Of a DNA stretch of 64,000 bases, positions 1 to 64,000 are shown in pieces. Location of the stretch: contig NZ_LVVY01000063.1 in assembly GCF_001650025.1 (NCBI RefSeq), forward strand, positions 1-64,000, given 5' to 3'. The stretch is from Devosia elaeis (lineage in GTDB: Bacteria; Pseudomonadota; Alphaproteobacteria; Rhizobiales; Devosiaceae). The notes beneath the pieces were generated by a model that had not been told where the DNA came from, made no database searches, and saw only the letters and a program-made list of their open reading frames with translations. How positions within the stretch are numbered: position 1 is the stretch's first letter; every line of letters begins with the position of its first letter. The translations under genes and the position numbers were made by a program.

Positions 1-63
1 CGAAGCCCGAGACGGGTGAGGGGGATGGGCGGCAGGGTGCCAAATCAGGCCGGTGCCTGGGAG

Positions 64-135
64 CACCCCCTCCTAGCTTCGCTAGGCCTTACGGCCAAGC
101 TGCGCTACCTCCCCCATCAAGGGGGAGGTGGGGGT
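64..135 (+). repeat. Intergenic repeat, copy 1 of a local tandem pair
   Basis: A module of about 72 bases running from CACCCCCTCCTAGC through CGCTAGG, GGCCAAGCTGCGC and ending TCAAGGGGGAGGTGGGGG. It recurs almost unchanged at 268-341. It holds several short self-complementary stretches (CCTAGC/GCTAGG, CTCCCCC/GGGGGAG), so a transcript would fold. No coding content. Confidence 0.75.
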
Positions 136-267
136 GCGGTGCATGGGGGTGGGTCGTTGGGGTGGGTCGTTCGGCAAACTCGATGCGGCACCCTCCCCCT
201 TGCGGGGAGGGATGGGGTGGGGGGATGGGCGGCAGGGTGTTTAATTTCTAGCGCCAGTGCCTGCCGG

Positions 268-341
268 CACCCCCTCCTAGCTCCGCTAGGCCTTCGGCCA
301 AGCTGCGCTACCTCCCCCGTCAAGGGGGAGGTGGGGGCCGG
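268..341 (+). repeat. Intergenic repeat, copy 2 of a local tandem pair
   Basis: Near-identical to 64-135, with a few substitutions (CTTCG to CTCCG, CCATC to CCGTC) and ending GGTGGGGGCCGG. The shared 3' half occurs a third time at 442-466. Confidence 0.75.
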
Positions 342-395
342 TGTTTGGGATAGCACCCCGCCATTCGCGCATAGCGCTCATAGCCTTCTCGCCTC

Positions 396-466
396 AAATC
401 TCTCCACCGGAGAGATTTGCCCTTCGGGACGGCTCGAAGCCCATCAAGGGGGAGGTGGGGGCCGGG
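396..466 (+). repeat. Partial intergenic repeat, copy 3
   Basis: The 3' half (TCAAGGGGGAGGTGGGGGCC, 444-463) matches the ends of the copies at 64-135 and 268-341. The 5' half differs and contains its own dyad AAATCTCTCC / GGAGAGATTT (397-418). This module swapping suggests recombination among repeats. Confidence 0.6.
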
Positions 467-694
467 TGTTTGCCACACCCACCGCTCGTCACCCTCGGGC
501 TTGACCCGAGGGCGTTCAAAGGCGAGCCGCTGGCGTAGCGCGTGTGGCGACTGGTTTGTATCGGGAAAGGTGATCAAGCCAGGCTCGCGCGCCGGAGATA
601 AGGCCTGAGGGCACTGCCGGCCAAGGCGGGGTTGATTGGTTCAGGTTTCCTGATACACAATTGCCGTCCTTTTTCTCCCGCGTGGCAAAATTCC

Positions 695-1624
695 ATGAGC
701 CGTAATTTTCTGGTCGTCGATCCCGAGGAAGGGCTCGAAGTGCTCAAGGGCCTCGCCTCGGCCATCCGCATCAAGATTCTCAAGCTGCTGCACGTGGAAG
801 GGCCGCTCAACGGCAATGACATTGCCGAGCGGCTGAGCCTGCCGCAATCGACGGTCTCGACCAATCTGCAAATCCTGGAAACGGCAGGACTGATCCGCAC
901 CGAGACGCAGAAGGCGCGCAAGGGCAACCAGAAGATCTGCCATTCCACGTTCGATGAAGTGCTGGTGATGTTCAAGGAAGACATCACGCCGCTGCGCTCG
1001 AACACGATCGAGGTGGCGATGCCGCTCGGGCTCTATACGAGCTGCGAAGTATCGGCGCCCTGCGGGCTGTGCTCGAGCGACGGCATTATCGGACTGCTCG
1101 ACGTGCCCGACACCTTCCTCGATCCCGACCGGATGAAGGCCGGGCTGATCTGGTTCACCCGGGGCTTCCTCGAATACCAGTTTCCCAACAATGCCAAGCT
1201 GGCGCAGAACACCATCACGACGATGGAATTCGTCATGGAGCTGAGCTCGGAAGTGCCCGGCACCTCGGCGGACTGGCCCAGCGACATCACGCTTTCGGTC
1301 AATGGCACGGAAATCGGCACCTGGATGTCGACCGGCGATTATGGCGACAAGCGCGGGGTCTATACGCCGGACTGGTGGAAGCTGAAGGGCAGCCAATATG
1401 GCAAGCTCAAGAACTGGCGGGTGACCAATGACGGCACCTATGTGGACGGCATGAAAATCTCGCCGGTCTCGCTGACCGATCTCGACCTGGCCAACCATCA
1501 CTCGATCCGGTTGCGGATCGCGGTGAAGCCCGATGCCAAACACCCGGGGGGCATCAATATTTTCGGCCGGGGTTTTGGGAATTACGACCAGGACATCATC
1601 CTGCGCCTGCATACCGCGCCCTGA
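695..1624 (+). CDS. ArsR-type HTH transcriptional regulator with C-terminal ligand domain (COG4189-like)
   Basis: Encodes 309 residues from the ATG at 695 (MSRNFLVV); the frame stays open upstream, but the protein family begins about here. Residues about 15-85 form an ArsR-type winged helix (LASAIRIKILKLL, then a recognition helix around LPQSTVSTNLQIL). The remaining 220 residues are a separate domain with a Cys cluster (CEVSAPCGLC) followed by FLDPDRMKAGLIWF, the pattern of the COG4189 predicted regulators. These are often found beside carbohydrate genes, so the C-terminal domain may bind a sugar; this is inferred. It sits directly upstream of the arabinofuranosidase gene with a palindromic operator candidate between them, so local control of the arabinan genes is likely. 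Activator versus repressor cannot be told. Confidence 0.8.
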   Translation: MSRNFLVVDPEEGLEVLKGLASAIRIKILKLLHVEGPLNGNDIAERLSLPQSTVSTNLQILETAGLIRTETQKARKGNQKICHSTFDEVLVMFKEDITPLRSNTIEVAMPLGLYTSCEVSAPCGLCSSDGIIGLLDVPDTFLDPDRMKAGLIWFTRGFLEYQFPNNAKLAQNTITTMEFVMELSSEVPGTSADWPSDITLSVNGTEIGTWMSTGDYGDKRGVYTPDWWKLKGSQYGKLKNWRVTNDGTYVDGMKISPVSLTDLDLANHHSIRLRIAVKPDAKHPGGINIFGRGFGNYDQDIILRLHTAP

Positions 1625-1726
1625 GCGGGCGTTCCACGAGCCCTGAACGGCGCGTACGAACACGCATGGCAAAAATCATACAATAAGGCTTGCACCGCGC
1701 CGCGACGGCCGCTAAAAACACCATAA

Positions 1727-1740
1727 CTGATATAAATCAG
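1727..1740. promoter_or_regulatory. Candidate operator of the COG4189-type regulator
   Basis: Perfect inverted repeat CTGAT-ATAA-ATCAG, 27 bases before the arabinofuranosidase start codon, in an AT-rich pocket (1711-1747). Nine bases of it (TTTATATCA on the other strand) recur at 3411-3419, just ahead of the substrate-binding-protein promoter, which would fit a shared regulator. Confidence 0.5.
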
Positions 1741-1766
1741 CAAAATGGGATTAGTGGGAGGCCTCG

Positions 1767-3278
1767 GTGAAAGCGACCGTTATCGCGAACAAGAATTTTA
1801 CGATCTCCAAAATCGACGATCGTGTCTATGGAGCTTTTCTGGAGCATCTGGGCCGCGCCATCTACGAGGGGATCTACGAGCCCGACCACCCCAGCGCCGA
1901 CAAGAACGGCATGCGCGGCGACGTGGCCGAGCTGGTGAAGAAGCTCAATGTACCCGTGGTGCGCTATCCCGGGGGTAACTTTGTCTCCGCCTATAATTGG
2001 GAAGACGGGATCGGGCCGCGCGAGGAGCGCCCTACCCGGCTGGACCTGGCCTGGCATACGTCCGAGAGCAATGCGGTGGGCGTGCACGAATTCGCCGATT
2101 GGTGCGCGACTGTAGGCACCGAGATGATGCTGGCGGTGAACCTGGGCTCGCGCGGCGTCGACGACGCCCGCAATTTCCTCGAATATGTCAACCATCCCGG
2201 TGGCTCCTATTGGAGCGACCTGCGCATCAAGAACGGGCGCAAGGAGCCGTGGAACGTCAAGATGTGGTGCCTCGGCAACGAGATGGACGGCCCCTGGCAG
2301 GTCGGCCATAAGGATGCCGACGAATATGGCAAGCTGGCCGCCAATACGGCGCGGGCCATGCGCATGTTCGACAAGAGCCTGGAGCTGATCGTGTGCGGCT
2401 CCTCGCATATGGACATGCCCAGCTTCCCCGATTGGGAACGCATCGTGCTCGAGCACACCTATGATCATGTCGATCATATCAGCCTGCACATGTATTTCGC
2501 CAATCGCGACGACAATACGCCGAACTATCTCGGGCTGAGCCACAAGCTGGAGCGCTATATCGACACGGTCGCGGCGACTATCAAGCAGGTCAAGGCGAAG
2601 AAGAAGTCGAAGAAGGACATCACCATTTCCTTCGACGAATGGAATGTCTGGTATCATTCCAACAAGAAGGACCGCGAAATCCTCGACGGCGGCAATGGCT
2701 GGCCGCATGCGCCGGGCCTGCTGGAAGACATCTACAATTTCGAAGACGTGCTGATGGTGGGGCTGATCCTCAACACCTTCATCCGCCGCTCGGACGTGGT
2801 GAAGATCGCCTGTATCGCCCAGCTCGTGAATGTCATTGCCCCGATCATGACCGAAAAGGGCGGGCCGGCCTGGGCGCAAACGATCTACTATCCCTATTAT
2901 TTCGCTTCGGTTTTCGGTCGCGGCACGGCCTTGCAGCTGGTGGCCAGCTCGCCGGGCTACGAAACGACCCATGCGGCCGAAACGCCGTTCGTGGACGTGT
3001 CGGGCGTGCATAACGAGGACGAGGGGAGGCTGACCTTCTTCCTGGTCAACCGCCACACCACGGACAGCATCGACACCGAAATCAGCCTGCAAGGCTTTGG
3101 CGATGCGTCGATCATCGACCATCAGGTGATGACGCATCCGGACCTCAAGGCGGTCAATACGGCCAAGGCGCAGGAAGAAGTGGCGCCGCGCAAGGGCGAC
3201 GGAGCCCGGATCGGCGACGGCAAGCTGACGGTCGCCTTGCCGCCCTATTCCTATCAGATGGTTCGCGTCAAAATCTGA
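1767..3278 (+). CDS. abfA: Alpha-N-arabinofuranosidase, GH51
   Basis: Removes terminal alpha-L-arabinofuranosyl residues from arabinan, arabinoxylan or arabino-oligosaccharides. It is 503 residues, the usual length of bacterial GH51 enzymes. The acid/base glutamate is E172 in CLGNEMDG and the nucleophile is E291 in SFDEWNVWY, close to the positions in the characterised Geobacillus enzyme; RYPGGNFVSAYNWEDGIGP (about 66-84) is another family block. No signal peptide, so it is cytoplasmic and must work on imported oligosaccharides, consistent with the ABC importer that follows. The start is a GTG at 1767 behind a good ribosome site (GGGAGG, 1756-1761). A strong hairpin terminator follows, so the importer is a separate transcript. 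Confidence 0.95.
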   Translation: MKATVIANKNFTISKIDDRVYGAFLEHLGRAIYEGIYEPDHPSADKNGMRGDVAELVKKLNVPVVRYPGGNFVSAYNWEDGIGPREERPTRLDLAWHTSESNAVGVHEFADWCATVGTEMMLAVNLGSRGVDDARNFLEYVNHPGGSYWSDLRIKNGRKEPWNVKMWCLGNEMDGPWQVGHKDADEYGKLAANTARAMRMFDKSLELIVCGSSHMDMPSFPDWERIVLEHTYDHVDHISLHMYFANRDDNTPNYLGLSHKLERYIDTVAATIKQVKAKKKSKKDITISFDEWNVWYHSNKKDREILDGGNGWPHAPGLLEDIYNFEDVLMVGLILNTFIRRSDVVKIACIAQLVNVIAPIMTEKGGPAWAQTIYYPYYFASVFGRGTALQLVASSPGYETTHAAETPFVDVSGVHNEDEGRLTFFLVNRHTTDSIDTEISLQGFGDASIIDHQVMTHPDLKAVNTAKAQEEVAPRKGDGARIGDGKLTVALPPYSYQMVRVKI

Positions 3279-3372
3279 GGCGCAGGCCGGCCACGATTAT
3301 CGGCCAACGCATTTTAGCATCGCGGGGCAATAGGTTAGCAGACTGTTAGCACTGAGCCCCGCACCCAAAGGA

Positions 3373-3415
3373 AATGAGGGTCCATCGGCAGCGATGGGCC
3401 CTCATTCAATTTTAT
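3373..3415 (+). terminator. Rho-independent terminator after abfA
   Basis: Arms AATGAGGGTCCATCG and CGATGGGCCCTCATT (3373-3406, one G-T wobble) around a GCAG loop, followed by CAATTTTAT. It ends the abfA transcript before the importer promoter. Confidence 0.8.
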
Positions 3416-3447
3416 ATCATAGTTCTGGATTTACATCATAAACCACA

Positions 3448-3477
3448 TTGACAGAGAAAGAGCCCTCGCTAAAGTAT
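3448..3477 (+). promoter_or_regulatory. Promoter of the ABC importer operon
   Basis: A consensus -35 TTGACA at 3448-3453 is followed 18 bases later by AAGTAT (3472-3477), a moderate -10. The TTTATATCA operator half-site (3411-3419) lies about 30 bases upstream of the -35. The transcription start would fall near 3484. Confidence 0.5.
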
Positions 3478-3545
3478 GACTTATCGCGGGGTCGAGGAGC
3501 CTCGCGCAAAAGGAATGCGGCAACGCGTTCAAGTGGGAGGATTAC

Positions 3546-5474
3546 ATGGACAGACGACATTTTTTGATCGGCAGCACCGCCGTCGGCACCCTGATGGTGG
3601 CCGGCAACGGGCTGGCATTGGCGCAGGACGCGCAGGGCACCGCCCCTGACCTGGCGCAATTTCCGCGCAACGAAACCCTGATCATCCACAATCCGGAAGG
3701 CGTGATCCGCAATCCGGGCTGGTTCAACAATTGGGTGGTGGGCGCCGGCGCGGGCATTTCCAACGGCCTGCACCAGCTGACCACCGACACGTTCTGGCTG
3801 ATCGATCCCGATGCGGGCATCGAGGGCGCCAGCGAGAACGCCATCTACAATTCGCTGGCCGACGATCTGTGGGAATATAACGAGGACTTCACGGAAATGA
3901 CCGTGAAGCTGAAGCAGGGCATCTATTGGAGCGATGGCGTCGAGTTCACCGCCGACGACGTGGTGTTCACGGTCGAAAAGCACAAGGCGACGCCCGGCCT
4001 GTCCCAGAACGGCGCCTATAATGCCCAGGTCGAGACGGTGGAAGCCGTCGATCCCTATACGGTGCATTTCACCCTCAAGGGCCCCAATTCGCGCTTCCAC
4101 ACGCTGTTCTCGGTGCGCTGGACCGGCGCCTGGATTATGCCCAAGCATCACTTCGAAGGCGTCGAGGACATCCTCAGCTTCCCGAACGATCCGCCGGTGA
4201 GCCTGGGGCCGTACACGCTGCATTCCTACGATCCGAACGGCACCTGGTATATCTGGCAGCGCCGCGAGGACTGGCAGCGCACCGCCTTGGGCATGATCGG
4301 CGAGCCGACGCCCAAATTCATCATCTATCGCAACAATATCAATGCCGATAACCGGCTGATCGAGATGCGCAACGGCAATCTCGACATGGTGCATGACCTG
4401 TCGCCGGAAGCCACGTTCTCGATCATCCAGCAGGACCCGCAAATCCAGGGCTGGTTCCCGGGCTTCCCCTATGCCCACCCCGATCCGACGCTGGTGATGG
4501 CCATCTTCAATCACCAGAATCCCAAATTCCAGGACAAGCGCGTCCGCTGGGCCCTGGCGCTCATGCTCGATGCGCGCGCCATGTCCATGGCCTCCTATCG
4601 CGGCGCGGCGACGCTGTCGGCGATCTCGGTGCCGCCGACCGGCACGCATCCGCGCGACTATCATGCGCCTTTGCAGGAGTTCATGACGAACTACGAGATC
4701 ACGGCCGGCGGCAACACGGTCAAGCCATACGATCCCACCATCGGCATGCAGATCGCCGACATGGTCCGCGGCCAGTTCCCCGACGCGCCGACCGACGAAG
4801 ATGCGATCCGCAACGCCTTCGGCTATGGCTGGTGGAAGCAGGATATCGCGACCGCCGAAGCCCTGCTCACCGAGGCCGGCTTCACCAAGAACGGCAATCA
4901 GTGGATGATGCCGGACGGGCAGCCCTTCAGCTTCTCGGTGATGGTGCCAACCGACGGCGTGGTCAACCGCCTCGGCGCGATCATCGCCCAGACCTGGGCC
5001 CAGAACGGCGTCGGCGCGCAGATGGAAGCGGCCTCCGATACCTGGGACCGCCAGCGCGTCGGCAATTACGAGGTCAATATCGCCTGGGCCGTGGAAACCT
5101 GGGGCGGCCACCCCGACCTCAGCTTCTTCCTCGACAGCTATCATTCCGAATATGTGGTGGAGCCCGGCCAGTCCCAGCCCGACCGCAACTGGATGCGCTG
5201 GAAGGATCCGCGCCTGGACGAACTGATCGAAAAAATCCGGAACAGCGACTTCAACGATCCCGTGGGCATCGAATATGGCCATGAATTCGTGAAGCTGCAT
5301 CTGGAGGAAATGCCGAATATCCCGATCATGGCCTATAACGTGTTCTCGGTGCAGTCGAACCGGTTCTGGACCGGCTGGCCCAATGCCGAGAACCCCTATG
5401 CCAATCCGGTGACCAATTGGTCGAACGGCCGCTACATCTTCACCCAGATCACGCCCGTCGAAGGGGCGTCATAG
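3546..5474 (+). CDS. ABC transporter substrate-binding protein, peptide/oligosaccharide type (SBP_bac_5)
   Basis: Periplasmic receptor of 642 residues for the importer encoded downstream. The N-terminus carries a twin-arginine-type signal (DRRHFLIG, then a hydrophobic stretch and LALA before QD, predicted cleavage near residue 26), so it may be exported folded. The body shows the cluster-C solute-binding layout (VKLKQGIYWSDGVEFTADDVVFTVE near 120; long C-terminal lobe). Families of this type carry peptides, but several carry alpha- or beta-oligosaccharides. Flanking GH51 and GH43 genes point to arabinose- or xylose-containing oligosaccharides. ATG at 3546 follows GGGAGG by five bases. A perfect hairpin lies after the stop. 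Confidence 0.88.
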   Translation: MDRRHFLIGSTAVGTLMVAGNGLALAQDAQGTAPDLAQFPRNETLIIHNPEGVIRNPGWFNNWVVGAGAGISNGLHQLTTDTFWLIDPDAGIEGASENAIYNSLADDLWEYNEDFTEMTVKLKQGIYWSDGVEFTADDVVFTVEKHKATPGLSQNGAYNAQVETVEAVDPYTVHFTLKGPNSRFHTLFSVRWTGAWIMPKHHFEGVEDILSFPNDPPVSLGPYTLHSYDPNGTWYIWQRREDWQRTALGMIGEPTPKFIIYRNNINADNRLIEMRNGNLDMVHDLSPEATFSIIQQDPQIQGWFPGFPYAHPDPTLVMAIFNHQNPKFQDKRVRWALALMLDARAMSMASYRGAATLSAISVPPTGTHPRDYHAPLQEFMTNYEITAGGNTVKPYDPTIGMQIADMVRGQFPDAPTDEDAIRNAFGYGWWKQDIATAEALLTEAGFTKNGNQWMMPDGQPFSFSVMVPTDGVVNRLGAIIAQTWAQNGVGAQMEAASDTWDRQRVGNYEVNIAWAVETWGGHPDLSFFLDSYHSEYVVEPGQSQPDRNWMRWKDPRLDELIEKIRNSDFNDPVGIEYGHEFVKLHLEEMPNIPIMAYNVFSVQSNRFWTGWPNAENPYANPVTNWSNGRYIFTQITPVEGAS

Positions 5475-5488
5475 GGTCCTCCCCTGGT

Positions 5489-5508
5489 GGCCCGGCGCAA
5501 GCCGGGCC
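5489..5508 (+). terminator. Stem-loop after the substrate-binding-protein gene
   Basis: Perfect 8-bp stem GGCCCGGC-GCAA-GCCGGGCC with no U-tract. In ABC operons a hairpin here usually protects the receptor mRNA and lowers downstream transcription, so partial termination or 3'-end protection is more likely than full termination. Confidence 0.5.
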
Positions 5509-5559
5509 GCTTGGAGGTGTTTGGGTTTGGGTGGTTTGGTTCGGTTCGCGTAGCAGGTT

Positions 5560-5706
5560 TGGTTCTTTCGCCCCCTCCCCCTTGAGGGGAGGGCCGGGGT
5601 GGGGGTTCTGGAGGTGCAGCGTACTCACATGGTTGTGGCGATTGCTGATAGGCCTGAACCCCCACCCTCATTCCCTCCCCTCAAGGGGGGAGGGAGGCGA
5701 TGGAGC
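5560..5706 (+). repeat. Paired-arm intergenic repeat (inverted relative of the element at 21581)
   Basis: Two complementary modules, CCCCCTCCCCCTTGAGGGG...GGGGTGGGGGTT (5571-5606) and AACCCCCACCCTCATTCCC...GGGAGGGAGGCGATGG (about 5657-5702), flank a loop of about 50 bases. The reverse complement of both modules, including the flanks GGTTCTTT and GGCTCCATC, recurs at 21581-21696 with a much shorter loop. It lies between the receptor gene and the first permease gene. Confidence 0.75.
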
Positions 5707-5915
5707 CGGAAAACAAGAGTGGCAAGCATGCAAGTGTACTCCCTCGTCGAGCGGGCATTTCCGGCGCGCCAATGCCTGGACCTCCACGATGTCGGTGGAT
5801 CAATGAAGCCCCAGAGCGAATATCTTGGGGCGGCGATGAAAGTTGAAGACCGCCGCGCCGAAGCATCGACGATGCGCCGTGATGCGGCGATATGAAGGTT
5901 AGTTGAGGAGGCCAG
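5707..5915. other. Leader region before the permease genes
   Basis: No gene recognised. It holds a small hairpin (CCCCAGAGCGAATATCTTGGGG, about 5810-5832) and the ribosome site GAGGAG at 5905-5910 for the permease. With the repeat upstream, it makes the receptor-permease gap 441 bases, unusually long for such an operon. Confidence 0.5.
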
Positions 5916-6920
5916 ATGCAGGGCTATCTATGGTTCGTGGGCAAGAGATTGCTGCAATTGCTCGCCGTTATCTTCTGCGGCATCTCGGCCACATTCCTGG
6001 TGACGCATCTGTCGCCGGTCGATCCGGTGGAGCAGGTGCTGGGCCGGCTTTCGGCGCGCTCCAATCTCTCGCCTGAGGCCATCGCGGCGACGCGCGCGGC
6101 GCTGACCGAGATGTACGGCACCGGCCAGCCCATATTGCAGCAATATTTCAATTTCTGGACGCGGCTGCTGCGCGGCGATCTGGGCCCGTCGCTACTGGCC
6201 TTCCCCACGCCGGCCATGGACCTGGTGGGCCGGGCCATGCCCTGGACGCTGGGCCTGCTGGTCACCTCGACCATGATCACCTTCATCATCGGCAATCTGC
6301 TCGGCGCGCTGGCCGGCTACAATCCCGACAACCGCTTCCTCAAGGCCTTCGGGCTGGTGGCCATGGGCATCCAGCCCATCCCCTATTACGTGGTGGCGTT
6401 CATCCTCCTGATCATCTTCGGCTATTTCTTCCCCATCCTGCCGGTTTCGGGTGGCTTTGCCATGGATGTGCGGCCGGGGCTGTCCTGGCAATTCGCCGGT
6501 TCGATCCTGCAGCATTCCATCCTGCCGGCGCTGTCGCTGGTGCTGGTGGGCTTCGGCGGCTGGTTCCTGGGCATGCGGGCGCTGGTCAGCAATGTGGTGA
6601 ACGACGATTACGTGACCTATGCCGAACTGGCCGGGGTCAAGCGCTCGACCATTGCCGGCGGCTATGTGATCCGCAATGCCATGGTGCCGCAGATCACCGC
6701 CCTGGCCATGGCCATTGGCGGGGTGTTTTCGGGCACGGTCATCACCGAGCAGGTGTTCAACTATCCCGGCCTGGGCTCGCTGCTGATCGATGCGGTGAAC
6801 TGGGGCGATTATTCGCTGGTGCTGGCGGTGTCGACCGTCTCGATCACCGCCGTGGCGGGGGCGATCTTCATCGTCGACCTGCTGCACCCCCTGCTCGATC
6901 CTCGCGTGCGTGCGGAGTAA
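5916..6920 (+). CDS. ABC importer permease, DppB/OppB type
   Basis: First inner-membrane permease of the importer, 334 residues with about six membrane helices. The N-terminus (RLLQLLAVIFCGISATFLVTHL) is the usual first helix. The cytoplasmic coupling loop that docks on the ATPase is near residues 225-250 (YVTYAELAGVKRSTIAGGYVIRNA), and the C-terminus ends LLHPLLDPRVRAE. It ends three bases before the second permease, so the two are translationally coupled. ATG at 5916 with GAGGAG upstream. Its substrate follows the receptor at 3546 (probably pentose oligosaccharides). Confidence 0.9.
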   Translation: MQGYLWFVGKRLLQLLAVIFCGISATFLVTHLSPVDPVEQVLGRLSARSNLSPEAIAATRAALTEMYGTGQPILQQYFNFWTRLLRGDLGPSLLAFPTPAMDLVGRAMPWTLGLLVTSTMITFIIGNLLGALAGYNPDNRFLKAFGLVAMGIQPIPYYVVAFILLIIFGYFFPILPVSGGFAMDVRPGLSWQFAGSILQHSILPALSLVLVGFGGWFLGMRALVSNVVNDDYVTYAELAGVKRSTIAGGYVIRNAMVPQITALAMAIGGVFSGTVITEQVFNYPGLGSLLIDAVNWGDYSLVLAVSTVSITAVAGAIFIVDLLHPLLDPRVRAE

Positions 6921-6923
6921 GCC

Positions 6924-7781
6924 ATGTTTTCCATTCTCCGCGACCTCATCCGCTACAATATCGAATTCGCCATCGGGCTGGCGCTGGTCGCCATCGTGGT
7001 GCTGTTCGCCGCGCTGAGCTTCTTTTCGCCGGTCGATCCGACGCTGATCTATGTGGCCATCCCCGACCAGCCGCCCTCGGCCCAATATTGGTTCGGCACC
7101 AATTCGCGCGGGCAGGACCTGTTCTGGCAATTGTCCGCCGCCTTCCGCAACAGCCTGATCTTCGGCATCACCGTGGCGGTGCTCAGCCGCATCATCTCCA
7201 TCGCGGTGGGGCTGGCCTCGGGCTATATCGGGGGCTGGGTCGACCGGGTGCTGATGTTCGTCAACGACATCTTCGTGGCCATCCCGATCTTTCCCATCCT
7301 GGTGCTGTTCTATTTCGTGCTGCGCAACAATATGGACAGCTTCACGCTGGCGCTGATCATGGCCTGTTTCGGCTGGCCGTTCGACGCGCGGCTGATCCGC
7401 TCGGTGGCCCTGGGCCTCAAGCACCGCGAATTCACCCGCCATGCGGTGTTCGCCGGGATGAGCACGCGCAAGGTGCTTCTGGAAGAGCACCTGCCCTATG
7501 TGATGCCCATCGTGTTCTCGACGTTCATGAACAACATGCTGTGGTCGATCGGGCTCGAAGTGACGCTGGCGGTGCTGGGCTTCACCAATCTTAACAATCC
7601 CACCATCGGCACGGTGCTGTACTGGGCCAATTCGCACTCCGCCATGGTGGTGGGCGTGTGGTGGTGGATCCTGATCCCGGTGATCCTGATCGTCATGACC
7701 TTTCTCGGCCTGTTCCTGCTGGCGATCTCGATGAACGAATATATCGACCCGCGCAGCCGGTTGCGGAGGATGGGGGCATGA
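6924..7781 (+). CDS. ABC importer permease, DppC/OppC type
   Basis: Second permease, 285 residues. It opens with one helix (FAIGLALVAIVVLFAALSFF), then the family's periplasmic FGTNSRGQDLFWQL stretch (about residues 56-69), then the five-helix transport domain. The coupling loop is around FTRHAVFAGMSTRKVLLEEHLPYVMP. It starts three bases after the first permease. The C-terminus YIDPRSRLRRMGA is normal, so the gene is complete. A repeat element separates it from the ATPase genes. Confidence 0.9.
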   Translation: MFSILRDLIRYNIEFAIGLALVAIVVLFAALSFFSPVDPTLIYVAIPDQPPSAQYWFGTNSRGQDLFWQLSAAFRNSLIFGITVAVLSRIISIAVGLASGYIGGWVDRVLMFVNDIFVAIPIFPILVLFYFVLRNNMDSFTLALIMACFGWPFDARLIRSVALGLKHREFTRHAVFAGMSTRKVLLEEHLPYVMPIVFSTFMNNMLWSIGLEVTLAVLGFTNLNNPTIGTVLYWANSHSAMVVGVWWWILIPVILIVMTFLGLFLLAISMNEYIDPRSRLRRMGA

Positions 7782-7795
7782 GGGCGGTGCAGTCG

Positions 7796-7896
7796 TCTCC
7801 CTCCCCCTTGTGGGGAGGGATCAAGGGTGGGGGTGAGTCACGCGCACCGCATGTGCTGCCCCACCCCACCCTAACCCTCCCCATCAAGGGGAGGGA
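7796..7896 (+). repeat. Paired-arm intergenic repeat inside the importer operon
   Basis: Arms CCCTCCCCCTTGTGGGGAGG...GGGTGGGGGT (about 7799-7835) and CCACCCTAACCCTCCCCATC...GGGGAGGG (about 7866-7896), the same family as 5560-5706, around a loop of about 30 bases. It sits between the permease and ATPase genes of one operon, so it is probably transcribed and folded. Confidence 0.7.
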
Positions 7897-7938
7897 ACCG
7901 CGCGGTGATAGCCGCGATATCGCAGAAGGAACCGTGCG

Positions 7939-8967
7939 ATGACGGACAATATCCTCACGGTCGAAGGGCTTAAGGCCTATTACCAGATGAATTATTTCGG
8001 CGTGGAGCGGGAAGTCCGCGCCGTGGACGACATCACCATGAATGTGCGCAAGGGTGAGGTCTATGGCATTGCCGGGGAGAGTTCCTCGGGCAAGACCAGC
8101 TTCATCAAGGTGCTGGCCGCCGCCATCCGCCCGCCTTTGCGCATCATGTCGGGCAGCGTCAAATACGATTTCAAGACCGGGCCGATCGACGTGGCACGGG
8201 CCAGCCCGGCCGAGATCGAGGCGGTGCGCTGGCGGCACCTGTCCTACATCATGCAGGGCTCGATGAGCGTGCTCAACCCGGTGCGCCGCATCGGCAAGAC
8301 CTTCCACGATTTCGCATCGCGGCCGCTGGGGCTAAGCGGCAAGGCGTTCGAGGAGCGGGTGCTGGGACACCTGGCGCGGCTCAAGCTGCCGCCCGAAGTG
8401 CTGCGGGCCTATCCGCACGAATTGTCCGGCGGCATGCGGCAGCGCGTGACCATCGGGCTGGCGACGGTGTGCCATCCCGAATTCGTCATTGCCGACGAGC
8501 CGACCACGGCGCTGGACGTGGTGGTGCAGAAGGAAGTGCTGAACCTGATCCGCGACATCCAGAAGGAAATGAATTCCTCGGTGGTGTTCGTGACCCATGA
8601 CATGAGCGTGCATGCCAATGTGGCCGACCGGGTGGGCATCATCTATGCCGGGCGGCTGGTGGAGGAAGGGCCGACGCGGCAGATGTTCTTCACGCCGCGC
8701 CATCCCTATACGGCGCATCTGGTGGCCAGCCTGCCGCGCATCGGCGACACGCGGCAGCGCCCGGCCCTCGAAGGAAGACCGCCGAACCTGGCCGATCCGC
8801 CGCAGGGCTGCCGCTTCCATCCGCGCTGCCCCTTGGCCGTGGACAAATGCCGCAAGGAAGTGCCGCCGCTCGAAACGGTGGCGCCCGATCATCGCAGCGC
8901 CTGCTGGCGCTGGCAGGATGTGGAGCCGCTGGTCAACGCGGCGGCGCCGGCGGGAGAAATGGCATGA
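7939..8967 (+). CDS. ABC importer ATP-binding protein, DppD/OppD type
   Basis: First of two ATPases, 342 residues. Walker A is GESSSGKTS (about residues 48-56; Ser replaces the usual Gly but the GxxxxGKT/S frame is kept). The signature is LSGGMRQRV and Walker B is [12 protein letters not shown]. The C-terminal oligopeptide domain carries the Cys pattern [13 protein letters not shown], which binds an Fe-S cluster in DppD relatives. ATG at 7939 follows AAGGAA. Its stop overlaps the next start (ATGA). Confidence 0.9.
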
Positions 8968-9881
8968 GTAGCCTGCTCGATATTCGCAATGTCTCGAAAC
9001 GCTTCACCATGGGCGGGCTGTTCGGCCGCAAGGTGGTGGACGCGGTGGTGGACGCCAATTTCTCGCTCTCGGCGGAAAAGCCCGAAATCTTCACCATTAT
9101 CGGGGAATCGGGATCCGGCAAGACGACGCTGGCGCGGATGATCCTGGGGCTGGAAGACCCCACCGAAGGGGAAATCCTGTTTCGCGGGCAGAAGGTGGAC
9201 CGGCATGGGCGCGCCAAGCGGCTGGACTTCATGGCCAATGTGCAGCCGGTGTTCCAGAACCCGTTCGAGGCGTTCAATCCGCTGAAGAAAATCGAGCGCT
9301 ACCTGGAAAGCACGGCGCGGCGGTTTCTCCACACCACGGACAAGGCCGTGATCGACAAGGCCATGGACGAGGCGCTGCAGAAGGTGGGCCTCAGCCTCAA
9401 GGAGGTGCGCGGGCGGTTTCCGCACGAAATGAGCGGCGGGCAATTGCAGCGCTGCGCCATCGCGCGGGCGCTGATCCCCAATCCGCCGCTGCTGATCGCG
9501 GACGAGCCGGTGTCCATGGTGGATGCGAGCCTCAGGATGAGCATCGTCAACCTGCTCAAAAGCCTGCGCGACGACCTGGGCGTCTCGGTCATCTACATCA
9601 CGCACGACCTGGCGACGGCCTATTACATCTCCAACCGGCTGATCATCATGCAGCGTGGGCGGATCGTGGAAATGGGGGATGCGCGCACGGTGCTGGACAA
9701 TCCCGAGCATCCCTATTCGCGGCTGCTCAAGGCCTCGGTCCTCTCCACCGACGATGCGGGCGCGGGGAAACTGGCGACGGACCCGGCAATGGTCAGCCTG
9801 GCCACCGATATGGTCGGCAAGCCGGGGCGGCTGGTGGACCGGGCCGATGGGCGCAGCGTCAGGGTGTATGAAGGAGCATGA
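8964..9881 (+). CDS. ABC importer ATP-binding protein, DppF/OppF type
   Basis: Second ATPase, 305 residues from ATG 8964 ([12 protein letters not shown]). The start is fixed by the four-base ATGA overlap with the preceding gene; a longer open frame upstream is only the shadow of that gene. Walker A GESGSGKTT (about 47-55), signature MSGGQLQRCAIARAL, Walker B LLIADEPVSMVDAS. It pairs with the ATPase at 7939 to power the importer. Confidence 0.9.
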   Translation: MSSLLDIRNVSKRFTMGGLFGRKVVDAVVDANFSLSAEKPEIFTIIGESGSGKTTLARMILGLEDPTEGEILFRGQKVDRHGRAKRLDFMANVQPVFQNPFEAFNPLKKIERYLESTARRFLHTTDKAVIDKAMDEALQKVGLSLKEVRGRFPHEMSGGQLQRCAIARALIPNPPLLIADEPVSMVDASLRMSIVNLLKSLRDDLGVSVIYITHDLATAYYISNRLIIMQRGRIVEMGDARTVLDNPEHPYSRLLKASVLSTDDAGAGKLATDPAMVSLATDMVGKPGRLVDRADGRSVRVYEGA

Positions 9882-9897
9882 TGGCCATCATCCGGAC

Positions 9898-9978
9898 GGA
9901 AGGCCCCCTCACCCGGCGCTACGCGCCGACCCTCGGGTCTTGGCCCGAGGGCAGGCTCTCTTCCCCGGAGGGAGAGGT
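9898..9978 (+). repeat. Intergenic repeat that abuts the GH43-like gene
   Basis: GGAAGGCCCCCTCACC...CGCGCCGAC with a central dyad CCTCGGGTCTTGGCCCGAGG, ending CTCTTCCCCGGAGGGAGAGG. The first and last modules match 23080-23132. The terminal GGAGGGAGAGG lies 4 bases before the next ATG, so the repeat appears to supply that gene's ribosome site. Confidence 0.65.
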
Positions 9979-9981
9979 AAG

Positions 9982-10923
9982 ATGAGCGCGCCGATCTATC
10001 GCGACCCCATTCAGGATGGCGCCGCCGATCCCGTTGTCGTCCGTAAGGAAGGCACGGACGAATATTGGATGTTCTACACCAATCGCCGGGCGCAGATGGA
10101 TGCGCCGGGCTTCGGCTGGATTCATGGCTCGCCCATCGGGGTGGCCGTGTCGAAGGATGGTGGCGGGAGTTGGACCTATCGCGGCACGGTGAAGGGGCTG
10201 GATGCGCCGGGCGATGATGGGCTCAACACCCATTGGGCGCCGGAAGTGCTCTGGGCCGAGGGACAATATCACATGTTCCTCAGCTATATTTCCGGCACGC
10301 CGACGCATTGGAAGGTGGCGCGGACCATCACCCATTTCACCAGCCCCGACCTCGAAAACTGGACGCGCGTGGGGCCGCTGAAACTCTCGAGCAATAATTG
10401 CATCGATGCCTGCGTGTTCCGCAGCCCCGATGGGCTATGGCGCATGTGGTACAAGGACGAGGGCCAGGGCTCGAGCACCTGGAGCGCGACCAGCACGGAC
10501 ATGATGGAGTGGAAACTGGAAGGGCTGGTGCTGCCCGGATCGCCGGAGGCGCCGCCGCATGAAGGGCCGAATGTCTTCGAGATGGGCGGCTGGTATTGGC
10601 TGATCACCGACGAATGGCGCGGACAGGCGGTGTACCGCTCGGACGACACGCTGAACTGGACGCGGCAGAGCCTTGTGGGCGGAGAACCCGGGGCGGACCC
10701 GATGGACAAGAGGTTCGTGCGCCATGCCGATGTGGTGGTCAATGGCGAGCACGCGGCCATGTATTATTTCACCCATTGCCAATGGGACGAAAAGGGCCAG
10801 CCCGAGGGGCCGCCGGATGTGGCGGCGCGGGCGACTGCCATTCATCAGGCGCGCTTGAGCGTGGTGGACGGCAACCTGGTGTTCGAGCGGGATGTGCCGG
10901 CGGGACTGGCGCTGCTGGCTTAG
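9982..10923 (+). CDS. Glycoside hydrolase, GH43-like five-bladed beta-propeller
   Basis: Encodes 313 residues from ATG 9982 (MSAPIYRDPIQDGAADPVVV). Repeating blade motifs (DEYWMFYTNRR, HWAPEVLWAEGQYHMFLS, GLWRMWYKDEG, GGWYWLITDEW) mark a beta-propeller of the GH43/GH32/GH117 group. The probable base is Asp in AADP (about residue 17) and the probable acid is in HEGPNVFE. No signal peptide, so it acts inside the cell. With the GH51 enzyme and importer it probably trims pentose-containing oligosaccharides, but the exact family and linkage are unsettled. The long frame running back into the ATPase gene is not coding; the start is chosen by protein alignment and the GGGAGAGG ribosome site. Confidence 0.72.
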   Translation: MSAPIYRDPIQDGAADPVVVRKEGTDEYWMFYTNRRAQMDAPGFGWIHGSPIGVAVSKDGGGSWTYRGTVKGLDAPGDDGLNTHWAPEVLWAEGQYHMFLSYISGTPTHWKVARTITHFTSPDLENWTRVGPLKLSSNNCIDACVFRSPDGLWRMWYKDEGQGSSTWSATSTDMMEWKLEGLVLPGSPEAPPHEGPNVFEMGGWYWLITDEWRGQAVYRSDDTLNWTRQSLVGGEPGADPMDKRFVRHADVVVNGEHAAMYYFTHCQWDEKGQPEGPPDVAARATAIHQARLSVVDGNLVFERDVPAGLALLA

Positions 10924-11023
10924 GGCGCGGCATGAAGGTGCGCGGTTCCTCCGCTCATGCCGGCCGACCGGCCGGCTCGCCGCCGGGACCGCATGATGGC
11001 TCAACCTTCAGGACGGAGACGCA

Positions 11024-12279
11024 GTGACCAAGGTTGAACGGGCGTCATTTGGTCAATTGCTGCGTTATCCCGGCTTCGTGCGACTCTGGGCGGCTGACGG
11101 GCTCTCGAATTTCGGCATCTTCATTTTCGGGCTGTCGCTGCAGCTCCTGCTGATCCACGTGCTCGATGCCGACCAATTGGAGATCGGCTGGGTGCGGTCC
11201 GCGCAATGGCTGCCTTCATTGTTGTTCGGGCTCTTGGCGGGTGTGATCGTCGATCGTGTGCAGCGGAAGACATTGCTGATCGCCACCGACATCGCGAGTT
11301 GCGTGCTGCTGTTGGCGATTGCCGGAATGGGCCTGTTGGGCATGCTCTCCCCGCTTGGGGTGGCCGTGCTGGTCTTCCTGCTCGGCACCGCCGCGGTCCT
11401 GCAAGGCGGGGCACATCAATCGTTCACCGCCGACCTGCTGCCTCCGAGCCTTCTGGCCTCGGGCAACGTGGCGTTGACCCAGACCTATACGGCAGCGCAG
11501 ACAGTGGGGCCGCTGATCGCGGGGGCGTTGGCCGGTGTCGTCGGCGCGCCGGTCACGATGCTGATCAATGCCGCGACCTATGCCATCTCGGCAATGCTGC
11601 TGGCGGGGGTACCCGGCGGGCGGCCAGCCGAGCGCGGGCCTTCATCCTCACTCGGCGCCGATCTGAGGGAGGGTATCGCCTGGGTCTATCGGCATCCGTT
11701 CCTCGCGCCCTATGCCCTTTGCCTGCATGCCTGGTTCATCGGGAATGCCATTGCCGGGACGGTTTACATCTTCCATGCGACGCGCCTGGGGCTGGACGCG
11801 GGCGCCGTGGGGCTGACGCTGGGCGTGGCGGGGCTGGCCGGGGTGATCGGGGCGGGAGTGGCGGAACGCACGGCGCGACTGCTCGGGACGGGCAAGGCCA
11901 TCCTGTTCTGCGACTTCCTGACCGGGTTCGCCTGGCTGGCGATAGCGGTGGCGCCACAGACGGACCTCCTGCTCTACGCATTCTGCGCTGCGCAATTCGT
12001 CTATGGCATAGGGCTTGGCTTGCGTGGCCCCCTGGAGATGAGCTCCGCAATGCGGTGACGCCCTCGCGCCTGAGGGGACGGATGAACACGACGATCCGCT
12101 CGATAAACTGGGGCCTGATCGCGCTGGCGGCGCCGCTGGGCGGGTGGCTGGCGCTACAGTTCGGCGATCGGGTGGCGCTGGCAATTGCGGGCGCGATGAT
12201 GCTGGCGACGGGGACGGTTCTGCTGCTCTCGCGGTTCCGCGACGCCTCGATGCCCGCGGACGAACCGACTAACCCTTGA
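11024..12279 (+). pseudogene. MFS transporter, frameshifted
   Basis: Start GTG 11024 after GGACGGAG. Frame one gives twelve-helix MFS sequence (SFGQLLRYPGFVRLWAADGLSNFG; motif-A-like loop GVIVDRVQRKTLL) and stops at 12058. The expected continuation (RNAVTPSRLRGRMNTTIRSINWG, then the last two helices) is in another frame to 12279. The break is at about 12044-12046: AGCTCCGC where family sequences would read AGC-TAC-CGC (EMSYR), so loss of one base explains it. The product would be an enterobactin-exporter/DUF894-like drug or siderophore efflux protein. A real null mutation and a sequencing error are both possible. It is the last gene of the carbohydrate run, but a role there is unclear. Confidence 0.75.
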
Positions 12280-12300
12280 GGATGGCGATGAAGCTTGCCC

Positions 12301-12789
12301 CTATTCCGGCTTCCACACCGGGGCGGCTTCGCGTTTCAGCGGGCCCATCTGGGTGATGTCGTCGCCGCGGCGCATGTAGATGTTCATGCGGAAGGAATTG
12401 CCGATGCGTTCGGAGCGTTCGGTGAAGAGGGCGGCGATGTCCGGGGGGCAGAGTTCTTCCACGGTTTCGCGGAAGAGGCGCAGCCAGCGCATGAAATGGG
12501 CGTCGGACAATTCGGGAATGGCCATGTGCTTGGGCATGGGGCGGCCGTCATAGCGGCCGGTGCCGAGCAGCATGGAGCTCCAGAAATCGGCGATCTTGGC
12601 GAGATGGGCGGGCCATTCGGCATCGGGGATGACGCGATTGAAGACCGGGCCGATGACGTCGTCGCGCCGGGCGCGGGCATAGAAGGCGTCGACCACGGCA
12701 CCGATCATGGCTTCGTCGAGGCCCTCGGGGGTTTCCCAGCCGATCCGGGTGAGACGGGTGCCGGGGGGCGGGCGATCAGGCAGGGACAT
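12301..12789 (-). CDS. Group III truncated haemoglobin
   Basis: Encodes 162 residues from ATG 12789 (MSLPDRPPPG). Globin features: Tyr37 on helix B (DAFYARARRD), Trp70 in FWSSMLLG and proximal His98 in DAHFMRWLRLF, with RIGNSFRMN in the last helix. Group III globins are linked to nitric oxide or oxygen chemistry under stress. The gene overlaps by 14 bases the 3' end of the four-cysteine regulator upstream, so they are co-transcribed and coupled. FeSOD is divergent from the pair. I infer a role in detoxifying reactive nitrogen or oxygen species. Confidence 0.85.
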   Translation of the reverse strand: MSLPDRPPPGTRLTRIGWETPEGLDEAMIGAVVDAFYARARRDDVIGPVFNRVIPDAEWPAHLAKIADFWSSMLLGTGRYDGRPMPKHMAIPELSDAHFMRWLRLFRETVEELCPPDIAALFTERSERIGNSFRMNIYMRRGDDITQMGPLKREAAPVWKPE

Positions 12790-13450
12790 CGGTGCGGGCC
12801 TTGATGGAATAGGTGCAGCGGCGGCCGCCCGACACGATATGATCCTGCCGCTCGACCGTGACGTCGGGTCCGAGCACCGCGCGGAACACGTCCAGCTCGG
12901 CCCGGCAGAAGCCCTGGCAGGCCGTGGCGGCGGCGCAGATGGGGCAATGATTTTCCACCAGCAGCAGCGAGCCATCGGGCAGCTCGGTCCAGGCGGCCAT
13001 GTAGCCTTCCTGGCTGCGCAGATCGGTCAAGGCGGCGACGCGGGACTTGAGATCGCCGGCAGAGGCGACGGCGGCCTCATAGGCCGCTTTGGTATCGGTC
13101 TCGCGGGCGCTGATGATCGTGTCGAGCGCGGCCTCGCCCAATTGCGCGCGGACGATATCGAGCAATTGCACGGTGAGGGCGGCATGGGTATCGGGGAAAC
13201 GGGCCTGAGCCGAGGGGGTGAGGCTCCAGAGCTGGGTGGGGCGCCCCCGGCCGGCGGCGGCGCTGTGCGCCTCGACCAGGCCCTCTTCTGCCAGCCGCAC
13301 GAGCTGCTGGCGCGCCGCCTCGCCCGAAGTGCCCAGCCGCTCGCCCAGCGTCGAGGCGGACAGGGAGCCGGACATCTTGAGCGCCATGAGAATGCGCTCG
13401 GCAGGATTGCGCGGCGACCAGGACGCATTTTCCAAGCCTGAACTTGACAT
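12776..13450 (-). CDS. Winged-helix regulator with C-terminal four-cysteine motif (COG2345/SufR-like)
   Basis: Encodes 224 residues. Residues about 18-60 are the helix-turn-helix (RILMALKMSGSLSASTLGERL, then SGEAARQQLVRL). Residues 169-182 carry C-P-I-C-x5-C-x3-C in the position where SufR-type repressors bind an Fe-S cluster. Such proteins sense iron-sulphur status, oxygen or NO. It is divergent from sodB and coupled to the truncated haemoglobin, so it probably controls both. An in-frame ATG at 13477 would add nine residues, but it lies inside a dyad (13466-13487) that looks like the operator, so I chose 13450. Which metal cofactor it holds is an inference. Confidence 0.82.
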   Translation of the reverse strand: MSSSGLENASWSPRNPAERILMALKMSGSLSASTLGERLGTSGEAARQQLVRLAEEGLVEAHSAAAGRGRPTQLWSLTPSAQARFPDTHAALTVQLLDIVRAQLGEAALDTIISARETDTKAAYEAAVASAGDLKSRVAALTDLRSQEGYMAAWTELPDGSLLLVENHCPICAAATACQGFCRAELDVFRAVLGPDVTVERQDHIVSGGRRCTYSIKARTDVPA

Positions 13451-13465
13451 ATCTGCGGAAAGGGT

Positions 13466-13487
13466 TTTCAAAGCCATTACTTGGAAA
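13466..13487. promoter_or_regulatory. Candidate operator between the Fe-S-type regulator and sodB
   Basis: Dyad TTTCAAAG-CCATTA-CTTGGAAA, arms complementary at 7 of 8 positions, in the short divergent space between the two genes. Its AT-rich arms stand out from the surrounding GC-rich DNA. Confidence 0.45.
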
Positions 13488-13537
13488 TTAAACGTTCCGG
13501 TCAATCCTGTCCAGTCCACCCCGAAAGGAGCGACAAC

Positions 13538-14140
13538 ATGACCTTCTCCCTCCCTACCCTGCCCTATTCCGTTTCCGCCCTGGCCGACAAAGGCATGAGC
13601 CAGGAGACGCTGGAACTGCACCACGGCAAGCACCACCAGGCCTATGTGACGGCGCTGAACGGCTTCGTGGAAAAGAATGCCGACCTGGCCGGCAAGTCGC
13701 TCGAAGAGATCGTCGCCTTCGCCAAGGACAAGGCCGACCTGGCGCCGGTGTTCAACAATGCCGGCCAGCACTGGAACCACATCCATTTCTGGCAGGCGCT
13801 GTCGCGCGATGGCGGCAAGCTGCCGGGGCGGCTGGAAGCCAAGATCGTCGAGGATTTCGGTTCGGTGGACGCGTTCAAGGACAGCTTCAAGACCGCCGCC
13901 ACCACCCAGTTCGGCTCCGGCTGGGCCTGGCTGGTGCTGGGCACTGACGGCAAGCTCAAGACCACCAAGACCCCGAACGGCTCCAACCCGCTGGCGACCG
14001 GGGAAGGCAAGGTGCTGCTCGGCCTCGATGTGTGGGAGCATTCCTATTATGTCGATTTCCGCAATCGCCGCCCCGATTACGTGAGCAATTTCCTCGACAA
14101 GCTGGCGAACTACGAGTTCGCCGAAGCGAATTTGGGATAA
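13538..14140 (+). CDS. sodB: Superoxide dismutase, iron type
   Basis: Converts superoxide to oxygen and peroxide; 200 residues, normal length, cytoplasmic. Metal ligands are His28 (LELHHGKHH), His81 (QHWNHIHFW), Asp164 and His168 (LGLDVWEHSYY). Gln77 in NNAGQ is in the FeSOD position, and Mn-type signatures are missing, so Fe or cambialistic use is expected. ATG 13538 follows AAAGGAG by seven bases; the frame is open a little further upstream, but that part does not resemble the family. Divergent from the four-cysteine regulator. Confidence 0.95.
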   Translation: MTFSLPTLPYSVSALADKGMSQETLELHHGKHHQAYVTALNGFVEKNADLAGKSLEEIVAFAKDKADLAPVFNNAGQHWNHIHFWQALSRDGGKLPGRLEAKIVEDFGSVDAFKDSFKTAATTQFGSGWAWLVLGTDGKLKTTKTPNGSNPLATGEGKVLLGLDVWEHSYYVDFRNRRPDYVSNFLDKLANYEFAEANLG

Positions 14141-14159
14141 AGGCGGGCTTTGCCGGCCT

Positions 14160-14300
14160 TTATCCGAGACGTCACCACCGGGCCATCCTCGGGCTCGACC
14201 CGGGGACCCGGTGGTCCATGTTCGGTGGCACGACGGATTGCCGGAACAAGCCCGGCAATGACGGCAGCACTGGGCCCCTGCCCTCTCCCTTAAGGGGGAG
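14160..14300 (+). repeat. Intergenic repeat and dyad cluster after sodB
   Basis: ACCACCGGG (14174-14182) pairs with CCGGTGGT (14210-14217), with an internal CCTCGGG/CCCGGGG dyad. A second dyad ATTGCCGG...CCGGCAAT (14237-14259) and a CCCTCTCCCTTAAGGGGGAG module (14279-14300) follow. Elements of this kind are common between alphaproteobacterial genes. The first stems may also end the sodB transcript. Confidence 0.5.
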
Positions 14301-14362
14301 GGAGCGACAGCGCCGCTGCGCCGAACGCGCCCAAACGTTTGCACCTTTAGCGATTATACGCG

Positions 14363-14929
14363 ATGACCATTCTCATGCCCGATTTCGACCTGCCCGACAG
14401 CATGGCTCTCCGGCCGCTTCGCCGCCCCGCGGTGAGCGACAAGGAATTTCGCGCCGCCATGTCCGGCATGGCCTCCAGCGTGCACGTGGTGGCGGCACAG
14501 CGGGGCAACGAGCGGGTGGGACGGACGGCCACGGCGGTGCTGTCGCTGTCGGCGCAGCCGCCCGCCGTACTGGTGTCGATCGACATCGTCAGCCGGCTGG
14601 CCGATTTCATCGCCAAGACCGGCGGCTTCTCGCTGGCCATGCTGGCGGAGGACCAGGACGCCATCGGGGATGCCTTTGCCGGCCATGTGGCGCCCGAGAA
14701 GAGGTTCGATATCGGAGATTGGGGCGCCTGGCCCTCGGGCCAGCCGCTGCTGCGCGGGACGGTGACCATGCTCGATTGCGAGGTGATCGGGGCCATGGAA
14801 ACGGGCACGCATGTGCTGTTTGCCGGCGCGGTGGTGGAGGCCGAGACCGATCCGGCCCGCGCGCCGCTGCTGTGGCAGCGCCACACTTATCACGGACTGC
14901 GCAGGCTCGACGGCGCCGCCGAGCAATGA
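14363..14929 (+). CDS. Flavin reductase domain protein (HpaC/RutF-like)
   Basis: Encodes 188 residues with the FMN-binding split-barrel pattern of NAD(P)H:flavin reductases: FRAAMSGMASSVHVVAA near the start, GRTATAVLSLSAQPPAVLVSI (about 51-71), then a short C-terminal part ending WQRHTYHGLRRL. Family members supply reduced FMN or FAD to a monooxygenase or bind FMN themselves. No partner monooxygenase is adjacent, so the substrate is unknown. The ATG at 14363 has no clear ribosome site; ATG 14375 is an in-frame alternative. Confidence 0.8.
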   Translation: MTILMPDFDLPDSMALRPLRRPAVSDKEFRAAMSGMASSVHVVAAQRGNERVGRTATAVLSLSAQPPAVLVSIDIVSRLADFIAKTGGFSLAMLAEDQDAIGDAFAGHVAPEKRFDIGDWGAWPSGQPLLRGTVTMLDCEVIGAMETGTHVLFAGAVVEAETDPARAPLLWQRHTYHGLRRLDGAAEQ

Positions 14930-14997
14930 CAGACTGAACCGGTTGGGGCGGCAACATATTCCGCCGCCCGACGTTCATCCCCGATAAGGGAAGTCCG

Positions 14998-15276
14998 ATG
15001 CCGCGCTATTTTTTCCATTACCGCACCGAAGAAGCCCTGATCCGCGACGAGGCGGGCAGCGAGCATGCCAATCTCGAGGCGGCCGAGCACAATGCCGCCG
15101 AGATGGGCCGCGCCATCATCGAGCGAATCGCGGGCGAAGGCGGCGAAATGGATGCGCCGCGCTCCATCGAGATCACCGACGCGACGGGGCAGGACCTGCT
15201 CTATGTGGTGTTCTGGGCGGGCCCGAAAGTGGGCGACGGCCCGGCAAGCCCGGTGGAGCCGGCACGGCTGCATTGA
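14998..15276 (+). CDS. Small DUF6894-type protein
   Basis: Encodes 92 residues beginning MPRYFFHYRTEEALIRDEAG, the hallmark opening of the DUF6894 proteins common in Hyphomicrobiales. The fold and function are unknown. No signal peptide or membrane segment. GGGAAG six bases ahead of the ATG supports the start. It stands alone between the flavin reductase and a repeat. Confidence 0.75.
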   Translation: MPRYFFHYRTEEALIRDEAGSEHANLEAAEHNAAEMGRAIIERIAGEGGEMDAPRSIEITDATGQDLLYVVFWAGPKVGDGPASPVEPARLH

Positions 15277-15301
15277 GGGGCGGCGCCGGAGCAGTGCCGG
15301 C

Positions 15302-15343
15302 GTTCCCGACCTCGTGGTTCGACAGGCTCACCATGAGGTCTTC
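15302..15343 (+). repeat. Single arm of the ACCTCATGGTGAG repeat family
   Basis: GTTCCCGACCTCGTGGTTCG...ACCATGAGGTCTTC is the reverse complement of 25804-25844 and close to 35410-35451. The second arm of the family (CCTTCGACGGGCTCAGGATG) is missing here, so this is a half element. Confidence 0.65.
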
Positions 15344-15384
15344 CGAGGATCGCGCTTCAACAGGGGTCGGCGCAAGCACCAAGC

Positions 15385-15480
15385 CTAGAAGAAAAGCCCC
15401 GCATGGGCCGTGACCGCGAAGCCGAGGATGAGCGCGGCGGCGAGGGCCGCGTAGGACACGTATTGGGATAGCTTCGGCAT
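15385..15480 (-). CDS. Small hydrophobic membrane peptide, 31 residues
   Basis: Reads MPKLSQYVSYAALAAALILG and then FAVTAHAGLFF. It has one membrane helix (AALAAALILGFAVTAHA) and ends just after it. AGGTG lies about six bases before the ATG, and a less GC-rich region (15485-15545) could hold its promoter, divergent from the dehydrogenase gene. I do not recognise it. Small size makes chance a real alternative; the ribosome site and clean hydropathy favour a gene. Confidence 0.5.
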   Translation of the reverse strand: MPKLSQYVSYAALAAALILGFAVTAHAGLFF

Positions 15481-15701
15481 GAAATGCACCTGCATTGTGA
15501 TCCCATAAGACTACCAGAGTGCTAGAGTTTAACAAGAGGTAAACACCGTTTCGCTTTGCGCGGCGGGAAAACGCTTTGCCCAAATGCGGCATTTTCCGGC
15601 AATGGCTTGCTCCTTGGATGGGCCAAATGTCCCACTGGGTTGAAGTGGCTTTGTCACAGGTCCCGGCCTAGACTTGCCGGCAGCGATTCAGGGAGCATGG
15701 C

Positions 15702-18700
15702 ATGACGGACATGGTGACGGCGCGGTTTCTGGCGGGAATCGAGGCCGGGGCGGCGGATGAGAGCCTGCGGCGCTTCCTGAAGCAGGCCATTGCCGCCATC
15801 GACCCCGACGACCTGGCGCGGCAGGATGAAAAGACGCTGATCGCGGCTTTGCGGCGCAGCCATGAACGGCTGGTGGAAGGCCCGCTGGAGCAGACGCGGA
15901 TCTATGCCACGCCGGCCGCGGCGCCCGGCGATGCGCTGGTGCTCGACATCATCTGCCCCGACATGCCCTTCATCGTCGACAGCGCCCTGGCCGCGTTGCG
16001 CGCCATGGGCGGGGCGATCCGGCTGTTCGCGCACCCGGTGGTGCATGTGGCCGATGGGCGGGTCGGCGCCGGCGGCGTGGCGATGAGCGTGCTGCATATC
16101 CATAGCGCCCCCATCGCCGATATCGACGCCCTGGTGGCCGAATTGCGCGCCACCCTGCAGGACGTGACCTGGGCGACGCGGGACTGGCAGGCCATGCTGG
16201 AGCGCGTGCAGGGCGCCATGGCCGGCCTGACCGCCGCTCCCACGGGCCAGCGCGAGGAGGCGCTGAGCTTCCTCGACTGGCTGATCGGGCACAATTTCAC
16301 CTTTCTGGGCCTGCGCGAATATCGCCTGGAAAATGCGGCGCTGACGCCGGTGGCCGGCTCGGGGCTGGGCATATTGCGCGACGAGCAGCTCAAGGTGGTG
16401 CGCAGCGGCGCCGAATATGTGGACAGCACGCCCGAACTGGTGGCTTTCGCCAAGGGCAAGGAGCCGCTGCTGGTGACCAAGGCCAATATCCGCGCCCGGG
16501 TGCATCGGCGCGTGCATATGGATTATGTCGGCATCAAGCTGTTCGGGCCGGACGGGCAGGCGCGCGGGGAATTGCGCGTGGTGGGGCTCTATACGGCGCA
16601 GGCGCTGGTGGCGCCGCATACCGACGTGCCCATCATCCGCAAGAAGATCGCCGAGGTGATGCGGCGCTCGGGCGTCGATCCACTGGGCCATGCCGGGCGC
16701 ACGCTGCTGGGGGCGCTGGACGGCTATCCGCGCGACGAATTGTTCCAGATCGAGGCCGGGCAATTGGGCGAATTCGCCGAGGCCATTGCCGGGCTCTATG
16801 ACCGGCCGCGCGTGCGGGTGCTGCCGCGCATCGACCGGTTCGACAATTTCGTCTCGGTGCTGGTCTATGTGCCGCGCGACAAATATGACGGCGCCGTGCG
16901 GGCGCGGATCACGCGCTATCTCGCCGAAATCTATGACGGGCGCGTCTCGGCCTTCTATCCGCATTTCCCCGAGGGGGAATTGGTGCGGCTGCATGTGATC
17001 ATCGGGCGCAATGGCGGGCCGACGCCGCGACCGGAACGGCGGGAACTGGAAGCGGGCGTCGAGGCGCTGACGCGGGATTTCGCCGACATGCTGGCCGCCG
17101 CCGCGCCCGAGCCGGGGCTGATCAGCGATTGGCGGCAGGCCTTTTCGCCGGCCTATCAGAGCCGCAACGGCGTGGCCGAGGCGCTGGCGGACATCGCCAT
17201 CTTCCAGGGGCTGGAGGCGGACGGGATCGGCCTGCGCCTGGGGGCGCGCAGCGGCGCCGATGGCGGATTGAGCCTCAAGGTCTATCACGAGGGTACGGCC
17301 ATTCCGCTGAGCGAGCGCGTGCCGGTGCTGGAGAATTTCGGCTTCCAGGTGATCGACGAACGCACCTATACGCTGGTGCCCCGCGACGGGGTGGAGCGCT
17401 ACCTGCACGACATGGTGCTGGACCTGGGCGAGGGCGGCATGGACGAGGTTCTGGCGCGCGCAGCCGCCATCGAGGCGGGGCTGTCGGCCGTATGGCGCGG
17501 GGATGCCGAGAGCGACCAGCTCAATAGCCTGGTGACCCTGGCGGGGCTGGACTGGAACGAGGCGGCGCTGCTGCGGGCGCTGTCGCGCTATCTGCGGCAG
17601 ATCGGGATTTCCTATTCGCAGCGCTACCTGGCGCGGGTGCTGGTGACGCAGAAGCGGGCGGCCCAGGCGCTGGTGGCGCTGTTCGAGGCGCTGCACAATC
17701 CCGCCCTGCCCGATGGCGCGCAGCGGGCGGAGGCGGCACGGGCCGCCATCGCCGTGGAGCTGGAGCAAATCTCCTCGCTGGACGAGGACAATATCGTGCG
17801 GCGGTTCCAGAACCTGATCGAGGCGGCGCTGCGCACCAATGCCTGGCAGCGCGATGCCGAGGGCGGGCGGCGGCCGGCCCTGGCGATCAAGTTCGACAGT
17901 GCTGCCGTGGACGGCATGGCCGAGCCCCGGCCCTATCGGGAAATCTCGGTCTATTCGCCGCGCGTGGAAGGGGTACACCTGCGCTTCGGCGCCATTGCGC
18001 GCGGCGGCATCCGCTGGTCGGACCGGCCGGAGGATTTCCGCACCGAAGTGCTGGGCCTGGTCAAGGCGCAGCAGGTGAAGAACGCGGTGATCGTGCCGGT
18101 GGGCGCCAAGGGCGGCTTCGTGCCCAAAAGGCTCAGCGCCGGCATGCCGCGCGACGCCTTCATGGCGGAAGGCACGGAAAGCTACAAAATCTTCATCGGC
18201 GCGCTGCTGGACGTTACCGACAACCTGGTCGAGGGCGCCATAGTGCCGCCGGACAATGTGGTGCGGCGGGATGGGGACGATCCCTATCTGGTGGTGGCGG
18301 CGGACAAGGGCACGGCGAGCTTTTCGGACATCGCCAATGGGCTGGCCACGAGCCGCGGCTTCTGGCTGGGCGATGCCTTCGCCTCGGGCGGCTCGGCCGG
18401 CTATGACCACAAGAAGATGGGCATTACCGCGCGGGGCGGCTGGGAGGCGGTGAAGCGGCATTTCCGCGAGATGGACCGCGACATCCAGAGCGAGCCGTTC
18501 AGCGTGGCCGGCGTGGGCGACATGAGCGGGGACGTGTTCGGCAATGGCATGCTGCTGAGCGGCGAAATCCGACTGGTGGCGGCTTTCGACCATCGGGATA
18601 TCTTCATCGATCCCGCACCGGACGCGGCGACCAGCTTCGCCGAGCGGCAGCGGCTCTTCGCCCTGCCCCGCTCCAGCTGGCAGGACTACGACAAAAGCCT

Positions 18701-20369
18701 GATCTCCAAGGGCGGCGGCGTCTTTTCGCGGGCGGCCAAATCCATTCCGCTCAGTACGGAAATGCAGGCCCTGCTGGGTCTGGACAAGGACGCGGCCAAT
18801 CCGGCGGAAGTGATGCGGGCCATTCTCTGCGCGCCGGTGGACCTGCTCTGGTTCGGCGGCATCGGCACCTATATCAAGGCCGCCGAGGAAGACGATGCCA
18901 ATGTGGGCGACCGGGCCAATGACGCCATCCGCGTCGCTGCCGAGGCGGTGCGGGCCAAGGTGGTGGGCGAAGGCGCCAATCTGGGCGTGACGCAGCGCGG
19001 CCGCATCGCCTATGCGCTCAAGGGCGGGCGGATCGATACCGACGCCATCGATAATTCGGCCGGCGTCAATTCCTCCGACCTCGAGGTCAATATCAAGATC
19101 GCGCTGGCGCCCGTCGTCGCGTCGGGCCGGCTGGACATGGCGGCGCGCAATGCCTTCCTCGCCGGCATGACCGGGGACGTGGCGGCCTTGTGCCTGCGCA
19201 ACAATTATCTTCAGACCCTGGCGCTGTCGCTGGCCGAGCGGGCGGGCGTGGCCGAATTGCCCGACCATCGGGTGCTGATCGAAGGGCTGGAAGCGCGGGG
19301 CCTTCTCGACCGCAATGTCGAATTCCTGCCTAGCGACGCCACGCTCGATGCGCGGGCCGCCGAAGGCAAGGGGCTGACGCGGCCGGAACTGGCCGTGATC
19401 CTGGCCTATGCCAAGCTGACGCTGTTCGACGATTTGCTGGCCGGGACGGAAATCGACGATCCCTATCTCGCCAGCGAATTGTTCCGCTATTTCCCCGAGC
19501 CGATCCACGCGAGCTATCCCGAGGCGGTGGAAGGCCATCGCCTGCGGCGCGAAATCATCGCCACGGTGCTGACCAATGCCATGATCAATCGCGGCGGCCC
19601 GGCCTTCATTTCCGAGTTGACGGCGGCGACCAGCGCCAGCCCGGGCGAAGTAGCGCTGGCCTTTGCCGCGGTGCGCGATTCCTATGGGCTGAGCGCGCTC
19701 AATGCCGGGATAGACGCGCTGGACGGCCGGGTTTCGGGGGCGGTGCAATTGTCGCTCTATGCGCAGGTTGAAGCGCTGCTGCGGCAGGAAACACTCTGGT
19801 TCCTGCGCAACAGCACGGTCCGCGAGGGGCTGGCGGGATTGGTCGAGCGGCACCGGCAGGGCGTGGAGGGATTGCGCGCGGCCGAGGGGCTGCTGCCCGC
19901 CGAACAAAGGGCTGAGCTGGACAGCCGGATCGGCGAATTAGTGGAAGCCGGCGTGCCCGAGGCCCTGGCGCGGCGGATCGGCGAATTGCCGTTCCTGGGC
20001 CATAGCAGCGATATCGTGCTGGTGGCCGAGCGCAGCGGCAACAGCCTCGAACAGACGGCGCGCGCCTATTTCGGGGTGGCCGGCCTGTTCGACCTGTTCC
20101 GCGTCATCGCGGGGGGCCGCGCCATCGTCATGAGCGACCGCTTCGACCGCATGGCGCTGGACCGCGCCATGGCCAATGTGATGCGGGCCCTCCGCGACCT
20201 GACGGCCGACGCGCTGGCGGCCGGCTCGGTGGACGACCTGGTGGCACAGCGCTCCGTCGCCGTGGCGCGGAGCGTGGCCGCGGTGAAGACGCTTACGGAA
20301 GGCGGGCTGACCGTGTCGCGACTGAGCGTCGCGGCGGGGTTGCTGGCCGATCTGGCGCGGGAGGGGTGA
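15702..20369 (+). CDS. gdhB: NAD-specific glutamate dehydrogenase, large (about 170 kDa) class
   Basis: Oxidises glutamate to 2-oxoglutarate and ammonia with NAD. It is 1555 residues, typical of the large bacterial class, with long N-terminal regulatory regions (ACT-like segments up to about residue 700) and the catalytic domain behind. Key blocks are IARGGIRWSDRPEDFRTEVL, VIVPVGAKGGFVPKR (substrate loop and lysine), GYDHKKMGITARGGWEAVK, GVGDMSGDVFGNGMLLS and VVGEGANLGVTQRGR (nucleotide binding). It is a single gene with its own upstream space. The symbol follows common usage and is less certain than the function. Confidence 0.95.
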   Translation: MTDMVTARFLAGIEAGAADESLRRFLKQAIAAIDPDDLARQDEKTLIAALRRSHERLVEGPLEQTRIYATPAAAPGDALVLDIICPDMPFIVDSALAALRAMGGAIRLFAHPVVHVADGRVGAGGVAMSVLHIHSAPIADIDALVAELRATLQDVTWATRDWQAMLERVQGAMAGLTAAPTGQREEALSFLDWLIGHNFTFLGLREYRLENAALTPVAGSGLGILRDEQLKVVRSGAEYVDSTPELVAFAKGKEPLLVTKANIRARVHRRVHMDYVGIKLFGPDGQARGELRVVGLYTAQALVAPHTDVPIIRKKIAEVMRRSGVDPLGHAGRTLLGALDGYPRDELFQIEAGQLGEFAEAIAGLYDRPRVRVLPRIDRFDNFVSVLVYVPRDKYDGAVRARITRYLAEIYDGRVSAFYPHFPEGELVRLHVIIGRNGGPTPRPERRELEAGVEALTRDFADMLAAAAPEPGLISDWRQAFSPAYQSRNGVAEALADIAIFQGLEADGIGLRLGARSGADGGLSLKVYHEGTAIPLSERVPVLENFGFQVIDERTYTLVPRDGVERYLHDMVLDLGEGGMDEVLARAAAIEAGLSAVWRGDAESDQLNSLVTLAGLDWNEAALLRALSRYLRQIGISYSQRYLARVLVTQKRAAQALVALFEALHNPALPDGAQRAEAARAAIAVELEQISSLDEDNIVRRFQNLIEAALRTNAWQRDAEGGRRPALAIKFDSAAVDGMAEPRPYREISVYSPRVEGVHLRFGAIARGGIRWSDRPEDFRTEVLGLVKAQQVKNAVIVPVGAKGGFVPKRLSAGMPRDAFMAEGTESYKIFIGALLDVTDNLVEGAIVPPDNVVRRDGDDPYLVVAADKGTASFSDIANGLATSRGFWLGDAFASGGSAGYDHKKMGITARGGWEAVKRHFREMDRDIQSEPFSVAGVGDMSGDVFGNGMLLSGEIRLVAAFDHRDIFIDPAPDAATSFAERQRLFALPRSSWQDYDKSLISKGGGVFSRAAKSIPLSTEMQALLGLDKDAANPAEVMRAILCAPVDLLWFGGIGTYIKAAEEDDANVGDRANDAIRVAAEAVRAKVVGEGANLGVTQRGRIAYALKGGRIDTDAIDNSAGVNSSDLEVNIKIALAPVVASGRLDMAARNAFLAGMTGDVAALCLRNNYLQTLALSLAERAGVAELPDHRVLIEGLEARGLLDRNVEFLPSDATLDARAAEGKGLTRPELAVILAYAKLTLFDDLLAGTEIDDPYLASELFRYFPEPIHASYPEAVEGHRLRREIIATVLTNAMINRGGPAFISELTAATSASPGEVALAFAAVRDSYGLSALNAGIDALDGRVSGAVQLSLYAQVEALLRQETLWFLRNSTVREGLAGLVERHRQGVEGLRAAEGLLPAEQRAELDSRIGELVEAGVPEALARRIGELPFLGHSSDIVLVAERSGNSLEQTARAYFGVAGLFDLFRVIAGGRAIVMSDRFDRMALDRAMANVMRALRDLTADALAAGSVDDLVAQRSVAVARSVAAVKTLTEGGLTVSRLSVAAGLLADLAREG

Positions 20370-20401
20370 GGAAGCCTTGCTGCCATTTGTGAGCGTGTGG
20401 C

Positions 20402-20545
20402 GGCATCCCCCTCATCCGCCCTCCGGGCACCTTCTCCCCGAGGGGGAGAAGAATGGTTCTGCGTTCGCCTCTTATTCCTCTCCCCCTCGGGGAGAGGGTG
20501 GATCGGCCGAAGGCCGAGACGGGTGAGGGTCCTCCCCCGAAAGTC
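20402..20545 (+). repeat. Paired-arm intergenic repeat (CCCCTCATCCGCCCT family)
   Basis: First arm CCCCCTCATCCGCCCTCCGG...CTTCTCCCCGAGGGGGAGAA (20406-20450), second module CTCTCCCCCTCGGGGAGAGG...GAGACGGGTGAGGG (20478-20528). The first arm matches the element at 43219-43370. It occupies most of the 231-base gap before the FBPase gene. Confidence 0.65.
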
Positions 20546-20600
20546 GCTCTTGTATGGTTGATCCACATGAGGAGATTGGGGACACAAGAAGGAGCCCTCC

Positions 20601-21548
20601 ATGACCAATCTGTCCCAATGGCTTGCCGCCCAGACCGATGACGCGAACATTGCCGGGGTGATCACCGCCATGGCGGCGGCGGGGGCGGAAATCGCGGCCG
20701 TGCTGCGCCAGGCGCCGATTGCCGGGCAGACGGGGCTGGCGGGGGCGACCAATGTGCAGGGTGAGGCGCAGAAGGCGCTCGACGTGATCTCGAACGATAT
20801 TGTTTTGAATCACTTACGGGCAAATCCGGCAGTATCGATTCTGGTTTCCGAAGAGCTGGATGAAGCCGTTGACATCTCGAGTCAGGGCGCGGTGATTGTC
20901 GCCACCGATCCCTTGGACGGATCTTCAAATCTCGACGTAAATGTCACCGTGGGCACGATTTTTTCGCTGCTGCCGGCCGATGGCGGGCCGTTGCAGAAGG
21001 GCAGCGCGCAATTGGCGGCGGGCTATGTCGCCTATGGCCCGGCCACCAGCCTGGTGCTGCGCATCGCGGGGCCCACGAGCGTCTTCACCCTGGCCGATGA
21101 CGGGCAATGGCTGCTGACCGTCGCCGCCGCGGCGGTGCCGGAAGCATCGGGGGAATTCGCCATCAATACGGCGCGGGAACGGTTCTGGGACGCGCCGACG
21201 CTCGGCTACGTGCAGGAGAGCGTGGCCGGCGAGACCGGGCCGGCCGGCAAGCGCTACAATATGCGCTGGGTGGGCTCGATGGTGGCCGATATCCACCGCA
21301 TCCTGATGCGCGGCGGCATTTTCCTCTATCCGCTGGACCGCGAGACCGCGAGCAAGGGCGGGCGGCTGCGGCTGCTCTACGAGGCCAATCCCATGGCCTG
21401 GCTGGTGGAGGGCGCCGGCGGGCGTTCGACTACCGGGCGGCAGGGCATATTGAGCGTGCAGCCGACGGGAATTCACCAGCGGGTGCCGGTGATCCTGGGA
21501 TCGGCGGAGGAAGTGAAGCGGGTGGAGGACTGGTACGCGCGGGGATAG
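20601..21548 (+). CDS. fbp: Fructose-1,6-bisphosphatase, class I
   Basis: Hydrolyses fructose 1,6-bisphosphate to fructose 6-phosphate in gluconeogenesis; 315 residues. Metal site residues are in EELDE (about 84-88) and DPLDGSSNLD (103-112); the substrate loop RGGIFLYPLD and KGGRLRLLYEANPMAWLVEGAGG are diagnostic for class I. Cytoplasmic. AGGAG precedes the ATG. Odd: roughly 20790-20960, which spans the first metal-binding block, is clearly less GC-rich and uses codons rare here (TTA, GTA, AAT, GTT), while the protein sequence is intact. Confidence 0.93.
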   Translation: MTNLSQWLAAQTDDANIAGVITAMAAAGAEIAAVLRQAPIAGQTGLAGATNVQGEAQKALDVISNDIVLNHLRANPAVSILVSEELDEAVDISSQGAVIVATDPLDGSSNLDVNVTVGTIFSLLPADGGPLQKGSAQLAAGYVAYGPATSLVLRIAGPTSVFTLADDGQWLLTVAAAAVPEASGEFAINTARERFWDAPTLGYVQESVAGETGPAGKRYNMRWVGSMVADIHRILMRGGIFLYPLDRETASKGGRLRLLYEANPMAWLVEGAGGRSTTGRQGILSVQPTGIHQRVPVILGSAEEVKRVEDWYARG

Positions 21549-21580
21549 TGAGAGGAGGCATATCGGACTTCTCGATTTGG

Positions 21581-21696
21581 CGGCTCCATCGCCTCCCTCC
21601 CCCTTGAGGGGAGGGAATGAGGGTGGGGGTCCATCAGTAGATCACCGCACCACCCCCACCCCGGCCCTCCCCTCAAGGGGGAGGGGGCAAAGAACC
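21581..21696 (-). repeat. Paired-arm intergenic repeat, reverse-complement copy of 5560-5706
   Basis: GGCTCCATCGCCTCCCTCCC...GAGGGTGGGGGT (21582-21630) and CCACCCCCACCCCGGCCCTC...GGGGGCAAAGAACC (about 21651-21697) are the two modules of 5560-5706 in inverted orientation. The loop between them is about 20 bases instead of about 50. The arms are nearly identical while the loops are unrelated. Confidence 0.75.
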
Positions 21697-21809
21697 GAGA
21701 TCGTTGCGCGTGCCAAAGCAAAACTATGGCAGCCTAGACCGCCTCAAAATTTGCAACGTTCTTTTGGCTTCGCTAGAAAGCATCCCATATCGCGCCGATG
21801 GGAGCCAAG

Positions 21810-23078
21810 ATGAGCGACGCCGACTATTCCTTGCCGAAGACCAATGCCGGGCCGTGGCAGGCGCGACCCTTCCACCGGCAATATCTGATGCGGCAGGCCA
21901 ATAATCTGTTCGACTTCTTCGAGGCCGCCTCGATCAATCCCCGGGGCGGGTTCTACGAATTGAGCGACGAGGGCAGCCCGCTCAAGCCCGACAATGCCGT
22001 TCGGCAAATCCATGTCACGACGCGCATGATCCATTGCGCGGTGATCGGGAGCCTGCTGGGCCGGCCCGGCTCGGACGAGGTGATCGACCATGGCATGCGC
22101 TATCTGTGGGAAAAGCATCGCGATCCCCAACATGGCGGCTATGTCTGGGGCCTGGACGACAATGGCTATACCGATCCCAGCAAGCAGGCCTATGGCCATG
22201 CCTTCGTGCTGCTGGCCGGGGCCAGCGCCAAGCTGGTGAACCACCCGCTGGCCGACAGGGTGATCGCCGACGTCACCGAGGTGATCGAGACCCGGTTCTG
22301 GGACAAGAAGGTGGGCGCGGTGCGCGAGGAATTCGCCAATGATTGGGGGCAGACCAGCACCTATCGGGGGCAGAATTCCAACATGCACCTGACGGAGGCG
22401 CTGATGGCCGCCTATGAGGCGACGGGGCAGAACGAGTATATCGCCAAGGCGACGCGCATTGCCGACCTGATCATAAGGCGCAATGCCGTCCAGCTCGACC
22501 ATCGGGTGGCCGAGCATTTCCACGAGGACTGGAGCCTCGACAAGGACTTCAAGGGCTCGGAAATGTTCCGCCCCTCCGGCACGACGCCGGGCCATGCGCT
22601 GGAATGGTCGCGCCTGCTGTTCCAGCTCTTCGTGCTGGGCCGCAAGGAACATGGCTGGATGACCGAGGCGGCGCGGGGCCTGTTCCGCAACGCCATCGAC
22701 CTGGGCTGGGACAAGGTGCATGGCGGCTTTTTCTACACGCTGGACTGGGACAACCAGCCGATCATGCGCGAGAAGCTGTGGTGGCCGGTGGCCGAGGCCA
22801 TCGGCGCGGCGGCCTTTATCGGCGCCTATGACAAGGACGCCTATTACCAGCATTGGTATCGCCGGCTCTGGGACTTTGCCGAGAACCACGTGATCGATCA
22901 CGAGCGCGGCGGCTGGACCAGCGAGCTCAAGGAAGACCTGACGCCGACCTCGCGGCTCTTCGTGGGCAAGCCGGACATCTATCATGCGCTGCAGGCCTGC
23001 CTGATCCCGCTCTATCCGCCCAGCGGCAGCCTGACCCGGGCGATCATCGAGGGGGACGATCTGGGGCCGCGCTACTAG
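21810..23078 (+). CDS. AGE-family sugar epimerase/isomerase
   Basis: Encodes 422 residues of the N-acylglucosamine 2-epimerase / mannose isomerase (alpha/alpha barrel) family. Recognisable blocks are GGYVWGLDDNG, QAYGHAFVLLAGA, GQNSNMHLTEALMAAYEATG, PGHALEWSRLLFQL and GKPDIYHALQACLIPLYP; the His residues in PGH and YHA are in the positions of the catalytic histidines of the mannose/sulfoquinovose isomerases. Probable reaction is aldose-ketose isomerisation (D-mannose to D-fructose); the substrate is unproven. ATG 21810 is preferred because GGAG lies five bases ahead; ATG 21798 is an alternative. Confidence 0.85.
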   Translation: MSDADYSLPKTNAGPWQARPFHRQYLMRQANNLFDFFEAASINPRGGFYELSDEGSPLKPDNAVRQIHVTTRMIHCAVIGSLLGRPGSDEVIDHGMRYLWEKHRDPQHGGYVWGLDDNGYTDPSKQAYGHAFVLLAGASAKLVNHPLADRVIADVTEVIETRFWDKKVGAVREEFANDWGQTSTYRGQNSNMHLTEALMAAYEATGQNEYIAKATRIADLIIRRNAVQLDHRVAEHFHEDWSLDKDFKGSEMFRPSGTTPGHALEWSRLLFQLFVLGRKEHGWMTEAARGLFRNAIDLGWDKVHGGFFYTLDWDNQPIMREKLWWPVAEAIGAAAFIGAYDKDAYYQHWYRRLWDFAENHVIDHERGGWTSELKEDLTPTSRLFVGKPDIYHALQACLIPLYPPSGSLTRAIIEGDDLGPRY

Positions 23079-23079
23079 G

Positions 23080-23132
23080 GGAAGGCCCCCTCACCGGCGC
23101 TTCGCGCCGACCTCTCCCCCAAAGGGAGAGGT
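23080..23132 (+). repeat. Short intergenic repeat
   Basis: GGAAGGCCCCCTCACCGGCG...CCTCTCCCCCAAAGGGAGAGGTG, with the dyad CTCTCCC/GGGAGAG. It matches the outer modules of 9898-9978 but lacks that copy's CCTCGGG dyad. Confidence 0.6.
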
Positions 23133-23197
23133 GCGCCTGCCGGCGACAACCATTGCCCGGCTCCCGCGTTGCTCCTCCAGCAACACGGAGAACAGGC

Positions 23198-23983
23198 ATG
23201 GCTTTACTGGACGGCAAGGTGGCGCTGGTGACGGGCGCGGGATCGGGCATCGGCAAGGCGACGGCCCTGGCGCTGGCGCGGGAGGGCGCGGCGCTGATCG
23301 TGATGAGCCGGACCCAGGCGGAAGTCGAGGCGACGGCGGCCGAAATCGAGCAGGCAGGCGGCCGGGCCTGGGCGGCGACGGCGGATGTCACCGATGACGC
23401 GGCGATGAAAAAGCTGGTGGCCGAGGGCATCGAGCGCTTCGGCCGGCTCGACGCCGTGGTGGCCAATGCCGGGATCAACGGGGTCTGGGCGCCCATCGAA
23501 ACGCTGACGCCCGAGGAATGGGACAAGACCATTTCGGTCAATCTGCGGGGCACCTATCTCACTATCCATCACAGCGTGCCGGCGCTGGAACAGGCGGGGG
23601 GCGGCTCGATCGTCATCGTCTCCTCGATCAATGGCACGCGCAGTTTCAGCACGCCCGGCGCCAGCGCCTATTCGGCCACCAAGGCGGCGCAGGTGGCCAT
23701 GGCCCAGCAATTGGCGCTGGAGCTGGGGCAACGGAAAATCCGCGTCAATGCCGTGTGCCCGGGGGCCATCGAGAGCCAGATCGACGACAATACCGAGAAG
23801 CGCGACAGCGACAAGGCGGGCATTCCGGTGGAATTTCCCGAGGGCGACATTCCGCTGACCGGCGGCAAGAGCGGCAAGGCGGCCGACGTGGCCGATGTCA
23901 TCGTGTTCCTGTGTTCGGATGCGGCGCGGCATGTGACCGGCACACCGGTGTGGATCGACGGGGGGCAGAGTTTGTTGCGCTAG
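23198..23983 (+). CDS. Short-chain dehydrogenase/reductase
   Basis: Classical SDR, 261 residues. Dinucleotide-binding TGAGSGIG (12-19), NAG (90-92), catalytic Ser (142 or 143) with Y158 and K162 in YSATK, and the C-terminal VWIDGGQSL. The loop after strand beta-2 (MSRTQ) lacks the acidic residue typical of strict NAD use, so NADP is possible. Substrate unknown. ATG 23198 with CGGAG upstream; the longer frame upstream overlaps the epimerase gene and is not coding. Neighbouring epimerase suggests sugar or polyol metabolism, a weak inference. Confidence 0.85.
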   Translation: MALLDGKVALVTGAGSGIGKATALALAREGAALIVMSRTQAEVEATAAEIEQAGGRAWAATADVTDDAAMKKLVAEGIERFGRLDAVVANAGINGVWAPIETLTPEEWDKTISVNLRGTYLTIHHSVPALEQAGGGSIVIVSSINGTRSFSTPGASAYSATKAAQVAMAQQLALELGQRKIRVNAVCPGAIESQIDDNTEKRDSDKAGIPVEFPEGDIPLTGGKSGKAADVADVIVFLCSDAARHVTGTPVWIDGGQSLLR

Positions 23984-24079
23984 ACGCTTCCGCCGCAAAT
24001 CCATGCCTCGCGGAGCGGTTGCCAGCGCCGGTATCGCGGCGTAAAGCACCGGCATCCCTGTCCGAGCCGGTGAGCCGCC

Positions 24080-24949
24080 ATGAATGCCCTGCCCGCCCAA
24101 TTGCCGCGCCTCTTGATCGAACGCGCGGTCGCCGCCGCGCTGGAAGAAGATCTGGGGCTGGCCGGCGACCTGACCAGCCAGGCGACCCTCCTGCCCGATG
24201 CCTGGGCGGAAGCAACGTTGTCGGCGCGGGAGCCGGGCGTAATCGCCGGGCTGGAGCTGGCGGCGGCGGCGTTCCGGCTGGTGGGCGACGGCGTCAATTT
24301 CGTGCCGAAAGTGGCCGATGGCGACAGGATCGCGGCCGGCGGCGTGGTGGCTGCGGTGTCGGGCCCGGCGCGACTGGTGATGTCGGGCGAGCGGGTGGCG
24401 CTCAATTTCCTCAATCATCTGAGCGGGATCGCGACATTGACGCGGACCTATGCCGATGCGGTCGAGGGCACGGGCGCGCGGATCTGCGACACGCGCAAGA
24501 CCACGCCGGGCCTGCGCGCCTTCGAGAAATACGCGGTGCGCTGCGGGGGCGGCGCCAATCATCGCTATGCGCTCAACGACGCCATTCTGATCAAGGACAA
24601 TCATATCGCGGTGGCCGGCAGCGTCACGGCGGCCTACAAGGCGGCGGAGGCCTTTGCCGGGCACCTGGTGGCCATCGAGATCGAGGTGGGCAGTCTTGCC
24701 GAGCTCGAAGAAGCGCTCGCCGCCGGCGCGCGGATCGTGCTGCTCGACAATATGGACAACGAGACGCTGCGCCAGGCCGTGGCCATCAATGCCGGGCGGG
24801 CGCGGCTCGAAGCCTCGGGCGGGGTGAAGCTGGATCGGGTGCGCTCCATCGGGGAAACCGGCGTCGACTATATTTCCACCAGCCAGATCACCATGGGCGC
24901 CAAGCCGCTGGACCTGGGGCTGGACGTGACCATCGGCGGGCGCAAATGA
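24080..24949 (+). CDS. nadC: Nicotinate-nucleotide pyrophosphorylase (carboxylating)
   Basis: Joins quinolinate and PRPP to give nicotinate mononucleotide, CO2 and pyrophosphate in de novo NAD synthesis; 289 residues. Diagnostic blocks are EDLGLAGDLTS, LNFLNHLSGIAT, CDTRKTTPGLRAFEKYAVRCGGG (active-site Arg/Lys) and NDAILIKDNHI, then IEIEVGSLAELEEAL and GVDYISTSQITMGAKPLDLGLD. No nadA or nadB in this window; nadE is at 48652. The stop overlaps the next start by four bases (ATGA), so cysQ is coupled to it. Confidence 0.94.
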   Translation: MNALPAQLPRLLIERAVAAALEEDLGLAGDLTSQATLLPDAWAEATLSAREPGVIAGLELAAAAFRLVGDGVNFVPKVADGDRIAAGGVVAAVSGPARLVMSGERVALNFLNHLSGIATLTRTYADAVEGTGARICDTRKTTPGLRAFEKYAVRCGGGANHRYALNDAILIKDNHIAVAGSVTAAYKAAEAFAGHLVAIEIEVGSLAELEEALAAGARIVLLDNMDNETLRQAVAINAGRARLEASGGVKLDRVRSIGETGVDYISTSQITMGAKPLDLGLDVTIGGRK

Positions 24950-25776
24950 CCCTGACACAGGCCGGGCTTCCCGCCGCCTCGCTCACCGAACTGGCGGTGG
25001 AGGCCGCTATCGCGGCAGCCGAGGTGATCTGCGCGGTCTATCACCGGCCGATCCACGTGGTGACCAAGGATGACGGCTCGCCGGTGACGGAAGCCGATGC
25101 TGCGGCCGAGGCGGTCATCATCGCCCATCTCAAGGCCAGCGGACTGCCGGTTCTGGGGGAGGAGAGCGTCGCGGCCGGCATCGTGCCGGTGCTGGGCGAG
25201 CGCTATTTCATCGTCGATCCGCTGGACGGCACCAAGGAATTCATCAAGCGTAATGGCGAGTTCACCGTCAATATCGGCCTGGTGGACCAGGGCCGTCCGG
25301 TGATGGGCGTGGTGTTGGCGCCCGCGAGCGGGGAAATCTTCGTCGGCGATGCCGGTGGCGCCTGGGCCGGCAAGGTCGTGGACGGCGTGGTGACCGGGCG
25401 GGCCCCGATCAGCGTCGGCTGGCTGGAGCGGTTGCGCATCGTGGCCAGCCGCTCGCATGGCCATGAAGCGCTGGAACAGCTCTGCCGCACGCTGGACGTC
25501 GAAAGCGACGTGTCGGTCGGCTCCTCGCTCAAATTCTGCCTGCTGGCGCGGGGGGATGCCCAGCTTTACCCGCGCTTTACCCCGACTTGCGAATGGGATA
25601 CCGCCGCCGGCCAGGCCGTGCTTGAAGCGGCGGGCGGCGCAGTCGTCACCCTGGACGGCGCACCGATGCGCTACGGCAAGGGCGAACTGGGTTTCCTCAA
25701 TCCCTATTTCGTTGCCGCCGCCAGCATGGAGCTGGCGCAGAAGGCCGCGGCCGAGATGCGTGTGCTGCTGGGATAG
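24946..25776 (+). CDS. cysQ: 3'(2'),5'-bisphosphate nucleotidase
   Basis: Hydrolyses PAP or PAPS-type nucleotides to AMP and phosphate in sulphate assimilation. Inositol-monophosphatase fold, 276 residues. Metal-binding motifs are GEES (about 67-70), DPLDGTKEF (about 91-99) and CEWDTAAGQAVLEAAGG (about 222-238). The start at 24946 is set by the ATGA overlap with nadC; the very long frame running upstream is a shadow. The coupling with nadC is unusual functionally and may be chance of operon packing. Confidence 0.92.
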   Translation: MTLTQAGLPAASLTELAVEAAIAAAEVICAVYHRPIHVVTKDDGSPVTEADAAAEAVIIAHLKASGLPVLGEESVAAGIVPVLGERYFIVDPLDGTKEFIKRNGEFTVNIGLVDQGRPVMGVVLAPASGEIFVGDAGGAWAGKVVDGVVTGRAPISVGWLERLRIVASRSHGHEALEQLCRTLDVESDVSVGSSLKFCLLARGDAQLYPRFTPTCEWDTAAGQAVLEAAGGAVVTLDGAPMRYGKGELGFLNPYFVAAASMELAQKAAAEMRVLLG

Positions 25777-25803
25777 GCAGATTAGCGAGGGGATCCGAGT
25801 CCA

Positions 25804-25896
25804 GAAGACCTCATGGTGAGCCTGTCAAACCACGAGGTCGGGAACGAGATGGTGCCGCGACCCCGTCCTTCGACGGGCTCAGGATGAGGTCTACTG
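25804..25896 (+). repeat. ACCTCATGGTGAG repeat, two-arm copy
   Basis: Arm 1 GAAGACCTCATGGTGAGCCT...CACGAGGTCGGGAAC (25804-25844), arm 2 CCGTCCTTCGACGGGCTCAG...GAGGTCTAC (25864-25896). Arm 1 can pair with arm 2 (GACCTCAT/ATGAGGTC). Same layout as 35410-35507. It fills much of the 328-base gap before the PadR gene; the rest of that gap holds the PadR promoter region. Confidence 0.7.
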
Positions 25897-26050
25897 AAAG
25901 ACAGCCCAGCCTAGGTGTTTTTGTCGCACCTGCCTTGCGAGAAAGCGGGGCTCTCGCCCGGAAAATGGCGGCCTAAGCTGCCGTTCTGCAACCAGCGCTT
26001 AACTGATCTGCATAATTGCCACGCTCGTATCGCTTGCAGCGTGATCGGCC

Positions 26051-26087
26051 GACATATATAGGCCCGACATATATCGGGCCGTCATAT
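26051..26087. promoter_or_regulatory. PadR operator candidate
   Basis: GGCCCGA-CATATA-TCGGGCC (26061-26080) has perfect 7-bp arms. GACATATAT occurs at 26051 and again at 26066, 15 bases apart, and a degenerate GTCATATG follows at 26081. The AT-rich cores are exceptional here. It ends 25 bases before the PadR start, so it probably covers the promoter of the regulator-pump operon. Confidence 0.6.
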
Positions 26088-26104
26088 GCCCGTGGGAAAG
26101 GTCG

Positions 26105-26653
26105 ATGAACGTCAGAACGCTTTGCCTCTCGATCCTCTATAATGGGGAAGCGAGCGGTTACGATATTCGCCGGATGTGCACGGAAGAGGAATTCGCCTAT
26201 TTCGTGGAGGCCAGCTATGGCTCGATCTATCCGGCCCTGGGCAAGCTCGAAGAGGACGGCCTGGTGACGAGCCGGACCGAGCAGCAGGACGGCAAGCCGG
26301 CGCGCAAGGTCTATTCGATCACCAATGCGGGGCGGCAGGCTTTTGCCGAGCAATTGGCCGAGCCCCTGGGCGAAGACATGTTCCGCAGCCCGTTCCTGCT
26401 GTTCGCGCGCTTTGCCCATATCCTGCCGCGCGAATTGGTGGAGCAGCGCTGCGCCGAATTCCTGAGCCGTACCGCCGGCAAGCTTCAGCAACTCAAGGAT
26501 GCTGGGGGCCGATACGAGTGCAATCCCGCCGACAAGTGGGTCATCGATTACGGTCATGCGGTGCTGGAGGTTGCGGAGCGACATTTCCGCACCCATATGC
26601 ACGAACTGATCACAATGGCGCGAGCCGAGCCGCGTAAGGACGCGGCGGAATAA
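26105..26653 (+). CDS. PadR-family transcriptional regulator
   Basis: Encodes 182 residues. The N-terminal winged helix reads LCLSILYNGEASGYDIRRM, EASYGSIYPALGKLEEDGLVTS and RKVYSITNAGRQAF, the PadR signature (about residues 6-80). The C-terminal half is helical and probably dimerises. PadR proteins usually repress pump or phenolic-stress genes and are released by small ligands. It is first in an operon with an RND pump (16 bases to the adaptor gene). ATG 26105 follows GGAAAGG. Confidence 0.9.
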   Translation: MNVRTLCLSILYNGEASGYDIRRMCTEEEFAYFVEASYGSIYPALGKLEEDGLVTSRTEQQDGKPARKVYSITNAGRQAFAEQLAEPLGEDMFRSPFLLFARFAHILPRELVEQRCAEFLSRTAGKLQQLKDAGGRYECNPADKWVIDYGHAVLEVAERHFRTHMHELITMARAEPRKDAAE

Positions 26654-26669
26654 GGGGCGAGATCTTCCG

Positions 26670-27893
26670 ATGCGTGCAGTGTTTTCCTATGGACTGGCCT
26701 TTGTGATCCTGCTGCTGGCGGGCGCATGGCTGGCAACCGGCACCCTGGTCCAGGGTGGCCAGGGACCGGGCAATGGCGAGCGGCCGATCATCTCGGTCAT
26801 CGAGGGCGAAGAGCACGGGCCGATCGCCAATGCGCTCGGCGATGCCGGGCTTCTGGCCGAGCACCATCAGCCCGAGGTGGACCCGGCGCTGACCATAGCC
26901 CAGCGCAACGAGGTCACGATCGGCGCCGGCGCGCCACTGCAAAGCGTGCGCACCCAGGTCTTCACCGCCCAGCCCATGCCAATCGAAGTGCCGCTGCGCG
27001 GCCGCACCGAGGCCAAGGCGACCGTGACCGCGGTGGCCGAGATTACAGCCAGCGTCGATGTGGTGCATGTCGCCAAGGGCCAGCGCGTCAGTGCCGGCGA
27101 CCTGCTCTGCACGCTGGACCAGGGCACCCGCGCCGCTGCATTGGCTCAGGCCGAAGCAGCGCTGGCGCAGGCGCAATTGAGCTTCAACACCAATGCCGAC
27201 CTGCGTGAGCGCGGGCTTGCCGCGCCCAACAGCGCCAAAGCCGAAGAAGTGGCGCTGGCCCAGGCCCAGGCCGGGCTCGACAATGCCAAGGCGGAAATGG
27301 ATCGTACCGAGATCAAGGCCAAGGTGGACGGGCTGGTGCAGGACCCGGTGGCCGTGGCCGGCTCGATGCTGAACCCAGGCTCGCCCTGCGCCACCATCGT
27401 GCAGCTCAACCCCATCGTCTTTACCGGCATGGTGCCCGAGGCCCATGTCGCCCTGGCGAAGACGGGGCTGACCGCCAATATCAAGACCGTGACCGGCCAG
27501 AATGTCGAAGGCAAGGTGACCTATATTGCCTCGGTAGCCGACAATGCCACCCGCGCCTTCCGCGCCGAGATCGAAATTCCCAATGACGATTTCGCCATCC
27601 GCGACGGGGTGACCGCCGAGGCCGTGGTCAATATCGGCACCGCGCCGGGGCACCTGCTGCCACAATCTGTCCTGACGCTGGACGACGATGGGGTGCTGGG
27701 GGTGCGCGCGGTGGAGAACGGCGTGGTGGCCTTCTATCCGATCACCATCGTCAGCGACACGCGGAACGGCGTCTGGGTGACCGGGCTGCCGGCCAGCATC
27801 GAGGTCATCACCATCGGCCAGGAAAATGTAACGGCCGGGCAGCATGTTGAAGCCAGCCCGGCCGCCCCCGCCACCGCAACCAGTGCCAGCTAG
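26670..27893 (+). CDS. RND efflux periplasmic adaptor (membrane fusion protein)
   Basis: Links the inner-membrane RND pump to an outer-membrane channel; 407 residues. One N-terminal membrane anchor (about 5-25). The lipoyl/hairpin region is at about 125-215 (GRTEAKATVTAVAEITASVDVVHVAKGQRVSAGDLLCTLD, then an Ala-rich coiled-coil hairpin AALAQAEAALAQAQ). Beta-barrel and membrane-proximal domains follow (IKAKVDGLVQD; AEIEIPNDDFAIRDGVTAEAVV). Cys at LLC is not a lipobox. The C-terminal tail is Ala/Pro/Thr-rich. Located 11 bases before the pump gene. Confidence 0.9.
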   Translation: MRAVFSYGLAFVILLLAGAWLATGTLVQGGQGPGNGERPIISVIEGEEHGPIANALGDAGLLAEHHQPEVDPALTIAQRNEVTIGAGAPLQSVRTQVFTAQPMPIEVPLRGRTEAKATVTAVAEITASVDVVHVAKGQRVSAGDLLCTLDQGTRAAALAQAEAALAQAQLSFNTNADLRERGLAAPNSAKAEEVALAQAQAGLDNAKAEMDRTEIKAKVDGLVQDPVAVAGSMLNPGSPCATIVQLNPIVFTGMVPEAHVALAKTGLTANIKTVTGQNVEGKVTYIASVADNATRAFRAEIEIPNDDFAIRDGVTAEAVVNIGTAPGHLLPQSVLTLDDDGVLGVRAVENGVVAFYPITIVSDTRNGVWVTGLPASIEVITIGQENVTAGQHVEASPAAPATATSAS

Positions 27894-27904
27894 GGATTTC
27901 CCAG

Positions 27905-30900
27905 ATGCTCGATTTCATCGAACGAATCCTCAGGATGCCGCGTGTCGTCCTGACGATCATGGTGATCATCCTGGCGGCCGGCGCCAGCGCCTATATGTCG
28001 ATGCCCAAGGAAAGCTTCCCGGCCATCGACGTGCCCTATCTTTATGTGTCGATCAGCCAGACGGGCGTGTCGCCGCGCGACGCGGAGAACCTCTTGGCCA
28101 AGCCGGCCGAGGAGGAACTGGCCAACCTGCCGGGGCTGCAGAATATCAGCTCGACCTCCACCACCGGGCATGCCTCGGTGTTCCTGGAATTCGACATCAA
28201 CACCGACAAGGACAAGGCGCTGCAGGATACGCGCGCGCGCATGGATGCGGTGAAGGCCAAGCTCCCCGCCGATGCCGACGATCCCACGGTCAACGAAATC
28301 GATCTCGTCGGCATGCCGATCATCTCGGTGGCCGTCTATGGCTCGGCCCCGGAAAAGGAACTGGTGCGCCGCGCCGAGCAGTTGCAGGACGCGCTGGAGG
28401 GCATTGCCGAGGTGCGCGAGGCTACCCTGTCGGGCGCCCGCAAGGAGCAGCTGGAAGTCCGCATCGACCTGCTGCGGCTGGAAGCCTATGGGCTGACCGC
28501 CAACCAGCTTCTCGACGCGCTGGCCCGCAACAACATGGTGGTGCCGGCCGGCACGCTCAATACCGGACAGGGCTCGTTCAATATCGAGGTTCCGGGCCTG
28601 ATCACCAATCCCGAGGACGTCTATAACCTGCCGCTCAAGACCGATGGCAACACCATCGTCACTTTCGGCCAGGTGGCCACGATCACCCGCACCCTGGCGG
28701 ATGCGACCGAATATACGCAGGTCAATGGCTCCCCTGCCCTGATCCTGGGCATCTCCAAGAAGCTGGGCACCAATATCATCGACGTGTCCGACAAGGTGCG
28801 CGCCACCACCGAGGAAGCGGCCAAGGACTGGCCCTCGGGCGTGACCTATTCCTTCTTCCTCGACCAGGCCGAGACCACCACCGCCCTGTTCCGCTCGCTG
28901 GAAGCGGCGGTGCTGACCGCGGTGGCGCTGGTGCTGATCACCTGTATCGCAACGCTGGGCGTGCGCCCCGCGCTGATGATCGGCCTGTCCATTCCGCTGT
29001 CCTTCATGATGGCCTTCCTGGTTGCCAGCGCGCTGGGCATGACCATCAACATGATGGTGATGTTCGGACTGGTAATCGCGGTGGGCGTGCTGGTGGACGA
29101 CCCCGTGGTGGTGGTCGAATATGCCGAACGAAAATTGCAGGAAGGCGTGCCCAAGCGGGAAGCCTTCATCATGGCCATGCGCAAGATGTTCATTCCGGTG
29201 GTGGGCGCCACCGCCACGACGCTGGGCGCCTTCGTGCCGCTGCTGTTCTGGCCGGGCATTATCGGCAAATTCATGAGCTATCTGCCGATGATCGTGATCA
29301 TCGTCATGGTCGCCTCGTTCATCTCGGCCCTGATCTTCATGCCCGTCATCGGCTCGGTCATCGCCTCCACCCATGTGGACAAGAAGGCCAAGGAAAAGGC
29401 CGACGTGGTGATGTATCCGGACAAGTTCGACACCTCCAGGGTGACCGGGATGACCGGCATCTATGTCCGGATCATGGACAAGCTGCTGCATTGGCCGCTG
29501 CCGACGCTGGCGGTGGGCTTCGGCATCATCGCCACCATTTTCGTGGCCTATTCGATGAACCCCACCGGCACCGAGGCCTTCCCCGCCTCGGAACCCGAAT
29601 TCGCCACGGTGGCCGTGGTGGGACGGGGCAATTATTCGCCCGAAGAAATCCGGGCCATGATGGTGGAGGTCGAGGACCAGCTGTTGCAGGTGCACGGCAT
29701 CCAGGACGTGATCATGCAGTTCGGCACGACCGGCGCCTTCGGCTCGCTGCCCCCCGACACGATCGGCAATTTCCAGCTGCAATTGACCAATTGGAACCAT
29801 CGCGTCCCTGCCACGGAAATCTTCGCCGATATCCGCGAGCGGGTGGCCGGCTTTGCCGGGCTCGACGTGCAGGTGCTGGCGGCCGAGAACGGCCCGCCGG
29901 CCGGCAAGGATATCAACCTGCGGGTGGAAAGCACCAATTACGACGACCTGGTGCCGGTGGTGACCGCGATCCGCAATCACCTGGAAACCTGGCCGGAAGC
30001 GGTGGATATCGAAGATGGCCGCCCCTCGCCCGGCATCGACTGGCAGATCACCGTCAATCGCGCCGAAGCGGGCACCTATGGGGTCGGGGTGCGCGAACTG
30101 GCGCCCTATGTGCAGCTCATCACCTCGGGCGTGAAGCTGGGCACCTATCGCGACGCCGAAAGCGGCGACGAGCTGGATATCCGCGTGCGCCTGCCGCGGG
30201 AGGAGCGCACTTTCGACGCGCTCGATTCCATGCGGATCGCCACGGCGGAGGGCCTGGTGCCGGTGTCCAACTTCATCGAGCGCAAGGCCGTGCCCAAGGT
30301 GGCCAATATCCAGCGGCGCAACCAGGTCTATACGATGCCGGTTGCGGCCAGCCTCACCAACCTGCCCGAAGGCGTCTATGCCGCCGACAAGGTGCAGGAA
30401 TTGCAGGGCTGGATCGCCGAGCAGGATTTCCCGCAGACGGTGACTGTAGCCTTTGGCGGCGCCGAGGAGCAGATGGGCGATGCCAATGCCTTTATCGGGC
30501 AGGCCATGATGATGGCCATGGCGCTGATCTTCTTCATCCTGCTGCTGGAATATAACAGCTTCTACCAGGTGATGGTGACGCTCTCGACCGTGATCATGTC
30601 GGTGGCGGGCGTGCTGCTCGGCATGCTGGCCACGGGCATGAGCTTCTCGGCGATCATGACGGGCCTGGGCATCGTGGCGCTGGCCGGTATCGTGGTGAAG
30701 AACGGCATCGTGCTGATCGACACCTATAACGATTACCATCGCCACCAGGACGTGGAGGCCGTGAAGGCCATGCTGCTGACCGTCAGCCAGCGCGTGCGGC
30801 CGGTGCTGCTGACCGCGTTCCTGACGGCCCTGGGCGTGATCCCGATGTGGGCGAATGTCGAATTCGACTTCATCCGCCGCGAGATCGTCATCGGGGGCCT

Positions 30901-31246
30901 GGCAGGCTCCTGGTTCATCCACCTCTCGGCCGCCTTGGTTTCGGGCCTGTTCTTCTCCACCGCTCTGACCCTGGTGATGGTGCCGGTGATGATCACCGCG
31001 CCGACCGTGATGCGGAAGCAGTTCGGCTGGCTGGGCAGCTTGTTCGGCGCCCTGGGCGGCTGGATCGCCAGCCCCTTCCGCCGCGGCAAGGCCGTGGCCG
31101 TGCCCGCCGGCTTCGACGGCATGGCCATCGAAGTGCCCGAGGATGCGGACAGCGCCAAGCGCTATATCGTCTCCAAGGAGGCCGGGCTGACCGAAAAGGA
31201 GGCCAATGGCGTCACGGTGGTGAGCCGGAGGGATGCGGCCGAATAG
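27905..31246 (+). CDS. RND efflux pump inner-membrane subunit
   Basis: Proton-driven exporter, 1113 residues, within the range of AcrB/HAE-type pumps plus a C-terminal extension. Twelve membrane helices with two large periplasmic loops. The proton-relay pair is D398-D399 in VGVLVDDPVVVVEY on helix 4. The second half repeats the layout (ALAGIVVKNGIVLIDTYNDY). Closest in pattern to the VexF/CzcA-like COG0841 pumps with a polar C-terminus. No outer-membrane channel gene is nearby, so it must borrow a TolC from elsewhere. Control by the PadR gene is inferred from the operon. The substrate is unknown. Confidence 0.92.
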   Translation: MLDFIERILRMPRVVLTIMVIILAAGASAYMSMPKESFPAIDVPYLYVSISQTGVSPRDAENLLAKPAEEELANLPGLQNISSTSTTGHASVFLEFDINTDKDKALQDTRARMDAVKAKLPADADDPTVNEIDLVGMPIISVAVYGSAPEKELVRRAEQLQDALEGIAEVREATLSGARKEQLEVRIDLLRLEAYGLTANQLLDALARNNMVVPAGTLNTGQGSFNIEVPGLITNPEDVYNLPLKTDGNTIVTFGQVATITRTLADATEYTQVNGSPALILGISKKLGTNIIDVSDKVRATTEEAAKDWPSGVTYSFFLDQAETTTALFRSLEAAVLTAVALVLITCIATLGVRPALMIGLSIPLSFMMAFLVASALGMTINMMVMFGLVIAVGVLVDDPVVVVEYAERKLQEGVPKREAFIMAMRKMFIPVVGATATTLGAFVPLLFWPGIIGKFMSYLPMIVIIVMVASFISALIFMPVIGSVIASTHVDKKAKEKADVVMYPDKFDTSRVTGMTGIYVRIMDKLLHWPLPTLAVGFGIIATIFVAYSMNPTGTEAFPASEPEFATVAVVGRGNYSPEEIRAMMVEVEDQLLQVHGIQDVIMQFGTTGAFGSLPPDTIGNFQLQLTNWNHRVPATEIFADIRERVAGFAGLDVQVLAAENGPPAGKDINLRVESTNYDDLVPVVTAIRNHLETWPEAVDIEDGRPSPGIDWQITVNRAEAGTYGVGVRELAPYVQLITSGVKLGTYRDAESGDELDIRVRLPREERTFDALDSMRIATAEGLVPVSNFIERKAVPKVANIQRRNQVYTMPVAASLTNLPEGVYAADKVQELQGWIAEQDFPQTVTVAFGGAEEQMGDANAFIGQAMMMAMALIFFILLLEYNSFYQVMVTLSTVIMSVAGVLLGMLATGMSFSAIMTGLGIVALAGIVVKNGIVLIDTYNDYHRHQDVEAVKAMLLTVSQRVRPVLLTAFLTALGVIPMWANVEFDFIRREIVIGGLAGSWFIHLSAALVSGLFFSTALTLVMVPVMITAPTVMRKQFGWLGSLFGALGGWIASPFRRGKAVAVPAGFDGMAIEVPEDADSAKRYIVSKEAGLTEKEANGVTVVSRRDAAE

Positions 31247-31271
31247 GCCCGGTCCGTCCCCTGCCCTTCCA

Positions 31272-31303
31272 AAGGCCCGCAGCGATGCGGGCCTTTTCTT
31301 TTT
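31272..31303 (+). terminator. Rho-independent terminator after the RND operon
   Basis: AAGGCCCGCA-GCGA-TGCGGGCCTT perfect 10-bp stem, followed by TTCTTTTT. The end of the T-tract runs into the first operator palindrome of the toxin-antitoxin pair. Confidence 0.9.
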
Positions 31304-31344
31304 AGCTAAAATGGCCATATAGGTATTTAGCCAATTCAGCTAAA
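31301..31344. promoter_or_regulatory. Operator array of the phd-doc pair
   Basis: Perfect palindrome TTTAGCTAAA at 31301-31310, then TTTAGC-N7-GCTAAA at 31326-31344, the same half-site in two arrangements. Phd-type antitoxins bind paired palindromes of this size. The array ends 10 bases before the antitoxin start and overlaps the ribosome site region (AAAGGAG). Confidence 0.7.
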
Positions 31345-31354
31345 GGAGCCCATC

Positions 31355-31594
31355 ATGGCCGAAATGTCCGCTACCGACGCCAAGAACAAGTTCGGGCAGA
31401 TGCTGGACATGGCGCAGGCCGAGCCGGTCCGCATCCAGAAGAACGGCCGCGACGTGGCCGTGGTGCTGTCGGCCGAGCAATATGCGGCTTTGCAGGCATC
31501 GGGGGGCGCCCCGAGGGTCAGGCCGGCCATCGAGGAACTGATGTCGCGGAGCGTGAAACGCAGGAAATCGCTTTATGAAGCGCTGGCCAAATAG
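31355..31594 (+). CDS. phd: Phd/YefM-family antitoxin
   Basis: Encodes 79 residues. The N-terminal DNA-binding part reads MSATDAKNKFGQMLDMAQAEPVRIQKNGRDVAVVLSAEQY (about 4-43), typical Phd/YefM. The C-terminal tail (IEELMSRSVKRRKSLYEAL) is the flexible toxin-binding helix. It binds the Doc toxin and represses its own operon. AAAGGAG lies ahead of the ATG. The toxin starts three bases after its stop. Confidence 0.88.
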   Translation: MAEMSATDAKNKFGQMLDMAQAEPVRIQKNGRDVAVVLSAEQYAALQASGGAPRVRPAIEELMSRSVKRRKSLYEALAK

Positions 31595-31596
31595 CC

Positions 31597-31980
31597 ATGG
31601 CCATCAGCTACATCACTCTCGATGAAGCATTGCGCATCCATGAAATCCTGCTTGCCGAATTTGGTGGCGCAAAGGGCATACGCGATCCGGGATTGATCGA
31701 GGCCGCGCTGCTGCGCCCGCAGACCGGCTATTATGCCGATTTGATCGAGGAAGCCGCTGCCCTCTGGGAAAGCCTGGCGATGAACCATGGCTTCATCGAT
31801 GGCAACAAGCGTGTGGCCTATGCCTGCCTCGAACTGTTCCTGCAAACCAACGGGGTCGATGTGAGCGCCGAGAACGATGAAATCGAGCGGTTCATCTACC
31901 AAAACCTTGAGGCCGGCACCTTTCGCAAGGATGTGCTGGAGGCTTGGCTCCACATCCATACGCGCGCTTTTGAGCCGTAG
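31597..31980 (+). CDS. doc: Doc/Fic-family toxin
   Basis: Encodes 127 residues. The Fic core is HGFIDGNKRVA (His64 onward), matching the Doc HxFxDGNKR pattern. Doc toxins phosphorylate elongation factor EF-Tu and halt translation. N-terminal LDEALRIHEILLAEFGGAKGIRDPGLIEAAL is also family-typical (normal start, intact length). Coupled to the antitoxin gene. It stops four bases from the convergent methyltransferase gene. Confidence 0.88.
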   Translation: MAISYITLDEALRIHEILLAEFGGAKGIRDPGLIEAALLRPQTGYYADLIEEAAALWESLAMNHGFIDGNKRVAYACLELFLQTNGVDVSAENDEIERFIYQNLEAGTFRKDVLEAWLHIHTRAFEP

Positions 31981-31983
31981 CGA

Positions 31984-32532
31984 TCACCCCAGCCCGGGCA
32001 GGAAGAACCCTGTGCGCGCCTTGTAGGCCGCGTAGTCGGACGAGAGCGGGGACGCTTCGAAATTGCGTTCCTCGAGCCGGGCGGCGGCGATGTAGAGCCA
32101 GATGAGCACGATCACGCTCGGAATGGCGAAGATGGACCAGGTGGCTATGGCCCAGCCGAACCAGAAAACGGAGTAAGACAGGTAGAAGGGGTGCCGCACG
32201 AGCCGGTATGGCCCCTGCTCGACCAGGGAATGGGGATGCTCGGGGTCGAAGACGAAGCGCAGCCTGGCCTGGCGCGAGGCCTGGATGGCCGCATAGAAAA
32301 TCCAGACGCTGAAGAGCTGGATGGCGAGCCCGGCAAGCTGGGCCGGAAGCGGCTGGGACACGAGCCAGGTCAGCGCCAGCATGATGATGGTCGATGCCGT
32401 GACGGCCGCGGCGATGACCCGCGCCCCCGATGGCATGACATCGGACGCGAAATGATTGCGCACCGACCAGATATAGGCCCCGACCACCGCGCCGCCGACC
32501 AGGGTCACCAGCCCGTCCAGTATCCATTCCAT
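31984..32532 (-). CDS. Membrane methyltransferase, isoprenylcysteine carboxyl methyltransferase-like
   Basis: Encodes 182 residues from ATG 32532 (MEWILDGLVTLVGG), with GGGGGAATG upstream; an open frame 16 codons longer has no ribosome site. Four or five membrane helices, and the C-terminal SAM-binding region LVEQGPYRLVRHPFYLSY followed by LEERNF...YAAYKART of the ICMT/PEMT superfamily. Such bacterial proteins methylate small molecules or lipids; the substrate is unknown. Convergent with doc. Confidence 0.75.
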   Translation of the reverse strand: MEWILDGLVTLVGGAVVGAYIWSVRNHFASDVMPSGARVIAAAVTASTIIMLALTWLVSQPLPAQLAGLAIQLFSVWIFYAAIQASRQARLRFVFDPEHPHSLVEQGPYRLVRHPFYLSYSVFWFGWAIATWSIFAIPSVIVLIWLYIAAARLEERNFEASPLSSDYAAYKARTGFFLPGLG

Positions 32533-32619
32533 ACGTTCATTCCCCCAGCAGCACGCATTGGCCCCTACGCCGCCTTCCATACTATCTTAACCGAGCGCGG
32601 AAACCTCTCCTATAGAGAT

Positions 32620-32644
32620 AAGTCCCATAATATATTCCGGACTT
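32620..32644. promoter_or_regulatory. Inverted repeat before the alpha/beta hydrolase gene
   Basis: AAGTCC-N13-GGACTT with an AT-rich centre (CATAATATATTCC), ending 13 bases before the start codon. It could be an operator overlapping the promoter, or an RNA hairpin near the ribosome site. Confidence 0.35.
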
Positions 32645-32657
32645 CGGAGTATATGTG

Positions 32658-33578
32658 ATGACAAGCGCCTGCCCCAAGATGCGCCTGAGCAGTGGCGGCA
32701 TCGGGTATCGCGACACGGGCGGGCCCGGCCTGCCCATCGTTTTCGTCCATGGCGTCTGCGGCAGCAAGGAAGTGTTCCGGCATCAATTTGCCGAGGCGCT
32801 GACCGGCAGCTTCCGCCTCATCGCCTTCGACCTGCCGGGCCATGGCGCATCGGACGATGCGTCCGATGCGCAGAAAAGCTATTCGATCCGCGCCCTGGCC
32901 GATACCACGCTCGACGTGATGAACTATCTGCGGCTGCCGCGGGCGCTTATCGTGGGATGGTCGCTGGGCGGCCATATCGCCATGGAATTGATGGCCCGGT
33001 TTCCCGAGCGCCTGGCTGGCGTTGTCAGTCTGGGCGCCCCGCCCCTGGCGCCCGGAAGGCTGGAGGCGATGCGCGGCTTCCGCATGCATTGGGACCTGGC
33101 CCTGGCCCGCAAGGCGGAGTTTACCACGCGCGATGCCGAGCGCTGGCAGCGCCTGTGCTATGGGCCGGATGCCGACGGCATGGATTTCGCCGCGATCCTG
33201 CGGGCCGATGGCCGCATGCGTCCGGAAGTCAGCAAAAGCCTGCTCAAGGGCGAGGTCGCCGACGAAAGACAGGTGGTGGAAACCTCGCCGGTGCCGCTAG
33301 CCATGATCAACGGCGCCGAAGACCCGATCCTGCGCGTCAGATATCTGCAGAAGCCGGCCTATGCCAATCTCTGGGAGGGGCGGCCGCATCTGATCCCCGG
33401 CGCCGGACACGCGGCATTCCTGTCGCATCCCAATAGTTTCAACGTGCTGCTGCACCGCTTTGCCAGCGAAATGGCGCTACGCTTCCCGGGCCCTTACCAG
33501 ACGGACAAGGCCAAGGTCAGCCCGCCCGATTTCGCGCGTGCAGCCGAACCCAGATCCCGCCGACGGGCCGCAAGGTAA
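32658..33578 (+). CDS. Alpha/beta hydrolase
   Basis: Encodes 306 residues from ATG 32658 (GTG 32655 is immediately upstream; GGAG at 32646-32649 serves either). Oxyanion-hole HGVCG (about 33-37), nucleophile elbow GWSLGGH (Ser about 102), acid in NGAEDPILR and His in GAGHAAFLSHP. No signal peptide, so cytoplasmic. The fold covers esterases, lactonases and haloperoxidase-like enzymes, so the substrate is not predictable. Its last 62 bases overlap the 3' end of the convergent P450 gene. Confidence 0.85.
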   Translation: MTSACPKMRLSSGGIGYRDTGGPGLPIVFVHGVCGSKEVFRHQFAEALTGSFRLIAFDLPGHGASDDASDAQKSYSIRALADTTLDVMNYLRLPRALIVGWSLGGHIAMELMARFPERLAGVVSLGAPPLAPGRLEAMRGFRMHWDLALARKAEFTTRDAERWQRLCYGPDADGMDFAAILRADGRMRPEVSKSLLKGEVADERQVVETSPVPLAMINGAEDPILRVRYLQKPAYANLWEGRPHLIPGAGHAAFLSHPNSFNVLLHRFASEMALRFPGPYQTDKAKVSPPDFARAAEPRSRRRAAR

Positions 33579-34878
33579 TCGAGGGCAGGAAGCTGACTGG
33601 CTTATCAGTCAGCCGCTCGACATCGAAACGCCGCGCAATGGTGGCCAGCAGCAGCATGGCCTCCATCATGGCGAAGCGATTGCCGATGCAAATCCTGGGG
33701 CCGCCGCCAAAGGGAAAATAGGCGAAGCGCGGCAATTTCCGGCGGAAATCGCCAGCCCAGCGCTCCGGCCGGAAGGCCAGCGGATCCTCGAAATAGCGGG
33801 GGTCGCGCTGGGTGATCCAGGGGCTGAGGATCACCGTCGTGCCCTTCTTGATGTCGTAATCGCCAATACGCACATCGCTGCGGGCCTCACGGCCGATGGC
33901 CCAGCCGGGCGGCAGGAGACGCAGCATTTCGATGACGGCATGCTCGGTCAGCTTGAGGTTGGGCAGATCGTCCGGCGTCACCGGGCGGCCCGGCGCCACC
34001 GCCTCGACCTCGGCGGCGATGGCAGCCTGGATATCCCGGTTCTGGCCCAGCAGGTGAAAACCATAGGCCATGCTCAGCGCCGACGTTTCATAGCCGGCGA
34101 GCAGCATGTTGCAGATCTGGTCGCGCAGCGCCTTGTCGCTCATCGGCCGGCCGTCCTCATCGCGGGCCGACATCAGCAGCGAGAGGAAACCGGCCGAGGC
34201 ATTCTTGCCCGCCCGATTTTCGGCGATGACGCGATAGACGATGCGCTCGATCCGGGCGACGCCTTTCAGATAACGCCGATGCCCCGGCAGCGGCACCCAG
34301 TCGGGCACCACGACGGGCCGCGAGAAGCGCGCGGCAACCTCGTCGATAACCCAATAGGCAGCCTCTTCCATGGCTTCGAGATCGTCGGTCACATCGGCAT
34401 CGAGCAGCGTCTTGGCGGCAATCTGGAGGCCCAAAGCCATCATCTCGCGATGCATGTCGATGTCCTGGCCATCCTGCCAGCGCTCGAGCTTGCGTTCGGT
34501 TAGCTCGACCATGTGCGGGCCATAGGACGCCAGCGGAATGGTGGCGAAGGCCGGGGCGGCGAGCTTGCGCTGGCGCTGCCATTCGGCATCCTCAGCGGTG
34601 AACAGCCCATTGCCGAGCAGCGCCTCGAGCTGGCGCCAGAACACCTTGTTCTTGGTGAAATGCTCGTTCTGCTTGACCAGGACCTGTTCGATCAGGTCCG
34701 GATGATTGACGATCACCGCCGGGAAGCCGCCCACCTGGATCGCGGTCATGTCGCCATATTGGCGGGCGCTGCGCTCGAAAAAGCCGAGCGTGTCGCGGCT
34801 CATTTCGAGCAGGTGGCCGAGAACGGGCAGGCCCTTGGGGCCCTCGGCCCGCCGCGCGGGCCGCATTTGCTGGGGCAT
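33517..34878 (-). CDS. Cytochrome P450
   Basis: Encodes 453 residues from ATG 34878 (MPQQMRPARR); GTG 34893 is also possible and neither has a strong ribosome site. The haem-thiolate loop is FPFGGGPRICIGNRFA near the C-terminus. The I-helix oxygen motif is LLAGYETSA, the K-helix ExxR is EMLRLLPP (E-M-L-R), and the PERF-type block reads FRPERW. Soluble, with no membrane anchor. It resembles broad-specificity bacterial P450s (fatty acid or terpenoid-type). No ferredoxin or reductase gene is nearby, so electrons come from elsewhere. Confidence 0.92.
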   Translation of the reverse strand: MPQQMRPARRAEGPKGLPVLGHLLEMSRDTLGFFERSARQYGDMTAIQVGGFPAVIVNHPDLIEQVLVKQNEHFTKNKVFWRQLEALLGNGLFTAEDAEWQRQRKLAAPAFATIPLASYGPHMVELTERKLERWQDGQDIDMHREMMALGLQIAAKTLLDADVTDDLEAMEEAAYWVIDEVAARFSRPVVVPDWVPLPGHRRYLKGVARIERIVYRVIAENRAGKNASAGFLSLLMSARDEDGRPMSDKALRDQICNMLLAGYETSALSMAYGFHLLGQNRDIQAAIAAEVEAVAPGRPVTPDDLPNLKLTEHAVIEMLRLLPPGWAIGREARSDVRIGDYDIKKGTTVILSPWITQRDPRYFEDPLAFRPERWAGDFRRKLPRFAYFPFGGGPRICIGNRFAMMEAMLLLATIARRFDVERLTDKPVSFLPSITLRPVGGIWVRLHARNRAG

Positions 34879-34958
34879 ATCCGTGCTGGTCACATCGCAC
34901 CGCTCAACTGGTCCCGCCAGGGGGGACGACCGGCGCGATTTGACCACAGCGCAAGGCG

Positions 34959-35370
34959 CTATGCCAGTGCCTCGAAGGCATAGAGTGACCAATCATCCCC
35001 GTCGAAATGGATATCGCGGGGTGCCGGGGCGCGGGAGCCAAGGGCGCGGGGCCAGAAGGCCTGCGCGGCGGCGTTGGCGCGGGGCACGGCGATATGCCAA
35101 TGCCCCTGATGCGCCGCCAGGGCAAGATCGAGCGCCGCCCGCCCCGCGCCCTGTCGTCGATAGGCCTTGAGCACGAAGAACTCGGCCATGAACCAGCAGG
35201 GCGCGCGTCCGGTCAGCGGACAGGTATCGACCACCAGCGCGAAGCCCGCGATCTCGTCGCCGGACATGATGAAATAGGGATGGCGCCAGAAGCGGTCCAG
35301 AAAGCCGTAATCGTACCGCCCGTCGGCGCCGACCGGGAACGGCATGAACTGCGGGGCGGAGGGTGATCAT
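34959..35370 (-). pseudogene. GNAT acetyltransferase, internally deleted
   Basis: A start (MITLRPA, ATG 35370) is in one frame, and the body of a GNAT protein (QFMPFPVGADGRYDYGFLDRFW...FFVLKAYRRQGAGRAALDLAL, acetyl-CoA loop) is in another. Family proteins have about 25-30 residues between these parts (the first helices), which are absent here. So a deletion with a frame change joined the two ends. The body alone could be translated from ATG 35345 (128 residues), but it would lack strand 1 and helix 1. I judge it non-functional. Confidence 0.6.
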
Positions 35371-35409
35371 GGAAGGAGGATAGGCGACTTTATAGGTGCT
35401 GCATATCCC

Positions 35410-35507
35410 GAAGACCTCATGGTGAGCCTGTCGAAGGACGAGGTCGGGCACCCTGACGCATGAGGGCCACGACCTCGTCCTTCGACGGGCTCAGGATGAG
35501 GTCTACT
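35410..35507 (+). repeat. ACCTCATGGTGAG repeat, two-arm copy
   Basis: Arm 1 GAAGACCTCATGGTGAGCCT...GGACGAGGTCGGG (35410-35449), arm 2 CGACCTCGTCCTTCGACGGG...GAGGTCTAC (35470-35506). The arms are mutually complementary at several blocks and match 25804-25896. Confidence 0.7.
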
Positions 35508-35539
35508 TTTGGTTTGGGCGGGAACGCACCCGCCCTATC

Positions 35540-37435
35540 CTATTCCGCCGCCGGAATGCCGCGTTTGACGAAGCCATCGGGGTCTTCCTGTGTCCGGGCC
35601 AGCAGTTCGGCTGCTTCCGAGGCCTCGCGCTGGCGGTTCCACATCTGGGCGTAGAGGCCATCGGCGGCGAGAAGCTGGAAGTGATTGCCGCGCTCGGCGA
35701 CCTGGCCGTCGCGCAGGACCAGGATTTCATCGGCATTGACCACGGTGGAGAGGCGGTGGGCGATGACCACGGTGGTGCGGTTGCGCGAGACCTCGTCCAG
35801 GGCCTGCTGGATATCGCGCTCGGTCTTGGTGTCGAGCGCCGAGGTGGCTTCGTCCAGAATGAGGATCGAGGGCGATTTGAGGATGGTGCGCGCAATGGCG
35901 ACGCGCTGCTTCTCGCCGCCGGAGAGTTTCAGCCCGCGCTCGCCGACCGGAGTATCGTAGCCCCTGGGCAGGGCCTCGATGAAGCCGCCGACCTGGGCCA
36001 TGCGGGCGGCCTCGCGGATTTCGTCCTCGGAGGCGCCGGGGCGGCCATATTCGATATTGTAGCCGATGGTGTCATTGAACAGCACCGTATCCTGCGGCAC
36101 CATGCCGATGGCCGAGCGGAGGCTTTCCTGGGTCACGTCGCGCAAGTCCTGGCCATCGATGGTGATGCGACCGCCGGTGACGTCGTAGAAGCGGAACAGG
36201 AGGCGCGAAATGGTCGACTTGCCGGCGCCGGTGGGGCCGACAATGGCCACGGTCTTGCCGGCGGGAACCTCGAAGCTGACGCCCTTCAAGATCGGCCGGT
36301 CGGGATCGTAGTGGAAGGTCACGTCCTCGAAGCGGATGACCGGGCCGCTCACGGCCAGCGGCGTCGCGCCCGGCTTGTCGGTGATTTCCGGATCCTGGTC
36401 GAGGAGCTTGAACATTTCCTCGATGTCGGTGAGGCCCTGGCGCAATTCGCGATAGACGAAGCCGATGAAATTGAGCGGCCGGTAAATCTGCATCAGGAAG
36501 GTGTTGAGCAGAACGAAATCGCCCAGGGTCAGCGTGCCGTCCATGACGCCGAGGATCGACATGATGGAGATGATGAGGAAGCCGCCATAGAAGATGACCG
36601 CCTGGCCGAAATTGAGAAAACCCAGCGAGGTCCAGATGCGGATGGCCGAACGCTCATAGCCGGCCATGGCATTGTCGAAGCGGTCGGCCTCCATCTTCTC
36701 GTTGGCGAAATATTTCACCGTCTCGAAATTGAGCAGGCTGTCGATGGCCTTGCCATTGGCGTCGGTATCGCTGTCGTTCATCTGGCGGCGGATGGAAATG
36801 CGCCAGTTGGAAGCCTTGATGGTGAAATAGAGATAGGCCCAGATCATCACCACCAGCACGCCGAGATAGGAAATCCCGAACAGCCAGATGAAAATCACCG
36901 CCACCACGACGAATTCGACGATGGTGGGCGCGATATTGAGCATGGCGAAACGGACCACCGTTTCGATGCCCTTGGTGCCGCGCTCGATGACGCGGGAAAG
37001 GCCGCCGGTGCGCCGCTGCAGATGGAAGCGCAGCGACAGGCGATGCATGTGATGGAAGGTCTGGAGCGCGAGCTTGCGCACCGCATGCTGGCCGACGCTG
37101 GCAAAGAGCACGTCGCGCAATTGCTGGAAGCCGGCATCGATGATGTTGCCCAGCACATAGGCGATGACCAAAGCCACCGGCACGGCCAGGCCCAGGATCA
37201 GCGCATTGTCGGGCGTGGAGCCGTCGAGGCTGTCGATAATGCCCTTATAGGCGAAGGGGACCAGCGTGGTGGCCACCTTGCTGGCCAGCAGGGCGCCGAT
37301 GGCCAGCACCACGCGCAAGCGCAGATCGGGGCGGTTGTCGGGCCACATATAGGCCCAGAGGTTGCGGACGGTGGCAAACACCGACCCTTCGTCCGCGCTG
37401 ACGGACGGCTTCTTCTCAACGCTGTCTATAGCCAT
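35540..37435 (-). CDS. ABC exporter, HMT1/Atm1-like (fused membrane and ATPase domains)
   Basis: Half-transporter of 631 residues from ATG 37435 (MAIDSVEKK); the longer frame upstream is the shadow of the ArsR gene. Six membrane helices (about 40-330), then Walker A GPTGAGKST, signature LSGGEKQRVAIAR and Walker B ILILDEATSALD. SLRFHLQRRTGGLSRVIERGTKGIE in the first cytoplasmic loop is diagnostic for the Atm1/HMT1 group, which exports glutathione-linked sulphur or heavy-metal conjugates. The one-base TGATG overlap with the ArsR gene implies coupled translation and metal- or thiol-responsive expression. Confidence 0.9.
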   Translation of the reverse strand: MAIDSVEKKPSVSADEGSVFATVRNLWAYMWPDNRPDLRLRVVLAIGALLASKVATTLVPFAYKGIIDSLDGSTPDNALILGLAVPVALVIAYVLGNIIDAGFQQLRDVLFASVGQHAVRKLALQTFHHMHRLSLRFHLQRRTGGLSRVIERGTKGIETVVRFAMLNIAPTIVEFVVVAVIFIWLFGISYLGVLVVMIWAYLYFTIKASNWRISIRRQMNDSDTDANGKAIDSLLNFETVKYFANEKMEADRFDNAMAGYERSAIRIWTSLGFLNFGQAVIFYGGFLIISIMSILGVMDGTLTLGDFVLLNTFLMQIYRPLNFIGFVYRELRQGLTDIEEMFKLLDQDPEITDKPGATPLAVSGPVIRFEDVTFHYDPDRPILKGVSFEVPAGKTVAIVGPTGAGKSTISRLLFRFYDVTGGRITIDGQDLRDVTQESLRSAIGMVPQDTVLFNDTIGYNIEYGRPGASEDEIREAARMAQVGGFIEALPRGYDTPVGERGLKLSGGEKQRVAIARTILKSPSILILDEATSALDTKTERDIQQALDEVSRNRTTVVIAHRLSTVVNADEILVLRDGQVAERGNHFQLLAADGLYAQMWNRQREASEAAELLARTQEDPDGFVKRGIPAAE

Positions 37436-37764
37436 CAGGCCAGTTCCGCTTCCTTGTTGGCGGTGGGGGCCAGACCCTGGAGCAGGCCGCCAAAGGCGGC
37501 GCCCAATTCGCTGAGCTTGTCCTGGCGGATGCAATAGCGATTGCGGGTACCATGGGCCTTACGGTCGATCAGGCCCGCATCGAGCAGAACCTTGATATGC
37601 TGGGACACGGTCGACTGCGCCAGCGGCAGGCTCTCGGTCACGTCGGCGCAGCAGCACTGCCCCTGTTGTTGATTGGCCAGAATACGCAGGATTTCAAGGC
37701 GCACCGGGTGGCCAAGGGCCCGCATCGTATTGGCAATGTCGTCGTCACGCATGGCGTCGCTCAT
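37435..37764 (-). CDS. ArsR-family metalloregulator-like repressor
   Basis: Encodes 109 residues from ATG 37764 (MSDAMRDDD; AGGTG upstream). A longer start at 37809 would place an operator-like palindrome inside the gene, so I reject it. Winged helix: LGHPVRLEILRILANQ, CADVTESLPLAQSTVSQHIKVLLDAGLI. Three adjacent cysteines C37-C39 (GQCCCADV) lie where ArsR/SmtB proteins carry ELCVCDL metal ligands, so it may sense a thiophilic metal or a redox signal. It precedes and overlaps the exporter gene, its likely target. Confidence 0.85.
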   Translation of the reverse strand: MSDAMRDDDIANTMRALGHPVRLEILRILANQQQGQCCCADVTESLPLAQSTVSQHIKVLLDAGLIDRKAHGTRNRYCIRQDKLSELGAAFGGLLQGLAPTANKEAELA

Positions 37765-37803
37765 GTGCACCTGATCGCGGCGGAAATGAAATCCTGCATC
37801 GGC

Positions 37804-37817
37804 GATCATTATTGATC
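37804..37817. promoter_or_regulatory. ArsR operator candidate
   Basis: Perfect inverted repeat GATCA-TTAT-TGATC, 40 bases ahead of the ArsR start codon, in a small AT-rich stretch. ArsR/SmtB-type repressors bind short AT-cored dyads like this at their own promoter. Confidence 0.5.
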
Positions 37818-37902
37818 GGTCATTTGCGATGGAAGATGGGACCTTTGCCCGCGAAAATCAATAGAGGGGCAGCGAAACGGCGCCCGAAGGCGCCGCTTCC
37901 CT

Positions 37903-39798
37903 TCATTCCCCGCCGGGCAGGTCGAAGACCTGTCCGGGATAGATGCGATCGGGGTCGCGGATCTGGCCGGTGTTGGCCTCGTAGATCGTGGTGTACTTGA
38001 CCCCCTCGCCATAGACGCGGCGGGCAATGGTCCAGAGATTATCGCCGCGGCGAATAATGGCCTTGCCGGAGGCGAAGCGCTGGGCTTCCGGATCGCCGAG
38101 CGACACCGCCACCATGGTGGGCACGGCAGGCTCGGGCTCGGGTTCCGGCTCCGGCTCGGGTTCGACGACCGGCTCAGGCATGACCTGGCCCGGCTCCTCG
38201 GCAGCAGGGGAAGTTGCCGGTTGCGGCGCCGGCGCAATGGCCGGCGGACGCGCGGGCACGCTGGCGGGAGCCGCCGGCTCGGGGGCGGCGGGCGCGGTCT
38301 GGGCCGGCTGCTCGACGGGCTGGGCCGGAACGACTGGCTCGGCAATCCATCCGGGTTCCGGCGTCTCCGCCGCGGGCGCCGCGGCGGCGGGTGCGGCTGT
38401 CTCCGCCGGGGACGCCGGGGGTTCGCCCTCGGCCACGACGATGTCGCTTGCGGCGGTTTCGGGGACGTCGAGCACGAAATCCACCTCGGCACGCGCCACG
38501 ACCTGGGCATTGTCCGGCTGCAGCAGATCGATGCGCACGCGCTGGCTGGGCTGGTTGAGCACCGGCCCGGCCTCGATCAGCCAGCGGCCTTCGGAAACGG
38601 ATGCATCGGCAATGAAACCGTCATCGACATAGAGCCGCACGATGCCGTCTTCCGGGCCGGCGCCGGCAAAGAAGGTGCGGTCGCCGTCGAGCTCGATAGC
38701 GTCGATGGTGGGCGCGACATCGGCCAATCGGGGGGCGGCGGGTTCGGTGGCAGGCTGGGATGCCACGGCCGGTTCGGTTGGCGTCACCACAGTAGGTGCG
38801 GTGGCGGCCGGTTCCTCGGCGGCTGGGGCGGCCGCCATGCTGGTTTCCGGCTCGGCTTCCGTGACCAGCTCCGTGGCGTCGATATCGGCGGCGACCGGCG
38901 CGGCCGGCGTCTCGGGTTCGGCGGCCGGCTCGGGTTCCGCAGGTTCGGAAGTGGCCGGGGCCGCATCGGCGCTCTCTGCCGAAGGCGCGGTGGCGGGCAC
39001 TTCGGCGGCCGTTTCAATGGCCGGCCGGTCGGCCGCGGGCGCATCCGCCGGCGCGGCGGCCGCCACGTCCGTGGTTTCGGGTTCGGCGGCTGGCTCGGGC
39101 TCCGGCGCGGCTGCGGTTTGCGGGGCGGGCGCGCTCAGGCCCTGGAGGACTTCGCTGGCCTGGCCGGGCGTGCTGGCGACGACCAAGGGCTGGGTCGTGC
39201 GGTCTTCGTTGAGCACGACGATGAAGGATTGCTCGGCGGTGCCGGGTTTGCCTTCCTCGCCCAGGGTGATTTCGAGATCGCCGGGCGCCAGGGGCGCGTC
39301 GGGCACGAAAACCCAGTCGCCGCTGGCTTCGACCTCGACAGTGCCGAGCAGTTCGCCATTGGCGAAGACTTCCACCCGGCTGCCGGGCGTGCCGCTGCCG
39401 GCAATGACGACCGAGCCATCGGGCTCGGCGCGCAGCAGGCCGAAGGTGGCGGCGATGACGCCATCGGCGGCGGCGCTATCGACCGTTTCGGCCGGCGGGG
39501 TCACATCGAGTTCGGGCGCGGCGGAAACGGCCTCTTCGGCGGTTTCGACGGCCTCGGGCGCAGGCGTCTCCGGGACGGCTTCGGTCTCGGCGACGGCCGG
39601 CGCGGGGAGCGGCGGGGCCAGGCCGACATCGGCCATCTTGCCGCGCAGGCAAAGGCCCAGGCCATCTTCGCTATTGAAGCAGGACACGATGGACGGGCCG
39701 GCCAGGACGCCGAGAATGACAACAAGGGTGGCTGCCGCTGCTCCGATAGTCAGAGCGAGAGGACGTTTCGGAGCGGTTTCGGCCAGTTTGCCCTCCAC
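37903..39798 (-). CDS. LysM-domain protein with long Ala/Pro/Glu-rich linkers
   Basis: Encodes 631 residues. One membrane helix near the N-terminus (LALTIGAAAATLVVILGVLAG, about 13-33), so probably anchored with the rest in the periplasm. Two Ig-like modules (about 110-200, PDGSVVIAGSGTPGSRVEVFANG...; about 355-440, DGDRTFFAGAGPEDGIVRLYVDDG) sit between low-complexity Ala/Pro/Glu linkers. The C-terminal LysM (RRGDNLWTIARRVYGEGVKYTTIYEANTGQIRDPDRIYPGQVFDLP) binds peptidoglycan. Likely an envelope-anchored structural or morphogenesis protein, a type common in Hyphomicrobiales. A weak GGCGCC-CGAA-GGCGCC hairpin (37879-37894) follows its stop. Large antisense frames over it arise from its biased composition. 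Confidence 0.85.
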   Translation of the reverse strand: MEGKLAETAPKRPLALTIGAAAATLVVILGVLAGPSIVSCFNSEDGLGLCLRGKMADVGLAPPLPAPAVAETEAVPETPAPEAVETAEEAVSAAPELDVTPPAETVDSAAADGVIAATFGLLRAEPDGSVVIAGSGTPGSRVEVFANGELLGTVEVEASGDWVFVPDAPLAPGDLEITLGEEGKPGTAEQSFIVVLNEDRTTQPLVVASTPGQASEVLQGLSAPAPQTAAAPEPEPAAEPETTDVAAAAPADAPAADRPAIETAAEVPATAPSAESADAAPATSEPAEPEPAAEPETPAAPVAADIDATELVTEAEPETSMAAAPAAEEPAATAPTVVTPTEPAVASQPATEPAAPRLADVAPTIDAIELDGDRTFFAGAGPEDGIVRLYVDDGFIADASVSEGRWLIEAGPVLNQPSQRVRIDLLQPDNAQVVARAEVDFVLDVPETAASDIVVAEGEPPASPAETAAPAAAAPAAETPEPGWIAEPVVPAQPVEQPAQTAPAAPEPAAPASVPARPPAIAPAPQPATSPAAEEPGQVMPEPVVEPEPEPEPEPEPAVPTMVAVSLGDPEAQRFASGKAIIRRGDNLWTIARRVYGEGVKYTTIYEANTGQIRDPDRIYPGQVFDLPGGE

Positions 39799-39819
39799 TG
39801 GATTTCGCGGCGGGCGGCC

Positions 39820-41412
39820 TCAGGCCGCCTCGGTTTTCAACAATTTATAGGTGATCGATTCATATAGAGCTTCAAAGGACGCATCAATGATATTGGGCGA
39901 TACGCCGATGGTTACCCAGCGTTCGCCGCTATCGTCACGGCTTTCGACCAGTACACGGGTGACCGCGCCCGTGCCACCGTCCAGGATACGCACCTTGAAG
40001 TCGGCCAGTTCGAGGTCCTCGATTCGGCTCGAATAGATGCCCAGATCCTTGCGCAGGGCCAGGTCCAGCGCGTTGACGGGGCCATTGCCTTCGGCCACCG
40101 ACATCAGCAATTCGCCCTCGACACGGATTTTCACCACCGCCTCGGTGACGGTGACTTCCTCGCCCAGCGCATTGTGGCGGCGTTCGACCATGGCGCGATA
40201 ATGCTCGACCTGGAAGAAGTCGGGCAAGGTGCCGAGCACGCGGCGCGCCAGCACGCAGAAGGAGGCGTCGGCGCCGTCATAGGAATAGCCCCGCGCCTCG
40301 CGCTCCTTGACATGGGCCAGCAGCTTTTCGAGGCGCGGATCGTCCTTTTCGAGATGGATGCCGTGACGCGCCAGGGCCGTCAACAGGTTGGACTTGCCAG
40401 CCTGCTGGCTGACCATGATGGAGCGCTCATTGCCCACGCTTTCGGGCGGCACGTGCTCATAGGTGGAGAAATCCTTGAGCAGCGCCGAAGCGTGAATGCC
40501 GGCTTTGGTGGCGAAGGCCGAGACGCCGACATAGGGCGCCTGCCGCGCCGGAGCGCGATTGAGCCGGTCGTCGAAGACGCGGGAAATATGGGTCAGGCGT
40601 TCCAATTGCCCGGGCGCGATGCCGGTCTCGAAGCGCTCGGCATAATAGGGTTTGAGCACCAGATTGGGGATCAGCGTCACCAGATTGGTATTGCCGCAGC
40701 GTTCGCCCAGGCCATTGAGCGTGCCCTGCACCTGGCGGACGCCCGCCTCGACAGCCGCCAGGGCATTGGCGACGGCCTGGCCGGTATCGTCATGCGGGTG
40801 GATGCCCAGATGGTCACCCGGCGCGACCTTGAGCACATCGCCCACGATCTCGCGCACTTCCGAAGGCATGGTGCCGCCATTGGTGTCGCAGAGCACGACC
40901 CAGCGGGCGCCCGCCTCCAGCGCGGTCTTGACGCAGTCCAGCGCATAGACGGGATTGGCCTTGTAGCCGTCGAAGAAATGCTCGAGATCGACAAGTGCTT
41001 CCTTGCCGGCGGCAATGGCGGTGCGCACCGTATCGGCAATGCCTTCGAGGTGTTCGTCGGTGGTGGAATTGAGGGCCAGTTCCACCTGGTAATCCCAGGC
41101 CTTGGCGACGAAGCAGGTGGCGTCGGCCGCCGAATTGATGAGCCCCATGACGCCGGGATCGTTGGCGGCGGAGCGCCCTGCCCTTTTGGTCATGCCGAAG
41201 GCGGTGAAGGTGGCGTTCCTGGTCCGCTTCCGCTCGAAAAAGCCGGTATCCACCGGATTGGCGCCGGGATAGCCGCCCTCGATATAGTCCACGCCCAATT
41301 CCTCCAGCAGGCCGGTAATGGCGATCTTGTCCTCGAGCGAGAATTCGATGCCGGCGGTCTGGGCACCGTCGCGCAGGGTGGTGTCGAAGAGATAGAGGCG
41401 GTCGCGGGACAT
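39820..41412 (-). CDS. cimA: Citramalate synthase
   Basis: Condenses pyruvate and acetyl-CoA to (R)-citramalate, the threonine-independent entry to isoleucine synthesis; 530 residues. Catalytic barrel: LFDTTLRDGAQTAG (about 8-21), EGGYPGANPVDTGFF, LGIHPHDDTGQAVANALAAVEAGV, GLGERCGNTNL. The C-terminal regulatory domain (about 400-520; LRKDLGIYSSRIEDLELADFKVRI) is of the LeuA allosteric type. The family pattern (GYPGANP, length 520-540) fits CimA rather than LeuA. It ends the minus-strand run that begins with cysS. Confidence 0.9.
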   Translation of the reverse strand: MSRDRLYLFDTTLRDGAQTAGIEFSLEDKIAITGLLEELGVDYIEGGYPGANPVDTGFFERKRTRNATFTAFGMTKRAGRSAANDPGVMGLINSAADATCFVAKAWDYQVELALNSTTDEHLEGIADTVRTAIAAGKEALVDLEHFFDGYKANPVYALDCVKTALEAGARWVVLCDTNGGTMPSEVREIVGDVLKVAPGDHLGIHPHDDTGQAVANALAAVEAGVRQVQGTLNGLGERCGNTNLVTLIPNLVLKPYYAERFETGIAPGQLERLTHISRVFDDRLNRAPARQAPYVGVSAFATKAGIHASALLKDFSTYEHVPPESVGNERSIMVSQQAGKSNLLTALARHGIHLEKDDPRLEKLLAHVKEREARGYSYDGADASFCVLARRVLGTLPDFFQVEHYRAMVERRHNALGEEVTVTEAVVKIRVEGELLMSVAEGNGPVNALDLALRKDLGIYSSRIEDLELADFKVRILDGGTGAVTRVLVESRDDSGERWVTIGVSPNIIDASFEALYESITYKLLKTEAA

Positions 41413-41441
41413 ATTGGGGGCCTAACAGGGAAGTTTGACGC

Positions 41442-41933
41442 TTACTTGGGGGGCCAGACGGCGGTGTCGTGGTCGGGATGCTGGTGGTTTGAGGCCTGAA
41501 TCGCACTCCACCAATCCTTGCGATCCGGATCTTCGGTCACGCCGCCATTCTCGATAACGGTCAGCGTTTCGAACCAGGGCACCATGCCCTCGGTGCCGGT
41601 ATTGGCGCGGGGCGGGAAGAGCTCGGGATGGTCAAGCGACCCAATGGTGAAATTGACCCGGTTGCCTTCCACATTGTCGTAGAAAAGCGGCGTTCCACAA
41701 TTGGCGCAGAAACCGCGATCGACATGATCGGATGAGCGGAAACGGGCCGGCTCGCCGCGCGTCCAGGTGATGGCCTCGCGCGGGGCAGCGACTAGGGCCG
41801 CGAAGATATTGCCCACGGCCTTCTGACACATGCGGCAATGGCAGATGTGGGAATTGTCCAGCATTTCGCTGGCGTGATAGCGCACGGCGCCGCATTGGCA
41901 GCCGCCGCTGACTTCCATCTTGTAGCGTTCCAT
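41442..41933 (-). CDS. GFA-family protein (glutathione-dependent formaldehyde-activating fold), copy 1
   Basis: Encodes 163 residues. Zinc ligands CQCGAVRY (about 12-19), HICHCRMCQK (about 29-38) and FCANCGTPL (about 75-83) define the family. GFA proteins bind glutathione and zinc; the claimed formaldehyde activity is disputed, so the biochemical role is open. ATG 41933 follows GGAGGAGA and overlaps the preceding GFA gene's stop by one base (TGATG). The C-terminal NHQHPDHDTAVWPPK matches its neighbour's NQHPDHDTADWPPK, so the pair arose by tandem duplication. Confidence 0.87.
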   Translation of the reverse strand: MERYKMEVSGGCQCGAVRYHASEMLDNSHICHCRMCQKAVGNIFAALVAAPREAITWTRGEPARFRSSDHVDRGFCANCGTPLFYDNVEGNRVNFTIGSLDHPELFPPRANTGTEGMVPWFETLTVIENGGVTEDPDRKDWWSAIQASNHQHPDHDTAVWPPK

Positions 41934-42406
41934 CAGGTCTCCTCCTTCGGTGGCCAATCGGCTGTGTCGTGGTCCGGATGCTGGTTGGAATGGATGCCGG
42001 CCATGAAATCGCGCCATTCGTCGCTGACCTCGTGGCGCTCCGGCAGAGTGCTGAGCCCGGCGAAGAAGGGCTGGCGGTCGGTCAGGTTCACCTGGATTTC
42101 GGGGGCCGCGACCCTGGGATCGTCGAAGGCGCCGATGGCCAGTTCGAGCCCGAAGCGGGTTTCGTAGGCCAGCGGAGTGCCGCAATCGCCGCAGAAGGCG
42201 CGGCGGGCGGCATTGGAGCTCTGGAACCATTTGGGTTCGCCCCGGGTCCAGACCGCGTTATGCGCCGTGACCAGCGGGCCGAAAAAGCCGCCGAAGGCCT
42301 TTTGGCACATACGGCAATGGCAGATGGACGGGCGACCCAGACGGGTCACCCTGAAACGCACGGCGCCGCATTGGCACCCACCCGTATGGGCTTCTCTATC
42401 CGCCAT
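41933..42406 (-). CDS. GFA-family protein, copy 2
   Basis: Encodes 157 residues from ATG 42406 (MADREAHTGGCQCGAV). Same zinc motifs as its neighbour: CQCGAVRF, SICHCRMCQK and FCGDCGTPL. It shares the C-terminal HPDHDTADWPP tail with copy 1, but the middle differs enough that the duplication is old. Its start lies 11 bases inside the 3' end of the VOC gene, so translation is coupled. No membrane or export signal. Confidence 0.87.
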   Translation of the reverse strand: MADREAHTGGCQCGAVRFRVTRLGRPSICHCRMCQKAFGGFFGPLVTAHNAVWTRGEPKWFQSSNAARRAFCGDCGTPLAYETRFGLELAIGAFDDPRVAAPEIQVNLTDRQPFFAGLSTLPERHEVSDEWRDFMAGIHSNQHPDHDTADWPPKEET

Positions 42407-42776
42407 GAAATACCGCCTCGATATTGTTGCCATCAGGGTCGAGCACGAAGGCACCGTAATAGTGCTCGTGATAATGGGGACGCGGGCCGGGACCGCCATT
42501 GTCCGTGCCGCCATTGGCCATGGCCGCCGCATAGAAGGCGTCCACTTCGGCCTGCGAGGCGGCCTGGAAGGCATAGTGACGGCCGGGACCGGTCTCGGCG
42601 CTCTCGGTCAGCCAGAAATCCGGCTTGGCCTTGCCATAGCCGCCAACCTTGACGCCCCCGGTATATTGCTCGGGGACTTCGGCCAGCATGGAATAGCCCA
42701 GCGGGGCAAAGGCGGCGTCATAGAAAGCGCGGGCCTTGGCCCAATCGGTGACGAGGATGCCGACATGATCGATCAT
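42396..42776 (-). CDS. VOC-superfamily (glyoxalase-like) protein
   Basis: Encodes 126 residues from ATG 42776 (MIDHVGILVTDWAKARAFYDAAFAPLGY), with AAAGGAGAT upstream. Two beta-alpha-beta-beta-beta modules; the C-terminal half ends YGAFVLDPDGNNIEAVFHGG, with the metal-ligand Glu in IEAV. H4 and other His/Glu residues could complete a metal site. Family members detoxify methylglyoxal, modify glutathione adducts or resist antibiotics. With two GFA proteins beside it, a glutathione-linked detoxification role is possible but unproven. Confidence 0.85.
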   Translation of the reverse strand: MIDHVGILVTDWAKARAFYDAAFAPLGYSMLAEVPEQYTGGVKVGGYGKAKPDFWLTESAETGPGRHYAFQAASQAEVDAFYAAAMANGGTDNGGPGPRPHYHEHYYGAFVLDPDGNNIEAVFHGG

Positions 42777-42867
42777 TGCAATATCTCCTTTGGAACGGAG
42801 ACCGGGTTTGAGCGCGCGACAATGACAGGCGCTGTCAGGAAGGCTGCTGACATGGCGACGAATCCTC

Positions 42868-43179
42868 TCATGACGCTTCACCCTGGAGAGCGGCCCAGAT
42901 CGCGTCGGCGACGTTTTCGGAACGGGCAAGGATGTCGTTGTTCCAGAGGCGGAGGAGGCGGAAGCCGCGGCGGATGAGTTCGGCATCGCGCGTTTTATCG
43001 ATGTCGTCCAACGCGTGCTGAGAACCATCCGCTTCCACGATCAATTTCGCCGAATAGCAGACGAAGTCAGCGATATACGGACCGATCGGCACCTGCCGTC
43101 TGAATTTGTAATTTGCGAAACGGCGATTGCGCAGGATCAGCCAGAGTTTTCTCTCGGCTTCGGTTGGCTCGTGACGCAT
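42868..43179 (-). CDS. DUF559 protein (PD-(D/E)xK endonuclease-like fold)
   Basis: Encodes 103 residues from ATG 43179 (MRHEPTEAERKLW). Core RNRRFANYKFRRQVPIGPYIADFVCYSAKLIVEADGSQH contains the Asp...Glu-x-Asp residues of the nuclease-like site (ADF and VEADG), then RRGFRLLRLWNNDIL. Relatives usually start a few residues earlier (an xLRxxARxMRxxxTxxE motif); here that part (RLRNYARS) is present in frame but has no start codon before the repeat at 43219 begins. So the N-terminus may have been trimmed. The function of DUF559 in cells is unknown. Confidence 0.72.
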   Translation of the reverse strand: MRHEPTEAERKLWLILRNRRFANYKFRRQVPIGPYIADFVCYSAKLIVEADGSQHALDDIDKTRDAELIRRGFRLLRLWNNDILARSENVADAIWAALQGEAS

Positions 43180-43218
43180 CGAACGGGCATAGTTGCGGAG
43201 CCGGCTGCCAGAGGTGGG

Positions 43219-43370
43219 ACCGCCCCCCTCATCCGCCCTTCGGGCACCTTCTCCCACGAGGGGAGAAGGGGGCTCAGCGTTTGTGGCGGATAGTTCGGCA
43301 AGCACCGGCTCGCCCTTCTCTCCTCGTGGGAGAAGGTGGCGCGCAGCGCCGGATGAGGGGGATTGCGGTG
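43219..43370. repeat. Long paired-arm repeat between cysS and the DUF559 gene
   Basis: ACCGCCCCCCTCATCCGCCC...CTTCTCCCACGAGGGGAGA (43219-43266) and TCTCCTCGTGGGAGAAGGTG...GGATGAGGGGGATTGCGGTG (43319-43370) are inverted copies around a loop of about 52 bases. The arm ends exactly at the cysS stop codon. The first arm matches 20402-20450. In the cysS transcript it would form a very long hairpin that could end or process the message. Confidence 0.75.
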
Positions 43371-44750
43371 TCACCGCTTCACCTCCCACTTGGTGGCGCG
43401 CTGCCCCTGTTCGTCCTTGTAGTCCATCAACGCGATGCCCTGTTCGGCCAGCGCATTGCGGATGCGGTCGGCCTCGGCGAAATCTTTCGCATTGAGGGCG
43501 GCGAGGCGGGCCGCTACCTGCTCGGCCACGGCGGCATCGACGGCGATTTCGCGCTTGATGCCAATGCCCATAAGTTCGGCGAGCGCCAGGCCATCAGCAG
43601 CGCGGCCTTCATCGAGGATCAGCGCATGGATGCGGCCGATGGCGCCGGGCGTGTCCAGATCGTCGGCCAGGCGCTCGAGGAGATCAGGGGCGAGCATCGG
43701 GGCGGGCTGCGCCGCTCCGGCGGCGCGTTCCCATTTTTCCAGCAGGGTGAGCGCTTCTTCCAACCGCTTCACCGTGAAATCGATGGGCTCGCGGTAATGC
43801 GTCATCAGCATGGCCAGGCGCAGCACTTCGCCGGGCCATTTGCGGCCGCCGAAATCTTCCGTTTCCAGCAATTGGTGGATGGTGAAGAAATTGCCCAGGG
43901 ATTTGGACATCTTCTGGCCTTCCACCATGAGGAAGCCATTGTGCATCCAGACATTGGCCATGGCGTGGGAGCCGTGGGCGCATCTTGATTGGGCGATTTC
44001 GTTTTCGTGGTGCGGGAAGATGAGATCGAGCCCACCGCCGTGAATGTCGAAGGTCTCGCCCAGATAGCGCTCGGACATGGCCGAGCACTCGATATGCCAG
44101 CCCGGGCGGCCGCGCCCCCAGGGGCTGTCCCAGCCGGGCTCATCGTCCGAGGACAATTTCCACAGCACGAAATCAGCCGGATTGCGCTTGTGCGCGTCCA
44201 CGGCGATGCGGGCGCCGGCGAGATTGTCTTCGAGGTTGCGGCCGGAGAGCTGGCCGTAATCGGGCATGGAATCGACGGCGAACAGCACTTCGCTGCCGGC
44301 CTCGTAGGCATGGCCGCGCTGGATCAGCGTGCCGATGAGGCGCTGCATTTCATCGATATTGTCGGTGGCGCGGGGCTGGACATTCGGCTCGAGGCATCCC
44401 AGGGCCGCGACATCCTTCTGGTATTGCGCGGCGGTGGTCTCGGTGACCCTGCGGATGGCCTCGTTCAGCGGCAGGTCAGGGAAATCGCGCAGGGCCCGGG
44501 CATTTATCTTGTCGTCCACGTCGGTGATGTTGCGGACATAGGTGACGTGGTCTGCCCCATAGACGTGACGCAGCAGACGGAACAGCAGGTCGAAGACGAT
44601 AGCGGCGCGGCCATTGCCGATATGGGCGAAGTCGTAGACCGTGGGGCCGCAGGCATAGAGGCGCACGTTGTTGTCGTCCATGGCCTGGAACGGCGCCTTG
44701 GAGCGGGTCAGCGTGTTGTAGAGCGTGAGCTGCGGCTTTGCCGAATTCAT
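43371..44750 (-). CDS. cysS: Cysteinyl-tRNA synthetase
   Basis: Charges tRNA-Cys; 459 residues, cytoplasmic. HIGH-type motif HIGN at 43-46 in [16 protein letters not shown], zinc ligands including Cys34, Cys222 and the PHHENE region, and KMSKS at 280-284 ([11 protein letters not shown]). ATG 44750 follows AGGA by eight bases. Directly upstream lies a Cys-rich 14-codon leader ORF (44892 to 44848) and a potential switching hairpin, so expression probably responds to charged tRNA-Cys supply. It heads the minus-strand run DUF559, VOC, GFA, GFA, cimA. Confidence 0.96.
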
Positions 44751-44783
44751 CGAGGGTCCTGTAGGCCAGACATGGGGATGCTC

Positions 44784-44839
44784 TGGCGGGGAGCCTCTAT
44801 CCGTTGAGAATTACCGGGATGAAGAAGACCGCTCCGCCA
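44784..44839 (-). promoter_or_regulatory. Hairpin in the cysS leader with competing pairing partner
   Basis: On the cysS strand, TGGCGGAGC (44839-44831) can pair with GCTCCCCGCCA (44794-44784), with a two-base bulge. The loop contains GGTAAT (44815-44810), which is complementary to ATTACC present twice inside the leader ORF (44874-44869 and 44859-44854). This gives mutually dependent structures whose balance would change when a ribosome stalls on the leader's Cys codons. No U-tract follows, so the effect might be on translation or Rho rather than intrinsic termination. Confidence 0.45.
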
Positions 44840-44847
44840 ACTTTGGG

Positions 44848-44892
44848 TTAGCAGGTAATAATGCAGCAGGTAATGGTGCACGTGGTCTTCAT
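44848..44892 (-). CDS. Cysteine-rich leader peptide upstream of cysS
   Basis: ATG at 44892 to TAA at 44848 encodes MKTTCTITCCIITC: four Cys in 14 residues (positions 5, 9, 10, 14), in a genome where Cys is scarce. The stop lies 97 bases before the cysS start codon. The 10-base unit ATTACCTGCT occurs twice, 15 bases apart. There is no purine-rich ribosome site, but a promoter-like pair (44901-44929) would start transcription at or near the ATG, so a leaderless mRNA is plausible. Function by ribosome stalling at Cys codons when charged tRNA-Cys is low is inferred from known amino-acid attenuators. It could be chance, but the Cys density directly before cysS makes that unlikely. Confidence 0.65.
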   Translation of the reverse strand: MKTTCTITCCIITC

Positions 44893-44900
44893 GGCGCCGG

Positions 44901-44929
44901 AGATTGGCCGCGCGGCTCCAAGAAATCAA
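44901..44929 (-). promoter_or_regulatory. Putative cysS leader promoter
   Basis: On the minus strand, TTGATT (44929-44924) and CAATCT (44906-44901) are separated by exactly 17 bases. The -35 matches consensus at four positions; the -10 is weak. Eight bases separate the -10 from the leader ATG, so the start site would be close to the A of the ATG. It sits just after the terminator of the upstream gene. Confidence 0.4.
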
Positions 44930-44930
44930 G

Positions 44931-44964
44931 CCCAAAACAAAAGAGGGCGGCCCGGAGGCCGCCC
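44931..44964 (-). terminator. Rho-independent terminator of the FAH-family gene
   Basis: On the minus strand GGGCGGCC-TCCG-GGCCGCCC (44964-44945) followed by TCTTTTGTTTT. It isolates the cysS leader from transcription of the gene at 45090-46100. Confidence 0.85.
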
Positions 44965-45089
44965 CAATCGCTTTGGAGGCGATGCTTTAAATCGAATGAC
45001 CGGCGGCGGCATATCGCCGTCGCGGACCGGTTGCGACGGCCACATTTGCACGGTCCGGCAATGCGCCCAACGGCCACACGCGAATGTTA

Positions 45090-46100
45090 TCAATCGCTTG
45101 CAAGCAGCTCGACCGCCTGGTCGATATCGCCGAACAGCGACTGGCCGGCCGGGCCGATGGCGCCGACGCGGATCCTGTCGCCGGGCTTGAGGAAGGGCGT
45201 GCGGGCGCGGCCATATTTCGCCTTTTCGGCGGTGCGGGCCTCGGCGATGCAGGCGAAACCGATGCCGTCGCGCTTGATGGGCAGGGTTTCGTCATGCGGG
45301 TTGGAAACGGTGCCGCCCCCGATAATGGTGCCTGCGGCGAGCGGCCGTGTCCGCGCTGCCTCGACGATGAGATCGGCGAAATCGAAATGCATGCCGATGC
45401 CGGCATTGGGCTGGCCGTAGATGGTGCCGTTGACCTCGACCCGCACCGGCAGGTGCAGGCGATTGTCGCGCCAGGCATCGCCCAGGCTGTCGGGGGTGAT
45501 GACGATGGGCGCGAAGGATGTCGAGGGCTTGGCGTGGAAGAAACCGAAGCCGTTCTGCAGATCGTCCACCACGAGCTTTCGGAGCGACACGTCGTTGAGG
45601 ATGGTGACGAGGCGGATGGCGGCCTGGGCCTGTTCACGGCTGGCGCGCATGGGCACCGGGCCGATGATCACACCGGCTTCCGCCTCGAAATCCAGCGCCA
45701 GGTCGTCGGAGGGAATGACAATCGGGTCCATCGGCGCCGAGAGCGAATCGGAGCCGCCCTGGTAGATCAGCGGCCGCACCGACTGCAGCTCCTCGTCCTT
45801 GCTGCCCTTGAGCGAGCGCACACGTTCGAGATGGCTCATATAGCCGGAGCCGTCGATCCATTGATAGGCGCGCGGCAAGGGCGCATGGGCCAGGGCCGGA
45901 TCGAAGAACTGCCCGGCAATCTCGCCGGCATCGAGCTGGGCGGAGAGGGCCGCAAGGGCCGGCGCCGCCTGGTCCCAATCGTCCAGCGCCGCCTGCAGAT
46001 GGGACGCGATCCGCCCTGCCGAGACATAGCGCGCCAGATCGGCGGAAACGACGACGAGCTGACCATCGGGACGCGCATTGCGCAGGGTGGCGAGTTTCAT
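45090..46100 (-). CDS. Fumarylacetoacetate hydrolase family protein
   Basis: Encodes 336 residues from ATG 46100 (MKLATLRN), preceded by GGAAGG; an ATG six codons earlier is less well placed. The FAH fold is shown by FEAEAGVIIGPVP (acidic metal ligands), LVTILNDVSLRKL, GFGFFHAKPSTSFAPIVITPD and IGGGTVSNPHDETLPIK near the C-terminus. Family members hydrolyse or decarboxylate diketo acids, including aromatic amino-acid breakdown products. The length and an N-terminal domain (1-100) are like the FAH-type hydrolases rather than the short decarboxylases. No tyrosine-catabolism partners are beside it, so the substrate is open. Confidence 0.85.
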   Translation of the reverse strand: MKLATLRNARPDGQLVVVSADLARYVSAGRIASHLQAALDDWDQAAPALAALSAQLDAGEIAGQFFDPALAHAPLPRAYQWIDGSGYMSHLERVRSLKGSKDEELQSVRPLIYQGGSDSLSAPMDPIVIPSDDLALDFEAEAGVIIGPVPMRASREQAQAAIRLVTILNDVSLRKLVVDDLQNGFGFFHAKPSTSFAPIVITPDSLGDAWRDNRLHLPVRVEVNGTIYGQPNAGIGMHFDFADLIVEAARTRPLAAGTIIGGGTVSNPHDETLPIKRDGIGFACIAEARTAEKAKYGRARTPFLKPGDRIRVGAIGPAGQSLFGDIDQAVELLASD

Positions 46101-46138
46101 GACGCCTTCCGCCTCCACTTGTGTGACCTTGGCGCGCT

Positions 46139-46166
46139 ATGACGAAGCGGCGCGCCCCGCTATAAT
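46139..46166 (+). promoter_or_regulatory. Promoter of the DUF2865 gene
   Basis: Perfect -10 TATAAT at 46161-46166, with ATGACG (four of six consensus) 16 bases upstream at 46139-46144. It lies in the divergent space between the FAH-family gene and the DUF2865 gene. Confidence 0.5.
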
Positions 46167-46239
46167 GTTGCCATGGCCCCTAGCGATGTCTTAAGGCGCG
46201 AGGGCCGAAGCGGTTGCGGCCCGCATATAAGGAATTCCG

Positions 46240-47382
46240 GTGACGTTTCCCTCTCCTGGCCTTCGGGTCCTCCTGCTCCTGGTTCTGACGACCATCGTGC
46301 TGGCCCTGGATGTCGAGTCCGCCTATGCTCAGGCCAATCAATGCGGGCGGCTGCAAAGCGCCCTGGCGCAGTTCGACCGCAATGGCGAATTCCGGCAGGT
46401 GAACCAGAATACCAATGCGGCCCGGCAATTGGGGCGGCAGGTGCAGGACGCGGAAAGCCGCTATATCCGCCAGGGCTGCAACGACGATGCGCGGGCCGGC
46501 CGCATCCTGACGCAGGAATGCCAGCTGATCGCGCGGGACGTGATCGCGCTGCGCAATCAATATGCCGCGCTCGCCCAGGCCGTCGACACCGGCAATGCGG
46601 TGGCCCAGCAGCGCGAGGCGATCCTGCAGGAAATGGCGCGCTTCGGCTGCAATGCCGGCTCCAGCGCCACTTTCTCCCAGGACCGGCAATCGATCTTCGA
46701 CCGGATTTTCGGCTCCACCACCGGCGGCGATTTCACCGATGGGGATTTCGTCGATGGCGGGAACTGGGGCTACCAGGGCTACCACACGGTGCGCACGGTC
46801 TGCGTGCGGCTCTCGGACGGCTATTTCTGGCCGATCAGCTATGCCACGCTGTCCGAATATGTCGGCAATGACGCGATGGCGTGCCAGCAGATGTGCCCCA
46901 ATACGCCGGTGGAGCTCTATTTCTACGACAATCCCGGCCAGGAGCCCGAGCAGATGCGCAATCTGTCGGGATCGCCCTATACCTCGCTCCCCAATGCCTT
47001 TGCCTATCGAACCAATTTCGACAACGATTCGAGCTGCACCGCGGCCCCGGTGGCGGACGGCTCGGTGCGCGTGGCCGAGAGCGCGGATGGCAGCGGCCGG
47101 GCCATCGTGGAGATCAATGGGGTGAATTTCCCCCTGCCGCTGCGCGATCCGCGCGGAGTCGTGCCGGTGCAGGCGGCCGTGGCGGCCGCCGAGCCGGTGG
47201 CCAATGTGGCGCTGGTCGACGTGCCCCTGCCCCGTCCCCGGCCTTCAGGCCCGGGCGAAATCGCGCGGCGGCCGGAAGCCCCGGCGCCGGCCGAAATGCG
47301 GATCGTTCATTTTGGCGACAAGGCGGTCAGGGTAGTCGGTCCAGACACGCCTTACGCCCAAGCAGGACGAGCAGGGACTTGA
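46240..47382 (+). CDS. Secreted DUF2865 protein
   Basis: Encodes 380 residues from GTG 46240 (AAGGA six bases upstream). Signal peptide: [23 protein letters not shown], predicted cleavage near residue 30. A helical Gln/Arg-rich region (35-130) with paired Cys is followed by the DUF2865 core [21 protein letters not shown]...[23 protein letters not shown] (about 185-235). Cys residues suggest disulphides. The C-terminal tail is Pro/Ala-rich ([11 protein letters not shown]). The function is unknown; it is found in Hyphomicrobiales. Its last 56 bases overlap the 3' end of the convergent gltX gene. Confidence 0.82.
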
Positions 47383-48655
47383 GCTCGGGGCCGTCGTGGC
47401 GGCCCGTAAGCGCCATGCGCAGGGGCATGAACAGCGCCTTGCCCTTGCGGCCGGTGGCGGTCTTGAGCGCATCGGTCCATTGTCCCCAGGTGGTGTCGTC
47501 CCAGGGCTCGGGCGGCAGCAGGGCCTTGGCCAGCGCCAGGAAATCCTGGTCTTCGGGCGCCACGACCGGCGCGATGGGGCCGGTGACGAGCCTGGACCAT
47601 TCCACGATATCGGGAAAGCGCGTCAGGTTTTCGCGCAGCAGCATCCACATGGCCTCGCCCTCGAGCCCCAAAGCGGAAAGGCGCGGCGCGGCGTCCTCAT
47701 AGGACATGGCGTGCAATAGGCGGGCATTGAGGCCATTGAGCTCGGCCGGGTCGAAGCGGGCCGAACCATGCGAAATCATCGAGAAATCGAGCTTTTCGGC
47801 GATGGCATCGAGGCTCTCATAGGGCTCGACGGACAGGCTGGTGCCGGTGAGCGTGGCGGCGATGGCCACCGCCAGCGGCTCATAGCCCTCGGCGCGGAAA
47901 TCGGCGATGGACTGCGAGCCGAGGCGCTTGGAAAAGCCCTGCCCCGCCGCGTCGGTCAGCAGGTTGTGGTGGCCGAAGGCCGGCACCGTGCCGCCCAGGG
48001 CCTCGAAGATCTCGATCTGGGTGCCGGTATTGGACACATGGTCCTCGCCCCGGATCACATGGGTGATGCCTAGGTCGATATCGTCCACCACCGAGGGCAG
48101 CGTATAGAGATAGGAACCATCGGCCCGGATCAGCACCGGGTCAGACATGGAAGCGGTATTGACGGTCTGCGCGCCCTTGATGACGTCTTCGAACTGCACA
48201 GGGCGGCCGTCGAGCTTGAAACGCCAATGCGGCTTGCGGCCTTCGGCTTCGAGGCGGGCGCGATCATCGTCGGTTAGGGCCAAAGCGGCGCGATCATAGA
48301 TGGGCGGCTTGCCCAGGAGGCGGGCGCGAGCGCGCTTGCGATCGAGCTCATCCTCGGTTTCGTAGCAGGGATAGAGCCGGCCGGCGGCGATCAGCCGGTC
48401 GCGGGCGCCATCGTAAAGCGCGGTGCGCTCGGACTGGCGCACCAGCAGGTCGGGCACGATGCCGAGCCAGGCCAGGTCCTCCTCGATGCCGTCGGCGAAG
48501 GCCCGCGTGGAGCGCGCCAGGTCGGTATCGTCCATGCGCAGGACATATTTGCCGCCGTGGCGGCGGGCGAAGAACCAGTTGAGCAAAGCCGGCCGGGCAT
48601 TGCCCAGATGGATGCGACCGGTGGGCGATGGCGCCCAGCGTACGATGACACTCAT
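47327..48655 (-). CDS. gltX: Glutamyl-tRNA synthetase
   Basis: Charges tRNA with glutamate; 442 residues. HIGH-type motif HLGN in [23 protein letters not shown] (6-28) and a KMSKS variant FSKRLGSQS. Alphaproteobacteria often carry two paralogues, one of which may charge tRNA-Gln for the transamidation route; this one's short length and KRLGSQS motif suggest the secondary type, but that is not certain. The start overlaps the nadE stop by four bases (ATGA), so they form one operon. The 3' end overlaps the DUF2865 gene on the other strand. Confidence 0.93.
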
Positions 48656-50319
48656 CCGACGGTCAGGTCCTTATAGCCGTTGGTAATGGGATATTTGCGC
48701 CCCTGGCCGAAGGCGCGCGGGCTGAGCTTGGGGCCGGGCGCGGATTGGCGGCGCTTGTATTCGGCGATATTGACCAGCCGCTCGATGCGCTTGACCGTAG
48801 CGGGGTCGTGGCCGCGCTTGACGATGTCGCCCAGCGCCATCTCCTCTTCCACCATGCAGGTGAGGATATCGTCCAGAACCGGATAGGGCGGCAGGCTGTC
48901 CTGGTCCGTCTGGTCCGGGCGCAATTCGGCGCTGGGGGCCTTGTCGATGATGGCCTGGGGAATGACCTCCCCCGCCCGGCCCAGGCAATCGCCCGGCATA
49001 TGCCTGTTGCGCCAGTCGGCCAGCGCATAGACCTGCATCTTGAACATGTCCTTGAGCGGATTGTAGCCGCCGTTCATGTCGCCATAGATCGTGGCATAGC
49101 CCACGCCCATCTCGCTCTTGTTGCCGGTGGAGAGCAGCATGGAGCCGAGTTTGTTGGACACGGCCATGAGCATGGTGCCGCGCATGCGGGACTGGATGTT
49201 TTCCTCGGCGAGGTCGATGGGCCGGTTGCCGAATATGGGTTGCAATTCGCGCAGCGCGCCGTCGACCGGACCCCCGATGGCCACGATGTCGTAGCGGACG
49301 CCCAGCCTTTCGGCGCAATCCCTGGCGTCGCGCAGGCTCTCCTGGGACGTATAGCGATAGGGCAGCATGATGGCATGGACCTTTTCGGGCCCGAACGCAT
49401 CGGCCGCCATGGCCGCCACCACGGCGCTGTCGATGCCGCCCGAGAGGCCCAGCACGACATGGGAAAAGCCGTTCTTCAGGACATAGTCCCTTAGGCCCAG
49501 TACGCAGGCGCGCCAGGGCGCTTCCTCCACCGAGGTCAGTTCCTCCACCCGGCCATTGGCGCAGGTCCAGCCATTTTCGCCGCGCACCCAGTCCGACAGG
49601 ATGAAATCGGTCTCGAAGGACTTGCCCTGCACGACCAGCTTGTCACCCGGTTCAATGGCGAAGGAGGCGCCGTCGAAGACCAGTTCGTCCTGTCCGCCGA
49701 CCTGGTTGAGATAGAGCATGGGCACGCCGTCCTCGGCAACGCGGGCGCGCACCAGTTCCTTGCGGATATGCTGCTTGTTCGTCCAGTAGGGTGAGCCATT
49801 GGGGCAGAGCATGATTTCGGCGCCGCGCATGGTCAGGTGGTCGCAGACCGAAGAATGCCAGATATCCTCGCAGATCGGGATGCCGACGCTCACCCCCTTG
49901 ATCTCGACCGGCATGGGCAGCGGGCCGGGCTGGAAATAGCGGCGCTCGTAGAAAACATCGTTATTGGGCAATTCGCGCTTGTGGCGAATGGCGACGATCT
50001 CGCCCTTTTCGGCCACCAGGACCGCATTGCGCAAATTGGCGCCATCCTGCCAGATGGTGGGCAGGATCAGCACCACATCGGAGCCGGCGGTATCGGCCAC
50101 CAGGGCCCTGGCCGCTTCCATGGCGTCGGTTACGAATTGCGGCTTGAACAGAAGATCGTCGGGGAAATAGCCGGTGAGGAACAGTTCCGACAGCATCAGG
50201 ATGTCTGCCCCCGTCGTCCCGGCCCGATGCAGGGCGTCGCGCGCCAGGGCCAGATTGCCCGGCAGGTCGCCCACTTTGGGGTTGAGCTGGGCGAGCGCAA
50301 TACGAAGCTGGTCGGTCAC
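48652..50319 (-). CDS. nadE: NAD+ synthase, glutamine-hydrolysing
   Basis: Makes NAD from nicotinate adenine dinucleotide, glutamine and ATP; 555 residues. The N-terminal nitrilase-type glutaminase domain (1-260) has the triad E45 (LSELFLTGY), K114 (RHKRELPN) and C150 (GIPICEDIW). The C-terminal synthetase has the ATP-pyrophosphatase loop LSGGIDSA and [28 protein letters not shown]- and ammonia-handling halves are both intact, so it is complete. First gene of the nadE-gltX operon. Its upstream region (50320-50542) is shared with the divergent response regulator. Confidence 0.95.
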
Positions 50320-50542
50320 GATAATGCTGGCCTGATGCTAGGAACGATCCGACCTGCCGGTTCGGCAGGCTGCGCGGCCAGACTTAGCCGCTCGCCCGCA
50401 TCAGGGCAAGCGTGGCCCGTTGGGGCTTTGGTAAGAGCTGGCAGGCATGGTGGAGCGATCACAAGATCGGATTTCTCGCAACCCAAGTGGCAATCTGGGA
50501 GTTCCCGAGAACCCCAATTACATTTCTGAATGCAAAGTGCCT

Positions 50543-50968
50543 ATGTCCTACCGAATATTGATCGTCGAAGACGAGATCATCGTCGCAACGGAGATCGAAT
50601 ATGTCGTGGCCGAAATGGGTCATGATCCGATCGCCATCGCGGCCGATCAGCGATCGGCGCTGGCTCATGCCAGCCGGGCCGACATCGCCCTGGTCGACCT
50701 GAACCTGCGCGATGGTCCGAGCGGCATCGGCATTGGCAAAATTCTCGCGCAGACCCATGGCGTCACCGTCCTCTTCCTCACCGCCAATCCCGCGCAGCTC
50801 GGCGAGGGCGTGCCCGGCACGGTGGGGGTGATGCCCAAGCCGGCGACCGATCGCGATGTCCGCGAGGCCGTGGAATTCGCCATCGCCCACCGACTTGCCG
50901 CCGAGGCCAGGCCGCCGCGTCGGCTGCGCCTGTTCGGCTGGGGCGACGGTAGCCTGGCCAGCAATTGA
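50543..50968 (+). CDS. Single-domain response regulator
   Basis: Encodes 141 residues from ATG 50543 (MSYRILIVEDE); the longer frame upstream does not resemble the family. Receiver domain only: acidic pocket E9/D10, phospho-acceptor D52 (ALVDLNLRDG), T80 (LFLTAN) and K99 (MPKP). No output domain, so it acts by phosphotransfer or binding. It ends 15 bases from the convergent HWE-type kinase gene, the usual partner of such stand-alone receivers in alphaproteobacteria (general stress or light signalling). Pairing is inferred from location. Confidence 0.88.
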   Translation: MSYRILIVEDEIIVATEIEYVVAEMGHDPIAIAADQRSALAHASRADIALVDLNLRDGPSGIGIGKILAQTHGVTVLFLTANPAQLGEGVPGTVGVMPKPATDRDVREAVEFAIAHRLAAEARPPRRLRLFGWGDGSLASN

Positions 50969-50983
50969 TCCCTTTTCCGCGAT

Positions 50984-52897
50984 CTAGTTGATCGTCTCGG
51001 CTCGCAAGCGTGCCGAGCGGTTCAGCGCGTCCAGGGGCAGCCTGACGATCACCTCCAGCCCTTCGGGACGCCAATGGCGTTCCAATTGGCCGCGCATCTG
51101 CCCTTCCACCGACAATTGCACCAGCCTCGTGCCGAAGCCGCCCAGCTTGTCGGGTTCCACCACGCTTGGGCCGCCGGTTTCCCGCCATTCCAGTTGATAG
51201 AAATCGGGATCGGTGTGGCCGGTAATGGTCACCATGCCTTCCGATTGCGACAGGGCGCCATATTTGGCGGAATTGGTCGCCAGTTCGTGGAACAGCAGCG
51301 CCATGGGCGTGGCCGCGGCATCATCGACCGCGGCGTCCGCGCCATTGAAGATCACGCGCGCCCTGCCATCGGCATTATAGGGGCGCATCAGGCGCTCGAT
51401 CAGGGCCGAGAGCATGCCCTGGCCGCTGGCGCCGGCATGCAGATAGCTCTGCGGCCGCACGAAGTCATGCGCCTCGCCCAGGGCGTAGATGCGCTGCCGC
51501 AATTGATCGGCGAAGGGCTTTATCTCGGGCTGGCTGCGGGCCGAGAGGGCAATAATGCCATTAAGGACGGCAAAGATGTTCTTGATGCGGTGGCTGAGTT
51601 CCTGGGCCACCAATTCCCGCTCTTCGGCGGCAAGCTTGGATTCGTGAATATCGGTACAGGTCCCGATCCAGCGCAATATGTGCCCCTGCCCATCGTGGAT
51701 GGGCAGCGCCCGCCCCAGCGTCCAGCGATATTCGCCGCTATGATGGCGCAGCCTATATTCGATCTGGTAGGGATCGCCGGTTTCCAGGCAATGGCGCCAT
51801 TCGGTCCAGGCGCGCTCCCGGTCGTCGGGGTGGAACATCTCTCCCCAGATATCGCCATCGGTCGAGCCCTCCGGCATGCCGGTGAATTCGTACCAGCGGG
51901 CGTTGAAATAATCGTGGTGTCCGTCCGGCCGGGTCGACCAGACCATTTGCGGCATGGTGTCGGACAGGGTGCGGAAGCGCAGCTCGCTCTCGGCCAGGGC
52001 CTCGGCGGCGCGATGCTGTTCGGTCACGTCGATGGCGATGCCGGGAAAGCGATGGATACGCCCCTCCCCGTCCCTCCGCGGCCGGCCCGAGGCGATCACC
52101 CAGCGCACCTGCCCGTCGGTGCCCCGCAGGCGGTATTCGGACTTGAAGACAACGCCCTCGCGCAGGGCGGTCGCGATCTCCTCGCCCACCCGCTCCACAT
52201 CCTCGGGATGGATGGCGCGCAGGAAATCCGCCATTGGCGTGCCCAGCCCGGCGCGCAGGGAATCCATGTTGAAAAGCCGGGCGAACTGGTCGTCGGCCGT
52301 CATCCGGTCATGGACGACATCCCAATCCCAGGTGCCGACGAGATCGGTGCCGTTGATGGCGAGCGACATGCGCTCTTCGCTGCGCGCCAGGGCGCGTTCG
52401 GCCAGCACCCGGTCGGTGGTTTCGTGCACCACGCAGAGCGTGCCCATCGACAGGCCGTCATCGCTGATGATCGGGCTGTAGTGCAGGTCCATCCATACCG
52501 GCTCCGGCTCGCCATGGCGATTGAGGACGAGCTCCTGGTTCCGTAGCGTCCAGGATTCCAGGCGCAGCCCGCGCTCCATGTTCTGCCGGTTGAAATCAGC
52601 GATCTCAGGCCAGGCCTCCATGGCCGGCATGCCGAAAATCTGGGGATGGCGCTGGCCGGCAAATTCGGCGTAGCCGTGATTGTAAAGCAGGATGCCCTGC
52701 GGGCCGACCATCATCACCATGGGAGTGGCAGCGACCATCATCAGGCGCACCGCGCCCTTGAGGTCTTCGGGCCAGTCAGGGATCAGGCCCAGCGGATTGG
52801 CCGACCAATCATAGGTATTGAAGAGTTTTAGAGTCGGGTCCTGTTCGAGCTTCGCGCGCGTCTCGGGAGCAGCGTGGGGGAACAGCGATTTGGGCAT
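50984..52897 (-). CDS. PAS-domain sensor histidine kinase, HWE/HisKA_2 type
   Basis: Encodes 637 residues, soluble. Three PAS-like modules (about 40-165, 175-295, 305-425; the last two end in PAC segments GIAIDVTEQ and GTCTDIHESKL). The phospho-acceptor helix is AQELSHRIKNIFAVLNGI (His about 438). The ATPase shows HELATNSAKYGAL (N-box) and GGFGTRLVQLSVEGQ (G-box) without a clear F-box, as in HWE kinases. The signal is unknown; no LOV Cys motif (NCRFLQ) is seen, so blue light is not supported. Located downstream of aroF on the same strand, after a strong hairpin, and convergent with the receiver gene. Confidence 0.9.
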   Translation of the reverse strand: MPKSLFPHAAPETRAKLEQDPTLKLFNTYDWSANPLGLIPDWPEDLKGAVRLMMVAATPMVMMVGPQGILLYNHGYAEFAGQRHPQIFGMPAMEAWPEIADFNRQNMERGLRLESWTLRNQELVLNRHGEPEPVWMDLHYSPIISDDGLSMGTLCVVHETTDRVLAERALARSEERMSLAINGTDLVGTWDWDVVHDRMTADDQFARLFNMDSLRAGLGTPMADFLRAIHPEDVERVGEEIATALREGVVFKSEYRLRGTDGQVRWVIASGRPRRDGEGRIHRFPGIAIDVTEQHRAAEALAESELRFRTLSDTMPQMVWSTRPDGHHDYFNARWYEFTGMPEGSTDGDIWGEMFHPDDRERAWTEWRHCLETGDPYQIEYRLRHHSGEYRWTLGRALPIHDGQGHILRWIGTCTDIHESKLAAEERELVAQELSHRIKNIFAVLNGIIALSARSQPEIKPFADQLRQRIYALGEAHDFVRPQSYLHAGASGQGMLSALIERLMRPYNADGRARVIFNGADAAVDDAAATPMALLFHELATNSAKYGALSQSEGMVTITGHTDPDFYQLEWRETGGPSVVEPDKLGGFGTRLVQLSVEGQMRGQLERHWRPEGLEVIVRLPLDALNRSARLRAETIN

Positions 52898-52948
52898 TGC
52901 CTACTCTTTGGCCAAAGGTGACGCAGGGACAGGCTGCCCGGACAGACA

Positions 52949-52983
52949 GGGGCCGCGCGCCGAAACATTCAACGCGCGGCCCC
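52949..52983 (-). terminator. GC-rich hairpin after the DAHP synthase gene
   Basis: GGGGCCGCGCG (52949-52959) and CGCGCGGCCCC (52973-52983) form a perfect 11-bp stem around a 13-base loop. No T-tract on the minus strand, so termination would be incomplete or Rho-assisted. It lies between aroF and the kinase gene. Confidence 0.5.
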
Positions 52984-53008
52984 CGTTTCGGTTCACGCAA
53001 GAGCGTGA

Positions 53009-54385
53009 TTATTCACCCGCGGCACGCTGCTGGCGCGGGGGCTTTTGCGCATGCACTTCCTCGGCCACCAGGAAGGCCAGCTCCAGCGCCTGGCTGGCAT
53101 TGAGCCGCGGATCGCAATAGGTGTGATAGCGGTCGGACAGGGATGCTTCGGTGACTGCCGACATGCCGCCCACGCATTCGGTGACATCGTCGCCCGTCAT
53201 CTCGATATGCACGCCGCCGGCATAGGTGCCCATATCGCGGTGCACCTCGAAGAAATTGCGCACTTCGGCCAGGACCCGGTCGAAGGGGCGGGTCTTGTAG
53301 CCGGTCGAGGCCTTGATCGTATTGCCGTGCATGGGGTCGCAGCACCACACCACCGTGCGGCCGGCCTTTTCCACCGTTTCGATCAGGCGCGGCAGATGTT
53401 CGTGCACCTTGTCGGCGCCGAAGCGGGAAATCAGCGTGATGCGGCCGGCTTCGTCGGTGGGATTGAGCCGGTCGAGCAGGCGCAGCAAATCGTCATTGCT
53501 GAGGCTGGGGCCGCATTTGACGCCGATCGGATTGTTGATGCCGGCGAAATATTCGACATGGGCCTCATCGGGATTGCGGGTGCGATCGCCGATCCAGAGC
53601 ATGTGGCCGGACGTGGCGTACCAATTATTGGTGATGGAATCCCGCCGGGTCAGCGCTTCCTCATAGCCGAGCAGCAGCGCCTCGTGGCTGGTGTAGAAGC
53701 TGGTCTGCTTGAGGGCCGGCGTATTTTCCGGATTGAGCCCCAGGGCGGCCATGAAGGTGATGGCGTCGTCGATCTTGCGCGCCACTTCCTCATAGCGGGT
53801 GTTCCAGTTGGACCCCTTCATGAAGCCCATGGTCCATTCGTGGATGCGCGTCAGTTCGGCATAGCCGCCCATGGAAAAGGCGCGCAGCAGGTTGAGCGTC
53901 GCCGCCGATTGGCGATAGGCCTGCAACATGCGATGGGGATTGGGGACGCGGGAGGCCTCGGTGAAGCCGATATCGTTGATGATGTCGCCGCGATAGGACG
54001 GCAATTCGACGCCGTCGATCTCCTCGGTATCGGCCGAGCGCGGCTTGGCGAATTGCCCGGCGACGCGACCGACCTTGACCACCGGCTTGCTCGCGCCATG
54101 GGTCAGGACCAAAGCCATCTGCAGGAAGACGCGGAAGAAGTCGCGGATATGATCGGCGCCGTGCTCGGCAAAGCTCTCGGCGCAATCGCCGCCCTGGAGC
54201 AGGAAGGCTTCGCCGCGCGACACCGAGGCCAGCCGGGCCTTCAGCTCGCGCGCCTCACCGGCGAAGACCAGCGGGGGAAAGCTGCCGAGCTGCCGTTCCG
54301 CATCGGCCAGCGCGGCCGGATCGGGATAGGCCGGAACCTGCCGGATGGGCTTGCTGCGCCAGGAGCTCGGGGTCCAGGTGGTCAT
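53009..54385 (-). CDS. aroF: 3-deoxy-7-phosphoheptulonate synthase, class II
   Basis: First step of the shikimate pathway (phosphoenolpyruvate plus erythrose 4-phosphate). 458 residues, plant/Mycobacterium-type (class II). Blocks: [11 protein letters not shown] (about 62-72, metal Cys), [41 protein letters not shown]-like [21 protein letters not shown] and [18 protein letters not shown]. All catalytic blocks are intact. Class II enzymes are often inhibited by combinations of aromatic amino acids. No leader peptide rich in Trp, Phe or Tyr was seen upstream. The gene symbol varies among species. Confidence 0.94.
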
Positions 54386-54467
54386 GTTCGTCTCGCTTAC
54401 GCCGGAGCACTGATAAAACCTGAGGGCGATCTACCAAGCCAATGCCCCCGTGCCAAGGGCGAAAGGC

Positions 54468-55841
54468 TCAGACCTTCTGGCAATCCCGATAGACATAGGT
54501 GGGGGCCTTGAAGGTCACCAATTCCTCCGCCGCCGATGGATGGAGGGCGATGGTGCGGTCGAAATCGGCCTTGCTGGCGCCCATGCCGACGGCAATGGCG
54601 ACGAGCTGGATCATTTCGGCGGCTCCGGGGCCCAGGATATGAACGCCCAACACCCTGCCCCCGTCCTTTTCGGTGATGAGCTTGAGCACCATGCGTTCGG
54701 TGCGGGTGGAGAGCGTGTTCTGCATCGGCCGGAAGCGGGCGACATAGACATCGATATCGCCATGGGTGGCGGCTTCGTCCTCGGTCAGCCCGACCACGCC
54801 GATTTCCGGCTCGGAAAAGACGGCGGTGGGGATCAGCGAATGATCTACGGCCTGCGGATTGTCATTGAAGACGGTTTCGGCGAAATACCAGCCCTCGCGG
54901 ATGGCCACCGGGGTCAGCTGCGCACGGCCGGTGACGTCGCCCACCGCATAGATGGAAGGCACTGAGGTCTGCGAATATTTGTCGACGGCAATGGCGCCGA
55001 AATCATTGAGCCGGACGCCGGCCGTTTCGAGCCCCAGTCCCTCGACATTGGGCTGGCGGCCGGTGGCGAACATGACGGCGCCGAAGGGCGCGGTCACTCC
55101 GTCGCTGAAGGTTGCCAGCACATCCTCGCCCGGCTTGGAAAGCGCGGCGATGGTGGTCTGGTAGATCAGCCGGATACCCCTTTCGATCAGCCCAGCCTCG
55201 AGCCCGCGCCGCATATCGTCATCGAAGCCGCGCAGCACGCAATCGCCGCGATAGATGATCGTGGTATCGACGCCCAGCCCGGCGAAAATGGTGGCGAATT
55301 CGACTGCGATATAGCCCCCGCCCTCGATGAGGATGGAATGGGGCAGCGCCGGCAGGTCGAAGGCTTCATTGGAGGAAATGCCGAGCTCGGCGCCGGGAAT
55401 ATCGGGGATGAAAGGCCGTGCGCCGGTCGCCACCAGCAGATATTTCGCCGTCAGCTCGCGCCCGTCACTGGCCAGCCTGACGCTGTTGGGGCCGGTTACC
55501 ACCGCGCGGTCGCGGATGATCTCGGCGCCGGGCTTTTCCAGATTGCTCGTATAGGCGTGTTCGAGCCGGGTGATTTCCTTTTCCTTGGCCGCGACCAGGG
55601 TCGGCCAGTCGAAGCTGGCATCGACCTGCCAGCCGAAGCTTTCCGCCACGTCGAACTGATCCTTGAACCGGGAGGCATAGACATAGAGCTTCTTGGGCAC
55701 GCAGCCGCGAATGACGCAGGTGCCCCCGACCCGGAATTCCTCGATCACGGCGACTTTCGCGCCATAGGTGGCCGCCATGCGGGCCGCCCGTACACCGCCC
55801 GAACCGGCGCCGATGACAACCAGGTCGTAATCGAAACTCAT
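54468..55841 (-). CDS. gor: Glutathione-disulphide reductase
   Basis: Reduces glutathione disulphide with NADPH; FAD flavoprotein of 457 residues. FAD motif GAGSGGVRAARMAA (11-24), redox disulphide C42/C47 in GGTCVIRGCVPKK, second dinucleotide site IEGGGYIAVEFATIFAGLGVDTT, and the interface His-Glu (ALHPSAAEEL) at the C-terminus. ATG 55841 (MSFDYDL) is preferred because GGGAG lies just ahead; ATG 55853 is four codons longer. rpiA, DUF2059 and gor in this order are typical of Hyphomicrobiales, but a terminator precedes gor here, so it likely has its own promoter. It supplies the glutathione used by nearby GFA-type proteins. Confidence 0.94.
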   Translation of the reverse strand: MSFDYDLVVIGAGSGGVRAARMAATYGAKVAVIEEFRVGGTCVIRGCVPKKLYVYASRFKDQFDVAESFGWQVDASFDWPTLVAAKEKEITRLEHAYTSNLEKPGAEIIRDRAVVTGPNSVRLASDGRELTAKYLLVATGARPFIPDIPGAELGISSNEAFDLPALPHSILIEGGGYIAVEFATIFAGLGVDTTIIYRGDCVLRGFDDDMRRGLEAGLIERGIRLIYQTTIAALSKPGEDVLATFSDGVTAPFGAVMFATGRQPNVEGLGLETAGVRLNDFGAIAVDKYSQTSVPSIYAVGDVTGRAQLTPVAIREGWYFAETVFNDNPQAVDHSLIPTAVFSEPEIGVVGLTEDEAATHGDIDVYVARFRPMQNTLSTRTERMVLKLITEKDGGRVLGVHILGPGAAEMIQLVAIAVGMGASKADFDRTIALHPSAAEELVTFKAPTYVYRDCQKV

Positions 55842-55897
55842 TTCAGCTCCCATTCTTCATCGTCAAGTACCGATGAATATGATCACGCGCTTCGCAC

Positions 55898-55925
55898 AAA
55901 AAAAGACCCCGCACAAGGCGGGGTC
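55898..55925 (-). terminator. Rho-independent terminator after the DUF2059 gene
   Basis: On the minus strand GACCCCGC-CTTGT-GCGGGGTC followed by seven T. It separates the rpiA-DUF2059 transcript from gor. Confidence 0.88.
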
Positions 55926-55947
55926 AATGCGGGAGATGTTTCCGCGA

Positions 55948-56451
55948 TCAGATTTCGACGCCCTGGGCCCGCAGGGCGGAGCGCACCTTGGCGAAGAATT
56001 CGGTCCGCAGATTATTGGTATAGACCTGCAGGACGCGGCGAAGATCGGCGTTCACTTCCGAATTGGCCGTCGCCAGCTTCTGGCCGGTGGGCGATTCGTA
56101 GAAGGCAACGATCTCGGTGAGTTCTTCCAGCGTGAAGCGGATCGCGTAGACGCGCGCGAACTGATCGAGCAATTCGCCCTTGCGGCCACGATATTCGGCG
56201 ATCACCTCGCCGATAATGGTATTGGTCTGCTCGACGATTTCGGGGTTCTGCGTCACGATCTGGCGCATGGTGTCGATGCCGATCTCGACCACGGTGGTTT
56301 CGAACACGGCGCCGCGGTCGGTCAGGTCGATATATTTGCGGGCCAGCGCCAATTGCTCGGGGGCGACCTCCTGCGCGAAAACCGGCGCCGAGACGGCAAT
56401 GATGCCCGCCGTCAGCACCGCACCCATCACGGCCTTGGCGCCGCGCATCAT
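55948..56451 (-). CDS. Secreted DUF2059 protein
   Basis: Encodes 167 residues from ATG 56451 (MMRGAKAVMGAVL); ATG 56475 and 56490 are in frame, but this start gives the tidiest signal peptide, ending SAPVFA before QEV. The mature part is helical (LALARKYIDLTDRGAVFETTVVEIG, LDQFARVYAIRFTLEELTEIVAFYESPTGQKLA), the DUF2059 pattern. Periplasmic by prediction; the function is unknown. It follows rpiA on the same strand by less than 50 bases, so it is probably co-transcribed with it. Confidence 0.82.
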   Translation of the reverse strand: MMRGAKAVMGAVLTAGIIAVSAPVFAQEVAPEQLALARKYIDLTDRGAVFETTVVEIGIDTMRQIVTQNPEIVEQTNTIIGEVIAEYRGRKGELLDQFARVYAIRFTLEELTEIVAFYESPTGQKLATANSEVNADLRRVLQVYTNNLRTEFFAKVRSALRAQGVEI

Positions 56452-56497
56452 GTTCCCGTTCGTCCAGAATGCCATCTTGTCCCGATCCACGCTCAGT

Positions 56498-57193
56498 CTA
56501 TTGCCGTTTCAGTTCTTCTACGCCATTCGGCGTCGCCACATAAGCCTTGCTGCACATTTTCAGGAATAGCCCATGCTGGACCACGCCGGGAATATTCAGC
56601 AGGTCGCTCGATAGCGCTTCTGGCTGCGAAATGCGGCCAAAAAAAGCATCGAGAATAAGGTGTCCACCATCGGTCACGAAGGGATTGCCGGCCTCTTCGC
56701 CCCGCAGTTTCAGCCCGCCCTGAGCGCCGTGATGCGTCAGAACCTGCTCGATGGCGTGGCGGGTCGCGCCGAGCCCGAAGCGGTTGACCTCGATCGGCAG
56801 CGGAAAGCGGCCCAGCGCCTCGACGCATTTGGAGGCATCGGCAATGACCACCATGGCGTCGGAGGCCGCAGCCACGATCTTCTCGCGCAACAGCGCGCCG
56901 CCGCCACCCTTGATCAGGTTCAGGCCCGGGTCGATTTCGTCGGCTCCATCCACTGTCAGGTCCAGCCGGTCCAGCGTGTCGAGATCCGAGAGCGGGATAT
57001 TCAACTCCTGCGCCTGGCGCGCCGTCGCCTCGGAGGTCGGCACGCAGATGACGTCGAGGCCAGCGGCGACCTTTTCGCCCAGCAGATCGACAAAATGGCG
57101 CGCGGTCGAGCCGGTGCCCAGGCCCAGGCGCATGCCCGGCCTGACTTCGGACAATGCCATGGCCGCAGCCTGCCGCTTCAACGCCTCGCTCAT
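56498..57193 (-). CDS. rpiA: Ribose-5-phosphate isomerase A
   Basis: Interconverts ribose 5-phosphate and ribulose 5-phosphate in the pentose phosphate pathway; 231 residues. Phosphate loop [17 protein letters not shown] (about 22-38), [12 protein letters not shown] (about 78-89), and [16 protein letters not shown] (catalytic Glu and Lys, about 92-107). ATG 57193 (MSEALKRQ) follows GGGAGGG; the frame open upstream is unrelated. First gene of the rpiA-DUF2059 transcript and divergent from the L,D-transpeptidase gene. Confidence 0.95.
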
Positions 57194-57461
57194 CGCGCAA
57201 AACCCTCCCGGAACGATGGGGCGGATGTGGCAGCGCGGCCCGCAAGCTGTCAAGGCCGCCAAAAGGCGGCATCCGCGCTGCGGCAAATGCAAAGTGAGGG
57301 AAGGAGTGTAACCTGCTGGCAACACAATATGGCGATGATGGGGCATTCATGGCAGCGGTAAGGCGGCTATGTCTTTCCGGCCAAATATATTCGAAGTAAT
57401 TACGCTCATCATCGCGATCACCGAATCATGGCCGGTCGCGCATCCAGAGGCCAAGTAGAAG

Positions 57462-58049
57462 ATGAAACTTATCAAAGTCATATTGGCGATCGGCATGTCG
57501 ATCCTGCTGTCGGCCAGTTTGGTTGCGCCGGTATCCGCCGCGGTCTGGTACAATCCGGACACCAACCAGTTCGAAGAGCGCGACGCGACCGCCGGCCGTG
57601 GCGGCAGCCCGATCCGCAAGCAGATCGTCGATTACCAGACCAGCCAGAAGCCCGGCACCATCGTTATCGAAACCGGCGAACGCCGCCTCTATCTGGTGCT
57701 CGATGGCGGCAAGGCCATGCGCTATGGCATCGGCGTGGGTCGCGAAGGCTTCACCTGGGCCGGCACCAACCGCATTACCCGCAAGGCGGAATGGCCCGGC
57801 TGGACGCCGCCCCCGGCCATGCGCAAGCGCGTGCCCGACCTGCCGGCCTATATGCCCGGCGGCCCCGACAATCCGCTCGGCGCCCGCGCCCTCTATATCG
57901 GTTCGACGCTTTATCGCGTGCACGGCACCTCGGAACCCTGGACCATCGGCCAGGCCGTGTCGTCGGGCTGCATCCGCATGACCAATGACGACGTGATCGA
58001 CCTCTATGAGCGCGTCCAGGTCGGCGCCCGCATCGTGGTCAATCACTGA
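57462..58049 (+). CDS. L,D-transpeptidase (YkuD domain)
   Basis: Makes 3-3 peptidoglycan cross-links or attaches proteins to peptidoglycan. 195 residues with a signal peptide (IKVILAIGMSILLSASLVAPVSA, cleavage about residue 26). YkuD core at about 65-193: IVIETGERRLYLV, then H154 (RVHGTSEPW) and the catalytic SSGCIRM with C170. Periplasmic. Single gene with its own terminator. Hyphomicrobiales carry many paralogues, consistent with polar-growth walls rich in 3-3 links. Confidence 0.92.
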   Translation: MKLIKVILAIGMSILLSASLVAPVSAAVWYNPDTNQFEERDATAGRGGSPIRKQIVDYQTSQKPGTIVIETGERRLYLVLDGGKAMRYGIGVGREGFTWAGTNRITRKAEWPGWTPPPAMRKRVPDLPAYMPGGPDNPLGARALYIGSTLYRVHGTSEPWTIGQAVSSGCIRMTNDDVIDLYERVQVGARIVVNH

Positions 58050-58071
58050 CACCGAACAACAGATGTTTCGA

Positions 58072-58097
58072 AAGGCCGCCGCGAGGCGGCCTTTTTT
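58072..58097 (+). terminator. Rho-independent terminator after the L,D-transpeptidase gene
   Basis: AAGGCCGCC-GCGA-GGCGGCCTT perfect stem followed by TTTTAT. It lies 47 bases before moaA. Confidence 0.88.
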
Positions 58098-58143
58098 ATG
58101 CGTGCGCCTTTGCATTCCCCCCGACCCGGACTAGATTTGCCGC

Positions 58144-59157
58144 ATGACCGCGCCCACGAACCCGTCCCGCCCGCTCATCGACCGTTTCGGCCGGCGCATT
58201 TCCTATCTGCGCATTTCGGTGACGGATCGCTGCGATTTCCGCTGCGTCTATTGCATGGCCGAGGACATGACCTTCCTGCCCAAGAAGGAGGTCCTGAGCT
58301 TTGAGGAAATCGAGGCCATTGCCGGCGCCTTCATCGCGCGGGGCACCACCAAGATAAGGCTGACCGGCGGCGAGCCGCTGGTGCGCCGGGACATCATGGA
58401 CCTGGTCCGCAGCCTGGGCGCCCGCATCGGTTCGGGGCTGGACGAGCTGACCATCACTACCAACGGCAGCCAATTGGCCCGGCATGCCGATGGGCTGTTC
58501 GCCGCGGGCGTCCGGCGCATCAATGTTTCGCTCGATACGCTGGATGCGGATCGCTTCGCCGCCATCACCAGGCGGGGGCGGATCGCCGACGTGCTCGCCG
58601 GGATCGCGGCGGCGCAGGCAGCGGGCCTCGCCATCAAGATCAACATGGTGGCCATGCGCGGCCTCAACGAGGACGAGATCGAGCCGATGATGGCCTGGGC
58701 GCATGCCGGCGGCATGGGCCTGACGCTGATCGAAGGCATGCCGCTGGGGGAAGTCGGCATGGATCGTGTCGATGCCTATCTGCCCCTGCGCGAGCTGCAC
58801 GACCGTTTGGCGCGGCGCTATACGCTGACCCGGCTGGACAAGCGCACCGGCGGCCCGGCCCGCTATGTCCACGTCGCCGAAACCGGCGGCACTCTGGGCT
58901 TCATCACCCCGATGAGCCACAATTTCTGCGAAAGCTGCAACCGCGTCCGCCTGACCGCGACCGGCCAATTGTTCCTCTGCCTCGGCCAGGACGATCAGGT
59001 GAACCTCCGCGACGCCTGGCGCGATGGCGGCCCGGCCGCCCTCGACGCGGCCCTCGACCACGCCATGCTCATCAAGCCCAAGGGCCACGACTTCGTCCTC
59101 GACCGCACCCGGCCGGAACCCGCCGTGGCGCGGCATATGAGCGTGACGGGTGGGTAG
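58144..59157 (+). CDS. moaA: GTP 3',8-cyclase (molybdenum cofactor synthesis)
   Basis: Radical-SAM enzyme for the first step of molybdopterin synthesis; 337 residues. The N-terminal cluster is C30-x3-C34-x2-C37 ([10 protein letters not shown]), and the SAM GGEP motif is [12 protein letters not shown]. The C-terminal second cluster is [22 protein letters not shown]. The last residues (RHMSVTGG) end in the double glycine needed for activity. The short leader has no recognisable Moco riboswitch. Confidence 0.95.
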
Positions 59158-59165
59158 CATTGAAA

Positions 59166-59183
59166 AACCCAACTACTTGGGTT
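59166..59183. promoter_or_regulatory. Operator candidate of the DUF4160-DUF2442 pair
   Basis: Perfect inverted repeat AACCCAA-CTAC-TTGGGTT, seven bases before the ATG of the DUF4160 gene. Self-regulated two-gene modules often carry such a dyad over the promoter or ribosome site. Confidence 0.55.
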
Positions 59184-59190
59184 ATCTGGG

Positions 59191-59418
59191 ATGGTGACGG
59201 TCCATCGTGAAGGCGGAATGCGTTTCGTGATCTATCTGAATGATCACGAGCCCGCCCATGTTCACGTCTATGGCGATGGGGAAGCACGCATCGACATCAT
59301 GACCCTGAATGTTCTTTCCATTCACGGCATGAACCGGCGTGATGCGGCCCGTGCCTTGGCGATCACGATGGAACACCGATCCCTGTTTCTACAACGCTGG
59401 ACTGAAATTCATGGCTGA
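59191..59418 (+). CDS. DUF4160 protein, possible toxin-antitoxin component
   Basis: Encodes 75 residues. Family core: MVTVHREGGMRFVIYLNDHEPAHVHVYGDGEARIDI, with the conserved PAHVHV His pair. It overlaps the DUF2442 gene by eight bases. Pairs of DUF4160 and DUF2442 are frequent on accessory DNA and are suspected toxin-antitoxin modules; activity is unproven. The GC content is lower than in core genes here, suggesting acquisition by transfer. Confidence 0.75.
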   Translation: MVTVHREGGMRFVIYLNDHEPAHVHVYGDGEARIDIMTLNVLSIHGMNRRDAARALAITMEHRSLFLQRWTEIHG

Positions 59419-59821
59419 GATCGAGTTGGATGATCAGCATTACAAGGAGGCGGTGGAGCGCGGGCTGACGGAGCGCACTGGCCGCCCTGCTCCCGTCTCG
59501 GTCCGATACGAACGGTCATCGGGCCGAATTGTCGTGGAATTTGACAACGGCACCGCCTTTCTCGTTCCCGCGGGCCTGTTGCAGGGGCTGGAGAAGGCCG
59601 AAGCGGACGATATTGCCAATGTGGAGCTGCTCGGCGAAACGGGGCTGCACTGGCCGTCTCTGGATGTGGATTTCACCATTGCCGGATTGATGCAGGGCAT
59701 CTTCGGCACCGCCAGGTTTATGGATGCAAGCCGCAAAGGCGGGCAATCCCGCTCTGCCGCGAAGATCGCTGCGGCACGGCGCAACGGGATGCGCGGCGGG
59801 AGGCCCCGGAAATCGTCGTAA
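59411..59821 (+). CDS. DUF2442 protein, partner of the DUF4160 gene
   Basis: Encodes 136 residues from ATG 59411 (MAEIELDDQHY). Family core: PVSVRYERSSGRIVVEFDNGTAFLVPAGLLQGLEKA...LHWPSLDVDFTIAGLMQGIFG. The basic Ser/Arg/Lys-rich C-terminus (SRKGGQSRSAAKIAAARRNGMRGGRPRK) looks DNA-binding, so it may be the antitoxin/repressor acting at the dyad at 59166. Overlapping start shows translational coupling. Confidence 0.75.
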   Translation: MAEIELDDQHYKEAVERGLTERTGRPAPVSVRYERSSGRIVVEFDNGTAFLVPAGLLQGLEKAEADDIANVELLGETGLHWPSLDVDFTIAGLMQGIFGTARFMDASRKGGQSRSAAKIAAARRNGMRGGRPRKSS

Positions 59822-59825
59822 GCGT

Positions 59826-59855
59826 TACTTGTCGTCGTCCACCATGGCGAAGTCG
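59826..59855. repeat. Direct repeat of the lrp 3' end (left copy)
   Basis: TACTTGTCGTCGTCCACCA followed by TGGCGAAGTCG matches 61047-61079 except for three missing bases. The same stretch encodes the C-terminus of the Lrp gene (DFAIVVDDDK and stop); here it stands alone with no gene attached. The two copies bracket the serine hydrolase gene like attachment sites. Confidence 0.65.
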
Positions 59856-59914
59856 GCATGCGGGCGGGTTTGCGGTCCGTCACCAGTGAAGCGGACGGAC
59901 CAGCCAACCGGCAG

Positions 59915-60844
59915 TCAACGGTCCAGCACCGCGTCGACAAGAGCACTCAAGTCCTCTTGGGATGCTCCCGCTGACATGGCCACGATGGCGACCCCAGTAG
60001 ATGGGCTTCGGACCGCCTTGGCAGTGCATCCGGTCCATTCCCCGCCATGGATTAGCAGTGGTTGTCCATGGCGTTGGCGCAGCCCTATGCCCCAACCGTA
60101 TTCCACGAGGCCGCCGTTGATCAGATTACCCGGCCTGGTGACGAGATCAGCGATGCCGAGCGTGTCACGGTTTTGATGGTGCAGCCACAGCGAAAAAGCT
60201 CTGGCTGTTGTCCAGAGCCCGCCATCGCCTGTCGTGAGCGGGCGGCTCGATCCCATCAAGGAGGTCTGAGGAAAGCCGCTGACATCAGGCTCCGCAAACC
60301 CCATGCCATCCAATCCCAGCGGCTCGAGTAGGCGAGTTCTGATGAAACGCGCGAAGGCACATCCAGCAGCTTTCGCGACCACGTGCGCCAGCAGCACGTA
60401 GCCGAGATTGGAATAGATGTGGGTTGTGCCAGGCTTGGAGATGAGGTGCGGAAGGCGCTGCACGGCCGCCAGAGCGAATGCATCCGTCCAGTCTTCCTCG
60501 GCAGGCTCGACTTCTCCCGCGGCTGGCAGGCCCGAAATATGGTGGACGAGATGGCGTGTGGTGATGTCTCCGGCCCATCCTGGTAAATCCGGAAGGTAGT
60601 GTGCGACGGGCAAATCCGGATCAAGTTGGCCTTCTTGCACCAACAAGGCAGCGGCCGCACCGGTGATCTGTTTTGCGAGGCTCGCCGCATAGAAACGATC
60701 CGTGAGCCGGACAAAATTTCCGTCGGGCCACTTCCCCCTCCCGACCTCTTCCACCTGGCCAGCACCATCACAAACGGCGATCATCAGGGGCACATGGGAG
60801 GCCACCGCGCTCTGATCAACAAGTCGGGCGAGTTCGTCCACCAT
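59915..60844 (-). CDS. Serine hydrolase, beta-lactamase class C / DD-peptidase fold
   Basis: Encodes 309 residues. Active-site SxxK: Ser in AASLAKQITGAAAALL (about residue 55-58), YSNLGYVLLAHV (Tyr-x-Asn about 143-145) and IHGGEWTG (third motif, His-x-Gly). No signal peptide, so it may be a cytoplasmic esterase-type member rather than a secreted beta-lactamase. Lower GC and codon use unlike its neighbours, and flanking direct repeats, suggest acquisition. The substrate is unknown. Confidence 0.8.
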   Translation of the reverse strand: MVDELARLVDQSAVASHVPLMIAVCDGAGQVEEVGRGKWPDGNFVRLTDRFYAASLAKQITGAAAALLVQEGQLDPDLPVAHYLPDLPGWAGDITTRHLVHHISGLPAAGEVEPAEEDWTDAFALAAVQRLPHLISKPGTTHIYSNLGYVLLAHVVAKAAGCAFARFIRTRLLEPLGLDGMGFAEPDVSGFPQTSLMGSSRPLTTGDGGLWTTARAFSLWLHHQNRDTLGIADLVTRPGNLINGGLVEYGWGIGLRQRHGQPLLIHGGEWTGCTAKAVRSPSTGVAIVAMSAGASQEDLSALVDAVLDR

Positions 60845-61045
60845 ATGAACTGTCTAGCACACGATCATGCCCAAATGTCTGGTTTTGGCGATCCGCTAGG
60901 CGCATCTCGCATCGGTATACGCCAGATTTCGGGAATGGTGCTGATCGGCCTGAACGACCGGAATGGGATCGAAAACCATCATCGGTCCTGACGCCATGCT
61001 GCTGGCAGTCATCGCCGCATGCCTTCGCGCGACGGCGCGGTCAGC

Positions 61046-61531
61046 CTACTTGTCGTCGTCCACCACGATGGCGAAGTCGAGCGGCAGGGCGGTGGTGTAT
61101 TTGATCTGGCCCATGGCGAAGGCCGAGCTGACATCGGTGAGGTTTATCTTGCTGATCAGGCGCTTATAGAAGGTGTCATAGGCGCCGATATCGGGCACCA
61201 CCACCCGCATCAGGTAATCGACATCCCCGCTCATGCGGTAGAATTCCACCACTTCGGGAAATTCGTCGATCACACCGGAGAATTTGCGCATCCAGGCTTC
61301 GTTGTGCTCGTTGGTCTTGACCGAGACGAAGACGGTGACCCCGACATTGACCTTGGCCGGATCGAGCACGGCGACGCGGCGCTGGATGACGCCGTCTTCT
61401 TCCATCTTCTGGATGCGGCGCCAGCAGGGCGTGGTGGACAGGCCGACCTTGCGGCCGATTTCAGCCACCGGCATGGTCGCATCCCGTTGCAGGAGCGACA
61501 GAATTTTCCGGTCGATCTTGTCCAGTGCCAT
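61046..61531 (-). CDS. Lrp/AsnC-family transcriptional regulator
   Basis: Encodes 161 residues. The helix-turn-helix is at about 19-42 (ATMPVAEIGRKVGLSTTPCWRRIQKM), followed by the RAM/ligand domain (VGVTVFVSVKTNEH...EVVEFYRMSGDVDYLMRVVVPDIGAYD). Lrp-type proteins form octamers and sense amino acids. Its 3' end is one copy of the 30-33 base direct repeat. A GCGCAAT palindrome lies upstream at 61614-61630. Confidence 0.93.
   Translation of the reverse strand: MALDKIDRKILSLLQRDATMPVAEIGRKVGLSTTPCWRRIQKMEEDGVIQRRVAVLDPAKVNVGVTVFVSVKTNEHNEAWMRKFSGVIDEFPEVVEFYRMSGDVDYLMRVVVPDIGAYDTFYKRLISKINLTDVSSAFAMGQIKYTTALPLDFAIVVDDDK
61047..61079. repeat. Direct repeat of the lrp 3' end (right copy, within the gene)
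   Basis: TACTTGTCGTCGTCCACCAC then GATGGCGAAGTCG: last 11 codons of the Lrp gene. It matches 59826-59855 with a three-base gap. Integration at the 3' end of a gene that restores the reading frame would give this arrangement. Confidence 0.65.
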
Positions 61532-61613
61532 GACGCCCTCGTGAAATCAGTTTTTATCTTTACCCGCCAGACCCGACGACGGCGCGGAGATCAGTGCCAC
61601 ATACGCCCTTCTC

Positions 61614-61630
61614 GCGCAATAAAATTGCGC
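61614..61630. promoter_or_regulatory. Lrp operator candidate
   Basis: Perfect inverted repeat GCGCAAT-AAA-ATTGCGC, 82 bases ahead of the Lrp start codon in the region shared with the divergent kinase gene. Its size (about 15-17 bases, AT centre) suits Lrp/AsnC dimers. Confidence 0.5.
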
Positions 61631-61809
61631 AAAGCAAGCTATGGAACCGGAAAAGAGAAAATTAACCATGCCAGTCCCGGCGCGGTCCGTCCAGTGGGTA
61701 CGATGCCCCCCGCGATTTCATAGGCTGTTAACCACACGGCCCTAATCTGCCGCCTGTGTGTCGCGAGCGCGTCTTATGCTCGCCTTATCGAGTAACGAGT
61801 ACGAGTTCC

Positions 61810-63336
<1,527 letters not shown>

Positions 63337-63387
63337 GCGGGCGCCGCCCTATCGCAAATTCGCCGTTATCGGCTGGAGGATGGCGCC

Positions 63388-64000
63388 ATGCCCGCATTGA
63401 AATTCCCCCGCCTCGCCCTCGCCCTTGTCGCCCTGATGCTGGCTTTTCCGGCCGTGGCGCAGGAGCCGGCGGCGCAGATGAATGTCGCGCCGGTTCCCGA
63501 AACCGATCCGGCCGTCGATTTCGACACCAGCTATCGCCCCTCGCCCACCGTATCGTCCCGCCTGCAACGGGAATTCCTGGATTCGGTGCGCTGGTCCGCC
63601 GGGGTGGAGGCGCGCGACAATCTGGCCGCCGCCTTCGCCGAGCGCTCGCCGGTGGAAATCTGGCATGAGCTGGTGGCCGGGCAGGGCCTGGAGCCCAACA
63701 ATGTCGCCGACGCGCTGACCGCCTATTGGGTGCTCAACTGGATCACCGCCAATGGCGCCTATACTGCCGAGATCGACAATGCGCCGATCCAGCGGCAATT
63801 GCGCGTGGCCTTTGCCAACGACGCCAACTTCCGCACCATGGGCGATCAGCAACGCCAGCAGCTCGCCGAGGGATATATCTTCAATTTCCTGCTCGAGCAT
63901 GCCGCGCTCAACCGGGCCGTGGCGGCGCGCGATCTCGACGCGCTGAACCGGCTTGCCGCCGCGTCGGTCACCCGTTTCCAGCGCAGCATGGGCGTCAACC
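63388..64000 (+). CDS. Secreted protein of unknown function (DUF6683-like), cut by the window end
   Basis: ATG 63388 follows GGAGG by eight bases; no stop before the window ends, leaving 204 residues. Signal peptide: LALALVALMLAFPAVAQEP, cleavage about residue 24. The mature region (TVSSRLQREFLDSVRWSAG, DALTAYWVLNWITANGAY, QQLAEGYIFNFLLEHAALNRAV) resembles the secreted DUF6683 proteins, but I assign this only tentatively. Confidence 0.6.
   Translation, partial: MPALKFPRLALALVALMLAFPAVAQEPAAQMNVAPVPETDPAVDFDTSYRPSPTVSSRLQREFLDSVRWSAGVEARDNLAAAFAERSPVEIWHELVAGQGLEPNNVADALTAYWVLNWITANGAYTAEIDNAPIQRQLRVAFANDANFRTMGDQQRQQLAEGYIFNFLLEHAALNRAVAARDLDALNRLAAASVTRFQRSMGVN

Follow-up and report, generated by a model that had tools for sequence, protein, structure and literature searches.

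Does the short, cysteine-rich reading frame just ahead of cysS in this Devosia DNA serve as a leader that adjusts cysteinyl-tRNA synthetase to the supply of Cys-tRNA(Cys), or does its presence have some other explanation? The sequence-only reading of the window, by which we mean the whole 64,000-nucleotide stretch that was analysed, had pointed to a 14-codon ORF with four Cys codons and a stop 97 nt ahead of the cysS ATG on the minus strand, and this was confirmed by translation and coordinates. The locus is made up as follows.

44892 to 44848, minus strand: leader ORF (uORF), MKTTCTITCCIITC and a stop, 14 codons with Cys at 5, 9, 10 and 14 (translation and genus alignment).
44750 to 43371, minus strand: cysS, cysteinyl-tRNA synthetase, the gene proposed to be regulated (PF01406 match, E=4.6e-113).
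44965 to 44944, minus strand: terminator-like hairpin at the 3' end of the upstream FAA-hydrolase gene (terminator scan).

The terminator-like hairpin at 44965-44944 would set the FAA-hydrolase gene apart from the cysS unit and, since it ends that gene, cysS probably has its own promoter. The minus strand also holds a gene with a glutamyl/glutaminyl-tRNA synthetase catalytic domain (47327..48655) slightly upstream of the cysS region, and downstream of cysS are two overlapping tandem ORFs (41442..42574, minus), both of which contain a Cys-rich GGCQCGAVR...CHCRMCQK-type stretch. The likelihood that such a Cys-rich ORF arises by chance was estimated from the ORFs of the window and from intergenic shuffles. 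The window contains 830 ATG ORFs between 8 and 40 codons long, two of which, the leader ORF included, have at least four Cys and at least 20% Cys. When the 339-nt intergenic region was put through 3000 dinucleotide shuffles, an equally Cys-rich ORF appeared in 3 of them.

With a 190-nt query, the leader was matched in 68 of the 75 genomes of the genus. A mini-ORF precedes cysS in 71 of the 75; the remaining four also lack a cysS match. A second DNA match in one genome (G026, locus L100) reads as a transporter coding region and was taken as a chance match. A covariance model (R1) built from 55 leaders of the genus then found the leader in 126 of the family's 136 genomes, representing 15 of 16 genera, with one match per genome. 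When 84,980 species genomes were searched by pattern, nearly all of the 46 matches were in genomes titled Devosia or Pelagibacterium, the remaining few being metagenome bins under broader names. In each of two genomes (G235 and G265) the main cysS is accompanied by another cysS-like match, a divergent one at 47% identity. Most of the remaining families sampled from the order likewise have, ahead of cysS, a mini-ORF that begins with ATG and carries Cys and Ile towards its end, as in MAPTRSRAICICGIIIR, MKTSFAICGICIIG, MAHQPICICGLIIRG and MNGFAIICGIICG, some entries in this order-level set being weak or chance; no leader ORF was obtained before cysS in a few sampled families. Several of the leaders outside Devosiaceae carry a single Cys, with IICS or IICG endings.

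The pattern of conservation is that of a coding sequence. The ATG, frame and stop are kept in all 68 aligned leaders of the genus, and the ATG and an ATTATT anchor share a frame in all 91 testable Devosiaceae leaders, over ORF lengths of 11-18 codons, whereas the spacer behind the stop differs by single bases. The expectation that an alignment with relatives would show a conserved ATG and Cys codons was borne out: close and distant relatives alike keep the start codon, the frame, the stop and the Cys codons at the C-terminus. Third-position variation, also proposed as a check, is found at the family level as synonymous TGC/TGT, ATT/ATC and GGC/GGT changes (Cys -9, counting back from the stop, is TGC in 29 leaders and TGT in 5; codon -7 is ATT in 11 and ATC in 13). 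Judged by these comparisons, the leader ORF is a translated sequence. Within Devosia the last leader codons are almost invariant in nucleotides, which also reflects a constraint on the RNA.

All across Devosiaceae, Cys lies close to the ORF's end. In Devosia, Cys -1 is present in 68/68 leaders, Cys -5 in 60/68 and Cys -6 in 17/68, while in the rest of the family Cys -9 (34/41) and Cys -5 (33/41) are the common positions and codon -1 is Arg (39/41). Between families the Cys codons shift in number and position, yet remain near the stop. The Cys-richness first seen in the window therefore holds in part: codons 10 and 14 are conserved in the genus, but codons 5 and 9 lack genus-wide conservation. 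The four-Cys peptide of the window reads as a Cys-enriched version of the leader, whose Cys richness appears to be partly clade-specific. Ile -3 is the codon that varies least, being ATT in 68/68 leaders of the genus and in 41/41 of the rest of the family. Across the order, in GC-rich genomes, ATT at -3 (usually also at -4) is near-invariant, above any Cys codon.

How translation of so short an ORF might begin is suggested by the sequence ahead of it. The promoter-like pair noted in the sequence-only reading is present as described, with TTGATT at 44929-44924, 17 nt, CAATCT at 44906-44901 and 8 nt to the ATG.

44929 to 44901, minus strand: predicted promoter-like pair TTGATT-N17-CAATCT, 8 nt before the ATG (spacing kept).

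A simple sigma-70 scan of the window did not score the TTGATT/CAATCT pair as a promoter. Most of 109 Devosiaceae leaders have T-T-G starting 34-37 nt ahead of the ATG; A is found at -12 in 80% and T at -8 in 62%, and the promoter-like boxes keep a constant distance from the uORF ATG. In the same 109 leaders the mean pairing energy with the 16S tail is -1.5 kcal/mol before the uORF and -4.9 kcal/mol before cysS, and a Shine-Dalgarno-like site (-4 kcal/mol or better) precedes 6% of the uORFs as against 91% of the cysS genes. The fixed distance from promoter to ATG and the absence of a Shine-Dalgarno site before the ATG fit leaderless translation. Transcription is accordingly predicted to start at or adjoining 44892, which would probably make the uORF leaderless.

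The RNA of the leader has several possible pairings, formed by the following segments.

44890 to 44884, minus strand: P1 5' arm GAAGACC, inside codons 1-3 (co-varies with 44830..44824).
44830 to 44824, minus strand: P1 3' arm GGUCUUC, in a pyrimidine-rich tract reaching 44816 (covariation).
44854 to 44847, minus strand: segment 1, CUGCUAAC, the 5' arm of hairpin 1:2, covering the last Cys codon, the stop and one further base (folding).
44841 to 44834, minus strand: segment 2, GUUGGCGG, 3' arm of 1:2 and alternative partner of segment 3 (covariation).
44789 to 44783, minus strand: segment 3, CCGCCAG, partner of segment 2 or segment 4 (covariation and folding).
44770 to 44765, minus strand: segment 4, UCUGGC, pairing with GCCAGA at 44787..44782 (folding).
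44760 to 44757, minus strand: cysS Shine-Dalgarno site AGGA, shortly after segment 4.

The pairings were assessed by a swap test, in which the fit of a leader's own arms is set against that of swapped arms; relatedness partly remains in this test, but is shared by the controls. In the family and order sets, own arms fit better than swapped arms for P1 (z -2.8 family, -6.7 order), for segment 2 with segment 1 (z -7.6 and -4.1) and for segment 2 with segment 3 (z -4.6 and -2.9). In the controls, the start region with segment 3 and segment 1 with segment 3, own partners fitted no better. Within the genus the test gave little signal, with 2:3 alone showing some, because the pairings hardly vary there. 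In relatives, P1 exchanges AAGACC:GGUCUU for AAAACC:GGUUUU, and the tract holding its 3' arm is U-rich (GGUUUUCUUC) in the rest of Devosiaceae. Of 95 leaders from the family and order, nearly all are predicted to form hairpin 1:2. Several types of pair occur at most of its positions, and TAA, TAG and TGA stops interchange within it along with matching partners. Because both use segment 2, the predicted pairings 1:2 and 2:3 are mutually exclusive.

The free leader folds better than its shuffles (z -3.0). To represent a ribosome on the leader, folding was repeated with a mask reaching as far as 15 nt past the P-site base, and averages were taken only over leaders with an 84-112 nt gap, because the automatic cysS start is wrong or absent in some loci. 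When codon -1 or -2 occupies the A site, 2:3 rises in the non-Devosia Devosiaceae from about 2 to 10-12 expected pairs, and 1:2 vanishes. In the window's own sequence, a ribosome on the last codons gives a small rise of 2:3, from 1.0 to 3.9 expected pairs, and 3:4 stays in every folded state. The folding model predicts that a ribosome on the last codons flips the structure of the leader, the flip being weak in the window sequence. In five genomes (G068, G031, G032, G051 and G046, at loci L039, L045, L050, L053 and L057, respectively) a dispersed palindromic repeat with a GGAAAAGTGG/CCACTTTTCC core sits inside the 3:4 loop, both arms being kept. In the four of these genomes that were searched for it, the repeat occurs in 1-7 copies each, and the five may share one insertion.

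Taken together, we consider it very probable that the leader is a cysteine attenuator of cysS, sensing a shortage of Cys-tRNA(Cys) and raising CysS. RNA polymerase would start at or adjoining the ATG, and the 14-codon uORF would be translated without a Shine-Dalgarno site. With ample Cys-tRNA(Cys), the ribosome would complete the uORF and depart, whereupon the last codon and stop would pair with segment 2 (1:2) and the start region with the tract behind the uORF (P1). The leader with 1:2 and P1 would be the OFF form, in which cysS expression is presumed to be lowered. When Cys-tRNA(Cys) is scarce, the ribosome would be expected to halt when a terminal Cys codon reaches its A site, masking segment 1 and disrupting 1:2 and P1; segment 2, thus freed, would pair with segment 3 to give the ON form and more CysS. 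Genome comparison shows a conserved ORF that reads as translated, the missing Shine-Dalgarno site, the terminal Cys codons and the covarying pairings, two of them exclusive. What we infer is where transcription starts, that the ribosome stalls, in which direction cysS is regulated and how the output is produced.

Set against a classical ribosome-mediated attenuator, the leader ORF does contain control codons for the product amino acid, and the swap tests and masked folding point to ribosome-dependent exclusive structures, weak in the window, whereas a simple terminator scan found no canonical, factor-independent terminator within the leader. We therefore say that the leader would work like an attenuator, and do not call it a classical transcription attenuator. 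A non-canonical or Rho-dependent stop may be used. Occlusion of the ribosome site was set aside as the main output, as predicted access to the cysS Shine-Dalgarno site barely moves with ribosome position. For the output we lean towards transcription ending early at the U-rich tract that follows 1:2 and P1, in preference to hiding of the ribosome site by 3:4, because termination is how the counterpart in Rhodobacterales has been interpreted in the literature.

The same leader and sensor could instead act on translation, segments 3, 4 and their flanks hindering the cysS ribosome site in the OFF form and 2:3 freeing it. This is a possible output, if on the unlikely side: segment 4 adjoins the Shine-Dalgarno site in the window, the 3:4 arms are preserved around the loop repeat in five genomes and the scan found no canonical terminator, but the masked folding shifts Shine-Dalgarno accessibility only from 0.36 to 0.42 in the family and not at all in the window.

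The constancy of Ile -3, together with the single-Cys leaders outside Devosiaceae, means that Cys sensing is not the whole explanation of the conservation. One broader proposal is that the leader reads a second signal besides Cys-tRNA charging. It would then be an ancient, leaderless attenuator of cysS, common to Hyphomicrobiales and Rhodobacterales, whose invariant Ile codons at the C-terminus reflect a contribution of the nascent chain or of the RNA; we regard this extended form as doubtful. It is also improbable that the nascent peptide itself arrests the ribosome, in the manner of TnaC or SpeFL, and senses a small molecule in place of under-charged tRNA(Cys). The residues nearest the peptidyl transferase centre are indeed the most conserved, and Ile -3 exceeds any Cys in constancy in the wider order, but the drift of Cys codons among families, always near the stop, suits codon-based sensing, and the preference for ATT over ATC points to a constraint on the RNA.

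Conservation of an RNA element or promoter alone, with an incidental ORF, would account for the near-invariant last codons within a conserved hairpin in Devosia, but is made very improbable by the ATG-anchor distance, a multiple of three in every testable leader at varying ORF length while the post-stop spacer varies by single bases, by the synonymous changes at the family level and by the interchange of stops in the hairpin. That the ORF is a functionless chance occurrence, for which one could cite the one further ATG ORF of similar Cys content in the window, is refuted to near certainty by its conservation across the family and order at one position before cysS.

How does the cysteine attenuator proposed here relate to known systems? 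In Gram-positive bacteria, aminoacyl-tRNA synthetase genes are regulated according to tRNA charging by T-box riboswitches, which bind uncharged tRNA directly, without translation. The present leader would also control a synthetase gene, but has no match to any Rfam family, even at a permissive threshold, and leader ORFs this small easily escape gene annotation. Leaderless poly-Cys short ORFs of mycobacteria are reported to be cysteine-responsive attenuators (Canestrari et al. 2020, cited in PMC13236596). They belong to another phylum and are described as controlling cysteine biosynthetic genes (PMC13236596). The likeness in description lies in a short Cys-containing ORF that is leaderless, here by prediction. 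We know of no such mycobacterial ORF that controls cysS. In the same order as Devosia, trpL of Sinorhizobium meliloti is likewise a leader ORF of 14 codons ahead of an amino-acid gene, leaderless and translated in Ribo-seq, but it has Trp codons, precedes trpE and also yields a trans-acting sRNA and peptide (PMC10117765, PMC7298713). As far as these descriptions go, both halves of the mechanism exist elsewhere.

The nearest counterpart is uORFC-8-2, a Cys-codon uORF upstream of cysS that was published as exclusive to Rhodobacterales (Brewer et al. 2021, PMC8632094). As described there, it has a conserved AUG, two tandem Cys codons (usually 14 and 15), two stems, the first with the Cys codons, and a 3' U-run as intrinsic terminator, and ribosome-mediated attenuation is proposed (PMC8632094). 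The view that no Cys leader of cysS had been described in Hyphomicrobiales stands for the literature searched, in which we found none for that order, but uORFC-8-2 is such a leader in Rhodobacterales (PMC8632094). Our comparison sample comprises 41 genomes of one order of the class, all of one family, and is taken to be Rhodobacterales; its cysS leaders (MKNTCIIICCIITC, MKTTCIIICCISC and others) match the published description of uORFC-8-2. The Devosia model R1 matches many of these leaders (best E 4e-8). Conversely, a model built only from them (R2, a reconstruction and not the model of Brewer et al.) matches 32 of 33 Devosiaceae loci, one weakly (L137, E=1.2), and has its sole match in the 64 kb window at 44900..44802 (36.7 bits, E=6.4e-5). 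The window therefore holds a new Hyphomicrobiales occurrence of a known kind of leader, and not a new class.

Both elements immediately precede cysS and are oriented as it is, with a conserved AUG and a short Cys uORF followed by a hairpin. By the published account, uORFC-8-2 has tandem Cys codons, whereas tandem Cys in the window (codons 9-10) is missing from most of the genus, where the conserved Cys are spaced; its first stem holds the Cys codons, and here the last Cys codon sits in 1:2, with the ORF enclosed by P1; and it ends in a U-run terminator, whereas here the hairpin is followed by a pyrimidine tract, UCUUCUUC, with no canonical terminator by scan. To that account the Devosia leader would add leaderless translation and the competing 2:3 pairing, both predicted. 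Judged by position, the presumed taxon and the reconstructed model, the two are the same kind of element, and they are probably homologous. While uORFC-8-2 was reported from Rhodobacterales only, the present leader runs through Devosiaceae and its order, and exclusivity to Rhodobacterales describes where such elements were known to occur, not how they work. The Hyphomicrobiales leader widens the known class and founds no new one. It extends a Cys-codon attenuator of cysS, published as confined to Rhodobacterales, to a much larger order with many model symbionts, and offers a testable architecture of predicted leaderless translation and co-varying alternative pairings.
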